From: Bacteroidota bacterium
GTDB lineage: Bacteria > Bacteroidota > Ignavibacteria > Ignavibacteriales > Melioribacteraceae
Assembly (NCBI GenBank): GCA_018818165.1
Contig: JAHISP010000035.1
Location: 1 to 64,000, forward strand
DNA length: 64,000 nt
Direction of reading: 5' to 3'
Each line of letters opens with the position of its first letter. Within the stretch, counting starts at the first letter, position 1. The position numbers were made by a program, and so were the translations under genes. This document shows positions 1 through 64,000 of this stretch, piece after piece. Below the pieces are notes generated by a model. The model saw nothing but the letters and a program-made list of their open reading frames with translations, had not been told where the DNA came from and did not search any database.

Positions 1-327
1 ATTACCAAAGCTTAAGTTAACAGCATTGCTTTGTCATCTCCTATTCCAAAAATTTTTAAAAATAATCTTTACAAATGCTTAATAGAATAAAAATCACCTT
101 CCAACTATTTTGATTAAATATTTCTAATAATTAATTTTAGTTTGTATTTAAAATTAATTGTAGATATAGCAAAAGAATACAAGGGAAATATTAAAATCCG
201 TGACAAACCCAAATTTCCTTTTATCAAAATCAATCTAGTATTATATTATCATCTATGAAGAAAAAAAAATAATGGAAAAAATTTTTTCATGTATAGCATT
301 TAAGTAATTATTTTCTGGAGACAAACA
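1..327. other. AT-rich gene-free leader of the window
   Basis: No reading frame, tRNA or clear hairpin terminator is visible here. The stretch is very AT-rich and probably carries the promoter of the gene starting at 328, but no promoter elements can be assigned with confidence. A GGAG ribosome-binding site lies just before that start codon. Confidence 0.4.
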
Positions 328-942
328 ATGTCAGAATCAAATATTCCAAATTATACCTCATTTACTACTGAATTTTTAGTGGATGTTTATTCACGAATGG
401 ATCGTGAGAAAGATTCAATTAAAACCGCTGCCATAGATAAAGAAATGAGAAGTAGATTTAATCTATCGGAAGATGAAAGTATCACTCCAGAAACAATTGA
501 TAAATTCGTTAATGCTTTTAAACATAACAACACTTCCATTAAAACTAAGTTATCCAAAAGTGAAAGCATGATTAGTGAAGGGTTTATTGCTGGATTGTCA
601 CTTGCTGGACTTTCGCTTTTTTCATGGGTTATTGGGCTAATTAAAATTGAATCGTTTGAGGGAATTATTTTTGACCCATTAGGTTTGCTAGATTTATTAT
701 TTATCTTTGCCTTAAGTTTCGGTATTTATAAGAAAAGTAGAACTTGCGCAATAACTCTTACTGTTTACTATTTTATTTCTAGACTAATAACTATAATAAC
801 TTCTTTTCCTGGTGGAATAATGGATATAATTTGGTTCGCTGTTTTTATCACCTTCTTTATTAGAGCCATTATTGGAACAATAGAATTCAATCAAGAAAAT
901 GATAAAATAAAAGAAACCAATAAATTTCTAGAATCTATTTAA
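328..942 (+). CDS. Hypothetical four-helix membrane protein
   Basis: Function not recognised. The 204-residue protein has a hydrophilic, probably cytosolic N-terminal part (residues 1-80, charged, with short helical stretches) followed by about four hydrophobic segments near residues 85-107, 117-134, 139-160 and 164-184, ending in a charged tail. There is no signal peptide and no catalytic motif I can name. The start is supported by a GGAG sequence a few bases upstream of the ATG. It stands alone, facing the convergent ABC exporter operon that ends at 1047. The plan of a soluble N-terminus plus a four-helix C-terminal bundle is common in uncharacterised Bacteroidetes proteins, but that does not give a role. 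Confidence 0.6.
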   Translation: MSESNIPNYTSFTTEFLVDVYSRMDREKDSIKTAAIDKEMRSRFNLSEDESITPETIDKFVNAFKHNNTSIKTKLSKSESMISEGFIAGLSLAGLSLFSWVIGLIKIESFEGIIFDPLGLLDLLFIFALSFGIYKKSRTCAITLTVYYFISRLITIITSFPGGIMDIIWFAVFITFFIRAIIGTIEFNQENDKIKETNKFLESI

Positions 943-1046
943 TTAAGGATAAATCAAATCAATTAGGAATTATGATTACATTAAATATTTGGTTTATAAT
1001 AAACTAACATGTAACATAAATTTTGGCTAATAAATTTTAGAATAAC

Positions 1047-2369
1047 TTAAAAAATCTTTCCTTTATTAAATCGGTTAATTGCATATAAATTAAAAATAAC
1101 CGTAACAGCGATTAGAATGAGTAGATTAAGTGTAATTGCAGATAATTCTGCTTGTCGCCACATTATTTGCTGAAATGCTTCAACTGACCAATAAGTAAGC
1201 GTAAATTTTGCGACTACTTGAAGCCAATCTGGGAAAAGAAATGTTGGGAACCAAGCACCGCCAACTGCCGACATAACTAAAATCAATAAAGTTGCTACAC
1301 CATTTGCTTGACTTAAAGAAGTGGCGTGTGATGTAATAATCATTCCAAAAGAAACGGCAGCAGAAGCGGATATAATAATTACGATTAATAGATTTGTGAA
1401 ATTTGTAAAAATATCAACATCAAAAATTGCCCATGAAAAAACGAAAAGAACCATAAGTTGAATAATTCCTGTAGACAATGAGAACAAATATTTTGATAAC
1501 AAAATTTCAGTTCGTGTAACTGGCATACAAAGTAACCTTCTTAAAGTGCCTTCTTGCTTTTCTTCAAACAACGAGGTTGCAATTCCAGTTAGCGTAAACA
1601 ATAAAAACATCATCGCCCATCCACCAACAATACGTGTAACTTGAGGATTTTTCAAGTCCTTTCCAACTAATTGTTCACTATCAAAATTTATTAAGTTTTC
1701 TATAAACGAGTTTTTGGTAGAATCGGAGGATGTTTGTTTTAACAATCCAGATGTAATCTTTGTACTTGCAAATTTTAATATTGAATCTTTAGGAATATTG
1801 AAATATGAACTTATCATATTTGCCATGTCATTTCTAAAACCATTTGCTTTTGTTTCGCCCAAAAAGTTATTTGCTTGTCGTGCCAATAATGCTGGAAATA
1901 TTTCAGGCAATTGCGAAAATATTGTTTGCTGAATTCCTCCTTGGATAATTGAGGATTCAATTTCGTTTCTTGGATCGTAATAAAATTTTATATTCATTGT
2001 GGCAGAAGTATCTAATAAAAAATCGCTTGGAAAAACAACTGCAGCAGCGTGTTTACCAGTTCTAACATATTCCATTGCTTTATCTTCAGTAAAACTTAAT
2101 ATAGAGTCTGTTCCCTCAACACGATATTTTTTTATTAGTTGAATATTGCTTGAAGAATCAAGTTTTGCTTCAATTAACTTTGCAATTTCTGAATTACTTT
2201 TATTTACAAATATTACATGCGCTTTCCCTCTGGAAGTGTTATTGCCTCCAAAAATATTTCCAAAAATAATTATTAAAACTATTGGAACTATAAAGGTTAG
2301 CATCATTGCAGTTTTGTCATTCATAAAACGTATTAAATCTTTTTTAAACATCTGGAATATATTGCTCAA
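1047..2369 (-). CDS. ABC-2 type transporter permease
   Basis: Membrane subunit of an ATP-driven exporter of the ABC-2 superfamily. One hydrophobic helix lies near residues 20-40, then a long extracytoplasmic region of about 200 residues, then five or six helices from about residue 248 to 440 that include the family-typical EEKQEGTLRRLL segment before the membrane core. The 440-residue length is normal for the YhfI/NatB-like single-chain half with a large external loop. The start overlaps the stop of the ATPase gene upstream by 4 bases (2366-2369), so the two are translationally coupled. The substrate cannot be read from sequence; drug, lipid or sodium export are all known for this family. Confidence 0.9.
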   Translation of the reverse strand: MSNIFQMFKKDLIRFMNDKTAMMLTFIVPIVLIIIFGNIFGGNNTSRGKAHVIFVNKSNSEIAKLIEAKLDSSSNIQLIKKYRVEGTDSILSFTEDKAMEYVRTGKHAAAVVFPSDFLLDTSATMNIKFYYDPRNEIESSIIQGGIQQTIFSQLPEIFPALLARQANNFLGETKANGFRNDMANMISSYFNIPKDSILKFASTKITSGLLKQTSSDSTKNSFIENLINFDSEQLVGKDLKNPQVTRIVGGWAMMFLLFTLTGIATSLFEEKQEGTLRRLLCMPVTRTEILLSKYLFSLSTGIIQLMVLFVFSWAIFDVDIFTNFTNLLIVIIISASAAVSFGMIITSHATSLSQANGVATLLILVMSAVGGAWFPTFLFPDWLQVVAKFTLTYWSVEAFQQIMWRQAELSAITLNLLILIAVTVIFNLYAINRFNKGKIF

Positions 2370-3286
2370 TCTCTTATCCTCCTGCCAGTAAGATGCAAAA
2401 ATACATCTTCTAATGAAGCACTACTTACCTCAATTAAATTTGATGACAATCCAATTTTTTCAAAATATGTGTAAAGCTGTGAATCTTTTTGGAATTCATT
2501 ATTTTGAATTATTTCATATTTGAAATCAAAAACATTAACGGCTGCAATCTCACATAACTTATCATAAAGACTTTCTGTTTCAGCAGTTTTAATTATTTTT
2601 ATAGTTTTCTTTCTATCCAGAGTATTTAGTAAATCTGTTAATGAACCAGAAGCGACTATTTGTCCGTTATCAATTATTGCCAATTTGTTGCAAAGTCTTT
2701 CGGCTTCTTCCATGTAGTGAGTTGTGTAAATAATTGTTATTCCCTGCTTATTTAATTGCTGCAACATTTCAAATATCGCGTTTCTTGATTGAGGATCAAC
2801 GCCAACAGTTGGTTCATCACAAAGCAAAACTTCTGGACTTTGCAATATTGAAACCGCAAGGTTTAACCGTCGTTTCATTCCACCCGAAAATTCTTTTACT
2901 GCACTATTTTTTCTGTCTAAAAGTTGAACAAGTTCCAAAGCTTTATCAATGTTTATACTTAATTCCTTTTTGGATAGTTTGAAAAGAGAGCCAAATATTT
3001 TAAGATTTTGGTAAGCAGTTAATTCCTGATAAAGTGCAATCTCTTGCGGAACGTAGCCAATTTTCCTTTTAATTTGCTTATCACCAAATTTCACTAATTC
3101 ATCATTGTATGTAATTGTTCCACTATCTGCTTTTAGAAAACCAATTAAATGGTTCATTAATGTTGTTTTTCCGGCACCATTTGGACCGAGAAGTCCAAAA
3201 AATTCTCCCGAATTAATTTCAAGCGAAATATTATTCAACGCAGTAATTTTGCCAAAATTTTTTGTTAAGTTCTCTATTTTTAACAT
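2366..3286 (-). CDS. ABC transporter ATP-binding protein
   Basis: Cytoplasmic ATPase that energises the ABC-2 permease encoded immediately downstream. Visible motifs are Walker [10 protein letters not shown] (residues 34-42), the signature [12 protein letters not shown], Walker B VLLCDEPT followed by GVDPQSR, and the switch histidine in YTTHYMEE. After the roughly 220-residue ATPase core there is a C-terminal extension of about 80 residues, as in DrrA/CcmA/NatA-like exporters. The 306-residue length fits that group. The gene is transcribed divergently from recQ, so the promoter of this exporter operon lies in 3287-3378. Substrate unknown. Confidence 0.93.
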
Positions 3287-3378
3287 ATCTTCCTATTTGG
3301 TTTTATGTGCGATGCAAAATAAAACAATGTTGTATATTTACCAAGTTGATAAAATTGTTTTCAAATTTAACATTACTT

Positions 3379-5982
3379 ATGCAAAAGACGTTACAAAATA
3401 TATTTGGTTTCATGGAATTTCGCCCTGGACAGGAAGAAATTATTCAATCAATAATAGATGGAAATAATGTTCTTGCTTTACTTCCAACTGGCGGTGGAAA
3501 GTCACTTTGCTACCAAATTCCAGCATTACTTGGTGAAACATTTTCAATTGTAATATCGCCACTTATCGCATTGATGAAAGATCAAGTTGATAATTTGAAC
3601 AAATATGAAATAATTGCCGCTTATATTAATAGCACAATGCAATTTTACGAGATAGAAAAAGTTTTAAGCGAAATAAAATCCAATAAAATTAAACTCCTTT
3701 ATGTATCGCCCGAAAGGCTGGAAAACCGAGCTTTTGCGGAACAAATTAAGTTGTTAAATCCAAAATACATTTTTGTGGATGAGGCACATTGCATTAGCGA
3801 ATGGGGACATAATTTTAGACCAAGTTACCGCAAAATTACCGAATTTACTGAAAGCATTGGAAATAGTAACATTTCAGCTTTTACTGCAACAGCAATTCCA
3901 GAAGTTAGACGCGATATAATTGAGCATTTTAATTTTAATAATCCACGAGTTTTTATTAAAGGATTTGAGCGTGATAATTTAAAACTAAATGTGTTACGCA
4001 CCAATCAGAAAAAAGAGAAAGTGCTTGAACTTGTATCAAAAAACCGCTTGCCTGCAGTAATTTATACTTCTACTCGAAAATCAGCTGAAGAACTTTCAGA
4101 ATACTTGAACTTTAATAATCAAAATGCGGCATTTTATCACGCGGGATTGCAGCCAGAGCAACGGCGAATAATCCAAGATGATTTTATGAGCGATCGAGTA
4201 AAAATTATCTGCGCAACCAATGCTTTTGGAATGGGTGTTGATAAATCGGATATTCGTTTGTTAATCCATTACAATATTCCCGCTTCTATCGAAAATTATT
4301 ATCAAGAAATTGGACGAGCTGGGCGCGATGGAAAAACCGCAAAAATCTTTTTGCTTTACGAGGATAGGGATTATCACATTCAAGATTATTTTATAAATAA
4401 TAGTTACCCAACTTTGGATGAAATTAAAACTGTTTACAATTCCATTTTAAATGCCGCAAAAATTGCTGTTGGAAGTGAGTTTAATAATCGCATTTTCATA
4501 GATAATCAAATTATTCAACTACTTGCAAACAACAAGATAAATCAAACAAAATTAAACTCGGCACTTAAAGTATTGGATAACAATAAGTTAATCGATTTTT
4601 CATCCGATAAAATAAATTTTTCGTTTATTAAAATTCTGTTTGAAAGCGAGCAGCTTAAAACGTTTTTACAAAAGTTTGCACAGGATTTGAACAGGGAAAT
4701 TCTTCTGTTTTTATTAAGGGAGTTTAGCAATTCAATTTTTACCGATAAAAAAAAGATTGATATAAATTATCTGGCAAATAAACTTTCTGCTCCAATAAAT
4801 GAGATTATTGAATCGCTCACTAAATTATCTAATTCTGGAATAATTGAATTTACAATTCCATCAAATAAGCCTTCAATTAAGTTAATTGGCGGTAGAATTT
4901 CACCCAATAATCTAAGAATTAATGTTGAACATCATTTTGCACTAAGAGATAATGCCAAATTAAAATTGGATTTAATGCGCAGTTTTGCTTTTACAAATGA
5001 TTGTCGTTTTAAACTAATATTAAATTATTTTGGGGAGGAAGTTACAAATTACAAATGTGGTAAATGTGACAATTGTCTCTCGGAAGGTTACCAAAACAAG
5101 CCCCAACTTGAGTATCTTGAAGAAATAGTAATTGATACAATTCATAAAGCAACTGGACGAATTAGGCAAAACGATTTAATTAAAATTCTTACAGGCAATG
5201 ATAAACACGGCAATCTTAGAAATAATCCAAATTTTGGAGTTTGTAAACATTTTAAAAAAGATGAACTTTTGGATATAATTGATTCGCTAGTATCAAAAAA
5301 TTTAATCAAAAAGTTCGATTCTCAAATAGCTATTACTGATTTAGGTAAAGATATTTTTGCTCTTCCAGAAGAAATTATTGAGGATAATAATACTACTTCT
5401 GAAAGCACTTACAATTTGCAATTAGTTCTATTAAATAAATTAAAGGAATTGCGTAAAAGGATAGCAAAAAAGTTTTCACAACCTGAGCAAATAATTTGCA
5501 ACGATAATTTATTGAGAGAAATTGCAAAAGATTTGCCAACTTCACCAAGTCAATTACTTGTAATTAATGGATTTACACAATGGATGTTCAACAAAATTGG
5601 CGAAGATATTCTGGAAACCATTTTAGATTTTAAAATTGAGAATAGAAAATTGTTAGAAAAAGTTAGTGAATCAAAAGTAGAAACTGAAATTAAACTACCT
5701 GAAAATCTTGAAAAAACATATAAATTGCTTCAAGATAAATATTCATTGGAAGATATTGCTTCATTAAGCAAATTGCCCGAAGCGGTTATTTCCATGCAGA
5801 TAGAATCGCTATTTGATTATTTTCCTAAAGTAGAAATTAGCTCAATTATGAAAAAACACGAAATTGAATTGATAGAAAAAGAGATTAAAAAAGGCATTGA
5901 AGACATTAAAGAATTAAAACAACTTCTCCCCTCTTTTATTTCTTATGGTAAAATTAGAATTGTATTAGCGAAAAACAAATAA
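3379..5982 (+). CDS. recQ: ATP-dependent DNA helicase RecQ
   Basis: 3'-5' DNA helicase for recombination and repair. The N-terminal helicase core shows LLPTGGGKSLCYQ (Walker A), DEAHCISEWGHNFR (motif II and the aromatic-rich loop) and FGMGVDKSDIR with a QEIGRAGRDG motif VI. Next comes the RQC region with its zinc-binding cysteines (CRF...YKCGKCDNC), a winged helix and an HRDC-like domain (NLLREIAKDLPTSPSQL). The tail of about 130 residues is longer than in the 610-residue E. coli protein; the whole is 867 residues. The frame is open further upstream to 3262, but that would overlap the divergent ATPase gene and adds unrelated residues, so I chose the ATG at 3379, which starts directly at the conserved core (MQKTLQNIFGFMEFRPGQ). 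Confidence 0.93.
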   Translation: MQKTLQNIFGFMEFRPGQEEIIQSIIDGNNVLALLPTGGGKSLCYQIPALLGETFSIVISPLIALMKDQVDNLNKYEIIAAYINSTMQFYEIEKVLSEIKSNKIKLLYVSPERLENRAFAEQIKLLNPKYIFVDEAHCISEWGHNFRPSYRKITEFTESIGNSNISAFTATAIPEVRRDIIEHFNFNNPRVFIKGFERDNLKLNVLRTNQKKEKVLELVSKNRLPAVIYTSTRKSAEELSEYLNFNNQNAAFYHAGLQPEQRRIIQDDFMSDRVKIICATNAFGMGVDKSDIRLLIHYNIPASIENYYQEIGRAGRDGKTAKIFLLYEDRDYHIQDYFINNSYPTLDEIKTVYNSILNAAKIAVGSEFNNRIFIDNQIIQLLANNKINQTKLNSALKVLDNNKLIDFSSDKINFSFIKILFESEQLKTFLQKFAQDLNREILLFLLREFSNSIFTDKKKIDINYLANKLSAPINEIIESLTKLSNSGIIEFTIPSNKPSIKLIGGRISPNNLRINVEHHFALRDNAKLKLDLMRSFAFTNDCRFKLILNYFGEEVTNYKCGKCDNCLSEGYQNKPQLEYLEEIVIDTIHKATGRIRQNDLIKILTGNDKHGNLRNNPNFGVCKHFKKDELLDIIDSLVSKNLIKKFDSQIAITDLGKDIFALPEEIIEDNNTTSESTYNLQLVLLNKLKELRKRIAKKFSQPEQIICNDNLLREIAKDLPTSPSQLLVINGFTQWMFNKIGEDILETILDFKIENRKLLEKVSESKVETEIKLPENLEKTYKLLQDKYSLEDIASLSKLPEAVISMQIESLFDYFPKVEISSIMKKHEIELIEKEIKKGIEDIKELKQLLPSFISYGKIRIVLAKNK

Positions 5983-5990
5983 ATTTTATA

Positions 5991-6106
5991 AATTTTTGTA
6001 GCGCAGATTAGCAATCTGTGTTTTTTCAAGTATGCCACAAATTAACATTCTGTGTTTCTAAAAGGTTGTCACAGATTACTAATCTGTGCTACGTTAATTT
6101 GTGTAA
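5991..6106. repeat. Hairpin repeat element, copy 1
   Basis: A 116-bp element with a near-identical second copy at 6559-6675. It contains a perfect palindrome CACAGATTA-C-TAATCTGTG (6070-6088). The outer segment GTAGCGCAGATTAG starting at 5998 pairs with CTAATCTGTGCTAC ending at 6092, so the whole can fold as a long arm around a short loop. It begins 8 bases after the recQ stop codon. The structure resembles REP/MITE-type intergenic elements; no transposase is associated here. Confidence 0.75.
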
Positions 6107-6245
6107 ATATTATTTTCTTCATGTTTTCAGTATTGGGACACCTCAACTTTTTAAGAACATTGTTGTAATTTAGCCGATTTCTATCACAGTTTTACAAGTT
6201 TGTTAGTATCAGCTTTTCGATTCGGCGAATCACACTACATTGTAG

Positions 6246-6264
6246 CTCGAATCGCTGATTCGAG
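6246..6264. repeat. Short perfect palindrome in intergenic DNA
   Basis: CTCGAATC (6246-6253), GCT spacer, GATTCGAG (6257-6264). A related palindrome with the same GATTCG core lies about 25 bases upstream, so the pair resembles a two-hairpin REP unit. It could also act as a terminator or processing site, but there is no T-run next to it. Confidence 0.5.
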
Positions 6265-6511
6265 AGCTTTGCCATCTAAAAGTTTGCTATTTACACTTAA
6301 AAAATTAATATAACGAATCTATCCTGTCTTTTTTATCAAAAAACTAATTGTCTTGGTTTCTTTATTTGCACATATTATTTTGAGATAATCTGTACTGAAA
6401 TACTTTCAATAATATTTTTCCTTTTTTAATAAACTTAAAAATTAACTCGGGACACCCATTTTTTGAAAATTCTTTTCAAATTAAACTGCTTTTAAGCTTT
6501 TTTTGAAGGGT

Positions 6512-6556
6512 GCGGAAAACAGGAGAATTATGTTAGCAAAGAATAAAGCAAATTAA
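6512..6556 (+). pseudogene. Relic of the recQ 3' end
   Basis: Translated in one frame, this stretch reads RRIMLAKNKAN followed by a stop. The true RecQ C-terminus at 5950-5982 reads RIVLAKNK followed by a stop. Both are followed within a few bases by the same hairpin repeat (5991 and 6559). The simplest reading is a partial tandem duplication of the recQ tail plus the repeat, later decayed. The alignment is short, so this is an inference by eye. Confidence 0.55.
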
Positions 6557-6558
6557 TA

Positions 6559-6675
6559 AATTTTTGTAGCACAGATTAGCAATCTGTGTTTTTTCAAGTC
6601 AGCCTCAAATCAACATTCTGTGTTTCCAAAAGGTTGTCACAGATTACTAATCTGTGCTACGTTGATTTGTGTAAA
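6559..6675. repeat. Hairpin repeat element, copy 2
   Basis: Second copy of the element at 5991-6106, differing at only a few positions (for example GTAGCACAG versus GTAGCGCAG). It keeps the palindrome CACAGATTA-C-TAATCTGTG and the long outer pairing. It ends 3 bases from the stop codon of the minus-strand lipoprotein gene, so it may also serve as that gene's transcription end. Confidence 0.75.
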
Positions 6676-6678
6676 ACT

Positions 6679-6987
6679 TTATTTTCTTTTTTCTTGTGAT
6701 TTAAGAGTATCTAGGTAATTTTCAGCGAGGAGAAAAAACTCATCCCAAGTAGCTTCATCAAATTTATAATTTTCAAGTTCATTAAGATATATTTTTTCAT
6801 CTAAATTATAATCTTTATAGATTTTATTAATCACAATTTTCATCGAATCTGCATTCGATTTAAACTCCTCTTCAGCAACAAGAACATTTACATAAACATG
6901 CACCATATCATCCATTGATGGAGAGCCATTAAAGTTACAACTAAAAAGTAATATTAATAAAACTAAGGAATATTTTTTCATTTTCAA
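6679..6987 (-). CDS. Small predicted lipoprotein (DUF4296-like)
   Basis: A 102-residue exported lipoprotein. The N-terminus MKMKKYSLVLLILLFSC is a lipoprotein signal peptide with a lipobox ending at the cysteine near residue 17. The mature part is acidic and helical, with a MDDMVHVYVNVLVAEE segment early and a short repeat-like helix at the end. This layout resembles the small Bacteroidetes lipoproteins of DUF4296, where an early MxDMHLAEA-like helix is typical; that assignment is tentative and no function is known. It lies downstream of the rhomboid gene on the same strand, separated by a hairpin at 7001-7034. Its 3' end abuts the second hairpin repeat. Confidence 0.65.
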   Translation of the reverse strand: MKMKKYSLVLLILLFSCNFNGSPSMDDMVHVYVNVLVAEEEFKSNADSMKIVINKIYKDYNLDEKIYLNELENYKFDEATWDEFFLLAENYLDTLKSQEKRK

Positions 6988-7000
6988 CTTTACGCATTTT

Positions 7001-7034
7001 AAACCTACAAGGTTTTAAAAACCTTTGAGGTTTT
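7001..7034. repeat. AAACCT/AGGTTT hairpin repeat (imperfect)
   Basis: AAACCTACAAGGTTTT at 7001-7016 pairs with AAAACCTTTGAGGTTT at 7018-7033, leaving a nearly loop-less hairpin with few mismatches. The same core occurs as a perfect hairpin at 19493-19525. It lies between the rhomboid gene and the lipoprotein gene and may act as a terminator or processing hairpin. Confidence 0.6.
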
Positions 7035-7051
7035 ACTTCCTAAATAAAGGA

Positions 7052-8008
7052 CTAATTCTTTTTACTTGCTTCAAATAAAATTCTTTTTTCTTCATCAGTT
7101 AAATTCTGGTATCCTGATTCACTAATTTTATCAAGAATTTTATCAATTTCCTGTGGAGTTGGATATGGAGTTTTTTTCTTATCGCCATTTATTTCATAAA
7201 ATTCAGCATCTTCAATCTTTTTCTTTCCAAAATGAACTCCACCAGTTGGTTTTCTAAATCCACTACTACTACCACCAGAAGAAAAATTTTTCAAATTTGG
7301 AGTAGAATTTTTAATTTTATTAAATAATCCATCAATATTAAAATTATTTTTCTTATCAAGCATAATAAATATGAAAGCAGTTAATGCTCCACCAATATGT
7401 GCTAAATGTGCAACAAAACTCATATCACCAACAGCCATAAATTCTATCAATATTAAAAATGCTATCAGATATTTTGCTTTTACTGGGAAAAGGAAATAAA
7501 CATAAATTTGTCGTTCTGGGAAAAAGAGGGCAAAAGCAATCATAACACCAAAAACAGCACCAGAAGCACCAATAGTAAATGCTAATTGATTTGATAACAT
7601 AGGTCCTAATACAACTTGAACAAGTGCTGCACCAATTCCAGAGAGAAGATAGAAAATTAAGAATTTTTTAGAACCCATAATATTTTCAATCTCATTACCA
7701 AACATCCAAAGCATGAACATGTTAAAAAATATGTGCGAAAATCCACCGTGCATGAACTGATAAGAAATAACTTGCCAAATTTGAAAATTAAAAGGTTGCC
7801 CAGTTGGGTCAAGTCCAGTAAGAGGATTTAATGCAAAATATCTATTTAAAATATACCAGCCAGGATATCCACCAAACTGTATATTCTCAAACAGAGATTG
7901 AATTAAAAAAACAATCACATTGATTATTAATAATTGCTTAATAATTGGAGGCAATAAACTAAATCCTCCAAAACCTGATGATCTATAATTTTGTGATCCG
8001 TAACTCAT
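7052..8008 (-). CDS. Rhomboid family intramembrane serine protease
   Basis: Inner-membrane serine protease that cleaves helices inside the bilayer. The core has about six membrane segments. The conserved pieces are HGGFSHIFFNMFMLW (oxyanion-side His/Asn), GASGAVFGVM with the catalytic serine near residue 145, and HLAHIGGALTAF with the catalytic histidine near residue 203. The first 25 residues are polar and glycine/serine-rich. A cytosolic C-terminal tail of about 100 residues contains a GSSSG stretch and a helical end (EEKRILFEASKK). The 318-residue length is that of a basic rhomboid plus this tail. Substrates in this organism are unknown. Confidence 0.92.
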   Translation of the reverse strand: MSYGSQNYRSSGFGGFSLLPPIIKQLLIINVIVFLIQSLFENIQFGGYPGWYILNRYFALNPLTGLDPTGQPFNFQIWQVISYQFMHGGFSHIFFNMFMLWMFGNEIENIMGSKKFLIFYLLSGIGAALVQVVLGPMLSNQLAFTIGASGAVFGVMIAFALFFPERQIYVYFLFPVKAKYLIAFLILIEFMAVGDMSFVAHLAHIGGALTAFIFIMLDKKNNFNIDGLFNKIKNSTPNLKNFSSGGSSSGFRKPTGGVHFGKKKIEDAEFYEINGDKKKTPYPTPQEIDKILDKISESGYQNLTDEEKRILFEASKKN

Positions 8009-8084
8009 TTTAATCCTTTATATATAAATACAACCTAAAATTACTCTTTTATAATCAAAATTTAAAGAGGGTAAATTTTTCTAA

Positions 8085-8145
8085 TTAATAACCTTGCTCA
8101 ACTGTTTAGTTACTATATTCAACATGTTTTAAAACCCAACTTTTA
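8085..8145 (-). pseudogene. Relic of the prfC 3' end
   Basis: On the minus strand this stretch closely matches the last ~60 bases of prfC at 8278-8338. The final part, including CAGTTGAGCAAGGTTATTAA, is identical, and the upstream part keeps most positions but with one length change and an early in-frame stop. It lies about 190 bases downstream of the true prfC end, so it looks like a small tandem duplication that has decayed. Confidence 0.7.
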
Positions 8146-8220
8146 ATCAAATATAGAAAATATAATTCTTATTAAAATGGATTTTCTCTATAACCTTTCC
8201 TACTTCAAAAGTTGGGTTTT
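8131..8220. repeat. 14-bp perfect inverted repeat downstream of prfC
   Basis: AAAACCCAACTTTT (8131-8144) and AAAAGTTGGGTTTT (8207-8220) are exact reverse complements around a 62-base AT-rich loop. The left arm is part of the prfC relic, so the right arm may be a further inverted fragment of the same tail. The structure could form a hairpin in the 3' region of the prfC transcript. Confidence 0.6.
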
Positions 8221-8277
8221 GATAATTCCTCAAAATTTAATGTTTGCAATAATGTTATTTATTAACTATTTATTAAT

Positions 8278-9882
8278 TTAATAACCTTGCTCAACTGTCT
8301 GGTCGTTATGCTCAACTTGTGATAAAAACTCAACTTTGGGATTTTTCTCTTGAGCACGACTTAAAGCAAACGACGATTCGGCAATAAAAACTAATTCGTT
8401 AGTTTTATCAACATAAAGCGAGTTTGAGCGAAGTCTTTTCATCTCATCTACATCATCTTCTGATTTATACTTGAGCCAAAAGGCTTTGTAAGCATTCATA
8501 AAGGAAAACTCGGCTGTGGCACCAAATTCTTGCAATAATCGATATTTAATAACATCAAATTGCAACTCACCAACAACACCAATAACTTTTCTATTTGTAT
8601 CTGGTTGGATAAATAGTTGAGCTAGTCCTTCATCCGTAAGCTGTCGCAATCCTTTTTCCAATTGTTTTGATTTAAAAGGATCTTTATTCATAACAACTCT
8701 AAAAATTTCTGGTGAAAATCTTGGAATGCCTTTGAACATAAATGATTCGCCTTCGGTTAAAGTATCACCAATTTTAAACGTATCAGAATCATAAAGACCA
8801 ATAACATCTCCTGGATAAGCAGTTTCGACAAGCGATTTACTTTGCGCCAAAAATGAAGCTGGATTTGGGAATTTCATATCTCTATTTAAACGCACATGAT
8901 GATAATAAGTATTTCTTTCAAATTTGCCAGAACAGATTCTTACAAACGCCATTCTATCACGATGTTTTGGATCGATGTTAGCATGTATTTTAAAAACAAA
9001 TCCGCTAAATTTATCATCAGTTGGGTCAATAAATCCCTTTGTGGTTTCACGAGGCACTGGTCTTGGCGCAAGTTGAACAAATGTATCCAACAGTTCTCTT
9101 ATTCCAAAATTATTTAAAGCACTTCCAAAAAAGACTGGAGCAACTTCACCATCAAGATAATCTTTTTTATTAAATGGCTCGTAAACTCCATTAATTAGTT
9201 CAATATCATCTTTCAATTTTTTGGCATCACTTCCAAAAATTGCAGAAAGAGCTGGGTCATCAACTCCTTTAAAAGACCGAATATCATCTTCAATAAATTG
9301 CTTATTTGCTTTATAAAATGAGAATGTATTTTCAATTAAATTATAAACGCCTCTAAAACTAATTCCCATTCCAAAAGGGAAAGTTAGGGGGCGTACTTTT
9401 ATTGAAAGCTTTTCTTCAATTTCATCCAAAAGTTCAAATGGGTCACGCCCTTCTCTGTCGAGCTTGTTTATCAAAATAATTACTGGAGTTTTTCTCATTC
9501 GGCAAACGTTCATTAATTTTTCTGTCTGCTCTTCAACACCTTTAACGCAATCAATTACTAAAATTACACTATCAACAGCGGTAAGCGTTCTATAAGTATC
9601 CTCAGCAAAATCTTTGTGACCTGGTGTATCTAACAAATTTATTTTCTGCCCTTTGTAATCAAATGATAACACAGATGAAGCAACCGAAATTCCACGCTGT
9701 TTTTCAATTTCCAAAAAATCAGAAGTTGCTGTTTTTCTAATTTTATTTGATTTAACCGCTCCAGCAATTTGAATTGCACCACTAAATAGCAATAATTTTT
9801 CTGTTAATGTAGTTTTACCAGCGTCTGGGTGACTTATAATTGCAAATGTTTTTCTTCTTTCAATTTCTTTAATATTACTCAT
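8278..9882 (-). CDS. prfC: Peptide chain release factor 3
   Basis: Translational GTPase that recycles release factors RF1 and RF2 from the ribosome after termination. The G domain shows the P-loop [14 protein letters not shown] (near residues 18-31), the switch I region ending [19 protein letters not shown] and [10 protein letters not shown]. These forms separate RF3 from EF-G. The later domains include the RF3-type end segment in which a [17 protein letters not shown] stretch is recognisable. The 534-residue length is normal. It is transcribed divergently from nadE and has a relic of its own 3' end downstream. Confidence 0.96.
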
Positions 9883-10196
9883 AAAATCTTAACTCGTTAA
9901 TAATTCTCATTTTGGAAATTCGCTTTTTGTCCTCAAATGGATTTAGCATAACACGATTGTAGCAAATTTCATTTCATATAATTTGGAGTGCAAATATACG
10001 GAATATTGCTCTTTTTGTTTTGGAATTATTTTTGTGGATGAATTCCACTATTAATTTCGGATTTTATAGTTATATAATTTTGCTTTTTAAAGACATTATT
10101 TTTGTGCATCCCTTTTTCAAAATTTATTCTTATTGCCAATACTTTTTATCTTCAGTAATTTTATAATCAATTTTTAATATTTTAGAGTAACAATAA
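9883..10196. other. Divergent promoter region between prfC and nadE
   Basis: About 314 AT-rich bases separate the two divergently transcribed genes, so both promoters must lie here. I see no tRNA, riboswitch-like fold or conserved operator, and cannot place promoter hexamers with confidence. Confidence 0.4.
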
Positions 10197-11834
10197 ATGA
10201 AAATAGCCCTTTGTCAAATAGATCCAATAATTGGTGATTTAGAATGGAACAAAAAAAAGATAATTGATGGCTATAATAAAGCCATTGAAAGTAAAGTTGA
10301 TTTAGTAATCTTTCCAGAATTAACAATAACAGGATATCCTCCGCAAGATTTAATTGAACGAAAAGTTTTTAGAAACGCAGTCACAAAAGCAACAAAAGAA
10401 ATTGCCTCAATTACTAAAGAAGTTGGTTTAATTTTTGGGACTATTACCGAAGAATTTGATACTGTTGGAACTGGACTTTATAATTCTGCAGTTCTTTGTC
10501 ACGATGGCAAAGTTCAGTTTACTCAGCACAAAACCTTGTTGCCAAATTATGATGTTTTTGATGAAGTTAGATATTTTGAGTCTGCAAAGGAAGTATATGT
10601 TTATGAATTTAAAGGTGAAAAACTTGGAATATCAATCTGTGAAGATATTTGGAATGATGCAGATTATTGGAAACAGCGAAGGTATTATCGAGATCCTGTG
10701 CAGAGACTAGTTGAAAAAGGTTCAACCATACTCATAAATATTTCAGCTTCCCCTTATGCTTTTGGAAGAAGGCAAGAAAGATTTGAAATGCTTTCAACTT
10801 TAACAAAAACAAACAATCTTCCGCTTGTTTATGTTTGTGTAACCGGTGCCCAAACAGATTTAATATTTGATGGTGCGAGCATGTGTTTCAATTCCAAAGG
10901 TGAACTTGAACTAATTGGTAAAAAATATGATGAAGATTTTTTTATTTATGATACAGATAAAACATATAATCCAATAATTGAAGTTGAAAACTCAATGGAA
11001 GAGGAAGTTCTTGCTGCTTTAACATACGGACTTAAAGAATATGCTGTTAAAACTGGATTTTCTAAAGCCCTTATTGGCTTAAGTGGTGGAATTGATTCTG
11101 CTTTAGTAACTTATATTGCGGTTCAAGCATTAGGTAAAAATAATGTTCATGTAGTTATGATGCCTTCACAATACTCCAGTGAAGGAAGTATCAAAGATTC
11201 TGAAAAATTAATTGCCAATCTTGGAATAACTTCAGATAAAATTTCCATTCAACCAGTTTTTGAAAAAATTAACGAAATGATTCAACCAGCATTTAAAGGA
11301 ATGCCAAATGACATTACAGAAGAAAATATGCAGGCAAGAATTCGTGGCTTGTATCTTATGTCATTTGCAAATAAATTTAATTATCTCCTTTGTACTACTG
11401 GAAATAAATCTGAAATGTCTGTTGGCTATGCGACTCTTTATGGCGATATGAATGGTGCGCTTGGTGTAATTGCAGATGTTTACAAAACGGATGTGTTTAA
11501 AATTTCAAAATTTATTAACCATAATTCAGAAATTATACCTAATGAAATTATTTCAAAACCGCCTTCTGCAGAACTTAGACCAGATCAAAAAGATGAAGAC
11601 TCACTTCCCTCTTATGATTTGCTCGATCAAATATTAAAAATGTATTTAGAAGAACACAAAGAAACTGAGGAAATTATTGCTAAAATTGGAAATGACGAAA
11701 TAGTTAAAAAAGTTTTACTTTTGGTTGATAGAAGCGAATTTAAAAGATATCAAGCAGCGCCTCCATTGCGTGTTTCTACTAAATCATTTAGTTATGGAAG
11801 AAGAGTTCCTATTGTGCAAGGCTGGAGAAAATAG
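10197..11834 (+). CDS. nadE: Glutamine-dependent NAD+ synthetase
   Basis: Makes NAD+ from deamido-NAD+ using glutamine as nitrogen donor. The N-terminal nitrilase-type glutaminase domain shows the catalytic triad context: Glu in FPELTITGYPPQDL, Lys in HKTLLPNYDVFDE and Cys in SICEDIWND (near residue 148). The C-terminal synthetase domain begins around residue 270 and has the PP-loop GLSGGIDSALV (near residue 295), then TTGNKSEMSVGY and KPPSAELRPDQKDEDSLP. The 545 residues fit the two-domain bacterial form. The gene stands alone, divergent from prfC, with a possible terminator before dsbD. Confidence 0.95.
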   Translation: MKIALCQIDPIIGDLEWNKKKIIDGYNKAIESKVDLVIFPELTITGYPPQDLIERKVFRNAVTKATKEIASITKEVGLIFGTITEEFDTVGTGLYNSAVLCHDGKVQFTQHKTLLPNYDVFDEVRYFESAKEVYVYEFKGEKLGISICEDIWNDADYWKQRRYYRDPVQRLVEKGSTILINISASPYAFGRRQERFEMLSTLTKTNNLPLVYVCVTGAQTDLIFDGASMCFNSKGELELIGKKYDEDFFIYDTDKTYNPIIEVENSMEEEVLAALTYGLKEYAVKTGFSKALIGLSGGIDSALVTYIAVQALGKNNVHVVMMPSQYSSEGSIKDSEKLIANLGITSDKISIQPVFEKINEMIQPAFKGMPNDITEENMQARIRGLYLMSFANKFNYLLCTTGNKSEMSVGYATLYGDMNGALGVIADVYKTDVFKISKFINHNSEIIPNEIISKPPSAELRPDQKDEDSLPSYDLLDQILKMYLEEHKETEEIIAKIGNDEIVKKVLLLVDRSEFKRYQAAPPLRVSTKSFSYGRRVPIVQGWRK

Positions 11835-11960
11835 ACGATTTAAAATATTAATGAAACATCATTATAAACTAATTGTTTAAAACAAAATAAATCAGTTATT
11901 TGTGATTTGCGAGATGATAACTTTGATTAAATTATATATTTATTAATTTGTTGAAATGAG

Positions 11961-12019
11961 TCAGCTACATTACTATTTTTTTTACAATACGTAATTAAAT
12001 TTAAGTAGCTGATTTTTTT
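11961..12019 (+). terminator. Possible terminator between nadE and dsbD
   Basis: TCAGCTAC (11961-11968) pairs with GTAGCTGA (12005-12012) and is followed directly by a run of seven T. The loop of 36 bases is long and contains its own T-run, so the fold is less certain than for a compact terminator. It ends only 18 bases before the dsbD start codon, so it could also act as a leader hairpin for dsbD. Confidence 0.4.
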
Positions 12020-12036
12020 ACTAATAAGGAAACAAA

Positions 12037-13806
12037 ATGAAAAAACACTTAACAATACTTGCATTATTTCTCTTTTTAGCAAGTAATATTTTAGCCCAAT
12101 TCGGTTTAACTACTCAATATGTTTCAACCAAAGTCTTTAGTTCTTTTGATAAGGTTCAACCAAACAGTGAAATTAAAATTGCAATTGAACTTAATATACT
12201 TGAACAATATCATATTAATTCAAATAAACCCAAAGATGAGTTTTTAATTCCAACAGAATTAATTATTAAATCAAAAAATGTATCTATTGTTTCAATAACA
12301 TATCCAAAAGCGAAAGATGTTTCATTTAGCTTTTCTGATGAATTAGTTTCTGTTTATGAAGGAAAGGAATTTATTGGTGCCGTTTTAAAAATTTCTGATT
12401 CAGTTAATGTTGGAATTATGGAAATTCCAATTGAGATTAGCTATCAGGCATGTAACGATGCTAGTTGTATGGCTCCAACAAGTGTATTGGACACGTTAAG
12501 AGTTGAAGTTGTTAATAATACAACACCAATTAACGAAGTAAACCAAGAAATATTTTCCAATTTGAATATTTCTTATACTCCTGTTCAAACAACAATTGAA
12601 AAAAATGATGATGGAATTGCATCAACATTAGAATCAAGTGGACTTTTGTTGAGCATCTTGTTCGTATTTTTGGGTGGTTTAGCATTAAATCTTACTCCCT
12701 GCGTTTATCCACTTATTCCTATAACAATTGGCTATTTTGGTGGACAAAGTGAAGGAAAAACAAGTAAACTATTTGTCTTAGGTGTTTTATATGTTTTAGG
12801 AATGGCTTTAACTTATTCAGTTGTTGGAGTTGTAACTGCAATGAGTGGCGCAATATTTGGCACACTTTTGCAAAATCCAATTGTAATAATTGTTATTGCT
12901 GCAATTTTTGTTGTTCTCGCATTAAGCATGTTTGGGCTTTATGAAATTAAAGCTCCAGATTCACTTATTACAAAAGCTGGGGGTGCTAGAACTGGAATTT
13001 TTGGTGCTTTCTTTATGGGCTTAACAATGGGAATAGTTGCAGCTCCATGTATTGGACCTTTTGTGCTTGGATTAGTAACTTATGTTGCTGCTAAAGGTGA
13101 TGTTTTCTATGGCTTTATAATGTTCTTCTTTCTTGCTGTTGGCTTGGGTGTTCCATACTTATTTCTTGCAATTTTTTCTGGAAGAATTAAGTCACTTCCG
13201 CGAGCTGGTTTCTGGATGGAAGGAGTGCGAAATATTTTTGGTTTTATCTTAATTGGAATGGCAATTTATTTTGTTAATCCTATATTACCAAAGATTATTG
13301 CTAATTATTTATTACCAGTTTTTATGATTGGCGCAAGTATTTATTTATTATTTATTGATAAATTAGCTAACAATTTAACGGGTTACAGAATTTTTAAATC
13401 AATATTTTCAGTATTAATGATTGTTATTGCTACTTGGATGCTTTGGCCTGTTGAAAAATCTGCCCCAAATTGGGAAAAATATAGCACCGAAAATTATGAA
13501 ACTGCATTGCAGAATAATAATAAAATTATTATTGATTTTTATGCCGATTGGTGCATTCCTTGTAAAGAGTTAGACGCTTTAACTTTTTCTGATGCCAAAG
13601 TTATTTCGGCATTAGCCAATTTCAAATCTCTAAAAGTAGATATGACAAAATCGTTATCGAAAGAAACTGAAATAATTAGAGAAAAATTTAACATTGTTGG
13701 AATGCCAACAATTCTTTTAATTGATTCAAAAGGTAACGAAGTTGAAAGATTAACAGGTTTTATGAACGCAAAAGAATTTTTAGAAATGGTTAAAAAAGTT
13801 AATTAG
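12037..13806 (+). CDS. dsbD: Thiol:disulfide interchange protein DsbD
   Basis: Passes electrons from cytosolic thioredoxin across the inner membrane to periplasmic reductases. A signal peptide (residues 1-20, ending near LAQF) leads into an N-terminal domain with a cysteine pair in CNDASC (residues 139-144). Eight hydrophobic segments follow, with the membrane redox cysteines in TPCVYP (near 222) and APCIGP (near 338). The C-terminal thioredoxin domain carries WCIPCKE (near 507). All three redox modules are therefore present, and 589 residues is a full-length form. A good AAGGAAA ribosome-binding site precedes the ATG. It probably supports cytochrome c maturation or disulfide repair. Confidence 0.94.
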   Translation: MKKHLTILALFLFLASNILAQFGLTTQYVSTKVFSSFDKVQPNSEIKIAIELNILEQYHINSNKPKDEFLIPTELIIKSKNVSIVSITYPKAKDVSFSFSDELVSVYEGKEFIGAVLKISDSVNVGIMEIPIEISYQACNDASCMAPTSVLDTLRVEVVNNTTPINEVNQEIFSNLNISYTPVQTTIEKNDDGIASTLESSGLLLSILFVFLGGLALNLTPCVYPLIPITIGYFGGQSEGKTSKLFVLGVLYVLGMALTYSVVGVVTAMSGAIFGTLLQNPIVIIVIAAIFVVLALSMFGLYEIKAPDSLITKAGGARTGIFGAFFMGLTMGIVAAPCIGPFVLGLVTYVAAKGDVFYGFIMFFFLAVGLGVPYLFLAIFSGRIKSLPRAGFWMEGVRNIFGFILIGMAIYFVNPILPKIIANYLLPVFMIGASIYLLFIDKLANNLTGYRIFKSIFSVLMIVIATWMLWPVEKSAPNWEKYSTENYETALQNNNKIIIDFYADWCIPCKELDALTFSDAKVISALANFKSLKVDMTKSLSKETEIIREKFNIVGMPTILLIDSKGNEVERLTGFMNAKEFLEMVKKVN

Positions 13807-13909
13807 TTTAAGTTTTTGTTGGAATATTTAGAGCTAATAACTATTTTACAAACTTATGTTTTACATAATAAACTAATTATTTAATAATAGAAAGAGTTTA
13901 ATAAAAACA

Positions 13910-15766
13910 ATGGCACAAGAAGAAAAAAACGGTAAAGAAATTAAACACCTAAATGACGTAACCGTTATGTTTGCTGGTGATTCTGGTGATGGTATGCAGT
14001 TAACAGGAACACAGTTTAGCGACACAACAGCGTATTTAGGAAATGATTTAAGCACTCTTCCCGATTATCCATCAGAAATACGTGCTCCTCTTGGAACACT
14101 ATACGGAGTTAGTGGATTTCAATTACATTTTGGATCAAGTAGTGTATTCACACCTGGAGATATTACAGATGTGCTAGTTGCTATGAATCCAGCAGCTTTA
14201 AAAGTAAATGTGAAAAATCTTAAACAAAGAGGAATTATTATTTGTAATAGCGATGCTTTTGACGCGAAAAATTTGAAATTAGCAAAGTATGATTCAAATC
14301 CATTAGAGGATGATTCCCTTTCTGGTTATAAAGTTTTTCCAGTTCCAATTACTTCTTTAACTGTTGAAGCATTAAAAGATTGCGGTCTTAAACCTAAAGA
14401 TGTTACAAGAAGTAAAAACTTTTTCGCACTTGGTTTAATGTATTGGTTATTTAATGAACCATTAGAACCAACTTTAGAATGGGTTAGAAAGAAATTTTCT
14501 AAAAAAGTTGAAATTATTTGTGGTAATGAAAAAGCACTTAAATCTGGATATTACTATGGTGAAAACACAGAACTTTTTGCTTCTAGATACAAAATTGCAA
14601 AAGCAACCTTGCCCAAAGGAACTTACAAATCAATTTCAGGTAATGAAGCAACTGCAATTGGCTTAATTGCAGCAAGTAAATTAAGCGGTTTACCTTTATT
14701 TTTAGGGTCATACCCAATTACACCAGCTACTGATATTTTGCATCATTTAAGTAAATATAAAAACTTTGGTGTTAAAACTCTGCAAGCAGAAGATGAAATA
14801 GCTGGTATTTCGTCTGCTATTGGAGCTTCTTTTGGCGGAAGTTTAGCTATTACAACAACTTCTGGACCTGGATTGGCTCTTAAAACTGAAGCCACTGGAT
14901 TAGCATTAATGTTAGAACTTCCTCTTGTTATTGTAAATGTACAACGTGGTGGACCTAGTACTGGTTTACCAACAAAAACAGAACAATCCGATTTATTGCA
15001 AGCTATGTATGGAAGAAGTGGCGAATCACCTGTAGCTGTTGTTGCAGCAACAAGTCCTTCAGATTGTTTCTATATGGCAATTGAAGCATCAAGACTAGCT
15101 CTTAAATATATGGTTCCAGTAATTCTTTTAACCGATGGATATATTGCTAATGGTGCAGAACCATGGAAAATTCCTCATGTAAATGAATTAGAAAAAATTG
15201 AAGTTACTCAAAGAACTAATCCTGAAAATTTTCATCCATACGATAGAGATGAAAATCTCGCTCGTCCTTGGGCTGTTCCTGGAACACCTGGTCTTGAACA
15301 TCGAATTGGTGGATTGGAAAAAGAAAATATAACTGGTGCTGTTAGTCACGATCCTGAAAACCACGATTTAATGGTTAGAATTAGAGCACAAAAAATTCAA
15401 AATATGCAAAATACTATTCCAGAGTTAGTAGTTGATGGTGACCAAAGTGGTGAACTTCTTGTACTAGGATGGGGTGGAACAATGGGTTCTATAATTGAAG
15501 CCGTAAATGATGCTAGGAAAAAAGGGATGAATGTTTCTCGTGCTCAATTAAAATATATTAATCCTTTTCCTAAAAACCTTGGTGAAGTTCTTTCAAAATT
15601 TGATAAAGTAATAGTACCTGAAAATAATATGGGACAATTAGCAAAAATTCTTAGAGATCAGTTCTTAGTTCCAGTAATTCAATTTAATAAAATGAGAGGA
15701 TTACCATTAAAATCTTTTGAAATAACTGAGAAAATTGCTGAAGTTCTTGGAGGAAAAAATGACTGA
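13910..15766 (+). CDS. korA: 2-oxoacid:ferredoxin oxidoreductase, fused gamma-alpha subunit
   Basis: Large subunit of a CoA-acylating 2-oxoacid:ferredoxin oxidoreductase, most likely acting on 2-oxoglutarate. The N-terminal 200 residues are the gamma domain (VMFAGDSGDGMQLTG near the start). The alpha domain follows, with GNEATAIGLIAASK, YPITPATDIL and GPGLALKTEATGLA. The 618-residue fused arrangement is the KorA form seen in Bacteroidetes, Chlorobi and relatives. The next gene encodes the TPP-binding beta subunit and overlaps this one by 8 bases, so both are made together. The 2-oxoglutarate specificity comes from family resemblance and is not proven by the motifs alone. The product works with ferredoxin in anaerobic or reductive carbon metabolism. 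Confidence 0.92.
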   Translation: MAQEEKNGKEIKHLNDVTVMFAGDSGDGMQLTGTQFSDTTAYLGNDLSTLPDYPSEIRAPLGTLYGVSGFQLHFGSSSVFTPGDITDVLVAMNPAALKVNVKNLKQRGIIICNSDAFDAKNLKLAKYDSNPLEDDSLSGYKVFPVPITSLTVEALKDCGLKPKDVTRSKNFFALGLMYWLFNEPLEPTLEWVRKKFSKKVEIICGNEKALKSGYYYGENTELFASRYKIAKATLPKGTYKSISGNEATAIGLIAASKLSGLPLFLGSYPITPATDILHHLSKYKNFGVKTLQAEDEIAGISSAIGASFGGSLAITTTSGPGLALKTEATGLALMLELPLVIVNVQRGGPSTGLPTKTEQSDLLQAMYGRSGESPVAVVAATSPSDCFYMAIEASRLALKYMVPVILLTDGYIANGAEPWKIPHVNELEKIEVTQRTNPENFHPYDRDENLARPWAVPGTPGLEHRIGGLEKENITGAVSHDPENHDLMVRIRAQKIQNMQNTIPELVVDGDQSGELLVLGWGGTMGSIIEAVNDARKKGMNVSRAQLKYINPFPKNLGEVLSKFDKVIVPENNMGQLAKILRDQFLVPVIQFNKMRGLPLKSFEITEKIAEVLGGKND

Positions 15767-16793
15767 TAAAATAGATGTAGAAGAAGTAAAACTAACTACA
15801 AAAGATTTTCAATCTAATCAAGATGTACGTTGGTGTCCTGGTTGTGGGGATTATTCTGTTTTGGCACAAGTTCAAAAAGTATTTCCAACACTTGGTATTA
15901 GAAAAGAAGATTTTGTTTGGATTGCAGGAATTGGATGCTCAAGCCGATTTCCATATTACATGGATACATACGGTCTACATGGAATTCACGGACGCGCTCC
16001 AGCCATTGCCACTGGATTAAAAGTTGCCCGACCTGAACTTTCTGTGTGGGTTTCAACTGGTGATGGTGACTTGATGTCAATCGGCGGTAATCACTTTATT
16101 CATGCTTGCAGAAAAAATATTGACTTAAAAATTATCCTTTTTAATAATAAAATTTATGGATTGACAAAAGGACAGTATTCTCCTACTTCTGAAAAAGGTA
16201 AAATTACAAAAAGTTCTCCTTATGGAAGTATTGATTACCCTTTTAATCCAACCACTCTTGCTTTAGGTAGTGAAGCAACTTTTGTAGCTCGTACACTTGA
16301 TAGAGATACAAAACATCTTCAGGAAATGATTAGAAGAGCCGCTGAGCATAAAGGAGTAGCATTTTTAGAAGTGTACCAAAATTGTGTAATATTTAATGAT
16401 GGTGCTTATAGCGATTATACCGATAAAGAAACAAAACCTGATTCTATCATTATGTTGGAACATGGTGAACCATTGATTTTTGGTAAAAATTTCGATAAAG
16501 GCGTTATGCTAAATGGATTTAATCCAGTTGTTGTTGACCTTAATGACGGAGTTCATTCAGTAAATGATTTGCTAGTTCATGATGAGTTTGATGAAAGTCC
16601 AGTTAGAGCTTTTATTTATTCTCACATGACTGATGATCCTAAAATGCCTACTCCTATTGGTGTTTTTAGACAAATTTTGAAACCTACTTATGATCAAGGC
16701 GTAGCTGCTCAAATTCATGATGTTACAGCTAAAAAAGGTGAAGGAGATTTGGAAGCTCTTCTATTTAGTGGAAACACTTGGGAAGTTGAATAA
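15759..16793 (+). CDS. korB: 2-oxoacid:ferredoxin oxidoreductase beta subunit
   Basis: Thiamine-pyrophosphate-binding subunit paired with the upstream fused alpha-gamma subunit. Visible features are WCPGCGDYSVLAQVQK (a cysteine pair typical of the beta chain), GIGCSSRFPYYMDTYGLHG, and the TPP/Mg site STGDGDLMSIGGNHF continuing to NNKIYGLTKGQ. The 344-residue length is normal. The frame is open from 15735, but an AGGAGG-like site lies just before the ATG at 15759, and that start gives the usual N-terminus, so I chose it. A compact terminator follows at 16815. Confidence 0.93.
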   Translation: MTDKIDVEEVKLTTKDFQSNQDVRWCPGCGDYSVLAQVQKVFPTLGIRKEDFVWIAGIGCSSRFPYYMDTYGLHGIHGRAPAIATGLKVARPELSVWVSTGDGDLMSIGGNHFIHACRKNIDLKIILFNNKIYGLTKGQYSPTSEKGKITKSSPYGSIDYPFNPTTLALGSEATFVARTLDRDTKHLQEMIRRAAEHKGVAFLEVYQNCVIFNDGAYSDYTDKETKPDSIIMLEHGEPLIFGKNFDKGVMLNGFNPVVVDLNDGVHSVNDLLVHDEFDESPVRAFIYSHMTDDPKMPTPIGVFRQILKPTYDQGVAAQIHDVTAKKGEGDLEALLFSGNTWEVE

Positions 16794-16814
16794 TTTTCCT
16801 CTCTTTATAAATTT

Positions 16815-16840
16815 AAGGCGAAGAGATTTCTTCGCCTTTG
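16815..16840 (+). terminator. Terminator after korAB
   Basis: AAGGCGAAGA (16815-16824), a GATT loop and TCTTCGCCTT (16829-16838) form a perfect 10-bp stem with a 4-base loop. It sits 21 bases after the korB stop codon. The following bases are TGTTATTTT, a weak T-run. The position and stem are convincing for intrinsic termination. Confidence 0.8.
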
Positions 16841-16975
16841 TTATTTTAAAGAAATTCTATTTATAATGATGTTTAATAATTTTCTCCTCCAATTTCCGTT
16901 ACAACCATACAATTTGTAACTTACACAAGTCTATATGAATTACTAATAAAAAATAAGGTTAAAAGTTAATTATTT

Positions 16976-17974
16976 ATGAATATTATAATTAAAAATATAT
17001 TTGATCAAATTAAATTGAACAATAATTTTGTAATTACTACTCACGCTAATCCAGATGGAGATGCAATTGGCTCTGAACTAGCTTTGGCAAGATATTTAAG
17101 CTCAATTAAGAAAAATGTAAAAATATTAAATTGTAGCCCAACTCCCGAATATTTGAAATTTATGCTTAACTCTGAAGATGAAGTTTTTGAGTTTGACCCA
17201 AAATTGCAAGCCGATTTAATAAAAAAAGCGGATGTAATTTTTGTCTTAGATTTAAATCATCTTAATAGAACTAAATCGCTTGAAAATTTTATTAGAGAAA
17301 GTGCTTCGGTAAAAATTTGTATTGATCATCACGAATATCCCGAAGATTTTGGGAAACTTGGCTGGATTGATACTTCAAGTTCATCCACTGGAGAACTGAT
17401 TTATAAATTAATCAAAACCACTAATACAAAAATAAATTATGAATTTGCTGTCCCAATTTATGTTGCGATAATGACTGATACTGGTTCATTTAAATATGAA
17501 CGAACAACTTCTGAACTTCACAGAATTACAGCTGAACTATTGGATGCTGGTGTGGTTCCAAAAATTATCCACCAGGAAATATATGAGCAAGGAAGCGCAA
17601 ACCGAATTCAGCTTTTAGGTCGTGCTTTCAATTCCCTTGTTATTGATGGAGATGGTAAAATAGCTTATATGAAAATTACATCACAGGATTTAACTGAAAC
17701 AAACACAACTGAAGAAGATGTAGAAGGATTTGTAAACTATACACTTTCTATTAAAGGTGTTGAAGTTGGCATTTTCTTTTTTGAATTGGAAAGTGGTTTC
17801 AAAATGAGTTTTCGCTCAGCTACTAAAGTTCCAGTAAATAAATTAGCTGCCGAATTTAACGGCGGTGGACATTTTTTTGCTGCCGGTGCAAGGCTTGAAA
17901 CTGAAAATATGGAATCAACTATTCCAAAAATAATTGAAACTGCAAATGAATATTTACAACAATATTTAAAGTAA
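16976..17974 (+). CDS. nrnA: DHH-family nanoRNase / pAp phosphatase NrnA
   Basis: Degrades very short RNAs (and 3'-phosphoadenosine 5'-phosphate in characterised members) in the cytosol. The DHH phosphoesterase domain shows THANPDGDAIGSE near residues 21-33, a DLNH-type motif, the DHH signature CIDHHEYPED (near 113-122) and DTGSFKYE. The C-terminal DHHA1 domain carries the substrate loop FNGGGHFFAAGA. At 332 residues it matches NrnA and is shorter than RecJ. It lies just upstream of the leucyl aminopeptidase gene, with a 9-base gap, so the two are probably co-transcribed. Confidence 0.92.
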   Translation: MNIIIKNIFDQIKLNNNFVITTHANPDGDAIGSELALARYLSSIKKNVKILNCSPTPEYLKFMLNSEDEVFEFDPKLQADLIKKADVIFVLDLNHLNRTKSLENFIRESASVKICIDHHEYPEDFGKLGWIDTSSSSTGELIYKLIKTTNTKINYEFAVPIYVAIMTDTGSFKYERTTSELHRITAELLDAGVVPKIIHQEIYEQGSANRIQLLGRAFNSLVIDGDGKIAYMKITSQDLTETNTTEEDVEGFVNYTLSIKGVEVGIFFFELESGFKMSFRSATKVPVNKLAAEFNGGGHFFAAGARLETENMESTIPKIIETANEYLQQYLK

Positions 17975-17983
17975 GGAGAAACA

Positions 17984-19480
17984 ATGTTATTTGATTTAAA
18001 AATCTCATCTAATAAAACAGACTTTTACAAAAAGAACAATTCACTTTTAATTAAATTTTTCGTGGAAGAAAATAATTTAGAAAATGAATATTCGGAATTT
18101 TTAGAAAAGCAGTCTTTAACTTCCAACACAGGTTTGCTTAAAAGCTTTCTAACAAAGGATAAAAAAGAAATCTCGTTTACAAATGTTGTATCAAAACCAG
18201 ATTTGTTTATTCTTAAAAAAGTGTTTGTTGATAATAAATTTGATATTGATATTTTTCGCGATTTTCTATCCAAAACTATAATTGATTTAAAGGATAACGA
18301 AATTGAAAATATTGAAATACAGATTCCTAGCTTTTTAATATTTAAGGATATTTTTTGTAATGAAGCTTATTATTACCAAACATTTGTTGAAGGTATTTTA
18401 TTAGGCAATTATAATTTTGACAAATACAAAACAGATAAAAAGAAGTTAAAAAAATTAGCAATAAATTTTTCTTCCGATAATGATGCTATTTTGAAAGCAA
18501 CTATTATTGTTGCAGAAAATTTGCTGAAAGCTGTTTATTTGGCAAGGGACTTATCCAACGAACCAGCAATCACTTTAACTCCAGCTGAATTGGTTAAAGT
18601 TACTAAAACATTTTTAAGCAAAGTGGGAGTTTCAGTTACTTCGTTCAACAAAGCAGAATTAAAGAAAAGAAAAATGAATGCAATACTTGCAGTTGCCGAG
18701 GGAAGTGCAAATCCCCCGTTCTTATTAAAAATGCATTATAAACCCAAAGGAAAAGTTTCTAAAATAATTGCGCTTGTTGGAAAAGGAGTTACATACGATT
18801 CTGGTGGTTATTCCATTAAACCAACTGATGGAATGATTGAAATGAATGGCGATATGTCAGGTGCTGCAACTGTTATAGGCACAATTTATGCAGCAGCTTT
18901 AAATAAATTGCCAATTGAAATTATTGGAATTGTTCCCGCTGTTGAAAACATGATTTCTGGTGGTGCTTATAAACCTGGAGATATTATTGCTACAGCAAGC
19001 GGAAAAACAATTGAAGTAAAAAATACTGATGCGGAAGGGCGCCTTGTTCTTGCAGATGCGTTGGAGTTTGCAAGTAAACAAAAACCAGATGAGATAATAG
19101 ATTTTGCAACATTAACCGGTGCCATTGTTGTTGCACTTGGTGAGTTTACTTCAGGTCTATTTACTAAAAATGATAAAATTGCAGAAGCACTAAATATTTC
19201 TGGAAATAAAACTTTTGAACGAGTTTGGAGAATGCCATTTTGGGATGATTTCAAAAAACAATTGGATAGTGATACAGCTGATATTAGTAATTTAGGATCT
19301 CGTTGGGGTGGAGCAATTACTGCAGCAAAATTTCTAGAACAATTTGTGGATGAAAAAATTCCATACGCGCATATTGACTTGGCAGGGCCAGCTCTTAAAC
19401 ATAAATTCAGAAGTTACACTGAAAAATTTAATACCGGCTATGGTGTTAGATTAATGTTTGATTATTTGAAGAATAAGTAA
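17984..19480 (+). CDS. pepA: Leucyl aminopeptidase (M17)
   Basis: Cytosolic metallo-aminopeptidase that removes N-terminal residues during peptide turnover. The N-terminal domain (to about residue 170) is variable and lysine-rich. The catalytic C-terminal domain shows GKGVTYDSGGYSIKP (near 265-280), MNGDMSGAATV, and the M17 signature NTDAEGRLVLADAL (near 346-359), which together supply the two-metal ligands. The 498-residue length is typical of the hexameric family. A strong AAGGAG ribosome-binding site precedes the ATG, directly after nrnA. A perfect hairpin at 19493-19525 ends the run. Confidence 0.95.
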   Translation: MLFDLKISSNKTDFYKKNNSLLIKFFVEENNLENEYSEFLEKQSLTSNTGLLKSFLTKDKKEISFTNVVSKPDLFILKKVFVDNKFDIDIFRDFLSKTIIDLKDNEIENIEIQIPSFLIFKDIFCNEAYYYQTFVEGILLGNYNFDKYKTDKKKLKKLAINFSSDNDAILKATIIVAENLLKAVYLARDLSNEPAITLTPAELVKVTKTFLSKVGVSVTSFNKAELKKRKMNAILAVAEGSANPPFLLKMHYKPKGKVSKIIALVGKGVTYDSGGYSIKPTDGMIEMNGDMSGAATVIGTIYAAALNKLPIEIIGIVPAVENMISGGAYKPGDIIATASGKTIEVKNTDAEGRLVLADALEFASKQKPDEIIDFATLTGAIVVALGEFTSGLFTKNDKIAEALNISGNKTFERVWRMPFWDDFKKQLDSDTADISNLGSRWGGAITAAKFLEQFVDEKIPYAHIDLAGPALKHKFRSYTEKFNTGYGVRLMFDYLKNK

Positions 19481-19492
19481 TTCTATAGAAAG

Positions 19493-19525
19493 AAACCTCC
19501 AAGGTTTTTGAAACCTTGGAGGTTT
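19493..19525. repeat. Perfect AAACCTCCAAGGTTT hairpin, probable bidirectional terminator
   Basis: AAACCTCCAAGGTTT (19493-19507), TTG, AAACCTTGGAGGTTT (19511-19525): a 15-bp perfect stem with a 3-base loop. It lies between convergent pepA and nrdJ, where a shared terminator would be expected. The same sequence family occurs at 7001-7034, so it is also a dispersed repeat. Confidence 0.75.
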
Positions 19526-19557
19526 ATATTATTTTATAAAAAAAACAATAATATCGT

Positions 19558-22500
19558 TTAACTACAGCCAGTAGTAGCACCGCAAGTATTACATTTTAAG
19601 CAAGTTCCATTTCTAACCATAGTCATGCTACCACATTCTGGACAAATATCGCCAGTATAGCCTTGTTGTTTCGCTTTCATACGATCACGAGTTGCAGAAC
19701 TTAATTTATTATGTATAGCAATTTTTGCGCGTTCATTTGACATGCTATTTTTTACTATATCATCTCTATCTAGAATAATAGTTCTCTCGCTAATTATTTC
19801 TTCACTTTCAAAATCTGGTTCAATTTTTGGAAGATGATCACTATAACTTTTACTAGTAACCTCTTCATCAATATGTGCCAAATCATTTCTATCAAGATAA
19901 GAAACTGCAAGCTCTCTAAAAATATAATCGATAACAGAAGTAGACATTTTAATTCGCTTGTGTCCAGATACTGGTCCAGATGGTTCAAAACGGGTAAATA
20001 TGAAAGCATCAACAAATTCTTCAAGTGGAACGCCATGTTGAAGCCCTAATGAAATTGCTATTGCAAAGTTATTAAGCAAACTTCTGTAAGCTGCACCTTC
20101 TTTTGCCATATCAATAAATATTTCGCCAAGCTCACCATTATCATAATCACCAGTTCTTAAATAAACTGTTTGTCCATTAATTTTAACTTTTTGAGTGTAT
20201 CCATTTCTTCTATCTGGAAGTTTCCTACGTTTTGCTATATATCTGTGAATAATTTTTTCAGCAACTTTAACAATGTCATTCTCTTCTTTATATTCAATCA
20301 TTTCTTCAATAATATCATCATCAGAAATAGAATTTAAAGGCTGAGATAATTTAGAACCATCACGATAAATTGCATTTGCTTTTAATCCATATTTCCATGA
20401 TTTAATATATGCATCTTTAATTTCGTCCACAGAAGCTTCATATGGAAAATTTACAGTTTTAGAAATTGCACCTGATAAAAAAGGTTGTGCAGCAGCCATA
20501 ATATTAATATGAGCATCAGCAGCAATAAAACGAACACCTTTTTTACCACATTTATTTGCACAATCAAATACTGGATAATCTTCTGTTTTAAGAAATGGGG
20601 CACCTTCAATTGTCATTGTACCACAAACAAAATCATTTGCAGAAGCTATTTCTGTCCTAGAAAAACCTAGATATTCTAACAAATCAAAATCAAAATCATT
20701 AAGTTGTTTTTCTGTAAGTCCAAGTTTTCCTTTAACAAAATCATCTCCCAAAGAAAATCTATTAAATGCAAATCCAAGCTCAAAAACGGAAGGAAGCATC
20801 GATTCAACTTTTTCAATAATTTCATCAGTAAAACCACGAGCTTTTAAAACTTCTGGGTTAATATATGGACATCCTTTAAGAGTTCCAGAACCTTTAGCAT
20901 ATTTTACAATTTCAGTAATTTGTTCTTTATTGTAGCCAAGTTTGCTAAGTGCTGGTGGAATTGATTGATTTATAATTTTAAAATATCCACCACCAGCAAG
21001 TTTTTTAAATTTTACTAGAGCAAAATCGGGTTCAATTCCTGTAGTATCACAATCCATTACTAATCCAATAGTTCCAGTTGGAGCAAGAACAGTAACCTGT
21101 GCATTTCTGAATCCATATTCGCTACCTAATTCAACTGCTTTATCGGCATCTTCACGTGCAGCTTTAAGTAAATCAGAAGGACAATATTTTGGATTAATTC
21201 CTTTTGGAAATATTGTCAATCCCTCGTATTCTTCAAGTGGAACATTGTAAGCAGCGCGCTGATGGTTTTTAATTACACGAATCATTGTGTCTTTGTTTTT
21301 TTCGTGCATAGAGAATGTACCAAGCTGCTTTGCCATCAATGCCGAGGTTGCATAAGAAGTCATATGCATAATAGCTGTAATTGCGCCTGTAATAGCTCCC
21401 GCTTCTTTGCTATCGTATGGAATACCTTGTCGCATGAGCAAAGAACCAAGATTTGCATATCCAAGTCCTAAAGTTCTAAAATCATAACTATTTTGTGCAA
21501 CTTCTTTGCTAGGATATTGTGCCATCAATACACTTATTTCCAAAACTATAGTCCAGAGATGCGCAGCATGTCTAAAACTATCAATTAAAAATTGTTGTTT
21601 AGTATCATCAAAGAATTTTACTAAATTTAATGAAGCAAGGTTACACGCAGTATCATCCAAGAACATATATTCGCTACAAGGATTTGAAGCACGAATTTCA
21701 CCACTTTCTGAACAAGTATGCCATTGATTAATTGTTGTGTGGTACTGAAGACCTGGATCAGCAGAAGACCAGGCAGCAAAGGCAATATCATCCCATAAAT
21801 TATTAGCACGAATCGTTTTCATTGCTTTAGGCTTTCGGTTTTCTGCTTTAGCTTTTCTCTTTTCACCACGAGCAAGCAAACTCCATTCGCCATCAGAAAT
21901 TACTGCATTCATGAAATCATTAGTTACACGAATTGAATTATTTGAATTTTGACCAGAAACTGTTGCATAAGCTTCAGAATTCCAATCAGTATCATAAGTT
22001 GGAAATTCTATTGATTTAAACCCAGCTTTAGCTAGTTGAATTGCACGTTCAATATAATTTTCAGAAATTCTGGATTTGCGGGCTTCAATTATTGCACTTC
22101 TTAAATGCTTGTTAGTTTTTTTGCTAAATCTGTCATTTTCTGGATGTTCCATGTAACAAGCTGAGATTATATTATTTAAATGAATATTATTTAAATGAGA
22201 GCCAGTTACAATAGAGGCAACTTTTTGTTCTTCAACAACTTTCCAATTAATAAATTCTTCAATATCTGGATGATCAATATCGAGTGTAACCATTTTTGCA
22301 GCGCGACGAGTTGTGCCTCCAGATTTAATTGCACCAGCAGCTTTATCTCCAATTTTTAAGAATGACATTAAGCCAGAAGATTTTCCACCACCACTAAGAG
22401 GTTCATCAAATCCTCTAATTTCTGAAAAGTTTGTCCCTGTTCCAGAGCCGTATTTAAATAAGCGGGCTTCACGTGTCCACAAATCCATTATTCCACCTTC

Positions 22501-23130
22501 GTTCACTAAATCATCTCTCACTGATTGAATAAAGCATGCGTGAGGTTGTGGATGAGTATAAGCATCTGTTGATTCTGTTAATTTTTCTGTTTTGTAATCA
22601 ACAAAATAGTGACCTTGCGCTGGACCATTAATACCATAAGCCCAATGCAAGCCTGTGTTAAACCATTGTGGGCTATTTGGTGCTGACATTTGATTTGCTA
22701 GCATATAAAGATGTTCATCGTAAAAAGTTTTAGCATCTTCCTCAGAATCAAAATAATTTGCTTTCCATCCCCAGTATGTCCACGTTCCAGCAAGCCTATG
22801 AAATACTTGTCTTGAATCATTTTCAGAAGAGAAACGTTCTTTTTCTGGCAGTGCCTCTAATCTTTCAGAATCAGGAGCAGAAGGTTGAAGCCATTTTGGA
22901 ACTCCTTTTTCGTTGTTCTTAATCGTCAATCTGGGAACTCCAGCTTTTCTAAAGTATTTTTGAGCTATAATATCGGTAGCTACCTGTGACCAACTTTTAG
23001 GTACGTAAACATCCTCCATTTTAAAAACTATTGAACCGTCAGGGTTCTTAATTTCTGATGTTCTTTTAACAAACTCAATTGAGTTGAAGGGACTAGTATC
23101 AGGAGTGGTAAAAAGTCTTTTTATCTTCAT
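19558..23130 (-). CDS. nrdJ: Vitamin B12-dependent ribonucleotide reductase (class II)
   Basis: Reduces ribonucleotides to deoxyribonucleotides with adenosylcobalamin as radical source, so it works without oxygen. The core shows [11 protein letters not shown] with the first redox cysteine, [36 protein letters not shown] with the catalytic cysteine and glutamate, and the later [17 protein letters not shown] loop. The C-terminus carries a zinc-ribbon CPECGSM...[13 protein letters not shown]. The 1190 residues match the long bacterial NrdJ type. Between residues LLAR and [12 protein letters not shown] there is a lysine/arginine-rich segment that looks like an in-frame insertion (listed separately). 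The start has an AAGGAG site upstream. No cobalamin riboswitch is visible in the 284-base leader. Confidence 0.95.
21823..21864 (-). repeat. In-frame repeat-like insert inside nrdJ
   Basis: Fourteen codons read [14 protein letters not shown], between conserved NrdJ blocks ending SLLARG and beginning [10 protein letters not shown]. The DNA has a degenerate 6-8-base periodicity (AAAGCTAAAGCAGAAAACCGAA). From family knowledge, a loop of only about five residues is usual here. Sequences of this AAAGCAGAAAGCCGAAAGC type are common dispersed intergenic repeats in Bacteroidetes relatives, so an intergenic repeat appears to have entered the gene without breaking the frame. Confidence 0.55.
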
Positions 23131-23414
23131 TCAGAACTCCTTATTTAAAGATATTTATACATATGTCCTCGTAACTTATTGTATTATAACTAGTTATGGG
23201 AATATATGTGTTTGTGAAATTACTAATTAATTGAGATTCAAAATAAGAATATTTTTTTTAGGAAACAATATTTAAAGCAATATATTAATTTACAGACATA
23301 AATGTACACTATAATATTTATTATTTTTCTTTGATATCATTTCATATTCTAATGATTTACTATGAAAAAAAAAAATTGTATTTTAGATAATTATTTTAAT
23401 TAAATAAGGTTATT

Positions 23415-24908
23415 ATGGAATACAAACGAAGTGCAGGAATTCTATTACATCCAACATCTTTACCAGGTAAATATGGAATAGGTGAATTGGGAATTGAAGC
23501 AATCAATTTTATCGATTTTTTGGATAATAGTGGACAAAAACTGTGGCAAATCTTTCCATTAGGACCTACTGGTTATGGTGATTCGCCCTATCAAAATTTT
23601 TCAACATTTGCAGGCAATCCATATCTAATAAGTTTAGAAATACTTTTTGAAGAAGGATTGCTATCCAAAACCGAATTGGATATGATGCCAATATCTGATC
23701 CCCATAAAGTTGATTATGGTTCAATTTATGTAAATAAGTTAAAAATATTACGAATTGCTTATGAAAACATGAAGAAAATGGGAAATTCAATTCTACATGA
23801 ATGTGAAGATTTTTGCGAAAATAATAAAGATTGGTTAGAAGATTATGCGTTATTTATGGCAGTGAAAAATTATCATAATGGTATAGTTTGGAAAGATTGG
23901 GACAGAGAGATTGCATTTAGGGAAGACGATGCTATAAGCAAATGGAAAGTTATGTTATTGGACGATGTAGGTTTTCAAAAATTTTTGCAATTCAAATTTG
24001 CAACTCAATGGAAAGTAGTAAAAGATTATGCTAATGAAAAAGGGATACAAATTATTGGCGATTTACCAATTTTTGTTGCTTATGATAGTTCCGATGTATG
24101 GGCAAACACCTCCCTTTTTACCATAGATTCTGAAGGCAACCAAGAAACTGTTGCTGGTGTTCCTCCTGACTATTTTAGTAAAACTGGTCAGCTTTGGGGT
24201 AATCCTTTGTACAAATGGGATATTATGGAGAAAGATAATTTTAAATGGTGGCAAAGAAGATTACAAAAAATGTATGAATTGGTTGATATTGTGAGAATAG
24301 ACCATTTTAGAGGACTTGAAGCCTATTGGGAAATTCCCGGTGATGCTGAAACAGCAATTAATGGAAAATGGGTAAAAGCTCCTGGCAAAAAACTATTTCA
24401 AACATTTAAAAATACTTTTGGTAATGTAAAAATTCTTGCTGAAGATTTAGGTGTTATTACTCCCGAGGTTGAAGAACTTAGAGATTCATTTAATTTGCCA
24501 GGAATGAAAATACTTCAGTTTGCTTTTGGCGAAGATGGAGATAGGAAATTTCTTCCACATAACCACATTAAAAATTGCTGTATTTATACTGGAACTCACG
24601 ATAACGATACAACCAAAGGATTTTTTGATAATGAACGTAATTCAAAATCTGGAATTTATGAATGGGCTCAGAAATATCTTAATTTTTATGGTGATGATAT
24701 TTGCACAGCATTAATTGTTGAGGCTTATAAATCAGTAGCCAATATAGTTATAATTCCAATGCAAGATATTCTTAATCTTGGAACTGATGCTAGGATGAAT
24801 TTTCCAAGTAAACTTGGTGGTAACTGGATGTGGCGTTTCAGCTGGGATCAACTTCCTTCAGAATTAAGTAAACGATACAAAAATATGACAAAAATGTTTG
24901 AACGCTAA
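23415..24908 (+). CDS. malQ: 4-alpha-glucanotransferase (GH77)
   Basis: Transfers maltooligosaccharide segments between glucans in maltose or glycogen metabolism. The protein opens with the family start RSAGILLHPTSLPGKYGIG. The three catalytic acids are visible in RIDHFRGLEAYWEIP (Asp, near residue 295), AEDLGVITPEVE (Glu, near 342) and THDNDTTKGF (Asp, near 394), close to the positions known for bacterial amylomaltases. The 497-residue length is typical. The gene is divergent from nrdJ and followed after about 40 bases by a TerB-like gene. No other maltose genes are in the window. Confidence 0.95.
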   Translation: MEYKRSAGILLHPTSLPGKYGIGELGIEAINFIDFLDNSGQKLWQIFPLGPTGYGDSPYQNFSTFAGNPYLISLEILFEEGLLSKTELDMMPISDPHKVDYGSIYVNKLKILRIAYENMKKMGNSILHECEDFCENNKDWLEDYALFMAVKNYHNGIVWKDWDREIAFREDDAISKWKVMLLDDVGFQKFLQFKFATQWKVVKDYANEKGIQIIGDLPIFVAYDSSDVWANTSLFTIDSEGNQETVAGVPPDYFSKTGQLWGNPLYKWDIMEKDNFKWWQRRLQKMYELVDIVRIDHFRGLEAYWEIPGDAETAINGKWVKAPGKKLFQTFKNTFGNVKILAEDLGVITPEVEELRDSFNLPGMKILQFAFGEDGDRKFLPHNHIKNCCIYTGTHDNDTTKGFFDNERNSKSGIYEWAQKYLNFYGDDICTALIVEAYKSVANIVIIPMQDILNLGTDARMNFPSKLGGNWMWRFSWDQLPSELSKRYKNMTKMFER

Positions 24909-24947
24909 TTTAATCATCCTAATTTTTAACTTTATGAAAGCAAACTT

Positions 24948-25400
24948 ATGCTAGATTTTTTTAAGAATATTATTACTACTGAAAATTTTGCAGAAAATTA
25001 TGATTCGCAAAAGCAATTACAATTAGCAACGTGCGCTCTTTTTATAGAAGTAGCAAACGCTGATGATGATTTTTCTAAAGTGGAAAATGAATTTATCAAA
25101 AAGATAATTAAAGAGAAACTTGGTCTTGAGGACGGCTTGGTTAATGAACTTCTTGAAGAATCCAGACTTAAAACCGAAAAAAGTATAAGTCTATATGAAT
25201 TTACTAAGACTATTAATCAATTCTTTAATAAAAAAGAGAAAATTGAAATAGTTAAAAATCTTTGGAAACTAGTTTTTTCAGATGGGGTAATGGATAAATA
25301 TGAAGAACATTTTATGCGTACAATTAGCAATAATTTACATTTACCACATTCCGAAATGATTGCCACAAAATTAGAAGCTAAAGAGGAGGCAAAGAATTAA
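24948..25400 (+). CDS. TerB-like helical protein
   Basis: A 150-residue all-helical cytosolic protein of the TerB (tellurite resistance B) superfamily. The family pattern is seen in ATCALFIEVANADDDFSKVE, with acidic residues after the first helix, and again in LVFSDGVMDKYEEHFMR, the second half of the pseudo-symmetric fold. Known members bind metal ions or help assemble membrane-associated complexes, but no ter operon is present here, so a tellurite role is not implied. It follows malQ on the same strand and ends one base short of the convergent DEAD-box helicase gene. Confidence 0.75.
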   Translation: MLDFFKNIITTENFAENYDSQKQLQLATCALFIEVANADDDFSKVENEFIKKIIKEKLGLEDGLVNELLEESRLKTEKSISLYEFTKTINQFFNKKEKIEIVKNLWKLVFSDGVMDKYEEHFMRTISNNLHLPHSEMIATKLEAKEEAKN

Positions 25401-25401
25401 A

Positions 25402-26928
25402 TTATTCTTTGCTTCCAATTTCTTTTTTAGGTCTTGAAGAGTTGCGATTATAATTAGCTCTTTTATTATCTCTTTTCTTTGGAAATTTTTTTGCTAAATC
25501 TGCAGAATTTTCTTCCTTGCTTTTTTTTGCTCTCAAAACTGGAGGTAGTTCTTCATATAAATTATCTTCTGGGTATACTAATTCTAACTTACCTTTTAAA
25601 TACTCTTCGATATTTGGAATATTGAAAGAATCATCATCACAAGCAAAACTTATTGAAACCCCTGCTAAACCTGCACGTCCAGTACGACCAATTCTATGAA
25701 CATAATCTTCTGGATCCACAGGTAAATTATAATTTATTACGTGGCTAACATTATCAATATGAATTCCTCTTCCTGCAACGTCAGTAGCAACAAGAACTCT
25801 AAATTTTCCTTCTTTAAATCCGTCAAGTCTATTCATTCTTTTGCGCTGGTCAATATCCCCACTAAGTAAAGTTGCAGATATTTCATATTGCTCCAACCTA
25901 TCAAACAAATCTTTAGCTGTATCTTTTCTATTACAAAAGATTAAAACTCTTGAGGATTCATCTTGCTTTAAAATATTAAACAGAAGTTTAAATTTATCGG
26001 ATGCTTCAACAATATAATTTATTTGAGTAACTGTATCAGCAGCAATATTTTCTGGTTCAATTTCAACTGTAACAGCTTCATTAGTCCAACTATTAGCAAA
26101 ACGTTTTATAGCATCTGGGAACGTAGCACTAAAAAATAAAGTCTGTCTCTTTTCTTTTTGTGGGGTTGCTCTTTCTATTTTTTTTACGTCAAGAATAAAT
26201 CCCATATCTAACATTCTATCAGCTTCATCTAAAACTAATAATTCAACATTATCTAAATGAACTAATTTTTGTTGCATAAAATCAATTAAACGTCCAGGAG
26301 TAGCAACCATTATATCAATATAATTGCCTTTAATTTTAAACTGCTGTTTTTTATAATCCATTCCCCCAAAAACAGAAACAACCTTAATTGGTTGATATTT
26401 TACTAAATCTAAAGCATCTTTTTCAATCTGTTGAACAAGTTCACGGGTTGGTGCCAGTATTAATACACGTGGATTAGCTTTTAATCGTTTAATACTAGGG
26501 TCTCGTTTTACCAATTTAGCAATTGCAGTTATTAAAAAAGCTGCTGTTTTACCAGTGCCTGTTTGAGCACGACCAATTGCATCTTTTCCATTTAATGTGC
26601 TTTTTAAAACTCCTGCTTGAATTGGTGTGCAGTATTTAAAACCTAAATCAGCTATTGCATGAAGCACACCATTTGACAATTTAAAATCGTAAAACCTTAC
26701 TCTACCTTTTTCTTCTGGAACTGGAAAATCTTTTGGAGTCCATTTTTTTTCGATTTCAGGTTTAGCAATTACCTTTGGTTTAGAAGAAATAGATTTATTT
26801 GGTAGATTCTTTTTTTTAGAATCAATTGAATGCGATTTTTTATTTTTTACTTCCTCTTTAGGTTGATTTATTGGAGGTGCTTTGGTAATAATTTTTTTCC
26901 TAAATAGGCTCAATATTTTTTTTAACAT
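25402..26928 (-). CDS. DEAD-box RNA helicase
   Basis: ATP-dependent RNA helicase of the RhlE/DeaD type, probably acting in ribosome assembly or RNA turnover. After a basic, low-complexity extension of about 75 residues the core runs in the standard order: RAQTGTGKTAAFL (motif I), APTRELVQQ (Ia), VATPGRLID (Ib), LDEADRMLDMGF (II), FFSATFP (III), LIFCNRKDT (IV), VATDVAGRGIHI (V) and HRIGRTGRAG (VI). The basic tail of about 60 residues (KKSKEENSADLAKKFPKKR) is likely an RNA-binding region. The N-terminal extension is longer than in classic RhlE. It is convergent with the TerB-like gene, with essentially no gap. Confidence 0.92.
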   Translation of the reverse strand: MLKKILSLFRKKIITKAPPINQPKEEVKNKKSHSIDSKKKNLPNKSISSKPKVIAKPEIEKKWTPKDFPVPEEKGRVRFYDFKLSNGVLHAIADLGFKYCTPIQAGVLKSTLNGKDAIGRAQTGTGKTAAFLITAIAKLVKRDPSIKRLKANPRVLILAPTRELVQQIEKDALDLVKYQPIKVVSVFGGMDYKKQQFKIKGNYIDIMVATPGRLIDFMQQKLVHLDNVELLVLDEADRMLDMGFILDVKKIERATPQKEKRQTLFFSATFPDAIKRFANSWTNEAVTVEIEPENIAADTVTQINYIVEASDKFKLLFNILKQDESSRVLIFCNRKDTAKDLFDRLEQYEISATLLSGDIDQRKRMNRLDGFKEGKFRVLVATDVAGRGIHIDNVSHVINYNLPVDPEDYVHRIGRTGRAGLAGVSISFACDDDSFNIPNIEEYLKGKLELVYPEDNLYEELPPVLRAKKSKEENSADLAKKFPKKRDNKRANYNRNSSRPKKEIGSKE

Positions 26929-26967
26929 AAAACTCTCTTAAAATTACAATGAAAGGATTTTTGTTGG

Positions 26968-27183
26968 GATATTTCTCCAAAGGAATCTAATAGGCATCTG
27001 TTTACTAGTAAGGTTTACTCAGATTAAACTTGTCAAATTTTATGGGTATTTGTTTCTTCGCAAATCATTTCAAAAATATATTAACAGTACAAAGTTACTG
27101 ATAATGTGTCTTATTAACAATTTAATAAAAAACCCCTTTAGAACTAATTCCAAAGGGGTTAAAAGAAAAAGTACTTATATTTT
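26968..27183. repeat. Spacer duplicated downstream of both 1341-residue cargo genes (copy A)
   Basis: This non-coding spacer aligns by eye almost base for base with 42130-42333. Both share AAGGAATCT, ATAGGCATCTGTTTACTAGT, GGTTTACTCAGAT, AACTTGTCAAATTTTATGGG and a final CCCCTT/AAGGGG hairpin. The duplication therefore covers non-coding DNA as well as the coding regions. Confidence 0.85.
27131..27160 (-). terminator. Terminator of cargo gene A
   Basis: AACCCCTTT (27131-27139) and AAAGGGGTT (27152-27160) form a 9-bp stem with a 12-base loop. Read on the minus strand it is followed by TTTTTTATT, a standard intrinsic terminator 23 bases after the stop codon. An equivalent hairpin follows cargo gene B at 42291-42320. 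Confidence 0.85.
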
Positions 27184-30100
27184 TTATTTCATTAATATCA
27201 TTTTTTTAACCACATTAAATTCTTTTGAATCAGCAATTGATTCAGCTTGAATTCTATAAAGATAAACACCAGAAGCAAGATTGCTTGCATTCCAGTTAAC
27301 TGTATGAACTCCAGCATTTTTAGTATCATTAACTAAAGTTGTAACTACTTCACCAAGCGAGTTAAACACTTGAAGTTTTATTTTACTTGCAGAAGGTAAA
27401 GAGAAACTTATTTTTGTACTTGGATTAAATGGATTTGGATAGTTTTGACTCAATTCAAATTTAGATGGAATAACTATTTCATCATTTACACCAACAAATT
27501 GATCTTGAATTTTAATATTATCAACAGACCATCCCCAACCAGTTGTTAACTCATCGGCATGAAGTCTAAAACGAATTATTAAAACATCACCATCAGAAAA
27601 TTTGTCTAACAGATTTATGTTATGTGTTTTATACATAGCAGGGGTTCCCTTTTGGCTTCCTGAATAAGCTGTATTCCATTCGCTATATAATCTTGAATCG
27701 TAACCGTCTTCAAGTTGAATCCAATCACCACCATTAGTAGCTTCAACTATTACATAATCCCAAAATTCAGCATCACCATAAACTGTTCCTGCTTCACCTG
27801 GTTCAACAATTGCAATGTCGTCATAACTAAAAGTACCATCACTGCCATCAACAATTATTGGAACTCTTAAAATTGCAGAATAATCGGTTAAATTTGAATA
27901 TGGATGTGGTGAATTTAATGATCCATCTAAAAATCCACTTGCAGTATTTATAACTAAATCATTTAATATTAAATCACCACTATCTGTAGCAAAATTATTA
28001 ACGTAGCCCTTTGCTTGCGCCAAAAGTTCAAAGATTTCAACATTAGTTGAAGTAGATTTATATGCACGTGCGCCTTTTATTGAACTTAAATAAACTGCCG
28101 CAGTACCTGAAGTAGAAACTGGAACAACCAAAACTGTATCAACAATATTGTTAGATGTAATAGTTAGTACATTTTTTCCACCAACAATAACGTGTGTTGA
28201 ATCATAAACTGAACGCAAAGAAGCGTTAATAATTAAACCAGCTGCTCCAACGTTTGCTGAGTTAAGAACTGGAGAAAGTGTAACCATAGGTGGTTTATGA
28301 TTTGCTAATTCTGGTAACGAAACAGACCAAATTCCACGTCCGTGGGTTCCAACAACAACTTCGTCATCAACAATTCTCATTTCCCAAATTGAAACTTGAG
28401 GAAGTCCATTATTAGCAATATGCCATGTAGCTCCACCATCAATAGATTCAACAATACCAATATCAGTTCCAGCCCAAATAATATCTGTATTATAAGGCAT
28501 AACAGACACGCAGTAAACAGCAACATTTGGAAATCCATTTGTACTTACAGAACCTGAGCCAAAACCTGTAATTTCTGACCAATTTTGTCCGTAATTAGTT
28601 GTTCTAAATATTTTTCCATAACCAGAATATGAGAAAGTTACATAAGCAGTAGCTTCATCCGTTGGATGTGTATCTAATCCTGAAAACATTCCACCATCAA
28701 TAAGGTCATTGCCATTAACTTGTGAAAAAGATAATCCACCATCTTTGGACATAAAGAGACTACTAGAATATGCACCTGCCCAAACTACTTGAGGTTCGGC
28801 AATAGAAATTGCAACTTGTGCAAAGCTAAAATATCCTGCAGAAGCAAAAGCGGAAATTGGATAAAGTGTCCAACTAGTGCCAAAATTCTCACTCTTATAA
28901 ACACCTTCGGTTGTAATTGTATATAATAAATCTGGATCGCTATAAGATTTTGCAATTTTAGAAATAAATGGAGAAACTGCACTATTACCCCAACCGTTAA
29001 AACCAACATTTGCAGCAAAATATGATTGTCCACCATTTTCAGTTTTCCAGAATCTATTGAATTGAGAACCACCAATCATTTTTTGTCCATCGCCATAATG
29101 CCATGAAACTTCAAAACCATCGCCACCAATGCGGAAAATATAAGGTGTAGTTTTATTAGCATCAACATTTTTTGCTGATTCCCAAGTTCCATTATCTTGC
29201 ATACCCCCGATATATCTACTTCCACCAGGTTGCTTATCAACACCGTAGAACTGAGATGTATTATATCCATTTAATCCAACTTCTGTAAATGAAGCTCCAG
29301 CATCATAAGAAACAGCAATGCCACCATCATTTCCATTTAAGAAAATAAATTCTTTTGCAGCATTGTTTGTTGGAAATAAAGTAATATTATGATGATCCAC
29401 ATGTGTATAAGTATTTGTTGGATACTGACCATAACCATCAGTAATAGCAACAGTAGTTCTTGAAAGTGCTGGTAATTTACCAACTTCAACTACTAATTTA
29501 AAATCTGGAATATTTGCTGCATCCCAAGTTTTACCAACTGCCATTTTAAAAGCAACAACATAGCTGTTTTCAAATTTAAGACCTAAATCTTTTGCAATAT
29601 CAGAAGAAGGATTTGCAGCATCATAATCAACATTATTTACAAATATTATGTCTCCTCGAGAAGCTCCCAAATTAAATACACTGTTTGCATAAACATCTGT
29701 AAACGAACACATTAATTGTTTATTATTTGTAATATCCCAAACTTCAAAAGGAACATCTACATAATTTTTATATTGATTTGTATTATTAGAGAATAAATGA
29801 GCTTTTTGAGTCTTTCCAGGCCCAAATTTGATTTCAATATTTGTCAAACCTGAATTTAACAAAACATCTTCGCCCCAAAAATCATTTCCAGTTCCTAAAC
29901 CACCATTTCTTTCTGGTAAGGCTTTTGGAGTATAAGCAAATAATGTGTCTAAATTAGTATCAGTAATATTTGTAATTCCAAATACTGAATCAGACTCAAT
30001 ATTAGCTTGCCATAAATCAATACCACCCATATAAACTATATTTTCGTCAAATGGATTTACACCAATTGTATTATCATACCAACCTTGTTCACCCAACCAA

Positions 30101-31209
30101 GCTTTATCAGAACCATCATTTTCTGGAACTTCAATCCAAGTATTACCACCATCAAAAGTTGCAAACATTGAATTTGGGGCAGAATTTACAGATGCATAAA
30201 GTCTGTTAGTATCTGTAAGAGCTGCGGCTATTTCAATTCTTCCACCACCAAATTTGGCTTTTTCGGGTAAATTCCAAGTAGTTCCAGCATCAAGCGAGCG
30301 AATAACACCTTGAGATGTTGGGGCAAAAAGTGTACTAAAGTTTTTAGGATTAGCTCTTAAATCTTGCGCTTGGCCAGAGTAAACTTTATTCCAAGAGGCA
30401 CCACCGTCTAAAGTTTTAAATATCCCAGATTTAGTGGCTGCCACAACAACATTTTCGTTATTTGGGTCAATTGCTAATCTATTAACAAAAGAAAAATCTG
30501 AATTTAAAACAGTTGAAGCTAACTGAGTCCAAGTGGCACCTTTATCGATAGTTTTCATAATTCCGTTACCTTCAATAGCATCAGCATTATTAAAACCTTC
30601 ACCGGTTCCAGCATATAATACATTATTATTTGATAGTGCCATTTCCAAACAAGTAACTGCTAAATTTGGCATATTATCTGTTAAAGGAATCCATGTAGTA
30701 CCAGCATCTGAAGTTTTCCAAACACCACCACCAACTGCGCCAGCAAACCATGTTTTATAATTTGCATCACTTGGGTCAACAACAAGAGCACGTGTTCTAC
30801 CACCAACATTAGCAGGACCTCTCTCAACCCAGTTTAATGTTTCCATTATTTGGTTATTTGTATTTTTGTTAAGTTTTAACTGTTCCTTAGCTTTTTTTAG
30901 TTCAATAAAGCGATAATTTCTTGCATAATCTGGTGCTTTTTTGCCAGGAGCAGTACGTATTTTTGCATGAATTTCATCAAATTTATCTGGAGAATCAAAT
31001 TTCATTTCTCCTTTTACTTTTTGTTTTTTCTGTGACCAGTTTTCTTTTGAAACTACTTTTGGGTCAGTGTTTTTCTTATTAAGAAAGCTTATCTGATTAG
31101 ATTTATTCACGTCAGAGTCATTTTCGGGCAACCAATTATTGGAAATTAATATTGTTGCTGTAACAATTACAATTGCCGAAACTAATATTTTAAATTTGTG
31201 AGTTTTCAA
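27184..31209 (-). CDS. Type IX secretion cargo, sortilin/BNR-like beta-propeller protein (paralog A)
   Basis: A 1341-residue exported protein. A hydrophobic N-terminal segment (residues 9-25) is followed by a basic linker. The motif WVERGPANVGGRTRAL begins a large sortilin/BNR-type propeller region with repeated WKT.DGG.TW blades (for example GGGVWKTSDAGTTW). Residues about 397-600 form an inserted domain absent from the smaller paralog at 35073. Residues about 1075-1235 look like a jelly-roll domain (ending SVDNIKIQ). The last ~95 residues are a type IX sorting domain (QNYPNPFNPSTKI). The start is TTG with a GGAGG site, overlapping the stop of the lipoprotein gene by 4 bases. Paralog B at 42334 has the same length and is roughly four-fifths identical by eye. 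Ligand unknown. Confidence 0.85.
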   Translation of the reverse strand: MKTHKFKILVSAIVIVTATILISNNWLPENDSDVNKSNQISFLNKKNTDPKVVSKENWSQKKQKVKGEMKFDSPDKFDEIHAKIRTAPGKKAPDYARNYRFIELKKAKEQLKLNKNTNNQIMETLNWVERGPANVGGRTRALVVDPSDANYKTWFAGAVGGGVWKTSDAGTTWIPLTDNMPNLAVTCLEMALSNNNVLYAGTGEGFNNADAIEGNGIMKTIDKGATWTQLASTVLNSDFSFVNRLAIDPNNENVVVAATKSGIFKTLDGGASWNKVYSGQAQDLRANPKNFSTLFAPTSQGVIRSLDAGTTWNLPEKAKFGGGRIEIAAALTDTNRLYASVNSAPNSMFATFDGGNTWIEVPENDGSDKAWLGEQGWYDNTIGVNPFDENIVYMGGIDLWQANIESDSVFGITNITDTNLDTLFAYTPKALPERNGGLGTGNDFWGEDVLLNSGLTNIEIKFGPGKTQKAHLFSNNTNQYKNYVDVPFEVWDITNNKQLMCSFTDVYANSVFNLGASRGDIIFVNNVDYDAANPSSDIAKDLGLKFENSYVVAFKMAVGKTWDAANIPDFKLVVEVGKLPALSRTTVAITDGYGQYPTNTYTHVDHHNITLFPTNNAAKEFIFLNGNDGGIAVSYDAGASFTEVGLNGYNTSQFYGVDKQPGGSRYIGGMQDNGTWESAKNVDANKTTPYIFRIGGDGFEVSWHYGDGQKMIGGSQFNRFWKTENGGQSYFAANVGFNGWGNSAVSPFISKIAKSYSDPDLLYTITTEGVYKSENFGTSWTLYPISAFASAGYFSFAQVAISIAEPQVVWAGAYSSSLFMSKDGGLSFSQVNGNDLIDGGMFSGLDTHPTDEATAYVTFSYSGYGKIFRTTNYGQNWSEITGFGSGSVSTNGFPNVAVYCVSVMPYNTDIIWAGTDIGIVESIDGGATWHIANNGLPQVSIWEMRIVDDEVVVGTHGRGIWSVSLPELANHKPPMVTLSPVLNSANVGAAGLIINASLRSVYDSTHVIVGGKNVLTITSNNIVDTVLVVPVSTSGTAAVYLSSIKGARAYKSTSTNVEIFELLAQAKGYVNNFATDSGDLILNDLVINTASGFLDGSLNSPHPYSNLTDYSAILRVPIIVDGSDGTFSYDDIAIVEPGEAGTVYGDAEFWDYVIVEATNGGDWIQLEDGYDSRLYSEWNTAYSGSQKGTPAMYKTHNINLLDKFSDGDVLIIRFRLHADELTTGWGWSVDNIKIQDQFVGVNDEIVIPSKFELSQNYPNPFNPSTKISFSLPSASKIKLQVFNSLGEVVTTLVNDTKNAGVHTVNWNASNLASGVYLYRIQAESIADSKEFNVVKKMILMK

Positions 31210-31637
31210 TTAACTCCTCCATTAAGTTTTGTTTTTGAATTTGTTTTTAAATTAAATATATAACCATGTTCATTATCAACATTTTTTTTGATCATTCCAG
31301 GAATTTCAATTACTTTAATTTCATAATCTGAAAACCAAGAAATTGTACCACTTCTAATAATTTTTTCTTCCACAATGGAGCTATCCAAAACGTTATAAAC
31401 AAAATAACTGGTCGAACTCGTATTAGGAATTTTTGATTTTGGGGTACTTACACAAATAACGTAATCTTTGGTTCTATTATATTGCAGAATATAATTATTC
31501 CCAAATTTATTTTGCGCTAATTGTTCAACAATATTTGTTGAGTTTTTACTGCTTACTTCCACATTATTTGATTCTACTGACTTACACGAAACTACTAAAA
31601 GAAGTAGCCAAAAAAATACTTTTATTATTATTTTCAA
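31206..31637 (-). CDS. Small lipoprotein coupled to cargo gene A
   Basis: A 143-residue predicted lipoprotein: MKIIIKVFFWLLLLVVSC is a signal peptide with a lipobox at the cysteine near residue 18. The mature part is beta-rich (YFVYNVLDSS, SGTISWFSDYEIKVIEIPG) and ends NSKTKLNGGVN. Function not recognised. Its stop codon overlaps the TTG start of cargo gene A (TTGA), and the shared GGAGGAG inside its last codons is the ribosome-binding site of that gene, so translation is coupled. A decayed copy with the same end precedes cargo gene B (46356-46530). It may be a surface or periplasmic partner of the cargo protein; this is inferred from position only. Confidence 0.7.
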   Translation of the reverse strand: MKIIIKVFFWLLLLVVSCKSVESNNVEVSSKNSTNIVEQLAQNKFGNNYILQYNRTKDYVICVSTPKSKIPNTSSTSYFVYNVLDSSIVEEKIIRSGTISWFSDYEIKVIEIPGMIKKNVDNEHGYIFNLKTNSKTKLNGGVN

Positions 31638-31721
31638 AATACAATTTATTTGTTATAAAAGATGCAAGATAAGAAGTAATATTATTATGTTCAAGTTGAA
31701 TATAAGAGCAAATTGGGATGT

Positions 31722-31799
31722 GTTGTAACTCTTTAAAAATGTCATAGATACGACTCTTTAGAAATGTCAGTAAAAAAGACATATTAGTATTTCAAAAAA
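31722..31799 (+). mobile_element. Insertion-sequence terminus, copy 1
   Basis: About 78 bp that recur at 42062-42139 with only a handful of differences. It contains two tandem near-copies of an ACTCTTTAAAAATGTCA-like unit (ACTCTTTARAAATGTCA), an arrangement typical of multi-site transposase-binding ends. It directly precedes the transposase pseudogene at 31801, so it is read as the left end of that element. Confidence 0.7.
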
Positions 31800-31800
31800 A

Positions 31801-32046
31801 ATGGATATTTGGGGCAAGGAGCTCACTGATGTATAAAAGAGACATGAAAGGTTTAAATAATTAGAAGAAATAAAAAGCAAAAAACTAACGATAAAGGAAG
31901 CATCACTGCTATCAGAAATAAGCGAGCGGCAATTCTAGTGGATAAATCTGCATATGAAAAGAATAAGTGGAATTATCCATAAATCACAAGGACTAGAATC
32001 CAATAGAGGCTTTAGCGAAAAGACAAAAGGAGTAGTGGTCATATAG
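31801..32046 (+). pseudogene. Decayed transposase N-terminus (ISNCY-like)
   Basis: A single frame from the ATG at 31801 to a TAG at 32044 is interrupted by three stops (31834, 31858, 31936). The readable parts are KELTDV, KRHERFK, LEEIKSKKLTIKEASLLS, EISERQ, SGIIHKSQGLESNRGFSEK. This is the helix-turn-helix start of ISNCY/IS481-like transposases, where KLTIKEAA..LGLSERQ and IHKSRGRxSNR are usual. The catalytic domain is absent downstream, so the element is dead. The family assignment is from memory of the pattern. Confidence 0.7.
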
Positions 32047-32176
32047 GCTGGCAAAGGACGAAACGTCCTCACAGAAGACGAAGAGAAAGTAGAGTGTACA
32101 TTAATTTCGAACTTCATTTTTGCAATTCATCCCACTCAAGTTCAAACATGGGATTAATTTGCTGATTATATGATTT

Positions 32177-32524
32177 TTAATCAAAACTTTTCATAACATT
32201 ATTACTAATTAAGCCATAAATGAATATAAAAATACCAAAAATCCATATCCAGATATTTAAACTAATAAAAGCTGCGTTTGTTAATCCTATTACCGAAAAT
32301 ACGAATCCCAAACCAATTATTGGATTTGCATAGTCATGTTTAATTCTGTTTTTAATAATTAGAACAAATGATGAAAAATATATTACTGAAGTAATTAAAT
32401 ATTTGCTACTCCCATTGTAACTATGATCAACAAATAACATCACTATTCCAACAACTAAAAATATGATAGATGTAATTAAAAGTAAGGATAACCATACATA
32501 CTTAAATCCTTTCTTTTGATGCAT
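32177..32524 (-). CDS. Small four-helix membrane protein
   Basis: A 115-residue hypothetical inner-membrane protein. Hydrophobic segments lie near residues 10-32, 40-56, 69-88 and 90-107, with short polar turns and a basic start (MHQKKGFKY). No signal peptide cleavage site or known motif is visible. It is the last gene on the minus strand of the putative acquired block, about 115 bases downstream of the TPR-GNAT gene and next to the insertion-sequence relic. Function not recognised. Confidence 0.55.
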   Translation of the reverse strand: MHQKKGFKYVWLSLLLITSIIFLVVGIVMLFVDHSYNGSSKYLITSVIYFSSFVLIIKNRIKHDYANPIIGLGFVFSVIGLTNAAFISLNIWIWIFGIFIFIYGLISNNVMKSFD

Positions 32525-32638
32525 TTTTAATTCCTCAATTAAATATTAATAATCACATAAAGGCTTCACCGTTAGGTGGTCTAACCGATTATATGTTGTT
32601 ACTTCAGTAATATTATTTTTATTGTTTTAGAATAATTT

Positions 32639-33529
32639 TTAGTTCTGTATTTCTTCGTATGTATTCCAATCCATATCTCTGCCCGGGAAAATCACTTTTG
32701 AGAAAGGCCATTCGTTTTTCATCCATTCTTTTACAGCATCGTATAATTCGGAATCATATCCCTTGTTAAAAGCATCAGTAGTAACCCAAAGGAATACTTG
32801 AGCCTCATACTCCTTTGCATGCATGGGAATTATATAAACACACCCAAGACATTCTTGCTCTTCGTGATTCATAACAGTGTAAGTAAATCCAACGCGTTTT
32901 TGAAATTCAGATTCGTGATTTTTTAGCGCCCTAAGATCATCTTCTATTGTAAGATCTTCCTGTGGCCAATTATCGTCCGGTCCAAAAACACCTTTTAAAT
33001 GATCAATGCTGCTCATAACAGCTCGATAATCAAGTTCCACATCGGATGAACGTAACGGTCGCAGCAGCATTTGCTTTGTCATAAGTTTTTCGGGAACGTT
33101 GAAATTTTCAGGCACAAAAGTAAGCAGGTCTAAAAACTGTTTTGATAATTTATGCTCCGGATTAATCTCAAGGCATCTATTAAAATTATTTATGCATTCT
33201 TTTCGATTGAACTCGTAATAATAAAATTGTCCAAGTACTGAATAAATTTCAATTCTATCCGGGAATAGAGGTTTTACGCTTTCTACCAATTCAATTGCGA
33301 ATGGGCGATCTCCCGTATTAAATTTATCAGAGGCTAATCCAAAAATTGAATTTAATATTGCTTTCGTTGAATCTGGATATTTTTCGTGATAAGAATTAAT
33401 GACTTCGACAATTTCATCAATATTTTTAACGGCTGTTATTTTTTCAGTTATTTGTTTTTCTAACTGTTGCGCATTGATTGAAAGTATAGCGCTTATGAAA
33501 AAAATAAATATTTCAAGTCGTTTTATCAT
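32639..33529 (-). CDS. Exported TPR and GNAT-like acetyltransferase fusion
   Basis: A 296-residue protein with an unusual combination. Residues 1-20 form a signal peptide ending ILSINA. Residues about 68-130 contain a TPR-like helical pair (YSVLGQFYYYEFNRKECINN followed by FNRCLEINPEHK). From about residue 154 the sequence follows a GNAT family whose members read LRPLR.SDVE.DY.AVMSS: here LLRPLRSSDVELDYRAVMSS, then FTYTVMNHEEQECLGCVYI and a closing WPFSKVIFPGRDMDW. GNAT enzymes use cytosolic acetyl-CoA, so an exported one is odd; the domain may have become a binding module, or the signal may be a membrane anchor. It lies 63 bases downstream of the serine hydrolase gene. Confidence 0.7.
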   Translation of the reverse strand: MIKRLEIFIFFISAILSINAQQLEKQITEKITAVKNIDEIVEVINSYHEKYPDSTKAILNSIFGLASDKFNTGDRPFAIELVESVKPLFPDRIEIYSVLGQFYYYEFNRKECINNFNRCLEINPEHKLSKQFLDLLTFVPENFNVPEKLMTKQMLLRPLRSSDVELDYRAVMSSIDHLKGVFGPDDNWPQEDLTIEDDLRALKNHESEFQKRVGFTYTVMNHEEQECLGCVYIIPMHAKEYEAQVFLWVTTDAFNKGYDSELYDAVKEWMKNEWPFSKVIFPGRDMDWNTYEEIQN

Positions 33530-33592
33530 TTGAACCTTCTCTTAATATATTATTAAATTATTAACCTATTTTTTATTTAACTCAACTGGTGA

Positions 33593-34951
33593 TTATTCTA
33601 TTTTCATACATGGGAATTGATTTTCATTTTGCTGAATTACTATCCGGTTAACGTTTCCTTCTTTATCTTTAAGGAAATGGACCAACGCAACAGTCTGACG
33701 CAGAAAAAATTTCGAATTATTTTGAGCAATCAACTCAGCGAGGTTGATGTCGGGATCGGTATAAAATAATTTTCCTTTATCGAAGCTGATTGTAATTTCA
33801 AAATCTTCATCGAGTTTGTATTTGCCTGTATATTGTTTTAAAAAATCCTCATGCAATTCAACTTCATAGGGAATTAATATCGGGTTGTAACTTTCACCAA
33901 GTGCAATCGCCGCAAGACTCCGGTTTATCTCATTCACGAAAGGTGAGACATAATTGAAAAGGGAAATTACAACAACATCATCATCAACAAATCTTTGAAT
34001 CATAGTTAGGAACCCGTTTATGCCGCCGCGGTGTTCAATCAATTTTCTTCCGAATGCATCTCTAACAAACCATCCGTAAGCATAGTTCGCTATAAATTGT
34101 GCAAACATTTTCTCAATTGATTTCGGGGAGATTAATTTATCGGTATACAATGCTCTATCCCATTTAAACATATCATTGACGGTTGAATAAATTGAACCTG
34201 CGCCGTTTGTGTATTGAACATAAAGATAATCAGCTTGAGTGATTCCATCGCCGGCATTATAATGCCCGACAGCTCTATCCCGGATAATTTTAGTATGCGA
34301 ATCAATACCGGTATCATTCATTCCAAGCGGTTTAAAAATATTTTCCGTAAGAAATTCCTCGTAGGTTTTTCCGCTTACTTTTTCGATAATAAATGCAAGC
34401 AGAACATAACCGGAGTTGCTGTACTCAAACTTTTCTCCAGGTTCAAAATTAAGCGGCATATTTTTAAATCTCTCAATCACTTGTTGGATAGTATGCGGCT
34501 TACTCCACGTTTCATAGTGATCGGGAAGACTGCTGTAATTAACTACGCCGGATGTGTGTGTTAAAAGATGATGAATTGTAATTTTATTTCCGTTCGGGTA
34601 ATCATGAATAAATTTGCTCAAAGTATCCTTTGTGCTGAGCAATCCTTTTTCTTCAAGCATCATTATTGCCATTGAAGTGAATTGCTTACTAACAGATGCG
34701 AGTCTGTATTTTGTATCGGTAGTACATTTTATATCATATTCCCTGTTGGCAATTCCGTAACCCTTGCTAAGTAAAATCTGCCCGCCTTTTGCAATTAATA
34801 TAGAACCGCTGATTAAATCTTCCAACAATAACGGCGCGAAATATTCATCAACCTTTTTTTCGATGTCGTCAGTTAATTTCTCCTGCCCAACTATAAATCC
34901 TTGTATGATAAAAATTAGTACGAAAAATTCAATAAAATATTTCTTTATCAT
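33593..34951 (-). CDS. Secreted serine hydrolase, class C beta-lactamase family
   Basis: A penicillin-binding-protein/esterase-like serine hydrolase. The catalytic SxxK motif is RLASVSKQFTS (near residue 86), the YxN motif is EYSNSGYVLL (near 180), and the HxG equivalent is IEHRGGINGF (near 303). An early THTSGV segment is also family-typical. The last ~100 residues are a small beta domain seen in many such hydrolases. The frame is open upstream to 35017, but the ATG at 34951 has an AAGGAAAG site and begins a proper signal peptide (MIKKYFIEFFVLIFIIQG, ending near GQ), so I chose it; this gives 452 residues. Substrate unknown: D-peptidase, esterase or lactamase activity are all possible. Confidence 0.88.
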   Translation of the reverse strand: MIKKYFIEFFVLIFIIQGFIVGQEKLTDDIEKKVDEYFAPLLLEDLISGSILIAKGGQILLSKGYGIANREYDIKCTTDTKYRLASVSKQFTSMAIMMLEEKGLLSTKDTLSKFIHDYPNGNKITIHHLLTHTSGVVNYSSLPDHYETWSKPHTIQQVIERFKNMPLNFEPGEKFEYSNSGYVLLAFIIEKVSGKTYEEFLTENIFKPLGMNDTGIDSHTKIIRDRAVGHYNAGDGITQADYLYVQYTNGAGSIYSTVNDMFKWDRALYTDKLISPKSIEKMFAQFIANYAYGWFVRDAFGRKLIEHRGGINGFLTMIQRFVDDDVVVISLFNYVSPFVNEINRSLAAIALGESYNPILIPYEVELHEDFLKQYTGKYKLDEDFEITISFDKGKLFYTDPDINLAELIAQNNSKFFLRQTVALVHFLKDKEGNVNRIVIQQNENQFPCMKIE

Positions 34952-35072
34952 TGTTCTTTCCTTGCAAATTAATTGATAGGGATGCCACATATATTCAAAC
35001 TCTTTTAGTAAAAGCAAGCTGCTTTAACCATTTCTTCCTATAAAGATTTAATTATGTTTAATGATCCTCCGA

Positions 35073-37745
35073 TTAACGAACGAGAAGCATTTTTTTTGTT
35101 TGAATCATATCATCTTTTGATAACTTATAAAAGTATACTCCGCTCGCCAACTGTGATGCATCAAAACTTACGTTGTGTTCTCCCGCCGGCATATATTCGT
35201 TTACTAAAGTTTTGACAGTTCTTCCTAAACCATCATATACTGTTAGCAATACATGCCCGTCTTCAGGAATGGAAAACGAAATACTTGTTGAGGGATTAAA
35301 CGGATTTGGATAATTTTGATATAGAATAAATTTTTCGGGCTGAATTAATTTTTCAGGCACTTCAGTGGGAGCGTTGTTAATACTATAAACTCCATTTCCG
35401 TGTGTGGCAACAGCAACTTCTCCATCAATGTTTCGAGTTGCGATCATTTCAACAATTACATTTCCGATTGTTTCCGAACCTTCTTGAATCCATATTGTAT
35501 TTCTTCCAGCAAGGGCTGTAGTTGAATATAAACCGGTGCTGGTTCCGGCAAAATAAGTATAACTTTCATTTTGTACCAAAGTTTCAATCCATCGAACTGA
35601 AGGACCTGCTCCACTGCCATCCGATTTCTCTTCTAAATTACCTGAGATATCTTCCCAGCTCTCACCTCCATCTGTTGAATAATAGATACTTGGAATTCCA
35701 TAGTTACCAAAGCATAACAGCACTTTATCAGCGTCGTTAGGATCAACATCAATTGAACGAGTAAAAGGCTGATATTGAAGTCCTAAATTCTTCCCTATAT
35801 TGGTAACTGTTGGGGAATTGGTGTTCGCATTTTCAATTTTAAAAATTTCTCCTATCTCCGTTCCTACATATAAAATATTAGCCGGTTTTCGGGATACAGC
35901 CAAGCATGAGATTTTTGAACCTACTTCAACGAATTTTGTCCAATATTTATTTTTTTCAGTATTACTACCATCAATGGGAATTAGACTTATATTGTCACAT
36001 CTTAGTATTTCTTTACCACCTGCCATATATATTAAATTATCATTATTCATATCGGCTATAAAAGGATTAAAAGGTTGGGGGTCGGAAAGAGACGGATTTA
36101 CTTTAGTTAAGGCGTAAGAAATAGTTCCATCCACGCTTATATTAGATATCGCAGTTTCACCGAACTGGAATGATGTCATCAATTTTTTCCCACTGTTAAC
36201 AAATTCGTTAAAACTTCCATCGCCCCAAAGTGCAAGTTTCCAACTTGCTTTTGAATCGTTATTATGAATATAATAGCTCCCGTTGTCCTGTAATCCGCCG
36301 ACTATCTTATAATCTCCAGTTTCCCTCGGAATAGCAATAGTATAAAACTGAGTTGTATTGTAGCCATTATCTAAAGATTTCCATCTCATGTTTGATGGTT
36401 TTGTAATATCATCGGCTCTTCTCAAACCTCCGTCGTTTGCTGAAAATGCAATTTTGGGATTTTCATAAGAAAAAATAAGCAGGTGATTATCAACATGGTT
36501 TTCCTGATTTAAGTTTTGTGGGCCGTTAACCATAACAGTTTCCGATCTATTTAAAAAACCATTAGTAGATCTGTATAACAGGGTGCCTCCGACAAATACC
36601 ATATTTTCATCTTCCGGGTAAACAGCAAGCACTAAAGAATAGGAATTAAAAGACTTGAACAGATTTTTGACATTTGAAGAACGGTTCTCCCAAATACAAT
36701 TTTCTTTACTACTGTCGTTTGATACATGAGTATATTTCCAAAAGCCCTGCACGCTGCCAAGAAATGTTGTGTTCTCCTCGGATAAAAAGTATACGATATT
36801 CTCATTTGAAGGCGCTACAGCTAATATAATTCTCTGATGATTATTAGCAAAATTAGTCGGAGTTATTTTTTCCCAAACTACTCCGTCTTCAGATCTCCAT
36901 ATTCCTCTTTTGTTGCCGTTACTCATTGTAGCATATACAACGCCTGTTGAGGTTACAGCCACTTCCGAATACACTACACTGTTATTCTGATCTCCCAAAA
37001 CATTAGTCCACACGGAACCTCCGTCGGTACTCCGAAAAATAATTCCATAAGCTGCAGCGTAAATTTCATCTTGCTCTAAATTGCTACGGTCAATTGCCAT
37101 ACTATTAATATATGAAAAGTAAGGGCTTACGTTTCTACCATACCTGTATGAAGTGGATTTCAACAAAATCCAGCTCTCACCATTATCAGTTGATTTAAAT
37201 ATTCCTACTCCACTCAACCATCCAATCCCGTTACTCTCGCCGGTTCCATAGTACCATGTATCTTCTTTTCCTGGACGAATATCTTGAATTAGGTATGAGA
37301 CACTATGCATATCTTTCGGATGGGTAGTAGTATACCAGCTTTCACCGCCGTCAATTGATTTCCAAATACCGCCAGTTACACCGCCGGCTATAAGAATTTT
37401 TGGATTCCTAATATCAATTCCAAGCGCTCTAGTTCTTCCGCCCACATTATATGGGCCTCTATTTATCCATTCTCTTGAGGAAGAGATTTTGTTTAAAGAA
37501 GATTTTTGAACTTTATCAGCAAACTCCAATTCTCTAGCCCGAATGTTATCCGGAATTTTTCCTGTTAAAGGGTTTCTAAGTGTTTTCAGTAAATATTGTT
37601 TTTTAACCCCCGGATTTTGTAAACCCAGCGCTTCTGGAAATTCCGTGTTTGCCTGATCACTGGATATATTAATGCTTAAAAGAAAAACAATAAATGAAAT
37701 AATTGCTCCTGATAAAAGGATAATAGTTTTGTTAAGGTTCTTCAT
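35073..37745 (-). CDS. Type IX secretion cargo, sortilin/BNR-like beta-propeller protein (short paralog)
   Basis: An 890-residue exported protein of the same family as the two 1341-residue proteins in this window. A signal peptide or anchor lies near residues 7-25. The shared motif WINRGPYNVGGRTRAL opens the propeller, which has BNR-type blades such as GGIWKSIDGGESW and IFRSTDGGSVW, and the conserved NGYNTTQFY plus GGLQDNGSY pair. It lacks both the ~200-residue insertion and the jelly-roll region of the long paralogs. The C-terminal ~85 residues are a type IX sorting domain (QNYPNPFNPSTSI). It lies 15 bases after the PfpI-propeller gene, so the two probably form one transcript. Likely surface-bound or released; ligand unknown. 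Confidence 0.85.
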   Translation of the reverse strand: MKNLNKTIILLSGAIISFIVFLLSINISSDQANTEFPEALGLQNPGVKKQYLLKTLRNPLTGKIPDNIRARELEFADKVQKSSLNKISSSREWINRGPYNVGGRTRALGIDIRNPKILIAGGVTGGIWKSIDGGESWYTTTHPKDMHSVSYLIQDIRPGKEDTWYYGTGESNGIGWLSGVGIFKSTDNGESWILLKSTSYRYGRNVSPYFSYINSMAIDRSNLEQDEIYAAAYGIIFRSTDGGSVWTNVLGDQNNSVVYSEVAVTSTGVVYATMSNGNKRGIWRSEDGVVWEKITPTNFANNHQRIILAVAPSNENIVYFLSEENTTFLGSVQGFWKYTHVSNDSSKENCIWENRSSNVKNLFKSFNSYSLVLAVYPEDENMVFVGGTLLYRSTNGFLNRSETVMVNGPQNLNQENHVDNHLLIFSYENPKIAFSANDGGLRRADDITKPSNMRWKSLDNGYNTTQFYTIAIPRETGDYKIVGGLQDNGSYYIHNNDSKASWKLALWGDGSFNEFVNSGKKLMTSFQFGETAISNISVDGTISYALTKVNPSLSDPQPFNPFIADMNNDNLIYMAGGKEILRCDNISLIPIDGSNTEKNKYWTKFVEVGSKISCLAVSRKPANILYVGTEIGEIFKIENANTNSPTVTNIGKNLGLQYQPFTRSIDVDPNDADKVLLCFGNYGIPSIYYSTDGGESWEDISGNLEEKSDGSGAGPSVRWIETLVQNESYTYFAGTSTGLYSTTALAGRNTIWIQEGSETIGNVIVEMIATRNIDGEVAVATHGNGVYSINNAPTEVPEKLIQPEKFILYQNYPNPFNPSTSISFSIPEDGHVLLTVYDGLGRTVKTLVNEYMPAGEHNVSFDASQLASGVYFYKLSKDDMIQTKKMLLVR

Positions 37746-37760
37746 AAAGGTTATACCTAT

Positions 37761-39863
37761 TTACTTTACTAAAGTAAATTTTTTAGTATTCATAAAATCG
37801 TTAGTCGTAATTCTATAAAAATATACACCGCCTGTAAGATTTCCTGCATTAAATATTATTGAATGATTTCCCTGATTTAATTTTTCATTTAACAGCACTG
37901 TTACCTTTTGCCCTAATAAATTGAATATCGCCAGTTCTACATCCGATTGTTTGGGCAAATCAAATTCAATAGTAGTGCTTGGATTAAAGGGATTGGGATA
38001 ATTCTGCATTAATTCAAATTTCGGTTCAATGTTTTCCAGTTTGGAGATACTTGTTAAAATTTGCCCAATCGGAATTTTTAAAAACAGAATATCAAATGCA
38101 CCGGTGCCACTGGAATTTGTGTGTCCTGTTATAACTACAAATTTTTTATCGTTAGTCAAAATACCTTCCGAAGCCCATTCGGATTTGGTGTCTTTAACAA
38201 TCTGCTTCTTAATTACATTCCCCAATCCGTTAATACCCAACACATAAATATTATTATTAGTAGATGCGGATTTCGTTGTACCACAAACAATATAATTTTC
38301 ATCATCCCGTTTTAAAACCGAAGCACCGTAATCATAATAAGTACCTTCTCCAAATCGCTTGTTCCATCTCATCGTTTCGCCGGGCATTGTTTTCATTGCA
38401 TATACATCATATAAATTCTGGCTGGTTATATCAGCGTCACCAACAATCATGTAATTCCCTTCATCGGCGGGGCATATTGAATTTCCCCAATTTTGATATG
38501 AAGATTCACCATAATTTTTCGTGAAATTACAATTACCTGCAACATCCATTTCAAATAGATATACATCGCGGTTGCCCCACCCCTGCGAATCAAATACTCC
38601 TGTTGATCCGACAATTAAAAATTTTCCATCATCGGTTTCAATAATATCTTTTGCAAATTGAGATTTATCATCACCCTTTGTTTTTGTCCAAAGTGTATCG
38701 CCGTTCGAATCGGTATAAATAAGGTAAACATCATCCTGTCCATTCCCGAATGATTCGGTATAACCTGCAATTAAATAATTCCCTATCGAAGTTTCAATAA
38801 TTTTATTAGCTTGTTCCGAACCTGAACCGCCGTAATTTTTCTGCCAAATTTTGTTCCCATCTGCATCTGTTTTTATCAGATAAACATCTTCATCACCTGC
38901 ACCGAAAGATGAGGTAAAACCTGCAATAACAAAACTACCATCGGCACATTCTGCAATAGAGTTTGCATAATCGTTGCCGCCTCCTCCAAAGGTTTTTGTC
39001 CACAATTGATTTCCCTCTGCATCGGTTTTAATTATTAGAACATCTGCATTCCCTTCTCCCTGCGAAAAAGTATACCCAGCAATTACAAATTCACCATCCT
39101 TTGTTTCACAGATTGTTCGTCCGCCATCGGAATTAATTCCACCATAGGTTCTTGAAATTACATCATCGTTTAGGGATAGGGTCTTACTTCCTATTTCTAC
39201 ATTATCAATCCTCTTGTTCTTATTCTGCCTATCAACGGCTTTTGCAATAGCATTACAATTTTGAAGATTGAAATAATCACCTGCAGCAGTAGTAACAATA
39301 TTTCCGTCAATAACCGGGTAGTGATTTTTTCCAACAAATTTTGCTCCAGCAGCAGTATACTCGTTACTATACTTTGGATTACCCGTAACATTTTTGCCGT
39401 TTATCACTCCGGCAGCAGCTAAAACACGAACACCAGTGCAAGTTGCAGCTACCACCAGTCCAGAGTCAACTGCTGTTTTAATTAAATCCATTGTACCATT
39501 ATTGTTTATTAAACTATTGCACGGTGGAGTGTTCGTCCATGAAGTAGCAGACATAACAACAACGCAATCATATTGTGTTATTCCTGTAACCTCGGAAATT
39601 AAAAGATCGGGTATTACAGCTGGGCAACCTAAAGGAGAGGCATATACGGGACATGCTTTAACTGTTCTTGTTAATCCAGCAATAGTTATATCCCATCCAA
39701 ATCTTTCGAAATTATCTATGTTCAAGTAATAATTTGCACCATATTGATCGGGTAGGATTATCAATACTTTAACTTGATTCTGCGAAAACAAATTTATAAA
39801 AGTGATGAATGTAATTGCCAAAATTGAAGTTGTTTTTTTAAAATAATTGAAGCGTGCTTCCAT
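37761..39863 (-). CDS. Type IX secretion cargo with DJ-1/PfpI domain and seven-blade propeller
   Basis: A 700-residue protein with a rare layout. A signal peptide (residues about 8-28) leads into a DJ-1/PfpI domain (about 30-215). Its nucleophile elbow reads VVAATCTGVRVLAAAGV, with the cysteine in the usual place, preceded by YDCVVVMSA. About seven ~50-residue repeats follow (225-600) with the pattern G....D.A.SI.ET.DG.F.IAG.T.S.G....DV.LIKTD..GN..W, consistent with a seven-bladed beta-propeller. The last ~85 residues are a type IX sorting domain (QNYPNPFNPSTTI). DJ-1/PfpI proteins are usually cytosolic proteases, chaperones or glyoxalases; an extracellular one joined to a propeller is not something I recognise as a described family. 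Confidence 0.82.
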   Translation of the reverse strand: MEARFNYFKKTTSILAITFITFINLFSQNQVKVLIILPDQYGANYYLNIDNFERFGWDITIAGLTRTVKACPVYASPLGCPAVIPDLLISEVTGITQYDCVVVMSATSWTNTPPCNSLINNNGTMDLIKTAVDSGLVVAATCTGVRVLAAAGVINGKNVTGNPKYSNEYTAAGAKFVGKNHYPVIDGNIVTTAAGDYFNLQNCNAIAKAVDRQNKNKRIDNVEIGSKTLSLNDDVISRTYGGINSDGGRTICETKDGEFVIAGYTFSQGEGNADVLIIKTDAEGNQLWTKTFGGGGNDYANSIAECADGSFVIAGFTSSFGAGDEDVYLIKTDADGNKIWQKNYGGSGSEQANKIIETSIGNYLIAGYTESFGNGQDDVYLIYTDSNGDTLWTKTKGDDKSQFAKDIIETDDGKFLIVGSTGVFDSQGWGNRDVYLFEMDVAGNCNFTKNYGESSYQNWGNSICPADEGNYMIVGDADITSQNLYDVYAMKTMPGETMRWNKRFGEGTYYDYGASVLKRDDENYIVCGTTKSASTNNNIYVLGINGLGNVIKKQIVKDTKSEWASEGILTNDKKFVVITGHTNSSGTGAFDILFLKIPIGQILTSISKLENIEPKFELMQNYPNPFNPSTTIEFDLPKQSDVELAIFNLLGQKVTVLLNEKLNQGNHSIIFNAGNLTGGVYFYRITTNDFMNTKKFTLVK

Positions 39864-39928
39864 TTTATCCTCGCGCCATTGTTAATATAAATCCCACAAT
39901 AGTGGAAATTATATTTAATATATAGTCA

Positions 39929-39966
39929 ATGTCATAAAACAAATACTATGTCACAAATAATGACAT
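39929..39966. promoter_or_regulatory. Repeated TGTCA motif upstream of the cargo operon
   Basis: ATGTCA occurs at 39929-39934 and 39948-39953 as direct repeats with a 19-base period, and TGACAT at 39961-39966 makes a palindrome with the second copy (7-base spacer). The site lies 66-103 bases before the start of the PfpI-propeller gene, in the gap just downstream of the LytTR regulator gene. LytTR regulators usually bind short direct repeats spaced about two helical turns, so this is a plausible but unproven target. Confidence 0.4.
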
Positions 39967-40090
39967 TCGATAGTTAATTAGAAATAATAAAAAACCAATT
40001 TACAAAATGATGAAAGGCAGAATTACAGGATATGCGGTTTAACAGACGGGCAAATAACGGTAATAATTTAACAATATTTTTAATAACTAA

Positions 40091-40813
40091 TTATTTCATT
40101 TTCTCTTTCAGCTTTAAGGCGAATCTTCTGCTCATAATCAATGGTTTTGGTTCATCCTTTAGAAATATTTGGAATGAAGAATTAAACCAATCATCAACTC
40201 TATCTACATATTCAATATTAATAATAGTATTGCGATGTATGCGTACAAATTGATTATCAGGCAAACGTTCTTCCCACTCCTTCATAGTTTTAAGAACTAA
40301 TCCTTTTATATTTTTTGAACAAACTAATTCCGAATAATTACCAGCGGAGGATATTTTTATGATTGTACTAATCTTAACGAAATGAAATGAATTATTTATC
40401 ATGATAAAAATATTATCATCTGTATTAAACTTTTTATCCAATTTGTAAAGCTTAATTGCATCCTCGTTTAATCTCTCGATGGCAAGTTCAAGCCGCTTAT
40501 GGGTTACGGGTTTTAATAAATAATCCTGTGCATTAATTTCAAATGCTTTTATTGCGTATTCGTCAAATGCAGTTACAAAGATTACTTTAATTTTCTTATC
40601 GATAGAACGCAAGAGCTCAAATCCCGATTTTACAGGCATTTGAATATCGAGAAATAATAAATCAGTATCAATTTTTTTCAATAACATTTCAGCTTCTTCA
40701 ACCGAAGATGCCTCCCCGATTATTTCAATCTCGTTAAATTCTTCGAGCATTGCTTTTAAATCTTCACGCGCAAGTTTTTCATCATCAACAATAAATGCCG
40801 AATATTTCTTCAT
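40091..40813 (-). CDS. LytTR-family response regulator
   Basis: Cytosolic transcription regulator of the LytR/AlgR type. The receiver domain (1-115) has the acidic pocket FIVDDEKLARED, the phospho-acceptor aspartate in LLFLDIQMP (near residue 56), the threonine in VFVTAFDEYA and the lysine in DYLLKPV. The C-terminal LytTR DNA-binding domain (about 135-240) ends with the family pattern QFVRIHRNTIINIEYVDRV. Its start overlaps the stop of the histidine kinase gene by 4 bases. It is immediately upstream, in the same orientation, of the PfpI-propeller and sortilin-type cargo genes, so it is the obvious candidate regulator for them. This link is inferred from position. Confidence 0.92.
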   Translation of the reverse strand: MKKYSAFIVDDEKLAREDLKAMLEEFNEIEIIGEASSVEEAEMLLKKIDTDLLFLDIQMPVKSGFELLRSIDKKIKVIFVTAFDEYAIKAFEINAQDYLLKPVTHKRLELAIERLNEDAIKLYKLDKKFNTDDNIFIMINNSFHFVKISTIIKISSAGNYSELVCSKNIKGLVLKTMKEWEERLPDNQFVRIHRNTIINIEYVDRVDDWFNSSFQIFLKDEPKPLIMSRRFALKLKEKMK

Positions 40814-41907
40814 GATAACTCCATATCAATTTCAAGAATTGCTTTAACAAAACCGTTTTCTTCAAATATGTCAAATTTGTGCCTATCAGGATAAATAATT
40901 GCGAGTCGATTGCGAATATTATCCAAACCGGTTTTTGTGCCAATATCACTTAATTCCATGTTCGGTTCAAACCATTTGCCAGAATTTGAAATTGCTACTT
41001 TAAGTTTTTTATTTTCAACAACAGCTTCAATTTTTATTTGCAGCGGAATTTTGGATGTTTTCATTCCATATTTAATAGCATTTTCTATTAATGGATGAAT
41101 AATAAATGAGGGCACAGGAAAATCGTCTGCTGATGAATCAATGTTAAACTCGAATTCAATTTTATCATCAAACCTAATTTTTTCAATTTCGGCGTAATAC
41201 CGAATTGCTTCTACTTCATCGATAAGCGCAACTTGTGAACTGTTTTTTGTAATAAGGGAATAGCGATAAAACTCCGACAATTTGCTTACCATTTCAACAG
41301 CAGCTTTTTGATTACTACGGATAAGCGCTCTAAGTGAACTAAATGAATTAAACAGAAAATGTGGATTTACCTGATAACGGAGCATTTGCAATTGAGCACT
41401 TTGAGCAAGGAAATCAGCCTTTTGTGCCCGTTCTCTTTCGGCAGATATATCAAACCAAAACTTGATTCCAAAATATAGCATACTCCATGCCGTCATTATT
41501 GGAAAAAGCTGTGTCATTCTGAAAATGATACTTTTAATATTTAAAGCAGCTTTTAATCTCTCTTCGAAATGGTCCATTGGAAATGAGAAGTACACCAAAT
41601 GTGAAAGGAAATATAACATTGCTGCAGATAGGAATGAAAACACTAGAATAATTGCCAAGGTTTTTGATAGTGAAATCTTTTTCATATAAAGTTTTTTATA
41701 GAAAGCTCTCAATATAATTGTGGCAATAAAACCAGTACTCCATTGGAGTGAATTGTTTAAATAATAAAGGAAACTCCTGCTTACTCCTTCCATCCATATG
41801 GTGGTAATAAGTGAATCCATCGTTATAAACGAAATCCAACCAACAGCATTTACAACATAAAATGAAGGCAGCTCTCCGCTGAACAATATATCTTCAATTT
41901 TCTTCAT
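40810..41907 (-). CDS. LytS-type sensor histidine kinase
   Basis: Membrane sensor kinase partner of the LytTR regulator. Four hydrophobic segments lie within the first ~155 residues (about 15-35, 48-65, 80-105 and 130-150). A short coiled stretch (ISAERERAQKADFLAQSAQ) connects to the His_kinase domain with the acceptor histidine in YQVNPHFLFNSFSSLRAL (near residue 181). The ATPase domain shows PLIENAIKYGMK (N-box) and a G-box-like TGLDNIRNRL. No extracytoplasmic sensor domain is present, so the signal is probably sensed in or through the membrane. The 365-residue length is typical for Bacteroidetes LytS-like kinases. Confidence 0.92.
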   Translation of the reverse strand: MKKIEDILFSGELPSFYVVNAVGWISFITMDSLITTIWMEGVSRSFLYYLNNSLQWSTGFIATIILRAFYKKLYMKKISLSKTLAIILVFSFLSAAMLYFLSHLVYFSFPMDHFEERLKAALNIKSIIFRMTQLFPIMTAWSMLYFGIKFWFDISAERERAQKADFLAQSAQLQMLRYQVNPHFLFNSFSSLRALIRSNQKAAVEMVSKLSEFYRYSLITKNSSQVALIDEVEAIRYYAEIEKIRFDDKIEFEFNIDSSADDFPVPSFIIHPLIENAIKYGMKTSKIPLQIKIEAVVENKKLKVAISNSGKWFEPNMELSDIGTKTGLDNIRNRLAIIYPDRHKFDIFEENGFVKAILEIDMELS

Positions 41908-42061
41908 CGGAGACTAATAATCATGAATATTTGCTTTTTAAATTCCATCAATTTGGCAATAAATTTTTAATTGCAATATTTATTCAAAAATAAATATTTT
42001 GACTACAAATCTATCTTTATCCGAACATATTTACTAACCGCCTACACGATTATAAATCCAC

Positions 42062-42139
42062 TGTTATAACTCTTTAAAAATGTCATAGATACAACTCTTT
42101 AGAAACGTCAGTAAAAAAAATATATTAGTATTCCCAAAA
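42062..42139 (+). mobile_element. Insertion-sequence terminus, copy 2 (solo)
   Basis: Matches 31722-31799 at nearly all positions, including both ACTCTTTARAAAYGTCA-like units, and in the same orientation. No transposase remains here: the sequence passes directly into the spacer shared by the two cargo loci. It marks the right edge of the putative acquired block. The remaining gap 41908-42061 shows no gene. Confidence 0.65.
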
Positions 42140-42333
42140 TAAGGAATCTGATAGGCATCTGTTTACTAGTAAGGTTTACTCAGATGAAACTTGTCAAATT
42201 TTATGGGTATTCGTTTCTTTGCAAATCATTTCAAAAAAATATTAACAGTGCAAAGTTACTGCTAAAGGGTCTGATTAATGATTTGTTAAAAACCCCTTAA
42301 GAACGAATTCCAAAGGGGTTAAATAATTACTTA
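42130..42333. repeat. Spacer duplicated downstream of both 1341-residue cargo genes (copy B)
   Basis: Copy of 26968-27183. Long identical runs include ATAGGCATCTGTTTACTAGT and AAACTTGTCAAATTTTATGG, separated by scattered single-base changes. This shows that the two cargo loci arose by segmental duplication and not by separate gain of similar genes. Confidence 0.85.
42291..42320 (-). terminator. Terminator of cargo gene B
   Basis: AACCCCTT (42291-42298) and AAGGGGTT (42313-42320) form an 8-bp stem. On the minus strand it is followed by TTTAACAAAT, a shorter T-run than in copy A. It lies 13 bases downstream of the stop codon of the cargo gene. Confidence 0.75.
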
Positions 42334-45300
42334 TTATTTCATAAGTATCATTTTTTTAACAACATTGAATTTCTTGGAATCAGATACAGATTCAGCTTGA
42401 ATTCTATAAAGGTAAACGCCAGAAGCAAGATTACTAGCATTCCAATCTACTGTATGAATTCCAGCATTTCTTGTTTCGTTAACTAAAGTTGAAATTACTT
42501 CGCCAAGAGTATTGAATACTTGTAGTTTTACTTTACTAGCAGATGGCAAAGAGAAACTAATTTTTGTACTTGGATTAAATGGATTTGGATAATTTTGACT
42601 TAAGTCAAAATTAGATGGAATTACTATTTCATCTTTTACACCAACAAACTGCTCTTGAATCTTTATATTATCAATTGACCATCCCCAACTAGTAGTAAAA
42701 TCATCAGCAAGAAATCTGAAACGAATTACTAGAACATCTCCATCAGAGAATTTATCTAATAGATTTATATTATGAGTTTTATACATAGCTGGAGTACCAT
42801 TTTGATTCCCAGCATAAGCAGTATTCCATTCACTATATAATCTTGAATCGTAACCATCTTCAAGAGCAATCCAATCACCACCATTAGTTGCCTCAACAAT
42901 TACGTAATCCCAGAATTTAGCATCACCGAAAACAGTTCCAGCATCACCTGGTTCAACTATTGCAATATCATCATAACTAAAAGAACCATCATTTCCATCA
43001 ACAATAATTGGAACTCTTAAAACAGCACTGTAATTGGTTTTATTCTCATAAGGATGTGGTGAATTTAAAGATCCATCCGAAAATCCAACAGCTGTATTTA
43101 TACTTAAACCATTAAGAATTACATCACCTTTATCAGAGGTGAAGTTATTCATATATCCTTTTTCAGAAGCTAATAATTCATAAACATCGATATTTGTTGT
43201 AGATGATTTATAGGCACGACTACCTATCATAGAGCTTAAATAAATATCTGCAGAACCAGATGAAGATACATGAACAATAAAAGTAGTATCAACAGCACTG
43301 TTTGCATTAATTGTCATTACATTTACACCATTTATCACAACATTAGTGTAATCATAAACAGAACGTAAAGAGGCATTAATAATTAAACCAGAGGCTCCAA
43401 CTTTTGCTGAATTAAGTACTGGTGCTAGTGTTGCCACTGGTGGTTTATGATTTGCCAATTCAGGTAATTTTACTGACCAAATACCTCGACCATGAGTTGC
43501 AACAACTACTTCATCGTCAACAACACGCATTTCCCAAATTGAAACTTGTGGAAGTCCATTCTTTGCTAAATGCCAGGAAACACCGCCATCAGTTGATTCA
43601 ACAATACCAATATCAGTTCCAACCCAGATAATATCAGTATTATAAGGCATAACTGATACACAAAAAGCAGCAACATTAGGAAAACCATTTGTGCTAGTTG
43701 AGCTAGTTGCATAACCAGAAAGATCTGTCCATGTTTGACCATAGTTTGTAGTTCTTAATACTTTTGGTAATCCAGAAGATGAAAAAGTTGCATAAGCAGT
43801 AGCCTCGTTAGTTGGATGTGTGTCTAGCCCAGAAAACAGTCCTGAATTGATTAGTCCATTATCCTCAGCTTTTGTAAAAGACAAACCACCATCTTTTGAT
43901 ACATAAAGCTCATCAGAATAAGCACCAGCCCAAACTACTTGAGGTTCGGCAATTGAAATTGTAACCTGTGCAAAACTAAAGTATCGTCCATCGCCAAAAC
44001 CTGATATAGGAATAAGTGACCAACTATCTCCAAAGTTCTCACTCTTATAAACACCTTCTGTAGTAATTGTATAAAGCAAATCGGGATCGCTATATGATTT
44101 TGCAATTTTAGAAACAAATGGTGAAACTGCACTATTACCCCACCCATTAAATCCAACATTTGAGGCACTATAAGTTTGCCACCCATCTTCTGTTTTGTAA
44201 AACTCATTATGTTGAGAACCACCAATCATTTTTTGCGCATCGCCATAATGCCATGAAACTTCATAACCATCTCCATCAATTCTGAAATCATAGTTAGTTG
44301 TTTTGTCTGCATCTACATTTTTTTCAGATTCCCAAGTTCCATTATCTTGCATACCCCCAAAATATTGACTACCACCTGGTTTTTTATCAACACCATAAAA
44401 TTGTGAAGTGTTATAACCATTATTGCCAACTTCAGTAAATGAAGCACCTGCATCATAAGAAACAGCAACTCCACCGTCATTTCCATTTAAGAAAATAAAT
44501 TCTTTTGCAGCCTTGTTAGTAGGGAACATTGTTATATTATGATGATCAACATGTGTGTAGGTATTAGTAGGATATCTGCCGTATCCATCTGTAATAGCAA
44601 CGGAAGAACGATTTAATGAAGGAAATTCGTCAACTTCGATACTCAACTGAACATCTGGTAAATTATTAGCATTCCAAGATTTACCCACTGCCATCTTAAA
44701 AGCAATTACAAAACTATTCTCGAATTTTAATCCATTACTCTTTGCAATATCACTAGAAGGATTAGATGCATTATACTCAATGTTGTTAACAAATATCACA
44801 TCTCCTCGAGAAGCTCCCAAATTAAAGACACTGTTTGCATAAACATCTGTAAACGAACACATTAATTGTTTGTTATTTTTAGTATCCCAAACTTCGAATG
44901 GAACATCAACATAATTTTTGTAAAGATATGTACTATTTGAAAATAAATGTGCCTTTTGAGTTTTACTAGATCCAAATCTAATTTCAATATTGGCTAATTG
45001 TGTATTTACTAAAACTTCTTCACCCCAAAAATCTTTACCTGTTCCTAAACCGCCATTCCTCTCAGGCAAAGCTGAAGGGGTATACGAAAATATTGTATCT
45101 AAATTATTATCAGTAATATTTGAAATTCCAATTATAGAAGCGGTAGATATATCTGCTTGCCATAAATCAGTACCTCCCATGTAAACAATATTTTCATCAA
45201 ATGGATTAACACCTATTGTATTGTTATACCAACCCTGAGGACCTATCCAAGTTTTATTAGAGCCATCCTTTTCTTTAACTTCACCCCAAGTAGTTCCCCC

Positions 45301-46359
45301 ATCAAAAGTTGAAAACATTTTATTTGGTGAAGAATCAACAGAAGCATAAAGTCTGTTAGTATCGCTAAGAGCTGCAGCAATTTCAATTCTACCACCACCA
45401 AATTTTGCTTTTTCTGGTAGATTCCACGAATTACCAGCATTGTGGGAGCGCATAACCCCTTGAGAAATAGGTGCAAAAAGTGTATTAAAATTTTCTGGGT
45501 TTGCTCTCAAATCTTGGACTTCGCCATTATAAACTTTGCTCCAAGTTAACCCACCATCAATTGTTTTAAATATTCCATTATTAGTTGCTGCAATAACAAT
45601 ATTTTCGTTACTTGGATCAATTGCTAATCTATTAACATAAGCATAATCAGGGTTTGTAGCTGTTATTGCTAACTGATTCCATGTTGCACCGTTGTCAATT
45701 GATTTGAATATGCCATCACCTTGAATAGCATCAGCATTACCAAAGCCTTCTCCGGTACCAGCGTATAAAATATTGATATTTGATTTTGCTATTTCCAAAC
45801 AAGTAACTGCCAAATTTGGTAAGTCGTCAGTTAATGGAACCCAACTTGAACCCGCATCTGTAGTTTTCCAAACACCACCACCAACAGCTCCAGCAAACCA
45901 TGTTTTGTATGTTGCGTCACTAGGATCAACAACTAAAGCTCTTGTTCTACCGCCAACATTAGATGGACCTCTCTCAACCCAATTTAATGTTTCCATAATT
46001 TGATTGCCATTATTCTTATTAAGTTTTAATTGAGCTTTCGCTTTCTTAAGTTCAATAAAACGATAATTTCTCTCATAATCAGGAGCTTTTTTACCTGGAG
46101 CAGTTCTCAATCTTGTGAGAATTTCAGTGAATTTTTCAGGAGAATCTGATTTAGAAGTGCCTTTAACTCTTCGTTTTTTTTGTGACTTATTTTCGCTGAC
46201 AATAGCTTTTCCATTAGTGTTTTTTACTTTAAGAAAGCTGAGTTTCCTAGATTTATGGACAATAGAGTTATTTTCAGATAATTGATTATTAGCAACAAAC
46301 AAAGTTGCTACTGCAATAATGATAACCGAAATTATTATTCTAATTTTATGAGCTTTCAA
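42334..46359 (-). CDS. Type IX secretion cargo, sortilin/BNR-like beta-propeller protein (paralog B)
   Basis: The second 1341-residue member of the pair, collinear with the protein at 27184-31209 over its entire length without visible gaps. It has the same N-terminal hydrophobic segment, WVERGPSNVGGRTRAL, BNR blades (GGGVWKTTDAGSSW), inserted domain, jelly-roll-like region (SIDNIKIQ) and sorting domain QNYPNPFNPSTKI. It also keeps the TTG start and GGAGGAG ribosome-binding site. Differences are scattered and mostly conservative, which suggests that both copies are kept under selection. The inserted domain and blade loops seem to differ more than the conserved blade cores, but I could not measure this. 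The lipoprotein gene that precedes copy A survives here only as a relic. Confidence 0.85.
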   Translation of the reverse strand: MKAHKIRIIISVIIIAVATLFVANNQLSENNSIVHKSRKLSFLKVKNTNGKAIVSENKSQKKRRVKGTSKSDSPEKFTEILTRLRTAPGKKAPDYERNYRFIELKKAKAQLKLNKNNGNQIMETLNWVERGPSNVGGRTRALVVDPSDATYKTWFAGAVGGGVWKTTDAGSSWVPLTDDLPNLAVTCLEIAKSNINILYAGTGEGFGNADAIQGDGIFKSIDNGATWNQLAITATNPDYAYVNRLAIDPSNENIVIAATNNGIFKTIDGGLTWSKVYNGEVQDLRANPENFNTLFAPISQGVMRSHNAGNSWNLPEKAKFGGGRIEIAAALSDTNRLYASVDSSPNKMFSTFDGGTTWGEVKEKDGSNKTWIGPQGWYNNTIGVNPFDENIVYMGGTDLWQADISTASIIGISNITDNNLDTIFSYTPSALPERNGGLGTGKDFWGEEVLVNTQLANIEIRFGSSKTQKAHLFSNSTYLYKNYVDVPFEVWDTKNNKQLMCSFTDVYANSVFNLGASRGDVIFVNNIEYNASNPSSDIAKSNGLKFENSFVIAFKMAVGKSWNANNLPDVQLSIEVDEFPSLNRSSVAITDGYGRYPTNTYTHVDHHNITMFPTNKAAKEFIFLNGNDGGVAVSYDAGASFTEVGNNGYNTSQFYGVDKKPGGSQYFGGMQDNGTWESEKNVDADKTTNYDFRIDGDGYEVSWHYGDAQKMIGGSQHNEFYKTEDGWQTYSASNVGFNGWGNSAVSPFVSKIAKSYSDPDLLYTITTEGVYKSENFGDSWSLIPISGFGDGRYFSFAQVTISIAEPQVVWAGAYSDELYVSKDGGLSFTKAEDNGLINSGLFSGLDTHPTNEATAYATFSSSGLPKVLRTTNYGQTWTDLSGYATSSTSTNGFPNVAAFCVSVMPYNTDIIWVGTDIGIVESTDGGVSWHLAKNGLPQVSIWEMRVVDDEVVVATHGRGIWSVKLPELANHKPPVATLAPVLNSAKVGASGLIINASLRSVYDYTNVVINGVNVMTINANSAVDTTFIVHVSSSGSADIYLSSMIGSRAYKSSTTNIDVYELLASEKGYMNNFTSDKGDVILNGLSINTAVGFSDGSLNSPHPYENKTNYSAVLRVPIIVDGNDGSFSYDDIAIVEPGDAGTVFGDAKFWDYVIVEATNGGDWIALEDGYDSRLYSEWNTAYAGNQNGTPAMYKTHNINLLDKFSDGDVLVIRFRFLADDFTTSWGWSIDNIKIQEQFVGVKDEIVIPSNFDLSQNYPNPFNPSTKISFSLPSASKVKLQVFNTLGEVISTLVNETRNAGIHTVDWNASNLASGVYLYRIQAESVSDSKKFNVVKKMILMK

Positions 46360-46530
46360 TTAACTCCTCCATTCATTTTAGTTTTTGAATTTGTTATACA
46401 ATTAGAAAATAATCATTTACTTGATTTTGATTTTTTTGAATTGTACATGAAACTTCTGTTACTTTTTTTGCATAATCTGAATTCCATACCCAGAACCACT
46501 ATCAATATTCCTTTCTTCCACAAATGAATT
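46356..46530 (-). pseudogene. Decayed lipoprotein gene before cargo gene B
   Basis: Collinear with the 3' part of the lipoprotein gene at 31206-31375. The last codons still read TNSKTKMNGGVN plus stop (TNSKTKLNGGVN in the intact gene), and CATAATCTGAA and TTCTTCCACAA match further in. Frameshifts and stops interrupt the rest and no start or signal peptide remains. It confirms that the duplicated unit included this gene. Confidence 0.7.
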
Positions 46531-46539
46531 ATTTCCAAT

Positions 46540-46760
46540 ATTACAAATAAATTGCCGAGATTATCCAGTTCGAGCATATACATAGCGGTTGCTGCAACCT
46601 TGTGATGAGGGTATCTAGTTGAACCAATTAAAAAAAATATATCGTTCCCTTCAATAGTTTTATTCATATGTTCCGAACCAAAGCCATAGGAATACTTCCT
46701 CCATCAGTTTTTGATATTGCATTAGCTTTAATAACTTTACTCCAACTTTCAAATACTAAG
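46540..46760 (-). pseudogene. Fragment of a propeller-type cargo gene
   Basis: In two frames the minus strand reads WSKVIKANAISKTDGGS and then EGNDIFFLIGSTRYPH ... LELDNLGNLF. These resemble one blade of the propeller in the 700-residue PfpI protein (WTK...DYANSI...DG then DVYLIKTDADGN). A frame change separates the two parts. The region just upstream (46880-46950) weakly resembles 39990-40060, so a whole locus may have decayed here. Confidence 0.45.
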
Positions 46761-47080
46761 AGTATTTGTTAAAAAAACACCACATCCGACAGGTATTTAA
46801 TTTGATGTTTTATCACTCTCCAAAAGTAAATACGACACTATAAATAATAATACTTTTAAATTAGCTAGAATAATCTAAAAGATATTTAGAAAATGGTAAA
46901 AGGTTAAATGGACGGATTTGAGGTTCGTACAGCGGGTAAATAAATAAAATTAAGCTACAAAAATATTATGAACATTTTTAATTTTTAGAGTAATAAATAA
47001 TTTATTTATTAAATGATAAGAAAAGTAGATTCACAAAGGTGTTTTTTAACCCATTTTCGAACTTCCCCTTTAAAATAAAA
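46761..47080. other. Gene-free AT-rich interval
   Basis: No intact gene or RNA visible. It contains a segment around 46890-46945 that resembles, at perhaps two-thirds identity by eye, the DNA at 39995-40055 near the LytTR regulator's 3' end. Otherwise nothing is recognisable until the tRNA terminator. Confidence 0.35.
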
Positions 47081-47081
47081 A

Positions 47082-47103
47082 AGCCGTGCTTGGTTACACG
47101 GCT
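47082..47103 (-). terminator. Terminator after tRNA-Phe
   Basis: AGCCGTG (47082-47088) pairs with CACGGCT (47097-47103) around an 8-base loop. On the minus strand the stem is followed by TTTTTTATTTTAAA, a textbook intrinsic terminator, 9 bases beyond the tRNA 3' end. Confidence 0.9.
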
Positions 47104-47111
47104 AAGTTTTG

Positions 47112-47184
47112 TGGGTGGAGACGGAATTGAACCGCCGACACATGGATTTTCAGTCCATTGCTCTACCAACTGAGCTATCCACCC
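47112..47184 (-). tRNA. tRNA-Phe (GAA)
   Basis: Read on the minus strand, the 73 bases form a full cloverleaf: acceptor GGGTGGA/TCCACCC with discriminator A, D-stem GCTC/GAGC, anticodon stem ATGGA/TCCAT with loop CTGAAAA (anticodon GAA), and T-arm with TTCAATT. The 3' CCA is not encoded. An intrinsic terminator follows. The position, next to the decayed cargo locus, also makes this a possible landing site for mobile DNA, but no repeat of its 3' end is seen in the window. Confidence 0.96.
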
Positions 47185-47243
47185 TCAAAAATTACGAAGC
47201 GAAAAATAGATAATTTTTTTTAAAATACAAAATATTTTTTTTA

Positions 47244-48185
47244 TTAAGCAATAATTTGTGTTCCACCATTTTCCTTTCCAATTTCTTCTTCGGATGTTAT
47301 AACGGCTCTAGTTCCCCCATTTTTAATAAAATTTATTGCAGCCAAAATTTTGGGTTGCATACTACCAGCTCCAAATTGATTTTCTTCTAAATATTTTTCA
47401 GCTTCATTTACAGTAATTACATCAAGTTCTTTTTGATCTGGTTTTCCATAATTAATATATACTTTTGGCACGTCTGTAATAATGTATAGAGTTTCGGCAT
47501 TAATTTGTTGAGCCAATAATGATGACGCTCTATCTTTATCGATAACTGCTTCTATTGCTTCAAGATAATTATTCTCGTGTCTGTAAATTGGAACTCCGCC
47601 ACCGCCAACAGCAATTACAATATGTCCATTATTTACAAGTTCATCAATTATTTGTTTGTTCATAATATCTTGTGGAATTGGTGATGGAACAATTCTTCTC
47701 CATCCTCGTTTTGCAGAATCTTCTTTGAATTGCCAATTATTTGCTTTTGCTAACAGATCGGCTTCTTCTTTGATGTAAAAAGAGCCAATGGGTTTTGTTG
47801 GATTTTTAAAAGCTGGGTCATTAATATCAACTAAAACTTGCGTAATTAGTGAAACAACATTTCTGTTTATATCAAAATCGTTTAATACATTTCTCATTTG
47901 CCGTTCCAGCATATATCCAATGCCGCCTTGCGAATCTGCAACACAAATATCTAAAGGCATTTTAGGAATTTTATATTTTTCGTAACCTGCTTCATTTCGT
48001 AACATAATATTACCAACTTGTGGACCATTTCCATGTGTTATTACAACATTATATCCACTTCTGATAAGTTCAAGAAGTTTTGCTAGAGTTTCATACGCAT
48101 TCTTTTCCTGCTGTTCAATAGTTCCCGCTTCGGACGCACGCAAGAGTGCATTTCCACCTAAAGCTACAACTGCTATTTTTTTCAT
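47244..48185 (-). CDS. arcC: Carbamate kinase
   Basis: Makes ATP and carbamate from carbamoyl phosphate, or the reverse. The amino-acid-kinase fold is clear: KKIAVVALGGNALLRA at the start, VVITHGNGPQVGNIMLRNE, DSQGGIGYMLE, VIAVGGGGVPI, DKDRASSLLA and the C-terminal GSMQPKI segment. The frame extends upstream to 48263, but the added residues are unlike the family and the ATG at 48185 begins at the conserved strand, so I chose it; 313 residues is the normal length. No arginine deiminase or ornithine carbamoyltransferase genes are nearby. It is the third gene of a glmS-GTPase-arcC run on the minus strand. Confidence 0.93.
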   Translation of the reverse strand: MKKIAVVALGGNALLRASEAGTIEQQEKNAYETLAKLLELIRSGYNVVITHGNGPQVGNIMLRNEAGYEKYKIPKMPLDICVADSQGGIGYMLERQMRNVLNDFDINRNVVSLITQVLVDINDPAFKNPTKPIGSFYIKEEADLLAKANNWQFKEDSAKRGWRRIVPSPIPQDIMNKQIIDELVNNGHIVIAVGGGGVPIYRHENNYLEAIEAVIDKDRASSLLAQQINAETLYIITDVPKVYINYGKPDQKELDVITVNEAEKYLEENQFGAGSMQPKILAAINFIKNGGTRAVITSEEEIGKENGGTQIIA

Positions 48186-48222
48186 AATTTTCTTAATCAC
48201 ACAATAATGGTTTAAAAATACA

Positions 48223-48258
48223 GAACCGGAGTCTTTAAAATAACAAAAACCCCGGTTC
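48223..48258. repeat. GAACCGG inverted repeat between arcC and the GTPase gene
   Basis: GAACCGG (48223-48229) and CCGGTTC (48252-48258) are exact complements around a 22-base AT-rich loop. It may be a processing or partial termination hairpin inside the operon, or a dispersed repeat. There is no clean T-run on either side. Confidence 0.45.
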
Positions 48259-48269
48259 CACAAATGGTT

Positions 48270-49589
48270 TTATAAAATGCCTTTTTGCTTTAAGATACTT
48301 TCAAGCGTTATGGCACCTATCTCTTGTAAATCGTATTTTACTCGAGTTGAAGGTTTATTAATCTTTAAAATTCTTCCAAGATCTATTGGAGTTCCAATAA
48401 CAACAGAATCACAATCAACTCTGTTTATTGTTTCTTCTAAATCCTTCATTTGTTCATCGCCATAACCCATTGCAGGTAATAAAATTCCGATATTTGGATA
48501 TTTTTCATAAGTAGCTGTAATTGATTTTACAGTATACGGACGTGGGTCAACAATTTCTGCTGCATTTAGTTTTTGAGCAGCTACAGTTCCAGCACCGTAT
48601 TTCATTTCTCCATGAGTTAATGTTGGACCATCTTCAACAACAAGTACTCTTTTACCAGTAACAAGTTCTGGGTGCTCAACAGTAAGTGGTGATGCACCTT
48701 CAATAATTGCTGCTTTTGGATTTACACTTCTAACATTTTTCATAACTGTTAAAATATCTGCTCCATCAGCCGATTCCATTTTGTTAATTACAACAGCATC
48801 AGCTAAACGAAGCGAAGTATTTCCTGGATAGTAAATCATTTCATGTCCAGGTCTGTGAGGATCGACAACAGTGATAGTTAAATCAGCTTTATAAAAAGAC
48901 ATGTCGTTATTTCCGCCATCCCAAAGTATTATATCTGCTTCTTTTTCGGCTTCACGAACTATTGCCTCGTAATCAACACCAGAATAAATTATTCCACCCA
49001 TAGCAATGTGGGGTTCATATTCTTCAATTTCTTCAATAGTGCATTTATGAATTTTTAAGTCCTCCAAAGTAGCAAAACGCTGTACTTTTTGTTTTACTAA
49101 ATCGCCATAAGGCATTGGATGACGAATTGATACTACTTTTTTACCAGCTGCTCTAAGTAACTCAACTATTTTTCGGGATGTTTGTGATTTTCCACAACCA
49201 GTTCGAACAGCAACAACTGCAATTACTGGTTTAGTTGATTTTATCATAGTTTCTTCACCACCAAGTAAACGGAAAGAAATTCCAGCAGCGTTTACAATTG
49301 AAGCTTTTGTCATTACATAATTAAATGGAACATCCGAGTATGAAAAAACGACTTCGTGAACATCAAATTTTTCAATTAAATTTGTTAATTCCGATTCATC
49401 ATAAATCTTAATTCCATCAGGATATAGTTTGCCAGCTAACTCTGCGGGATACATTCTTCCATCTATATTAGGAATTTGTGTTGCAGTAAAAGCTACAACG
49501 TTATATTCCTCTTTATCTCTAAAATAAACGTTGAAGTTGTGAAAATCGCGCCCGGCGGCGCCCATAATTAGAACATTTTTGCGTGACAT
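48270..49589 (-). CDS. P-loop GTPase, cyclic 2,3-diphosphoglycerate synthase-like
   Basis: A 439-residue cytosolic protein resembling the predicted-GTPase family that includes archaeal cyclic 2,3-diphosphoglycerate synthetase. The N-terminal Rossmann-like part starts NVLIMGAAGRDFHNFNVYFR. The P-loop is VRTGCGKSQTSRK (near residues 128-140), followed by a Walker B-like ADIILWDGGNNDMSFYKAD and an NKME-type guanine-specificity motif in VVINKMES. The 2,3-diphosphoglycerate product is known from thermophilic methanogens; in bacteria the role of this family is not established. Its placement between glmS (20-base gap) and carbamate kinase (84-base gap) suggests a role linked to carbamoyl phosphate or nitrogen metabolism. 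This is an inference. Confidence 0.75.
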   Translation of the reverse strand: MSRKNVLIMGAAGRDFHNFNVYFRDKEEYNVVAFTATQIPNIDGRMYPAELAGKLYPDGIKIYDESELTNLIEKFDVHEVVFSYSDVPFNYVMTKASIVNAAGISFRLLGGEETMIKSTKPVIAVVAVRTGCGKSQTSRKIVELLRAAGKKVVSIRHPMPYGDLVKQKVQRFATLEDLKIHKCTIEEIEEYEPHIAMGGIIYSGVDYEAIVREAEKEADIILWDGGNNDMSFYKADLTITVVDPHRPGHEMIYYPGNTSLRLADAVVINKMESADGADILTVMKNVRSVNPKAAIIEGASPLTVEHPELVTGKRVLVVEDGPTLTHGEMKYGAGTVAAQKLNAAEIVDPRPYTVKSITATYEKYPNIGILLPAMGYGDEQMKDLEETINRVDCDSVVIGTPIDLGRILKINKPSTRVKYDLQEIGAITLESILKQKGIL

Positions 49590-49609
49590 AATCGTACTCC
49601 TATGTTTGA

Positions 49610-51451
49610 TTATTCTACAGTTACACTTTTTGCTAGATTTCTAGGTTGATCAACATTTAATCCCTTTTTAACCGCAACGTGGTACGCCAACAACTGCAAT
49701 GGAATTACAGTAAGAATTGGCATTAACATTCTGATTGTGTCTGGAATTTTTATTGAAAAATCAACCAATTTATCAATTTCATTATCATTTTCACTTGCAA
49801 TAGCTATAATTCTTCCTTTGCGTGCTTTAACTTCTTCAATATTTGTAATTACTTTATCGTAAACAGAATCTTTTGGAGCGATAAAAACTACTGGCATATT
49901 TTCATCAATTAATGCAATTGGTCCATGCTTCATTTCTGCTGCGGGATAACCCTCAGCATGAATGTATGAAATCTCTTTCATTTTAAGAGCACCTTCCAAT
50001 GCAACTGGAAAGTTGTATCCCCTTCCAAGATATAGGAAGTTTTTTGCATCGACAAATTTTTCTGCAATAGCTTCAATTTGATCATTTAATTTTAATATTT
50101 GTTCAATTTTTTTGGGAAGAGATTCTAATTCGCGAAGTATATTTTGCCCATCAATTAAACTAAGATGCCGTTTTCTTCCAATTAAAACAGAAATTAATGC
50201 AAAAACAACTAATTGCGATGTAAAAGCTTTTGTGGAAGCAACTCCAATTTCAGGGCCTGCGTGAACATAAACACCAGCGTCACTTTCGCGAGCAATTGAA
50301 CTTCCAACAACATTACATATTCCAAGAATTAAAGCATCTCGTCTACGAGCTTCTTTCATTGCAGCAAGAGTATCGGCTGTTTCTCCACTTTGGGAAATAA
50401 AGAACATTGAATCTTTTTTTGAAATTATTGGATTTCTGTAACGGAATTCAGAGGCATAATCAACTTCAACTGGTATTCCTGTAAATTGCTCAAGCATATA
50501 TTCACCAACCAATCCAGCGTGCCACGAGGTTCCACAAGCAGAAAGAAGAATTCGCTTTGAGTTTGCAATTTGTTCAGTAATTCTTTCAATTCCACCCAGT
50601 TTAGCTGTGCCTTCATCCATTAAAATTCTACCTCTAAAGGAATCGTGAACAGAGTTAACTTGTTCAAAAATTTCTTTTAGCATGTAGTGAGGATAATCAC
50701 CCTTGCTAATTTCGTTAAGTTCAACACTAATTTCGTGAACTTCTTTCTTTATATCTTCGTTATCAATTGAACTTGCTGTAAACTTATCTTTAGTTACTTC
50801 AACAATTTCGCCATCTTCAAGATAAACGCAGTGACTAGTATGCCCAACTAAAGCATTAACATCAGAAGCAATATAATGTTCACCATCACCTATACCAATT
50901 ACTAATGGAGAGCCTTTTCGTGCTACTATAATTTTATCTGGTTCATTTTTGGAAATAACACATATACCATATGTTCCTCTTACTTCACTTAAGCCTAGTT
51001 GAACAGATCTTAAAAGAGATTTGCCTTTTTTCATAAAACTGTCGATAAGATGTACTAAAACCTCTGTATCAGTTTGGGATACAAAACCATATCCATCTTT
51101 AATTAGTTTTGCTTTAATCTCAGAATAATTTTCTATTATTCCATTATGTACTAAATAAAGTGTTTTATCAGTATTAAAATGTGGATGCGCATTATCTTCA
51201 CTTGGCTCGCCATGAGTTGCCCAGCGTGTATGTGCAATTCCAAGAGATGACATTTCAATATCTAAATGTTCTACTTTGTCTTCAAGTTTTGAAACTTTCC
51301 CGAGACTTTTTATTACCCGAGTTTCTTTTTTTTCATTTGAGATAATTCCTATTCCTGCGGAATCGTATCCTCTATATTCAAGCCTTTTTAATCCTTCTAT
51401 CAAAATTGGAATTGAATTCTTACTACCAATATATCCTACTATACCGCACAT
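49610..51451 (-). CDS. glmS: Glutamine-fructose-6-phosphate aminotransferase
   Basis: Makes glucosamine-6-phosphate from fructose-6-phosphate and glutamine, the entry to peptidoglycan and lipopolysaccharide precursors. The N-terminal glutamine amidotransferase domain begins MCGIVGYIG, with the catalytic cysteine exposed after Met removal, then EYRGYDSAGI and THGEPSEDNAHPH. Two SIS isomerase domains follow, with LLSACGTSWHAGLVGE, FISQSGETADTL and a C-terminal DQPRNLAKSVTVE ending. The 613-residue length is standard. It is the first gene of the glmS-GTPase-arcC run. No glmS ribozyme-like leader is recognised upstream. Confidence 0.97.
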   Translation of the reverse strand: MCGIVGYIGSKNSIPILIEGLKRLEYRGYDSAGIGIISNEKKETRVIKSLGKVSKLEDKVEHLDIEMSSLGIAHTRWATHGEPSEDNAHPHFNTDKTLYLVHNGIIENYSEIKAKLIKDGYGFVSQTDTEVLVHLIDSFMKKGKSLLRSVQLGLSEVRGTYGICVISKNEPDKIIVARKGSPLVIGIGDGEHYIASDVNALVGHTSHCVYLEDGEIVEVTKDKFTASSIDNEDIKKEVHEISVELNEISKGDYPHYMLKEIFEQVNSVHDSFRGRILMDEGTAKLGGIERITEQIANSKRILLSACGTSWHAGLVGEYMLEQFTGIPVEVDYASEFRYRNPIISKKDSMFFISQSGETADTLAAMKEARRRDALILGICNVVGSSIARESDAGVYVHAGPEIGVASTKAFTSQLVVFALISVLIGRKRHLSLIDGQNILRELESLPKKIEQILKLNDQIEAIAEKFVDAKNFLYLGRGYNFPVALEGALKMKEISYIHAEGYPAAEMKHGPIALIDENMPVVFIAPKDSVYDKVITNIEEVKARKGRIIAIASENDNEIDKLVDFSIKIPDTIRMLMPILTVIPLQLLAYHVAVKKGLNVDQPRNLAKSVTVE

Positions 51452-51656
51452 ATGTTACCCCATATTGTTTATTAATAATTATGTTTTGTAAATAATAGGT
51501 TTATGAGCCAATAAAAACATAACAGAAGAGGATTAATTATCTGAAAATAAGTTTTAATTATTGCATTTTTATACATAAAGTTAATTGATATATTATAAAA
51601 AATTACTTATTTCTAATTTCAGAAATTTATTTCACAATTCCAAAGTCATTAATCTA

Positions 51657-52814
51657 TTATTTTTGCGCCCCGCTATTTCCAAATTTTATTGAACTGAAAC
51701 CAAACTTATCCCTAATTGAAGTAACAGCCTTTAACATATCTTTTCGAACCACGTTTTCGTTATCAAATAATGTTTCTTGTGTATTAAATTCGCTAAAATT
51801 TGTTAAATGGATTCCAATTAAACGAACTGCCACTCTTCGTGTGTATGCATTTTTTAACAATTTTAAAGCAGTTTCAAATATTATTTTATCATCATTAGTT
51901 GCTTTAATTGTTTTTGCTCTAGTAATTGTTACAAAATCAGAATACCGCAATTTAATACTTACGGTTGCAGCTTCCCAATTTTTGTCTCTCAATAATTGAC
52001 ATACTTTTCCAGTTAAATTGAAAAGTGTATCTTCAATTTTAGTAATATTTACTTCATCTTTTCCATAAGTCCTTTCTTTAGAAATACTTAATCTTTCACG
52101 ATTTATATTAAAATTGCTGCTTCCAAATCCATTAGCTTTACTCCACAAAGCAGTTCCAGCTTTTCCATATGTTAAAGCAAAATATTCTTCAGAAAGTTCA
52201 GTAATATCTTTAACTTTAAAAAATCCTTTCGAGTTTAAAGATTCCAGCATAACTCTTCCTACACCTGGAATTACTTCAACAGGCAGAGGAGCAAGAAATT
52301 CTTTTTCCATTCCTGGTAATATATAAGTTATACCAAATGGTTTTCCATAATCTGAACCGATTTTTGCAATTGTTTTATTAGAACCAATTCCTATGGAACA
52401 AGGCAATAGTAATTCTCTTTTAATTTCATCTTGAATTTTCTTACCAAGTGCAAACATTGACCCATATATTTTCGCCGTCCCCGTAAAATCCATGTAAAAT
52501 TCATCAATAGATGCTTGTTGTATTATTGGCGAATATCTTTCAAGAATTTTTTTTACTTCTTCTGAAAACCTAGAATATTCACCCATTGTACCAGACACAT
52601 ATATTCCATTGGGGCAAAGTTTATACGCTTGTTTAATTGGCATGGCAGAATGAAGCCCAAATTCCCGTGCCTCATAAGAACAAGCTGCAACAACTCCCCT
52701 TCCAAATTCAGGATTTCCACCCACAATAACTGGTTTACCAATTAAATTTGGGTCCAAAATTCTTTCAACCGAAACAAAAAATGTATCTAAATCTAGATGG
52801 AAAATAGTTTTCAT
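51657..52814 (-). CDS. dinB: DNA polymerase IV (Y family)
   Basis: Error-prone translesion polymerase. The catalytic aspartates and glutamate are seen in FHLDLDTFFVSVER (near residues 4-17) and ASIDEFYMDFTG (near 102-113). The steric-gate region and little-finger domain follow, with PCSIGIGSNKTIAKIGSDYGKP and VIPGVGRVMLESL (helix-hairpin-helix). The 385-residue length is normal. A beta-clamp-binding motif may be present near the end (TQETLFDNE resembles the QxxLF pattern). It is a single gene, with gene-free spacers of about 205 and 295 bases on either side. Confidence 0.95.
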   Translation of the reverse strand: MKTIFHLDLDTFFVSVERILDPNLIGKPVIVGGNPEFGRGVVAACSYEAREFGLHSAMPIKQAYKLCPNGIYVSGTMGEYSRFSEEVKKILERYSPIIQQASIDEFYMDFTGTAKIYGSMFALGKKIQDEIKRELLLPCSIGIGSNKTIAKIGSDYGKPFGITYILPGMEKEFLAPLPVEVIPGVGRVMLESLNSKGFFKVKDITELSEEYFALTYGKAGTALWSKANGFGSSNFNINRERLSISKERTYGKDEVNITKIEDTLFNLTGKVCQLLRDKNWEAATVSIKLRYSDFVTITRAKTIKATNDDKIIFETALKLLKNAYTRRVAVRLIGIHLTNFSEFNTQETLFDNENVVRKDMLKAVTSIRDKFGFSSIKFGNSGAQK

Positions 52815-53109
52815 ACTTCAATTTAAATCAATTTTGAGTAATTGTAAAATGTCATTCAAAATTTGCTGGAAATATGATGAGGATTTACAAATTATTATTA
52901 AAAACAGTTATTTTAGAATATACATTTTGGTTTAAAACCAAATTATTATTAATGTGTTTTATAGATTTATTAATCTTTTGTATCATGTTTTTTATGAAAA
53001 ATATTATCCCTATTTTAAAAATTATTTTTAAGGCACTTTTACTTGTCTTGTAATAGTACCTCTTTATTCATAAATTAAGTTTAGCATTAATTAAATATTA
53101 GGAGCACTA

Positions 53110-54102
53110 ATGGAAGCAGTAACTGGATTGTCAGTTGTAATTATTATAGGGGCGGTATTTTTCCTTTTCCTATTTACATATTTTGTCCCAATTGGACTTT
53201 ACATAACAGCATATTTTTCTGGAGTAAAACTAAAAATTTTCAAAGATCTTGTTGGAATGAGACTTAGAAAAGTTTCGCCAATGATAATTGTCCGCAGTCA
53301 AATTTCTGCTGCCAAGGCTGGCATTGAGTTGGATACTTCTTTTTTAGAAGCACATTATCTTGCTGGCGGAAACGTTGTTAATGTTGTAAATGCGTTAATA
53401 TCTGCAAACAAAGCAAATCTAGAACTTTCATTTGAAAAAGCTGCTGCAATTGATTTAGCGGGTCGAAATGTTTTAGAAGCTGTTCAAATGTCTGTACTTC
53501 CAAAAGTTATTGAAACCCCAATGGTTTCTGCAGTTGCAAAAGATGGAATTCAGTTAAAAGCAATTGCAAGAATTACAGTAAGAGCAAACCTTGAAAGACT
53601 TGTGGGTGGGGCAAACGAATCAACAATTTTAGCTCGTGTTGGCGAAGGAATTGTATCTACAATTGGCTCAAGCAAGTCTTATAAAGATGTACTTGAAAAT
53701 CCAGATAACATTTCAAAAGTAGTTTTGGCAAAAGGATTAGACTCTGGAACCGCGTTTGAAATACTTTCAATTGATATTGCCGATGTTGATGTTGGTACAA
53801 ACATTGGTGCTATACTTCAAACAGACCAAGCTGAAGCTGACTTAAAAGTTGCTCGTGCAAAGGCTGAAGAAAGACGTGCTGCTGCAATTGCACTTGAACA
53901 AGAAATGACTGCAGAAGTAGCAAGAATGAGAGCAAAAGTTGTTGAAGCAGAAGTTGAAATTCCTCTTGCGATGGCTGAAGCATTTCGTAAAGGTAATTTT
54001 GGTGTAATGGATTATTATAACCTCAAAAATGTCCAATCAGATACAGAAATGAGAAATTCTATTGCAAAACCAGATTCTGATAAAAAAGATAGTAATGAGT
54101 AG
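53110..54102 (+). CDS. floA: Flotillin-like protein FloA
   Basis: Membrane scaffold protein of the SPFH family, thought to organise functional membrane microdomains. An N-terminal hydrophobic hairpin (residues about 6-33) anchors it to the inner leaflet. The SPFH core follows ([51 protein letters not shown]). The C-terminal half is an alanine/glutamate-rich coiled coil ([20 protein letters not shown]). The 330 residues match the YqfA/FloA type. A GGAG site precedes the ATG. It heads a tight run with a small anchored protein and a UvrD-like helicase; in Bacillus floA is linked to a NfeD-like gene, which is missing here. Confidence 0.92.
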
Positions 54103-54105
54103 AAA

Positions 54106-54621
54106 ATGGATAATATAGTTGATTATTTAGTAGTACTTTTCTTTGTAATTAGTTTTTTATCTTCAATTTTTAAGAAGAAAAAAACTAATGAGAAAAACTC
54201 AAGTGACAATAAAAAACAACTCCAAAATGATAAAAGAGTTGCTTCTACTCAAATGAAAAGAGCTAGTAATCCCTTAGATGATTTTTTCAAATCTATAAAT
54301 GAAGAATTTCAACAAACACAAACAAAAGAGACGCGTTCGGAAGTTGATGAATATTTTGAAAAAGCCATGCAAAAATCGGCAGAAGCACGTGATATTTACA
54401 AACCCACTGAATTTAAAGTACCAATTCCTTTTGAATCATTGTCGAAAACTCAAGATACTATTGCTATTAAATCGTATAAAGATTCTGTGAAGTTGAACCA
54501 AGAAAAACACGAAAGTAAAAAAGCTAAAGCTATTAGAAATAATTTAAAGCAAAATAGCTCAATAAAGAATTTTATTATTATGAATGAAATTCTGGGGAAA
54601 CCTAAAGCATTGCAAAGATAA
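54106..54621 (+). CDS. Small membrane-anchored protein between floA and the helicase gene
   Basis: A 171-residue hypothetical protein. An N-terminal hydrophobic segment (residues about 5-22) is followed by a strongly basic stretch (KKKKTNEKN), giving an N-terminal anchor with a cytosolic body. The rest is charged and probably helical or disordered. The last residues form a conserved-looking end, NFIIMNEILGKPKALQR, of the kind I associate with uncharacterised proteins in this phylum. It starts 3 bases after the floA stop codon, and its stop codon shares one base with the next start (TAATG), so the three genes are translated as a coupled set. A partner of FloA in the membrane is plausible but unproven. 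Confidence 0.6.
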   Translation: MDNIVDYLVVLFFVISFLSSIFKKKKTNEKNSSDNKKQLQNDKRVASTQMKRASNPLDDFFKSINEEFQQTQTKETRSEVDEYFEKAMQKSAEARDIYKPTEFKVPIPFESLSKTQDTIAIKSYKDSVKLNQEKHESKKAKAIRNNLKQNSSIKNFIIMNEILGKPKALQR

Positions 54622-56621
54622 TGGCAAAAAAATATATTTTAAAAAAAGTTATTAAAACGGGTATTCAAAACTCTATTGTTGATGAAGCCCGTTTTTCTAT
54701 TAATTACAAAAATGAATTAAATTCCGCTCAATATGAGGCTGCCTCAGCTATTGATGGTTCTTATTTAGTCATTGCTGGCGCTGGCACAGGGAAAACGCGA
54801 ACTCTTGTTTATAGAGTTTCCAGATTAATTGAAATTGGTTATGATCCTAAATCTATATTACTTTTAACTTTTACAAGAAAAGCTGCTCGTGAAATGATGA
54901 ATAGAGCAACTTTATTGTTGGATAATCGATGTTCAAAAATTAATGGTGGGACTTTTCATTCGTTTGCTAATTTAACTTTGCGAAAATATTCAAAAGCAAT
55001 TGGTCTTGATTCAAATTTTATTATTCTTGATCAAGGTGATAGCGAGGATGTAATAAATTTGATTCGTGGGCAGATGAACGTAGCTAAATTGAAAAAACGT
55101 TTCCCCAATAAGCAGACAATCCTACGCGTGATAAGTTTAAGCATAAATACATCAAAATCTATTGAAGATATTCTTAGTCAAAACTATCCACATTTTTCAG
55201 AGCATATTGATAAAATTCTTGAAATAAAAGCTAATTATGAAAAGTATAAATACTCTAATTCCCTTTTGGACTATGATGATTTACTTGTTTACTTAAGATT
55301 ATTCTTAACTGAACGCAGTGATGTAGCGCGAAGTCTTTTATCAAACATTAAATTTATTATGGTTGATGAATATCAGGATACAAATAAATTGCAAGCTGAT
55401 ATAATAAAAGCACTTTCAACTATCAACAAAAACGTTATGGTTGTTGGCGATGATTCACAATCAATTTATTCATTTCGCGGTGCAAATTTTAAAAACATAA
55501 TGGACTTTCCAAAGCTGTTTGAAAATACAACACTAATAAAATTAGAGGAAAATTACCGAAGTACAAAAGAAATATTAAATTTTGCTAATTATTTGTTGGA
55601 ATTTGCAAATGATAAATATCCCAAAAAACTTTTTACGAATATTTCTGATGGAGAACTTCCAGCAATTGTCTCAGCCACAAATGATAACATGCAATCCAGA
55701 TTTATAGTAGAACGCATTTTGGAATTAAGAGAAGAAGGAGTTCCACTTAATGAAATTGCGGTATTATTTAGGTCAGCTTATCACTCTTTCAATTTAGAAG
55801 TTGAATTAAATAAAGCAAGTATTCCATACATAAAATTTGGTGGAATGAAATTTGTTGAGACTGCTCATGTAAAAGATGTATTGGCTTTCCTTCGTATTTC
55901 CATGAATCCTAAAGATTTTGTAAGCTGGTATCGCATTTTGTTATTGCATGAGGGCATTGGACCAAAACGCGCACAAATGATTATGGAGGAAATTGCCACA
56001 ATTGATTTGAATAAAATTAATGTTGCTTCCAATTTAGCAAAAAACAAACTTCTTGAAAAAGTTATTCCATTGCTGGAATTAATACAAAATTTAAATAGAA
56101 GTTTTGACTTACCAACTGATAAGCTTGAGTTAATTTTCAGTTACTATAATCCATTATTTAAAAAGAAATATGATGATTTTAATAAGCGAAAAAAGGATTT
56201 AGATGCTTTAATAAACATAGCCAGCAATTATGATAATGCTTCTACTTTTCTAGCAGATATGGCGCTTGAACCACCACAAGATTCTGTGTTGGATATTGAT
56301 GAAGAGGATAAGGAAGATGAATTTCTAACTCTTTCAACAATCCATTCTGCAAAAGGATTGGAATGGCATTCAGTTTTTATAATTCACGCAATGGATGGTT
56401 TTTTTCCGGCTGCGCAATCATTTGATTCAGCAGAATCCATTGAAGAGGAACGGCGACTTATGTATGTTGCAGTTACTCGTGCAAAGCAAAATCTTTTTAT
56501 CTCTTACCCAACAAATATTTTTGATAGGTACAATGGTTACACTTTAGCAAAACCATCTCGATTTATTACTGGAATTAGCGAAGACCTTGCCGATGAATGG
56601 ATAATTGAAGAGGAATTTTGA
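54621..56621 (+). CDS. UvrD/Rep-type ATP-dependent DNA helicase
   Basis: Superfamily 1A 3'-5' DNA helicase. In order: the Q-motif-like NSAQYEAASA, motif I VIAGAGTGKTRTL, Ia LLTFTRKAAREM, TFHSFA, motif II FIMVDEYQDTNKLQ, III VGDDSQSIYSFRGA, IV ENYRST, V TLSTIHSAKGLEWHSVF and VI ERRLMYVAVTRAKQNL. The 666 residues fit the Rep/PcrA size. Its role could be replication restart or repair. It overlaps the gene before by one base and the glycosyltransferase gene after it by four, so four functionally unrelated genes share one transcript, beginning at floA. Confidence 0.94.
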   Translation: MAKKYILKKVIKTGIQNSIVDEARFSINYKNELNSAQYEAASAIDGSYLVIAGAGTGKTRTLVYRVSRLIEIGYDPKSILLLTFTRKAAREMMNRATLLLDNRCSKINGGTFHSFANLTLRKYSKAIGLDSNFIILDQGDSEDVINLIRGQMNVAKLKKRFPNKQTILRVISLSINTSKSIEDILSQNYPHFSEHIDKILEIKANYEKYKYSNSLLDYDDLLVYLRLFLTERSDVARSLLSNIKFIMVDEYQDTNKLQADIIKALSTINKNVMVVGDDSQSIYSFRGANFKNIMDFPKLFENTTLIKLEENYRSTKEILNFANYLLEFANDKYPKKLFTNISDGELPAIVSATNDNMQSRFIVERILELREEGVPLNEIAVLFRSAYHSFNLEVELNKASIPYIKFGGMKFVETAHVKDVLAFLRISMNPKDFVSWYRILLLHEGIGPKRAQMIMEEIATIDLNKINVASNLAKNKLLEKVIPLLELIQNLNRSFDLPTDKLELIFSYYNPLFKKKYDDFNKRKKDLDALINIASNYDNASTFLADMALEPPQDSVLDIDEEDKEDEFLTLSTIHSAKGLEWHSVFIIHAMDGFFPAAQSFDSAESIEEERRLMYVAVTRAKQNLFISYPTNIFDRYNGYTLAKPSRFITGISEDLADEWIIEEEF

Positions 56622-57709
56622 TAATATTTTCAACTTACATATTGTTCGGAATAACGCTTTTACTATTAGTTTTTAATCTTTTGATATATTCTGCCTTGAA
56701 TAAACTTTTTAGATTTCAAAAGAAGAAGGAAAGCAATATTAAAATATCCATTGTTGTGGCGGCAAAAAATGAAATTAATAATATGCAATATTTAGTTGCT
56801 GCTTTATGTGCCCAAAATTATTCGAAAGAGGATTATGAAGTAATAATTATTGATGATAATTCCGAGGATAATACTTATGCTACTTCTAAAATTTTGTGCG
56901 CAGAACTAGCTAATTTCCATACAATTAAAGCAGAAAATAAAATTTTTGATGGCAAGAAAGGTGCATTAGATATTGGAATTAAAAAAGCAAAATATCCTTA
57001 CATTCTTGTTACTGATGCTGATTGTGAACCAGAAACTGAATGGATTAATTCATTTGCAATTGGTTTTGAAAATGGGAACGATTTTCTTTTTGGTATAGCT
57101 CCATTTAAAGTGTCAAACTCACTTACTAATTTAATTGCACGTTTTGAAAATCTTAAAGCAAATTTTATTGTTTTTGCTTTTGCTAAACTTGGTGTCCCCT
57201 ATTCAGCTACAGCAAGAAGTTTTGGATTTTCAAAAGAAGCATTTCACAAAATTTTGGGCTACCAAAATACAATAGCTACATTAAGTGGTGATGATGATTT
57301 ACTTCTTCAAGAAGCAATAAAATTCAAACTAAAAATTGGAATAATTACTGGTCATAATTCATTTGTATATAGCAAAACGAAAAACACTTTTTGTGAGTAC
57401 GCAAATCAGAAAGCACGCCATACGTCAACTTCATTGCATTATTCATTTAAAAGCAAAATGCTACTTGCTACTTGGCATTTATTAAATTTAATTTCACTTT
57501 TTTCAATTCTAGCTTTACCTTTAGGAACTATATTTATTCTGCCTTTTTTCATTAAAATAATAATAGATATTTTTGTTTTAAATAATTTTCAACATAATTT
57601 TGGATGTAAAATAAATCCACTTTTGTTTTTAGCTTTACAAATTAATTATGAATTAAATATAATCTACTTTTTTTTTAAGGGATTAAAGTTTTCAAATAGA
57701 TGGGATTAA
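56618..57709 (+). CDS. Membrane glycosyltransferase, family 2
   Basis: A 363-residue GT-A fold glycosyltransferase anchored in the inner membrane. An N-terminal helix (about 3-24) precedes the catalytic domain, which has SIVVAAKNEINNMQYL, VIIIDDNSEDNT, and the metal-binding DXD-like motif ILVTDADCEPETEW. A later GDDDLLLQEAI segment is typical of the acceptor side. Two hydrophobic segments lie near the C-terminus (about 285-325). The start codon is TTG, overlapping the helicase stop (TTGA), with GAGGA placed correctly upstream. The acceptor may be a carotenoid, lipid or polysaccharide; it cannot be chosen from sequence. Confidence 0.87.
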   Translation: MIIFSTYILFGITLLLLVFNLLIYSALNKLFRFQKKKESNIKISIVVAAKNEINNMQYLVAALCAQNYSKEDYEVIIIDDNSEDNTYATSKILCAELANFHTIKAENKIFDGKKGALDIGIKKAKYPYILVTDADCEPETEWINSFAIGFENGNDFLFGIAPFKVSNSLTNLIARFENLKANFIVFAFAKLGVPYSATARSFGFSKEAFHKILGYQNTIATLSGDDDLLLQEAIKFKLKIGIITGHNSFVYSKTKNTFCEYANQKARHTSTSLHYSFKSKMLLATWHLLNLISLFSILALPLGTIFILPFFIKIIIDIFVLNNFQHNFGCKINPLLFLALQINYELNIIYFFFKGLKFSNRWD

Positions 57710-57714
57710 AATAA

Positions 57715-58113
57715 ATGAATAATAATGAACTCATTAATTTAGCAACCGCAGCAAAGGAAAAATCATATTCCCCTTATTCAAGTTTTAGAGTAGGTGCTGC
57801 TCTTTTAACAAAAGATGGGAAAGTATACCAAGGAGCAAATATTGAAAACGCTGCATATGGCGTTACAATGTGTGCAGAGCGAATAGCCGTTTTCACCGCT
57901 AAACTAGAAGGCGAAACAGAATTTTCCGCTATTGCGATAACCTCTGACAGTAAAGACTATATTCCACCTTGTGGATCGTGTCGTCAAGTATTGCTTGAAC
58001 TTTGTGGTGAAGAAATTGATGTATTAATTACAAATGGAATTGGCGAAGTAAAAATATTTAAGCTAAAGGATTTGCTTCCGTTCTCCTTTGGAGATAAAAA
58101 TTTAAATGGTTAG
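57715..58113 (+). CDS. cdd: Cytidine deaminase
   Basis: Zinc enzyme that converts cytidine and deoxycytidine to uridine forms for salvage. The active-site motifs are TMCAERIAVFTA (zinc cysteine and catalytic glutamate) and PPCGSCRQVLLE (the other two zinc cysteines). The N-terminal SYSPYSSFRVGAALLT segment binds the nucleoside. The 132-residue length is the homotetrameric form found in most bacteria, not the long E. coli form. It begins the nucleoside salvage group, 5 bases after the glycosyltransferase stop. Confidence 0.96.
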   Translation: MNNNELINLATAAKEKSYSPYSSFRVGAALLTKDGKVYQGANIENAAYGVTMCAERIAVFTAKLEGETEFSAIAITSDSKDYIPPCGSCRQVLLELCGEEIDVLITNGIGEVKIFKLKDLLPFSFGDKNLNG

Positions 58114-58218
58114 TGAAATAGTCATTTTATTTTATTTTTTTGACTTCTTTCTAACTCTCAATTCTAATCTCTTTTTTGTATCTTGCACATTATTTTATTA
58201 ATAAGTTTACATGGAAAT

Positions 58219-58788
58219 ATGGTTGAATTTGTCCCGCATCCAGTCCCACATAATACTGGATGGATTGAAGTAATTTCAGGTTGCATGTTTAGTGGAAAAA
58301 CAGAAGAATTAATTAGACGTTTACGCAGAGCTAAATTTGCAAAACTTAAAGTAATAATTTTCAAACCAAAAATTGATGACCGATACTCAAAAGATGAAAT
58401 CGTTTCTCACAGTGAACAAGCACTTCCCTCAACAATGATTGAAAAAGCTGAAGAAATTTTAGCACTTATTAAAGATGCCGATATTATTGGAATTGATGAG
58501 GCACAATTTTTTGATGATAAAATTTCAAACGTTGTATTAAAATTAGCCAAAATGGGTAAACGTGTTATTGTTGCTGGTCTTGATATGGATTACAAAGGTG
58601 AACCTTTCGGTCCTATGCCTACCTTATTAGCAATTGCTGAATATGTAACAAAGCCGAAAGCTATTTGTGTTGTTTGTGGCAGTCCGGCAACTATGACTCA
58701 ACGTATCACCGATTCTAAAGCACAAGTTGATGTTGGCGCTACTGATAAATACGAAGCTCGTTGCCGTAAACATCATTATATACCTTAA
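58219..58788 (+). CDS. tdk: Thymidine kinase
   Basis: Phosphorylates thymidine and deoxyuridine with ATP. The P-loop is SGCMFSGKTEELIRRL, the Walker B-like motif is IIGIDEAQFFD, the lasso region is GLDMDYKGEPFG, and the structural zinc cysteines appear in CVVCGSPATMTQR with a further CRKHH at the end. The frame extends to a TTG at 58183, but those residues are not family-like and the ATG at 58219 gives a usual N-terminus (MVEFVPHPVPHNTGWIEVI) and 189 residues, so I chose it. A further ATG at 58211 is in another frame. It is followed by the nucleoside transporter gene. Confidence 0.94.
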   Translation: MVEFVPHPVPHNTGWIEVISGCMFSGKTEELIRRLRRAKFAKLKVIIFKPKIDDRYSKDEIVSHSEQALPSTMIEKAEEILALIKDADIIGIDEAQFFDDKISNVVLKLAKMGKRVIVAGLDMDYKGEPFGPMPTLLAIAEYVTKPKAICVVCGSPATMTQRITDSKAQVDVGATDKYEARCRKHHYIP

Positions 58789-58800
58789 CATTGGAGTATT

Positions 58801-60153
58801 ATGGATTTTGTATCAATTTTTAGAGGAATGTTTGGAATCTTACTTTTAGTGGGAATCGCTTTTTTGTTTTCTAATAACAAAAGGAAAATTAATTGGAGAC
58901 TTGTGGCAACTGGACTTAGTTTACAATTTATTTTTGCTCTACTAATTATCAAAGGTGATTACTTTTCACAGTATTTTTCCCCACTCGGATGGCCTAAATT
59001 ATTCTTTGCTTGGGTTAGCAGTTTTTTTGTAATAATACTTAACTTCACTACTGAAGGTGCAAAATTTGTATTTGGTAATTTAGCTATTAGTCCAGGTACC
59101 GAAAATAGTATGGGAATGTTCTTCGCTTTCCAAGTACTTCCCACAATAATATTTTTTGCTTCACTTATGGCTATTCTTTATCATCTTGGAATTATGCAAA
59201 GAGTTGTGCAAGCGATGGCGTGGGTTATGGCAAAACTACTTGGTACAAGCGGTGCAGAATCTCTTTCTGCAGCGGCTAATATTTTTGTTGGTCAAACAGA
59301 AGCTCCATTAATGATTAAACCATATATAAAGAATATGACAAATAGTGAAATTCTTACAATTATGGTTGGAGGAATGGCTACCGTTGCCGGCGGTGTAATG
59401 GCTGCGTATATTCAAATATTAAGCTCAACCTTTGCTACAGTAATGGGACTTTCAATCGGTGATGCACAATTAATGTTTGCAACACATTTACTTGGCGCCA
59501 GTGTTATGGCTGCTCCAGCTGGACTAATAATGTCAAAAATTATTTATCCAGAAACAGAAGTTCCCGAAACTCGAGGTGAAGTAAAAGTGGAAATTGAAAA
59601 AACTTCATCAAATGTAATTGAAGCAGCTGCTACGGGTGCCAGCGATGGTTTACAACTTGCATTAAACGTGGCAGCAATGTTGCTAGCTTTTATTGCATTA
59701 ATTGCACTTTCAAATTATTTGCTTGAAGGAGCTGGTAATTTGTTTGGACTAAATTCGTTCCTAATTTCAGAGTATGGACAACCATTGAATTTGCAGTTTA
59801 TTCTTGGATTTGTATTCCAGTTTTTGGCTTATGGAATTGGCGTGCCGTGGGAAAGTGCTATGCAATTTGGTTCATTATTTGGTACCAAAATAGTTTTGAA
59901 CGAATTTGTAGCTTACTTTGATATGAGTTCATTAATCGCTTCAAAAGAAATGATAAATGAAAAAACTATTTTAATGGCAACTTATGCACTTTGCGGTTTT
60001 GCAAATTTTAGTTCAATTGCAATCCAGATTGGAGGTCTTTCACCTTTAGCACCCAATAGAAAATCAGATTTTGCAAAATTGGGATTGAAGGCACTAGTTG
60101 GTGGTGCATTATCAACTTTAATGACAGCTACTTTAGCTGGTATACTTTTTTAG
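58801..60153 (+). CDS. Concentrative nucleoside transporter (CNT/NupC)
   Basis: Inner-membrane symporter that takes up nucleosides with H+ or Na+. The 450 residues hold roughly ten hydrophobic segments. Conserved pieces are the gate region near FFALQ-like FFAFQVLPTIIFFAS, the binding motif AANIFVGQTEAPLMIKPY, and the second repeat with GIPW-like YGIGVPWESAMQFGS followed by YALCGFANFSSIAIQIGG. It lies between thymidine kinase and purine nucleoside phosphorylase, so imported nucleosides feed straight into salvage. The substrate preference (pyrimidine versus purine) cannot be fixed from these motifs. Confidence 0.94.
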   Translation: MDFVSIFRGMFGILLLVGIAFLFSNNKRKINWRLVATGLSLQFIFALLIIKGDYFSQYFSPLGWPKLFFAWVSSFFVIILNFTTEGAKFVFGNLAISPGTENSMGMFFAFQVLPTIIFFASLMAILYHLGIMQRVVQAMAWVMAKLLGTSGAESLSAAANIFVGQTEAPLMIKPYIKNMTNSEILTIMVGGMATVAGGVMAAYIQILSSTFATVMGLSIGDAQLMFATHLLGASVMAAPAGLIMSKIIYPETEVPETRGEVKVEIEKTSSNVIEAAATGASDGLQLALNVAAMLLAFIALIALSNYLLEGAGNLFGLNSFLISEYGQPLNLQFILGFVFQFLAYGIGVPWESAMQFGSLFGTKIVLNEFVAYFDMSSLIASKEMINEKTILMATYALCGFANFSSIAIQIGGLSPLAPNRKSDFAKLGLKALVGGALSTLMTATLAGILF

Positions 60154-60160
60154 GAATACA

Positions 60161-60979
60161 ATGCTTGACTTAACTACAAAATATGAAAAACTTGTTAATG
60201 GTTTACTCGATAAAATTCCATTTAAACCAGAAATTGGATTAATTCTTGGAAGTGGACTTGGTGAATTTGCTGAAAAAACAAATATCATAAAAACCATTTC
60301 AACTGACGAATTAGTTGATTATCCACAATCTACAGTTGAGGGGCATAAAGGATTTATTCATTTTGCAGAATTGCACAATAAAAAACTTCTGATTTATCAA
60401 GGCAGAATCCATCCTTATGAAGGATATAATATATCTGAATGTGTTCTTCCAATATTTATTGCACATAAACTTGGAGTAAGTAAACTAATTTTAACTAATG
60501 CTGCTGGAGGTTTAAATCACTTACAGCCTGCGGACTTAATGTTAATAACATCTATGTTTTCCTTTAATATTAAAAAGGAATTAGGTGAATTAATTGGATT
60601 AGCACCTAATGAAACTAGAAATAGCTTTACGGATTTTCCATCCAATAAAATAAATAATGTTATTAGAAATGCAGCCTTAAAAGAAGAAGTTTTGGTTAAG
60701 GAAGGTGTTTACTGGTACAGCAAAGGACCATCTTATGAAACTAAAGCAGAAATACGAATGGTACAAAAATATGGTGGTGATGCAGTTGGAATGTCTACTG
60801 TGCACGAAGCTATTTATGCCTCAGTTCTTGGAATGGAAGTTGGCGCAATTTCATGTATAACTAATTACGCTGCTGGAATTTCCATCAACAAATTAAACCA
60901 CCAAGAAGTTATGGACACAGCACAGTTAGTAAAAGAAAAATTTGAAAAACTTGTAAAAAAAATAATTGAACTCTTGTAA
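60161..60979 (+). CDS. punA: Purine nucleoside phosphorylase
   Basis: Splits purine nucleosides with phosphate into base and ribose-1-phosphate. Motifs of the trimeric PNP/MTAP family are present: GLILGSGLGEFAE near residue 25, YQGRIHPYEGY, LTNAAGGLNHLQPADLMLI, and the purine-binding end VGMSTVHEAIYASVLGMEVGAISCITNYAAG. The 272-residue length is standard. It lies 7 bases downstream of the transporter gene and closes the salvage run cdd-tdk-transporter-punA. Confidence 0.95.
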   Translation: MLDLTTKYEKLVNGLLDKIPFKPEIGLILGSGLGEFAEKTNIIKTISTDELVDYPQSTVEGHKGFIHFAELHNKKLLIYQGRIHPYEGYNISECVLPIFIAHKLGVSKLILTNAAGGLNHLQPADLMLITSMFSFNIKKELGELIGLAPNETRNSFTDFPSNKINNVIRNAALKEEVLVKEGVYWYSKGPSYETKAEIRMVQKYGGDAVGMSTVHEAIYASVLGMEVGAISCITNYAAGISINKLNHQEVMDTAQLVKEKFEKLVKKIIELL

Positions 60980-61012
60980 TTATAAGCTAATTGTACTTTT
61001 TTATTTGCTCAA

Positions 61013-61729
61013 TTATAACAATGAAATTACTGTAGCGGTTGCAATTACTGCCGTTTCAGCTCTTAGCCGATTTGGAGTAAGAGTTAATTTTTTACAATCA
61101 CTAATTAAATTAAGTTCATTTTGAGATAGTCCACCTTCTGGACCAAAAATAAAATAGAATTTCTCGCTTAATAATTTATCCTTCACAAGTCTCAAAAAAT
61201 TAATAATGCTATCATTTCCCTTTTGTTCCAAAATTATCTTATTACCTTCAAATGATTTTATTTTTTCAAAGGAATTTAAATATTTAATATTAGGCAAATA
61301 AGTTCTCAAAGATTGCTTCATGGCAGCTAAAGCAATTTTATTCCAACGTTCTAATTTTTCACCTTTAGGAATAGTTCTGGAGGAATTAAATATTACAAAG
61401 TTTGTTATGCCTAATTCGATAGATTTTTCAATTTCAAATTCAAATCTATCATTGCTTTTTAAACGAGGAAAACAAAAAATAATATTTTCTAAATCGTTTT
61501 TATAGTTTTTCCGATTTTGGATTCTTGCACTGATGCTATTATCACTTATTTCAGAAATTAAAGTTTGGAAATAATTCCCTTGCCCATCTGTAACATGCAA
61601 TTTGTCACCAATAATATGGCGCATCACTCTTGCGGCGTGTTTTGATTCATCACCACTTAGTTCTATATTATCACCACTAATTTTTTGTGAGTAATAAAGT
61701 TCAATATCAGAAAGATATTCCTGTTCCAA
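61013..61729 (-). CDS. rsmE: 16S rRNA (uracil-1498-N3)-methyltransferase
   Basis: SPOUT-fold methyltransferase that modifies 16S rRNA in the 30S subunit. The N-terminal PUA-like domain starts near IELYYSQKI, with HAARVMRHIIGDKLHVTDGQG. The knotted C-terminal domain shows FGPEGGLSQNELNLI and the SAM-binding LTPNRLRAETAVIATA end. The frame is open to 61771, but a TTG at 61729 is preceded by AAGGAG (61739-61744) with a 9-base spacer and gives a usual N-terminus, so I prefer it. Either start overlaps the 3' end of the outer-membrane protein gene upstream. Confidence 0.9.
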   Translation of the reverse strand: MEQEYLSDIELYYSQKISGDNIELSGDESKHAARVMRHIIGDKLHVTDGQGNYFQTLISEISDNSISARIQNRKNYKNDLENIIFCFPRLKSNDRFEFEIEKSIELGITNFVIFNSSRTIPKGEKLERWNKIALAAMKQSLRTYLPNIKYLNSFEKIKSFEGNKIILEQKGNDSIINFLRLVKDKLLSEKFYFIFGPEGGLSQNELNLISDCKKLTLTPNRLRAETAVIATATVISLL

Positions 61730-63038
61730 GTAATAATTCTCCTTTTCCAAATTCATTAAATGCATATTCAATTCTAAACGCGCTATATGGCAAAAATAAA
61801 AATGTTAGTCCAAAGCCATATCCAGAACTAAAATTATTTAATTCAAATTTATCAACATTATTAAATACCGTCCCAGCATCAGAAAAAATGCCTGCAATAA
61901 TTGCAATTCGCGAACGAGTTAAACTATTTGGAAGTATTGGTAAATCAATTGCAAAATTCCATTCAGGCAAAATAGGGTATGCTAACTCAAGGGAAGCTAG
62001 AATTCTATTGTTCCCCTCGCTAATATTATATCTATTTCCTCTAATATAATAATCATAACCTAACATTGAGTTATCGTACAGTGGAATGCGCTTTCCAAAA
62101 GTATGTCGCAAATTTAAGTGCCCTTTTACTAAAAGGGATTTATAAATTTCTTGATACTTTCGTGTATCTATATTGATAGTATTATAGCTAATATTTTTAT
62201 TACCAATTCCATTAAGTAAATAATTTAATTCAAGATATTCACCTTTGCTAGCATATTGTTTAAGATTTCTTGAATCGTATGAATATGATAAACCAGCAGT
62301 AATTTGCTTATCACTCGACGAACCGCTAGCCATATAATCATTAAAATAGTTTGAAGGTGATTTAATGTTTGAATAATTGAAAATAAAAAAGAAACTGCTC
62401 TCCTTTGTAACTCGTTTCCCTAATATTGCACTTAATAAAACAGTTTTAAAATCAAATGGTTTACCATAAAGCTTCTCTAGTAAAGGACTTTTATTAATTG
62501 GACTTCCAAATGCAAAAGACAAATACAAACTAATTTCTGCTGAAGAAATTAATAAAGGATTTTCATATTCGAATCTATAAAATGGATCATAACCAAATGA
62601 AGCAGTTGCCCTTATTGTTTCGTTTCTTCCACGAAAATTTTTATATTTTAAACTAATTCCATATGAAGTTCTTTCAAAAGATTTTTCACGTACATTAATA
62701 AAGGGAATTGGAAAAATATACCAGCTTTCTTCAATCATAATTACTGCAATATTTTTTTCGCCTCTTTTTTCTAGCAAAACACTTACTTTTGTAAAAATTC
62801 CAAGACTGAAAATACGCTCACGATTGAAGAGAAGCGTTTCATTATTAATAATATCACCAATTGAGAAATTAAGTTCCCTTAATATGATAAAATCTTTTGT
62901 GTTTTTATTACCCAAAATTTTAATAGAATCAACTTTAAAAGTTTCTTTATAATCATTATTTGTAAAATCAAGATTTTGACCAAAAAGGGTAAAACTAAAA
63001 AGAAAGCCAAGAAAAAACATCCTTTTTAACATATTCAT
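61707..63038 (-). CDS. BamA/TamA-like Omp85 outer-membrane protein
   Basis: A 443-residue outer-membrane protein. A signal peptide (about residues 4-21, ending LFGQ) is followed by one POTRA-like domain (about 34-110: VDSIKILGNKNTKDFIILRE, then LFNRERIFSLGIFTKVSVLL). From about 125 a beta-barrel follows with alternating strands ending GTGISF, the terminal aromatic typical of barrels. BamA has five POTRA domains; only one is visible here, so this is a short Omp85 protein, perhaps a lipid or lipoprotein exporter. Its 3' end overlaps rsmE. A RIEYAFNEFGKGELLLG strand is typical of the last barrel repeat. Confidence 0.8.
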   Translation of the reverse strand: MNMLKRMFFLGFLFSFTLFGQNLDFTNNDYKETFKVDSIKILGNKNTKDFIILRELNFSIGDIINNETLLFNRERIFSLGIFTKVSVLLEKRGEKNIAVIMIEESWYIFPIPFINVREKSFERTSYGISLKYKNFRGRNETIRATASFGYDPFYRFEYENPLLISSAEISLYLSFAFGSPINKSPLLEKLYGKPFDFKTVLLSAILGKRVTKESSFFFIFNYSNIKSPSNYFNDYMASGSSSDKQITAGLSYSYDSRNLKQYASKGEYLELNYLLNGIGNKNISYNTINIDTRKYQEIYKSLLVKGHLNLRHTFGKRIPLYDNSMLGYDYYIRGNRYNISEGNNRILASLELAYPILPEWNFAIDLPILPNSLTRSRIAIIAGIFSDAGTVFNNVDKFELNNFSSGYGFGLTFLFLPYSAFRIEYAFNEFGKGELLLGTGISF

Positions 63039-63068
63039 TTTTAATAAATAAATAAAATTCCTCCTAGA

Positions 63069-63458
63069 TTAATAGCAATAACTATGTTCTATCTTTATAC
63101 ATTTATTCTGAATTACTGTAATTCCTTGCTCAATGCATGGTAAAACCGCTTCATTGTTTGCTATTCCCAATTGTAACCACAGTACTTTTGGCTTAACAGC
63201 AAGAACATCTGGAATAATCTGAGGAATGTCTTCTGACTTTCTAAATACATTAACTATATCAATTTCAAAAGGCACATCCTCTAACTTGGCGTATACTTCC
63301 ATTCCTCCAATTTTAGGCTTTCCAGGATTTACACCAACAACTATATAATCTTCATTAACAAGGTAATCAGCAATCATTCTACTAGTTCTACTTGAATTAC
63401 TAGAAATGCCAACAACTGCAATAGTTTTTGATTTTTTTAATATATCGCAAATATCCAT
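63069..63458 (-). CDS. CoA-binding protein, YccU type
   Basis: A 129-residue single Rossmann domain of the CoA-binding family. It begins with AVVGISSNSSRTSRMIADYL, the nucleotide-binding glycine loop, and continues with VVGVNPGKPKIGGMEVY and VDIVNVFRKSEDIPQI. The end WLQLGIANNEAVLPC is also family-typical, as is the closing cysteine-containing segment. Known proteins of this family bind CoA but their physiological function is unclear. It lies downstream of the glycine decarboxylase gene on the same strand. Confidence 0.88.
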   Translation of the reverse strand: MDICDILKKSKTIAVVGISSNSSRTSRMIADYLVNEDYIVVGVNPGKPKIGGMEVYAKLEDVPFEIDIVNVFRKSEDIPQIIPDVLAVKPKVLWLQLGIANNEAVLPCIEQGITVIQNKCIKIEHSYCY

Positions 63459-63487
63459 TTCATCTCAACTTTCATTACTGATTATAC

Positions 63488-64000
63488 TTATTCTTTTTCA
63501 TACTCACTTATTGGTAAGCAACTGCAAATTAAATTTCTGTCACCATAAGCATCATCAACTCTACCAACAGAAGGCCAGTATTTGTTTTCTTTACTATGAA
63601 TAAACGGGAATGCAGCTATCTCGCGTGAATATTTATGTTTCCATTCACTGCTAATTACTTCTTGAGATGTATGAGGCGAATTTTTTAATGGATTATCTAA
63701 TTTATCCATCTCACCATTCTCAATCATAGAGATTTCATTTCTAATTGAAATCATTGCATCACAAAATTTATCCAATTCATATTTTGATTCACTTTCTGTG
63801 GGTTCAACCATAAGTGTTCCATGAACAGGAAAAGATACAGTTGGTGCATGATAACCATAATCCATAAGTCTTTTAGCAATATCTATTACTTCAATTCCAG
63901 TAGTACTTTTGAATTGGTGCATATCAAAAATTAATTCATGTCCTACATTACCATTAACACCAGTATACACAACAGGATAATGAGCAGATAATTTTGCTTT
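63488..64000 (-). CDS. gcvP: Glycine dehydrogenase (decarboxylating), C-terminal part
   Basis: P-protein of the glycine cleavage system, cut by the end of the window, so only the last ~170 residues are seen. The reading frame runs open to the edge with [13 protein letters not shown], ahead of [14 protein letters not shown]. The family end is clear: [28 protein letters not shown], which is the signature of the second PLP-fold copy, followed by the mobile C-terminal region with [17 protein letters not shown]. It uses PLP to decarboxylate glycine and pass the aminomethyl group to the H-protein. The rest of the gene lies beyond 64000. Confidence 0.93.

Follow-up and report, generated by a model that had tools for sequence, protein, structure and literature searches.

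An open reading frame at 37761..39863 on the minus strand of the window (the 64,000-nt stretch of contig JAHISP010000035.1 analysed here) encodes a 700-residue protein that appears to be exported and to carry a rare variant of the domain of DJ-1, the Parkinson's protein, rather than an ordinary DJ-1 enzyme. The reading frame has an ATG start. We consider the chance about even that the whole explanation proposed here is correct, namely that the protein is exported and that its noncanonical DJ-1-like module is based on Cys142, probably under two-component control.

The first 28 residues (39780..39863, minus strand) form a hydrophobic, signal-peptide-like stretch, in which the best 12-residue Kyte-Doolittle mean was 2.34. 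The DJ-1/PfpI-like domain occupies residues about 30-213 (39225..39776, minus strand), as placed by Pfam, AF2 and the Foldseek and VIA comparisons. The DJ-1_PfpI model PF01965 matched residues 32-196 with an E value of 2.8e-18 and 66.7 bits (cut-off, 26.6). Residues 622-696 (37776..38000, minus strand) were assigned to a type IX secretion sorting domain by both Por_Secre_tail PF18962 (E 6.9e-11, Pfam) and TIGR04183 (E 8.1e-11, NCBIfam). The protein therefore resembles type IX secretion substrates (PF18962/TIGR04183) in its sorting tail and signal-like N-terminus, whereas its DJ-1-like cargo domain is unusual among them. The original prediction of a signal peptide, a DJ-1/PfpI domain, about seven repeats of about 50 residues and a sorting tail agrees with the Pfam, NCBIfam and repeat analyses, the signal being judged by hydropathy. 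In a search of the source genome, 152 matches to the protein were reported (150 of 210 candidates were scored), and nearly all among those listed were to the sorting tail.

The structure of residues 28-220 was predicted by AF2 with a pLDDT of 80.4 and a pTM of 0.84. Fragments of three viral-contig DJ-1 proteins were added as input rows (A13). Only the part from about strand 3 on was given, because a MAFFT alignment of the target with canonical DJ-1 proteins misplaces the N-terminal third. We compared this model with PDB libraries. The best Foldseek match was 6q3t (E 9.6e-13), and the 50 matches listed were DJ-1/ThiJ/PfpI proteins by title save SAV1875 and YhbO, which we take to belong to the same group. 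With VIA-align, the best match was the ThiJ/PfpI protein 4hcj (Z 23.0, rmsd 2.3, 168 residues aligned), and human DJ-1 gave a Z of about 20. A sequence profile matched Arabidopsis DJ-1D with E 1.8e-22. A chance match was considered for the DJ-1 call and rejected, since Pfam, the PDB profile and the predicted fold concur. The DJ-1 fold had been staked beforehand on a structure prediction, and the predicted structure has that fold. Among sequence-profile and fold matches, the best were the Arabidopsis DJ-1D-like and PfpI/YhbO branches of the DJ-1/PfpI superfamily (PDB 4ofw, 1g2i, 4hcj). The target has the same fold, domain extent and cysteine elbow as these branches. However, it differs from them by the signal-like N-terminus and the fusion to repeats and a sorting tail, and it is without the catalytic Glu, the Gly-Gly pair and the Cys-His.

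The source genome (4.88 Mb, 105 contigs) contains two PF01965 matches, the target and a paralog, both of which are fusions with a signal-like N-terminus. The paralog (L003 4832-7852; 1006 aa) shares 41% identity with target residues 9-541 and combines DJ-1 and the repeats with a PKD match under cut-off, a Laminin_G_3 domain and a sorting tail. A more divergent relative, G042, comes from another genus of the family (L051 7165-9222; 685 aa) and has a DJ-1 domain followed by FG-GAP repeats; no sorting tail was found in this protein. By BLASTP, G042 shares 29% identity with the target over residues 15-219 and nothing notable beyond; the identity over the DJ-1 domain is about 30% (29-32%). A signal-like N-terminus is common to all three proteins, as judged by hydropathy. 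Thus, the architecture as a one-off was rejected, and the search for the same architecture that had been proposed returned DJ-1, repeats and a sorting tail in the paralog and DJ-1 with FG-GAP in G042. PF01965 at 1e-6 gave no match in four other genomes of the same genus (G001-G004).

Profile hits and a single phmmer query in other genomes of the phylum and in viral contigs supplied 43 canonical DJ-1/PfpI proteins; this set includes near-copies, above all five of the viral-contig proteins. Thirty-five of the 43 were placed in a tree with the three secreted domains, and the other eight were left out because they were truncated or shorter than 165 aa. The three secreted domains fell on one side of a branch with a support of 100/99, and their long branches were flagged. 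The three putatively secreted DJ-1-like proteins form a small but real group. The clade is joined to two repeat families, CylK/SBBP-type in the target and paralog and FG-GAP in G042.

Several observations were made beside these relatives. In the G042 genome, the DJ-1/FG-GAP gene is followed by a small cytochrome c554-like gene with a 4-base overlap (L051:7165-9737), which hints at a redox setting for this relative. An unfused DJ-1/PfpI protein of the same phylum (L078:1024-1848) has a signal-like N-terminus and keeps the Glu, the Gly-Gly and the Cys-His; it looks like an ordinary DJ-1 that is exported. The premise that DJ-1/PfpI proteins are normally intracellular therefore has an exception, one with its motifs intact. 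Three DJ-1/PfpI genes without a 5' end (L090, L091 and L095) lie beside an open reading frame that by eye resembles a phage-type integrase, a layout that would fit an element inserting at the beginning of DJ-1 genes.

The elbow cysteine of AATCTGV (residues 139-145), Cys142 (39438..39440, minus strand), is invariant in the target, the paralog and G042, as is the surrounding pattern A-x-C-x-G-V-x-V-L-A (3/3 secreted members). In the AF2 model, Cys142 (model residue 115) opens the helix 115-123 after the strand 110-114. The cysteine thus occupies the nucleophile elbow of the model, as the first helix residue after the strand, and the claim made for AATCTGV was correct in this respect.

The other catalytic landmarks of the family were compared with the canonical set. 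Of the 43 canonical rows, all 36 that have a letter at the position of the Glu after strand 1 carry this residue (the other 7 are gapped); the elbow Cys occurs in 42 of 43, and a His directly follows the Cys position in 36. At the Gly-Gly pair, all 43 rows have the first Gly and 42 the second. The stretch of the canonical catalytic Glu reads PDQYGANYYLNI in the target (residues 38-49; 39717..39752, minus strand) and is without Glu. Because the N-terminal columns align poorly with canonical proteins, we based the absence of Glu on the stretch between D39 and D50 itself. Residues 40-49 of the target are free of Glu and Asp, as is the corresponding segment of the paralog. The G042 segment likewise contains no Glu, but an Asp aligns there with residue 49, directly before D50, which is invariant in the three proteins. 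D50 or another acid could act as a stand-in for Glu, and the loop of the target model that would carry the Glu is of low confidence (block mean pLDDT 59). Where canonical proteins have the PGG oxyanion segment, the target has VMSATSW (residues 103-109; 39537..39557, minus strand). The Gly-Gly columns are Ser-Ala in the target, Pro-Ala in the paralog and Pro-Gly in G042; thus, G042 retains one Gly. The residue after the elbow Cys is Thr in the target, and the two relatives have Cys-Ala and Cys-Arg. The hydrolysis of cPGA by human DJ-1 and YajL is lost with G74S and lowered with G75S, and Glu18 counts among the essential residues of human DJ-1 (from an excerpt of PMC12135873). Since the Glu, Gly-Gly and His are missing and the Gly substitutions have these effects, the familiar DJ-1/PfpI activities are unlikely, and the target is unlikely to be a conventional glyoxalase, deglycase or PfpI protease. 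The protease and glyoxalase activities proposed earlier are therefore unsupported, and only the Cys of the Cys/Glu/His set, whose geometry was to be checked, is present in the target.

The repeat domain spans residues 243-609 (38037..39137, minus strand) and consists of seven repeats of about 52 residues of the CylK/SBBP type, with lengths in order of 52, 52, 52, 57, 52, 52 and 50 aa. These are presumed to form a seven-bladed beta-propeller. The units were cut at a core pattern picked by eye, and the end of the last unit was set by hand. All blade-pair scores together summed to 1170, whereas 200 shuffles averaged -152 (sd 43) and reached at most -23; the choice of phase raises this score, yet by less than the observed margin. 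The NCBIfam model of SBBP beta-propeller lipoproteins matched residues 269-508 with E 3.1e-11. These residues are of the same repeat type as the SBBP-repeat propeller lipoproteins (NF047494, LipL53 family), but the score of 42.6 bits is far under the model cut-off of 400. Against the PDB, the repeats matched CylK with E 6e-15 as a single sequence and with 1.2e-27 as a target-paralog profile. CylK is a cyanobacterial alkylating enzyme (PDB 7fh6, 7ron), in which the same repeat type lies C-terminal of another N-terminal domain. According to an excerpt of PMC8916777, the C-terminal domain of CylK is a solved seven-bladed propeller and its N-terminal domain is a Ca-binding fold, whereas that of the target is DJ-1-like. 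The blades of the target align in several registers with CylK, whose propeller holds the catalytic Tyr473. A CylK-like alkylation by the target was rejected as unsupported, the N-terminal domains being different. A single-sequence AF2 model of residues 28-610 was poor (pLDDT 43.4), and the propeller is therefore argued from sequence comparison.

We searched for further fusions in sets of genomes that overlap with one another; in each genome, the candidates from a loose first look were scored. With target residues 1-603 as the query at 1e-20, 12 of 79 family genomes matched, and the 11 others than the source matched from query residue 206 on, that is, in the repeats only. The domain profile A2 found the source genome only, both in 395 phylum genomes (1e-18) and in 391 class genomes (1e-11). 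At 1e-9 in the 79 family genomes G042 was added, and at 1e-8 in 164 order genomes the source, G042 and 8 further loci with open frames of 173-213 aa were found. The three-row profile A3 gave 20 further matches in 345 phylum genomes at 1e-11 (frames of 198-291 aa), G042 and 13 further in 160 order genomes at 1e-10 (193-244 aa), and 14 further in 207 class genomes at 1e-10 (173-220 aa). No further fusion occurs among the matches listed in these profile searches (at most 395 genomes each), whose other frames are of single-domain size. The fusions are thus placed at three loci in two genomes. In a PF01965 census, 135 of 164 order genomes matched, and one frame among the matches listed was of 441 aa (G741); this census goes down to the target's own score and so could miss weaker fused members.

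Scans of genome contigs with the single domain and with a two-row alignment gave 25 and 28 pattern stretches, and tblastn found no relative among them. Viral contigs searched with A2, the propeller, L062 and A10 gave none. By tblastn against plasmids, 27 records matched; in none of them did a single place reach 80% query coverage, and in the ten records listed the matches start at query residue 187 or later, past the DJ-1 domain. Neither a DJ-1/PfpI-propeller fusion nor a type IX tail on a DJ-1 protein is named in the titles and abstract starts of the open-licence PMC papers listed in our literature searches. In the excerpts of the type IX secretion papers, PfpI is mentioned once each, in a gene or protein table, and no listed paper combines PfpI with type IX secretion within a single protein. 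Thus, the fold, the repeat type and the secretion tail are known, and their combination is rare and without description in the open-licence PMC literature searched.

The next gene upstream of the target encodes a LytTR-type response regulator (40091..40813, minus strand; PF00072 and PF04397), and it overlaps by 4 bases with a gene for a PF06580 histidine kinase (40810..41907, minus strand). The same arrangement, a same-strand PF06580 kinase followed by a LytTR regulator, is found directly upstream of the paralog (L003 2821-4654). Ten kinase matches were obtained in the source genome, and the four strongest are kinase/LytTR pairs. These four pairs are about equally diverged, with identities of 39-45% for the kinase and 42-52% for the regulator. 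No DJ-1 gene was found beside the other two pairs (8-kb stretches), and no kinase/LytTR pair was found beside the G042 gene in 16 kb; the regulatory link therefore rests on two loci in one genome. By eye, no convincing shared site was seen in the two regulator-to-gene spacers.

On the other side of the target, 15 bases downstream, lies a gene for a VPS10/sortilin-like protein of 890 aa with a T9SS tail (35073..37745, minus strand), which is possibly co-transcribed with the target. It is followed by a gene for a beta-lactamase-family serine hydrolase. Both genes are absent from the paralog locus. Elsewhere in the window, two 1341-aa repeat proteins (27184-31209 and 42334-46359, both minus strand) are 77% identical without gaps and represent a duplication; the T9SS tail was recognised by Pfam in 42334-46359 and by alignment in 27184-31209. 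The chain encoded at 32639-33529 (minus strand) combines a GNAT acetyltransferase match over cut-off with a TPR match below cut-off.

In the explanation that we prefer, a signal peptide would carry the target over the inner membrane and the type IX system over the outer one, with retention at the surface or release. Through its propeller, the target may dock to a partner, whether protein, glycan or matrix. The DJ-1-like module would act via Cys142, either binding a small electrophilic or thiol ligand covalently or acting on it as a catalyst, in an active site remodelled to do without three features of DJ-1/PfpI enzymes: the Glu, the Gly-Gly oxyanion hole and the Cys-His dyad. The chances for and against such a cysteine-dependent, non-canonical role of the module appear to us nearly balanced. 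In favor of the preferred explanation as a whole, the sequence matches and the predicted fold both point to the DJ-1 family, all three members begin with a signal-like stretch, Cys142 is kept in the three members although G042 is so distant from the target, the canonical catalytic features are lost in all three save for the one Gly in G042, and the three predicted secreted domains group together in the tree, the flagged long branches being kept in mind. In addition, the kinase-LytTR pair stands directly upstream of both genes in the source genome, and the same clade appears joined to two different repeat families. Against it, the conservation of Cys142 is that of three sequences, the model is of low confidence in the loop that would carry the Glu, for which D50 could stand in, the regulatory link comes from one genome, and export is predicted.

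The main rival is that the DJ-1-like module is catalytically dead and serves in ligand binding or structure only, Cys142 being a leftover. The loss of the Glu, the His and the intact Gly-Gly pair in 3/3 members is as expected from such a module. Repeat-rich secreted proteins are often adhesins or scaffolds, and the source genome has about 150 other sorting-tail proteins. However, a dead site is expected to drift, and the invariance of Cys142 and of A-x-C-x-G-V-x-V-L-A across three long-branched members counts against this reading, although three members are few. We give it an appreciable, minority chance.

A second alternative is that Cys142 forms a reversible disulfide with Cys71 (39651..39653, minus strand), so that the module works as an extracellular redox switch. 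Among the remaining cysteines, Cys71 alone is aligned across the three secreted members. It follows strand 2, at what we take to be roughly the position of Cys46 in human DJ-1. In an excerpt of PMC9583617, Cys46 is described as one of the redox-sensitive cysteines of human DJ-1. However, the model is of low confidence around Cys71 (block mean pLDDT 52), and we regard this switch as doubtful. We consider it very unlikely that the protein is a functional enzyme of the DJ-1/PfpI type relocated outside the cell, be it a glyoxalase, a deglycase, a cPGA hydrolase or a protease: the fold and the elbow cysteine are present, the genome has no PF01965 match besides the target and its paralog, and D50 could act for the Glu, but none of the near-universal Glu, Gly-Gly and His of the canonical set is found in the target, and the Gly-Gly substitutions impair cPGA hydrolysis by DJ-1 (PMC12135873, excerpt).

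Beyond the preferred explanation, the three proteins might represent an extracellular DJ-1 branch in which a Cys-centred site, possibly a Cys71-Cys142 redox pair, replaces the Glu and Gly-Gly, which swaps propeller partners and which came under LytTR-type control in one lineage, and which would constitute a family of thiol sensors or enzymes. We consider this wider proposal rather unlikely; such a branch was not found described in the open-licence PMC literature searched. The occurrence of one clade on two repeat domains, together with the same regulator pair at two loci, suggests an extracellular function under selection. DJ-1 proteins have been studied mainly as intracellular redox or glyoxal enzymes, and the role of their reactive cysteine is debated. 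A clade that has the elbow cysteine and is without the Glu and the oxyanion glycines would be a natural test of the cysteine alone, in an extracellular setting.
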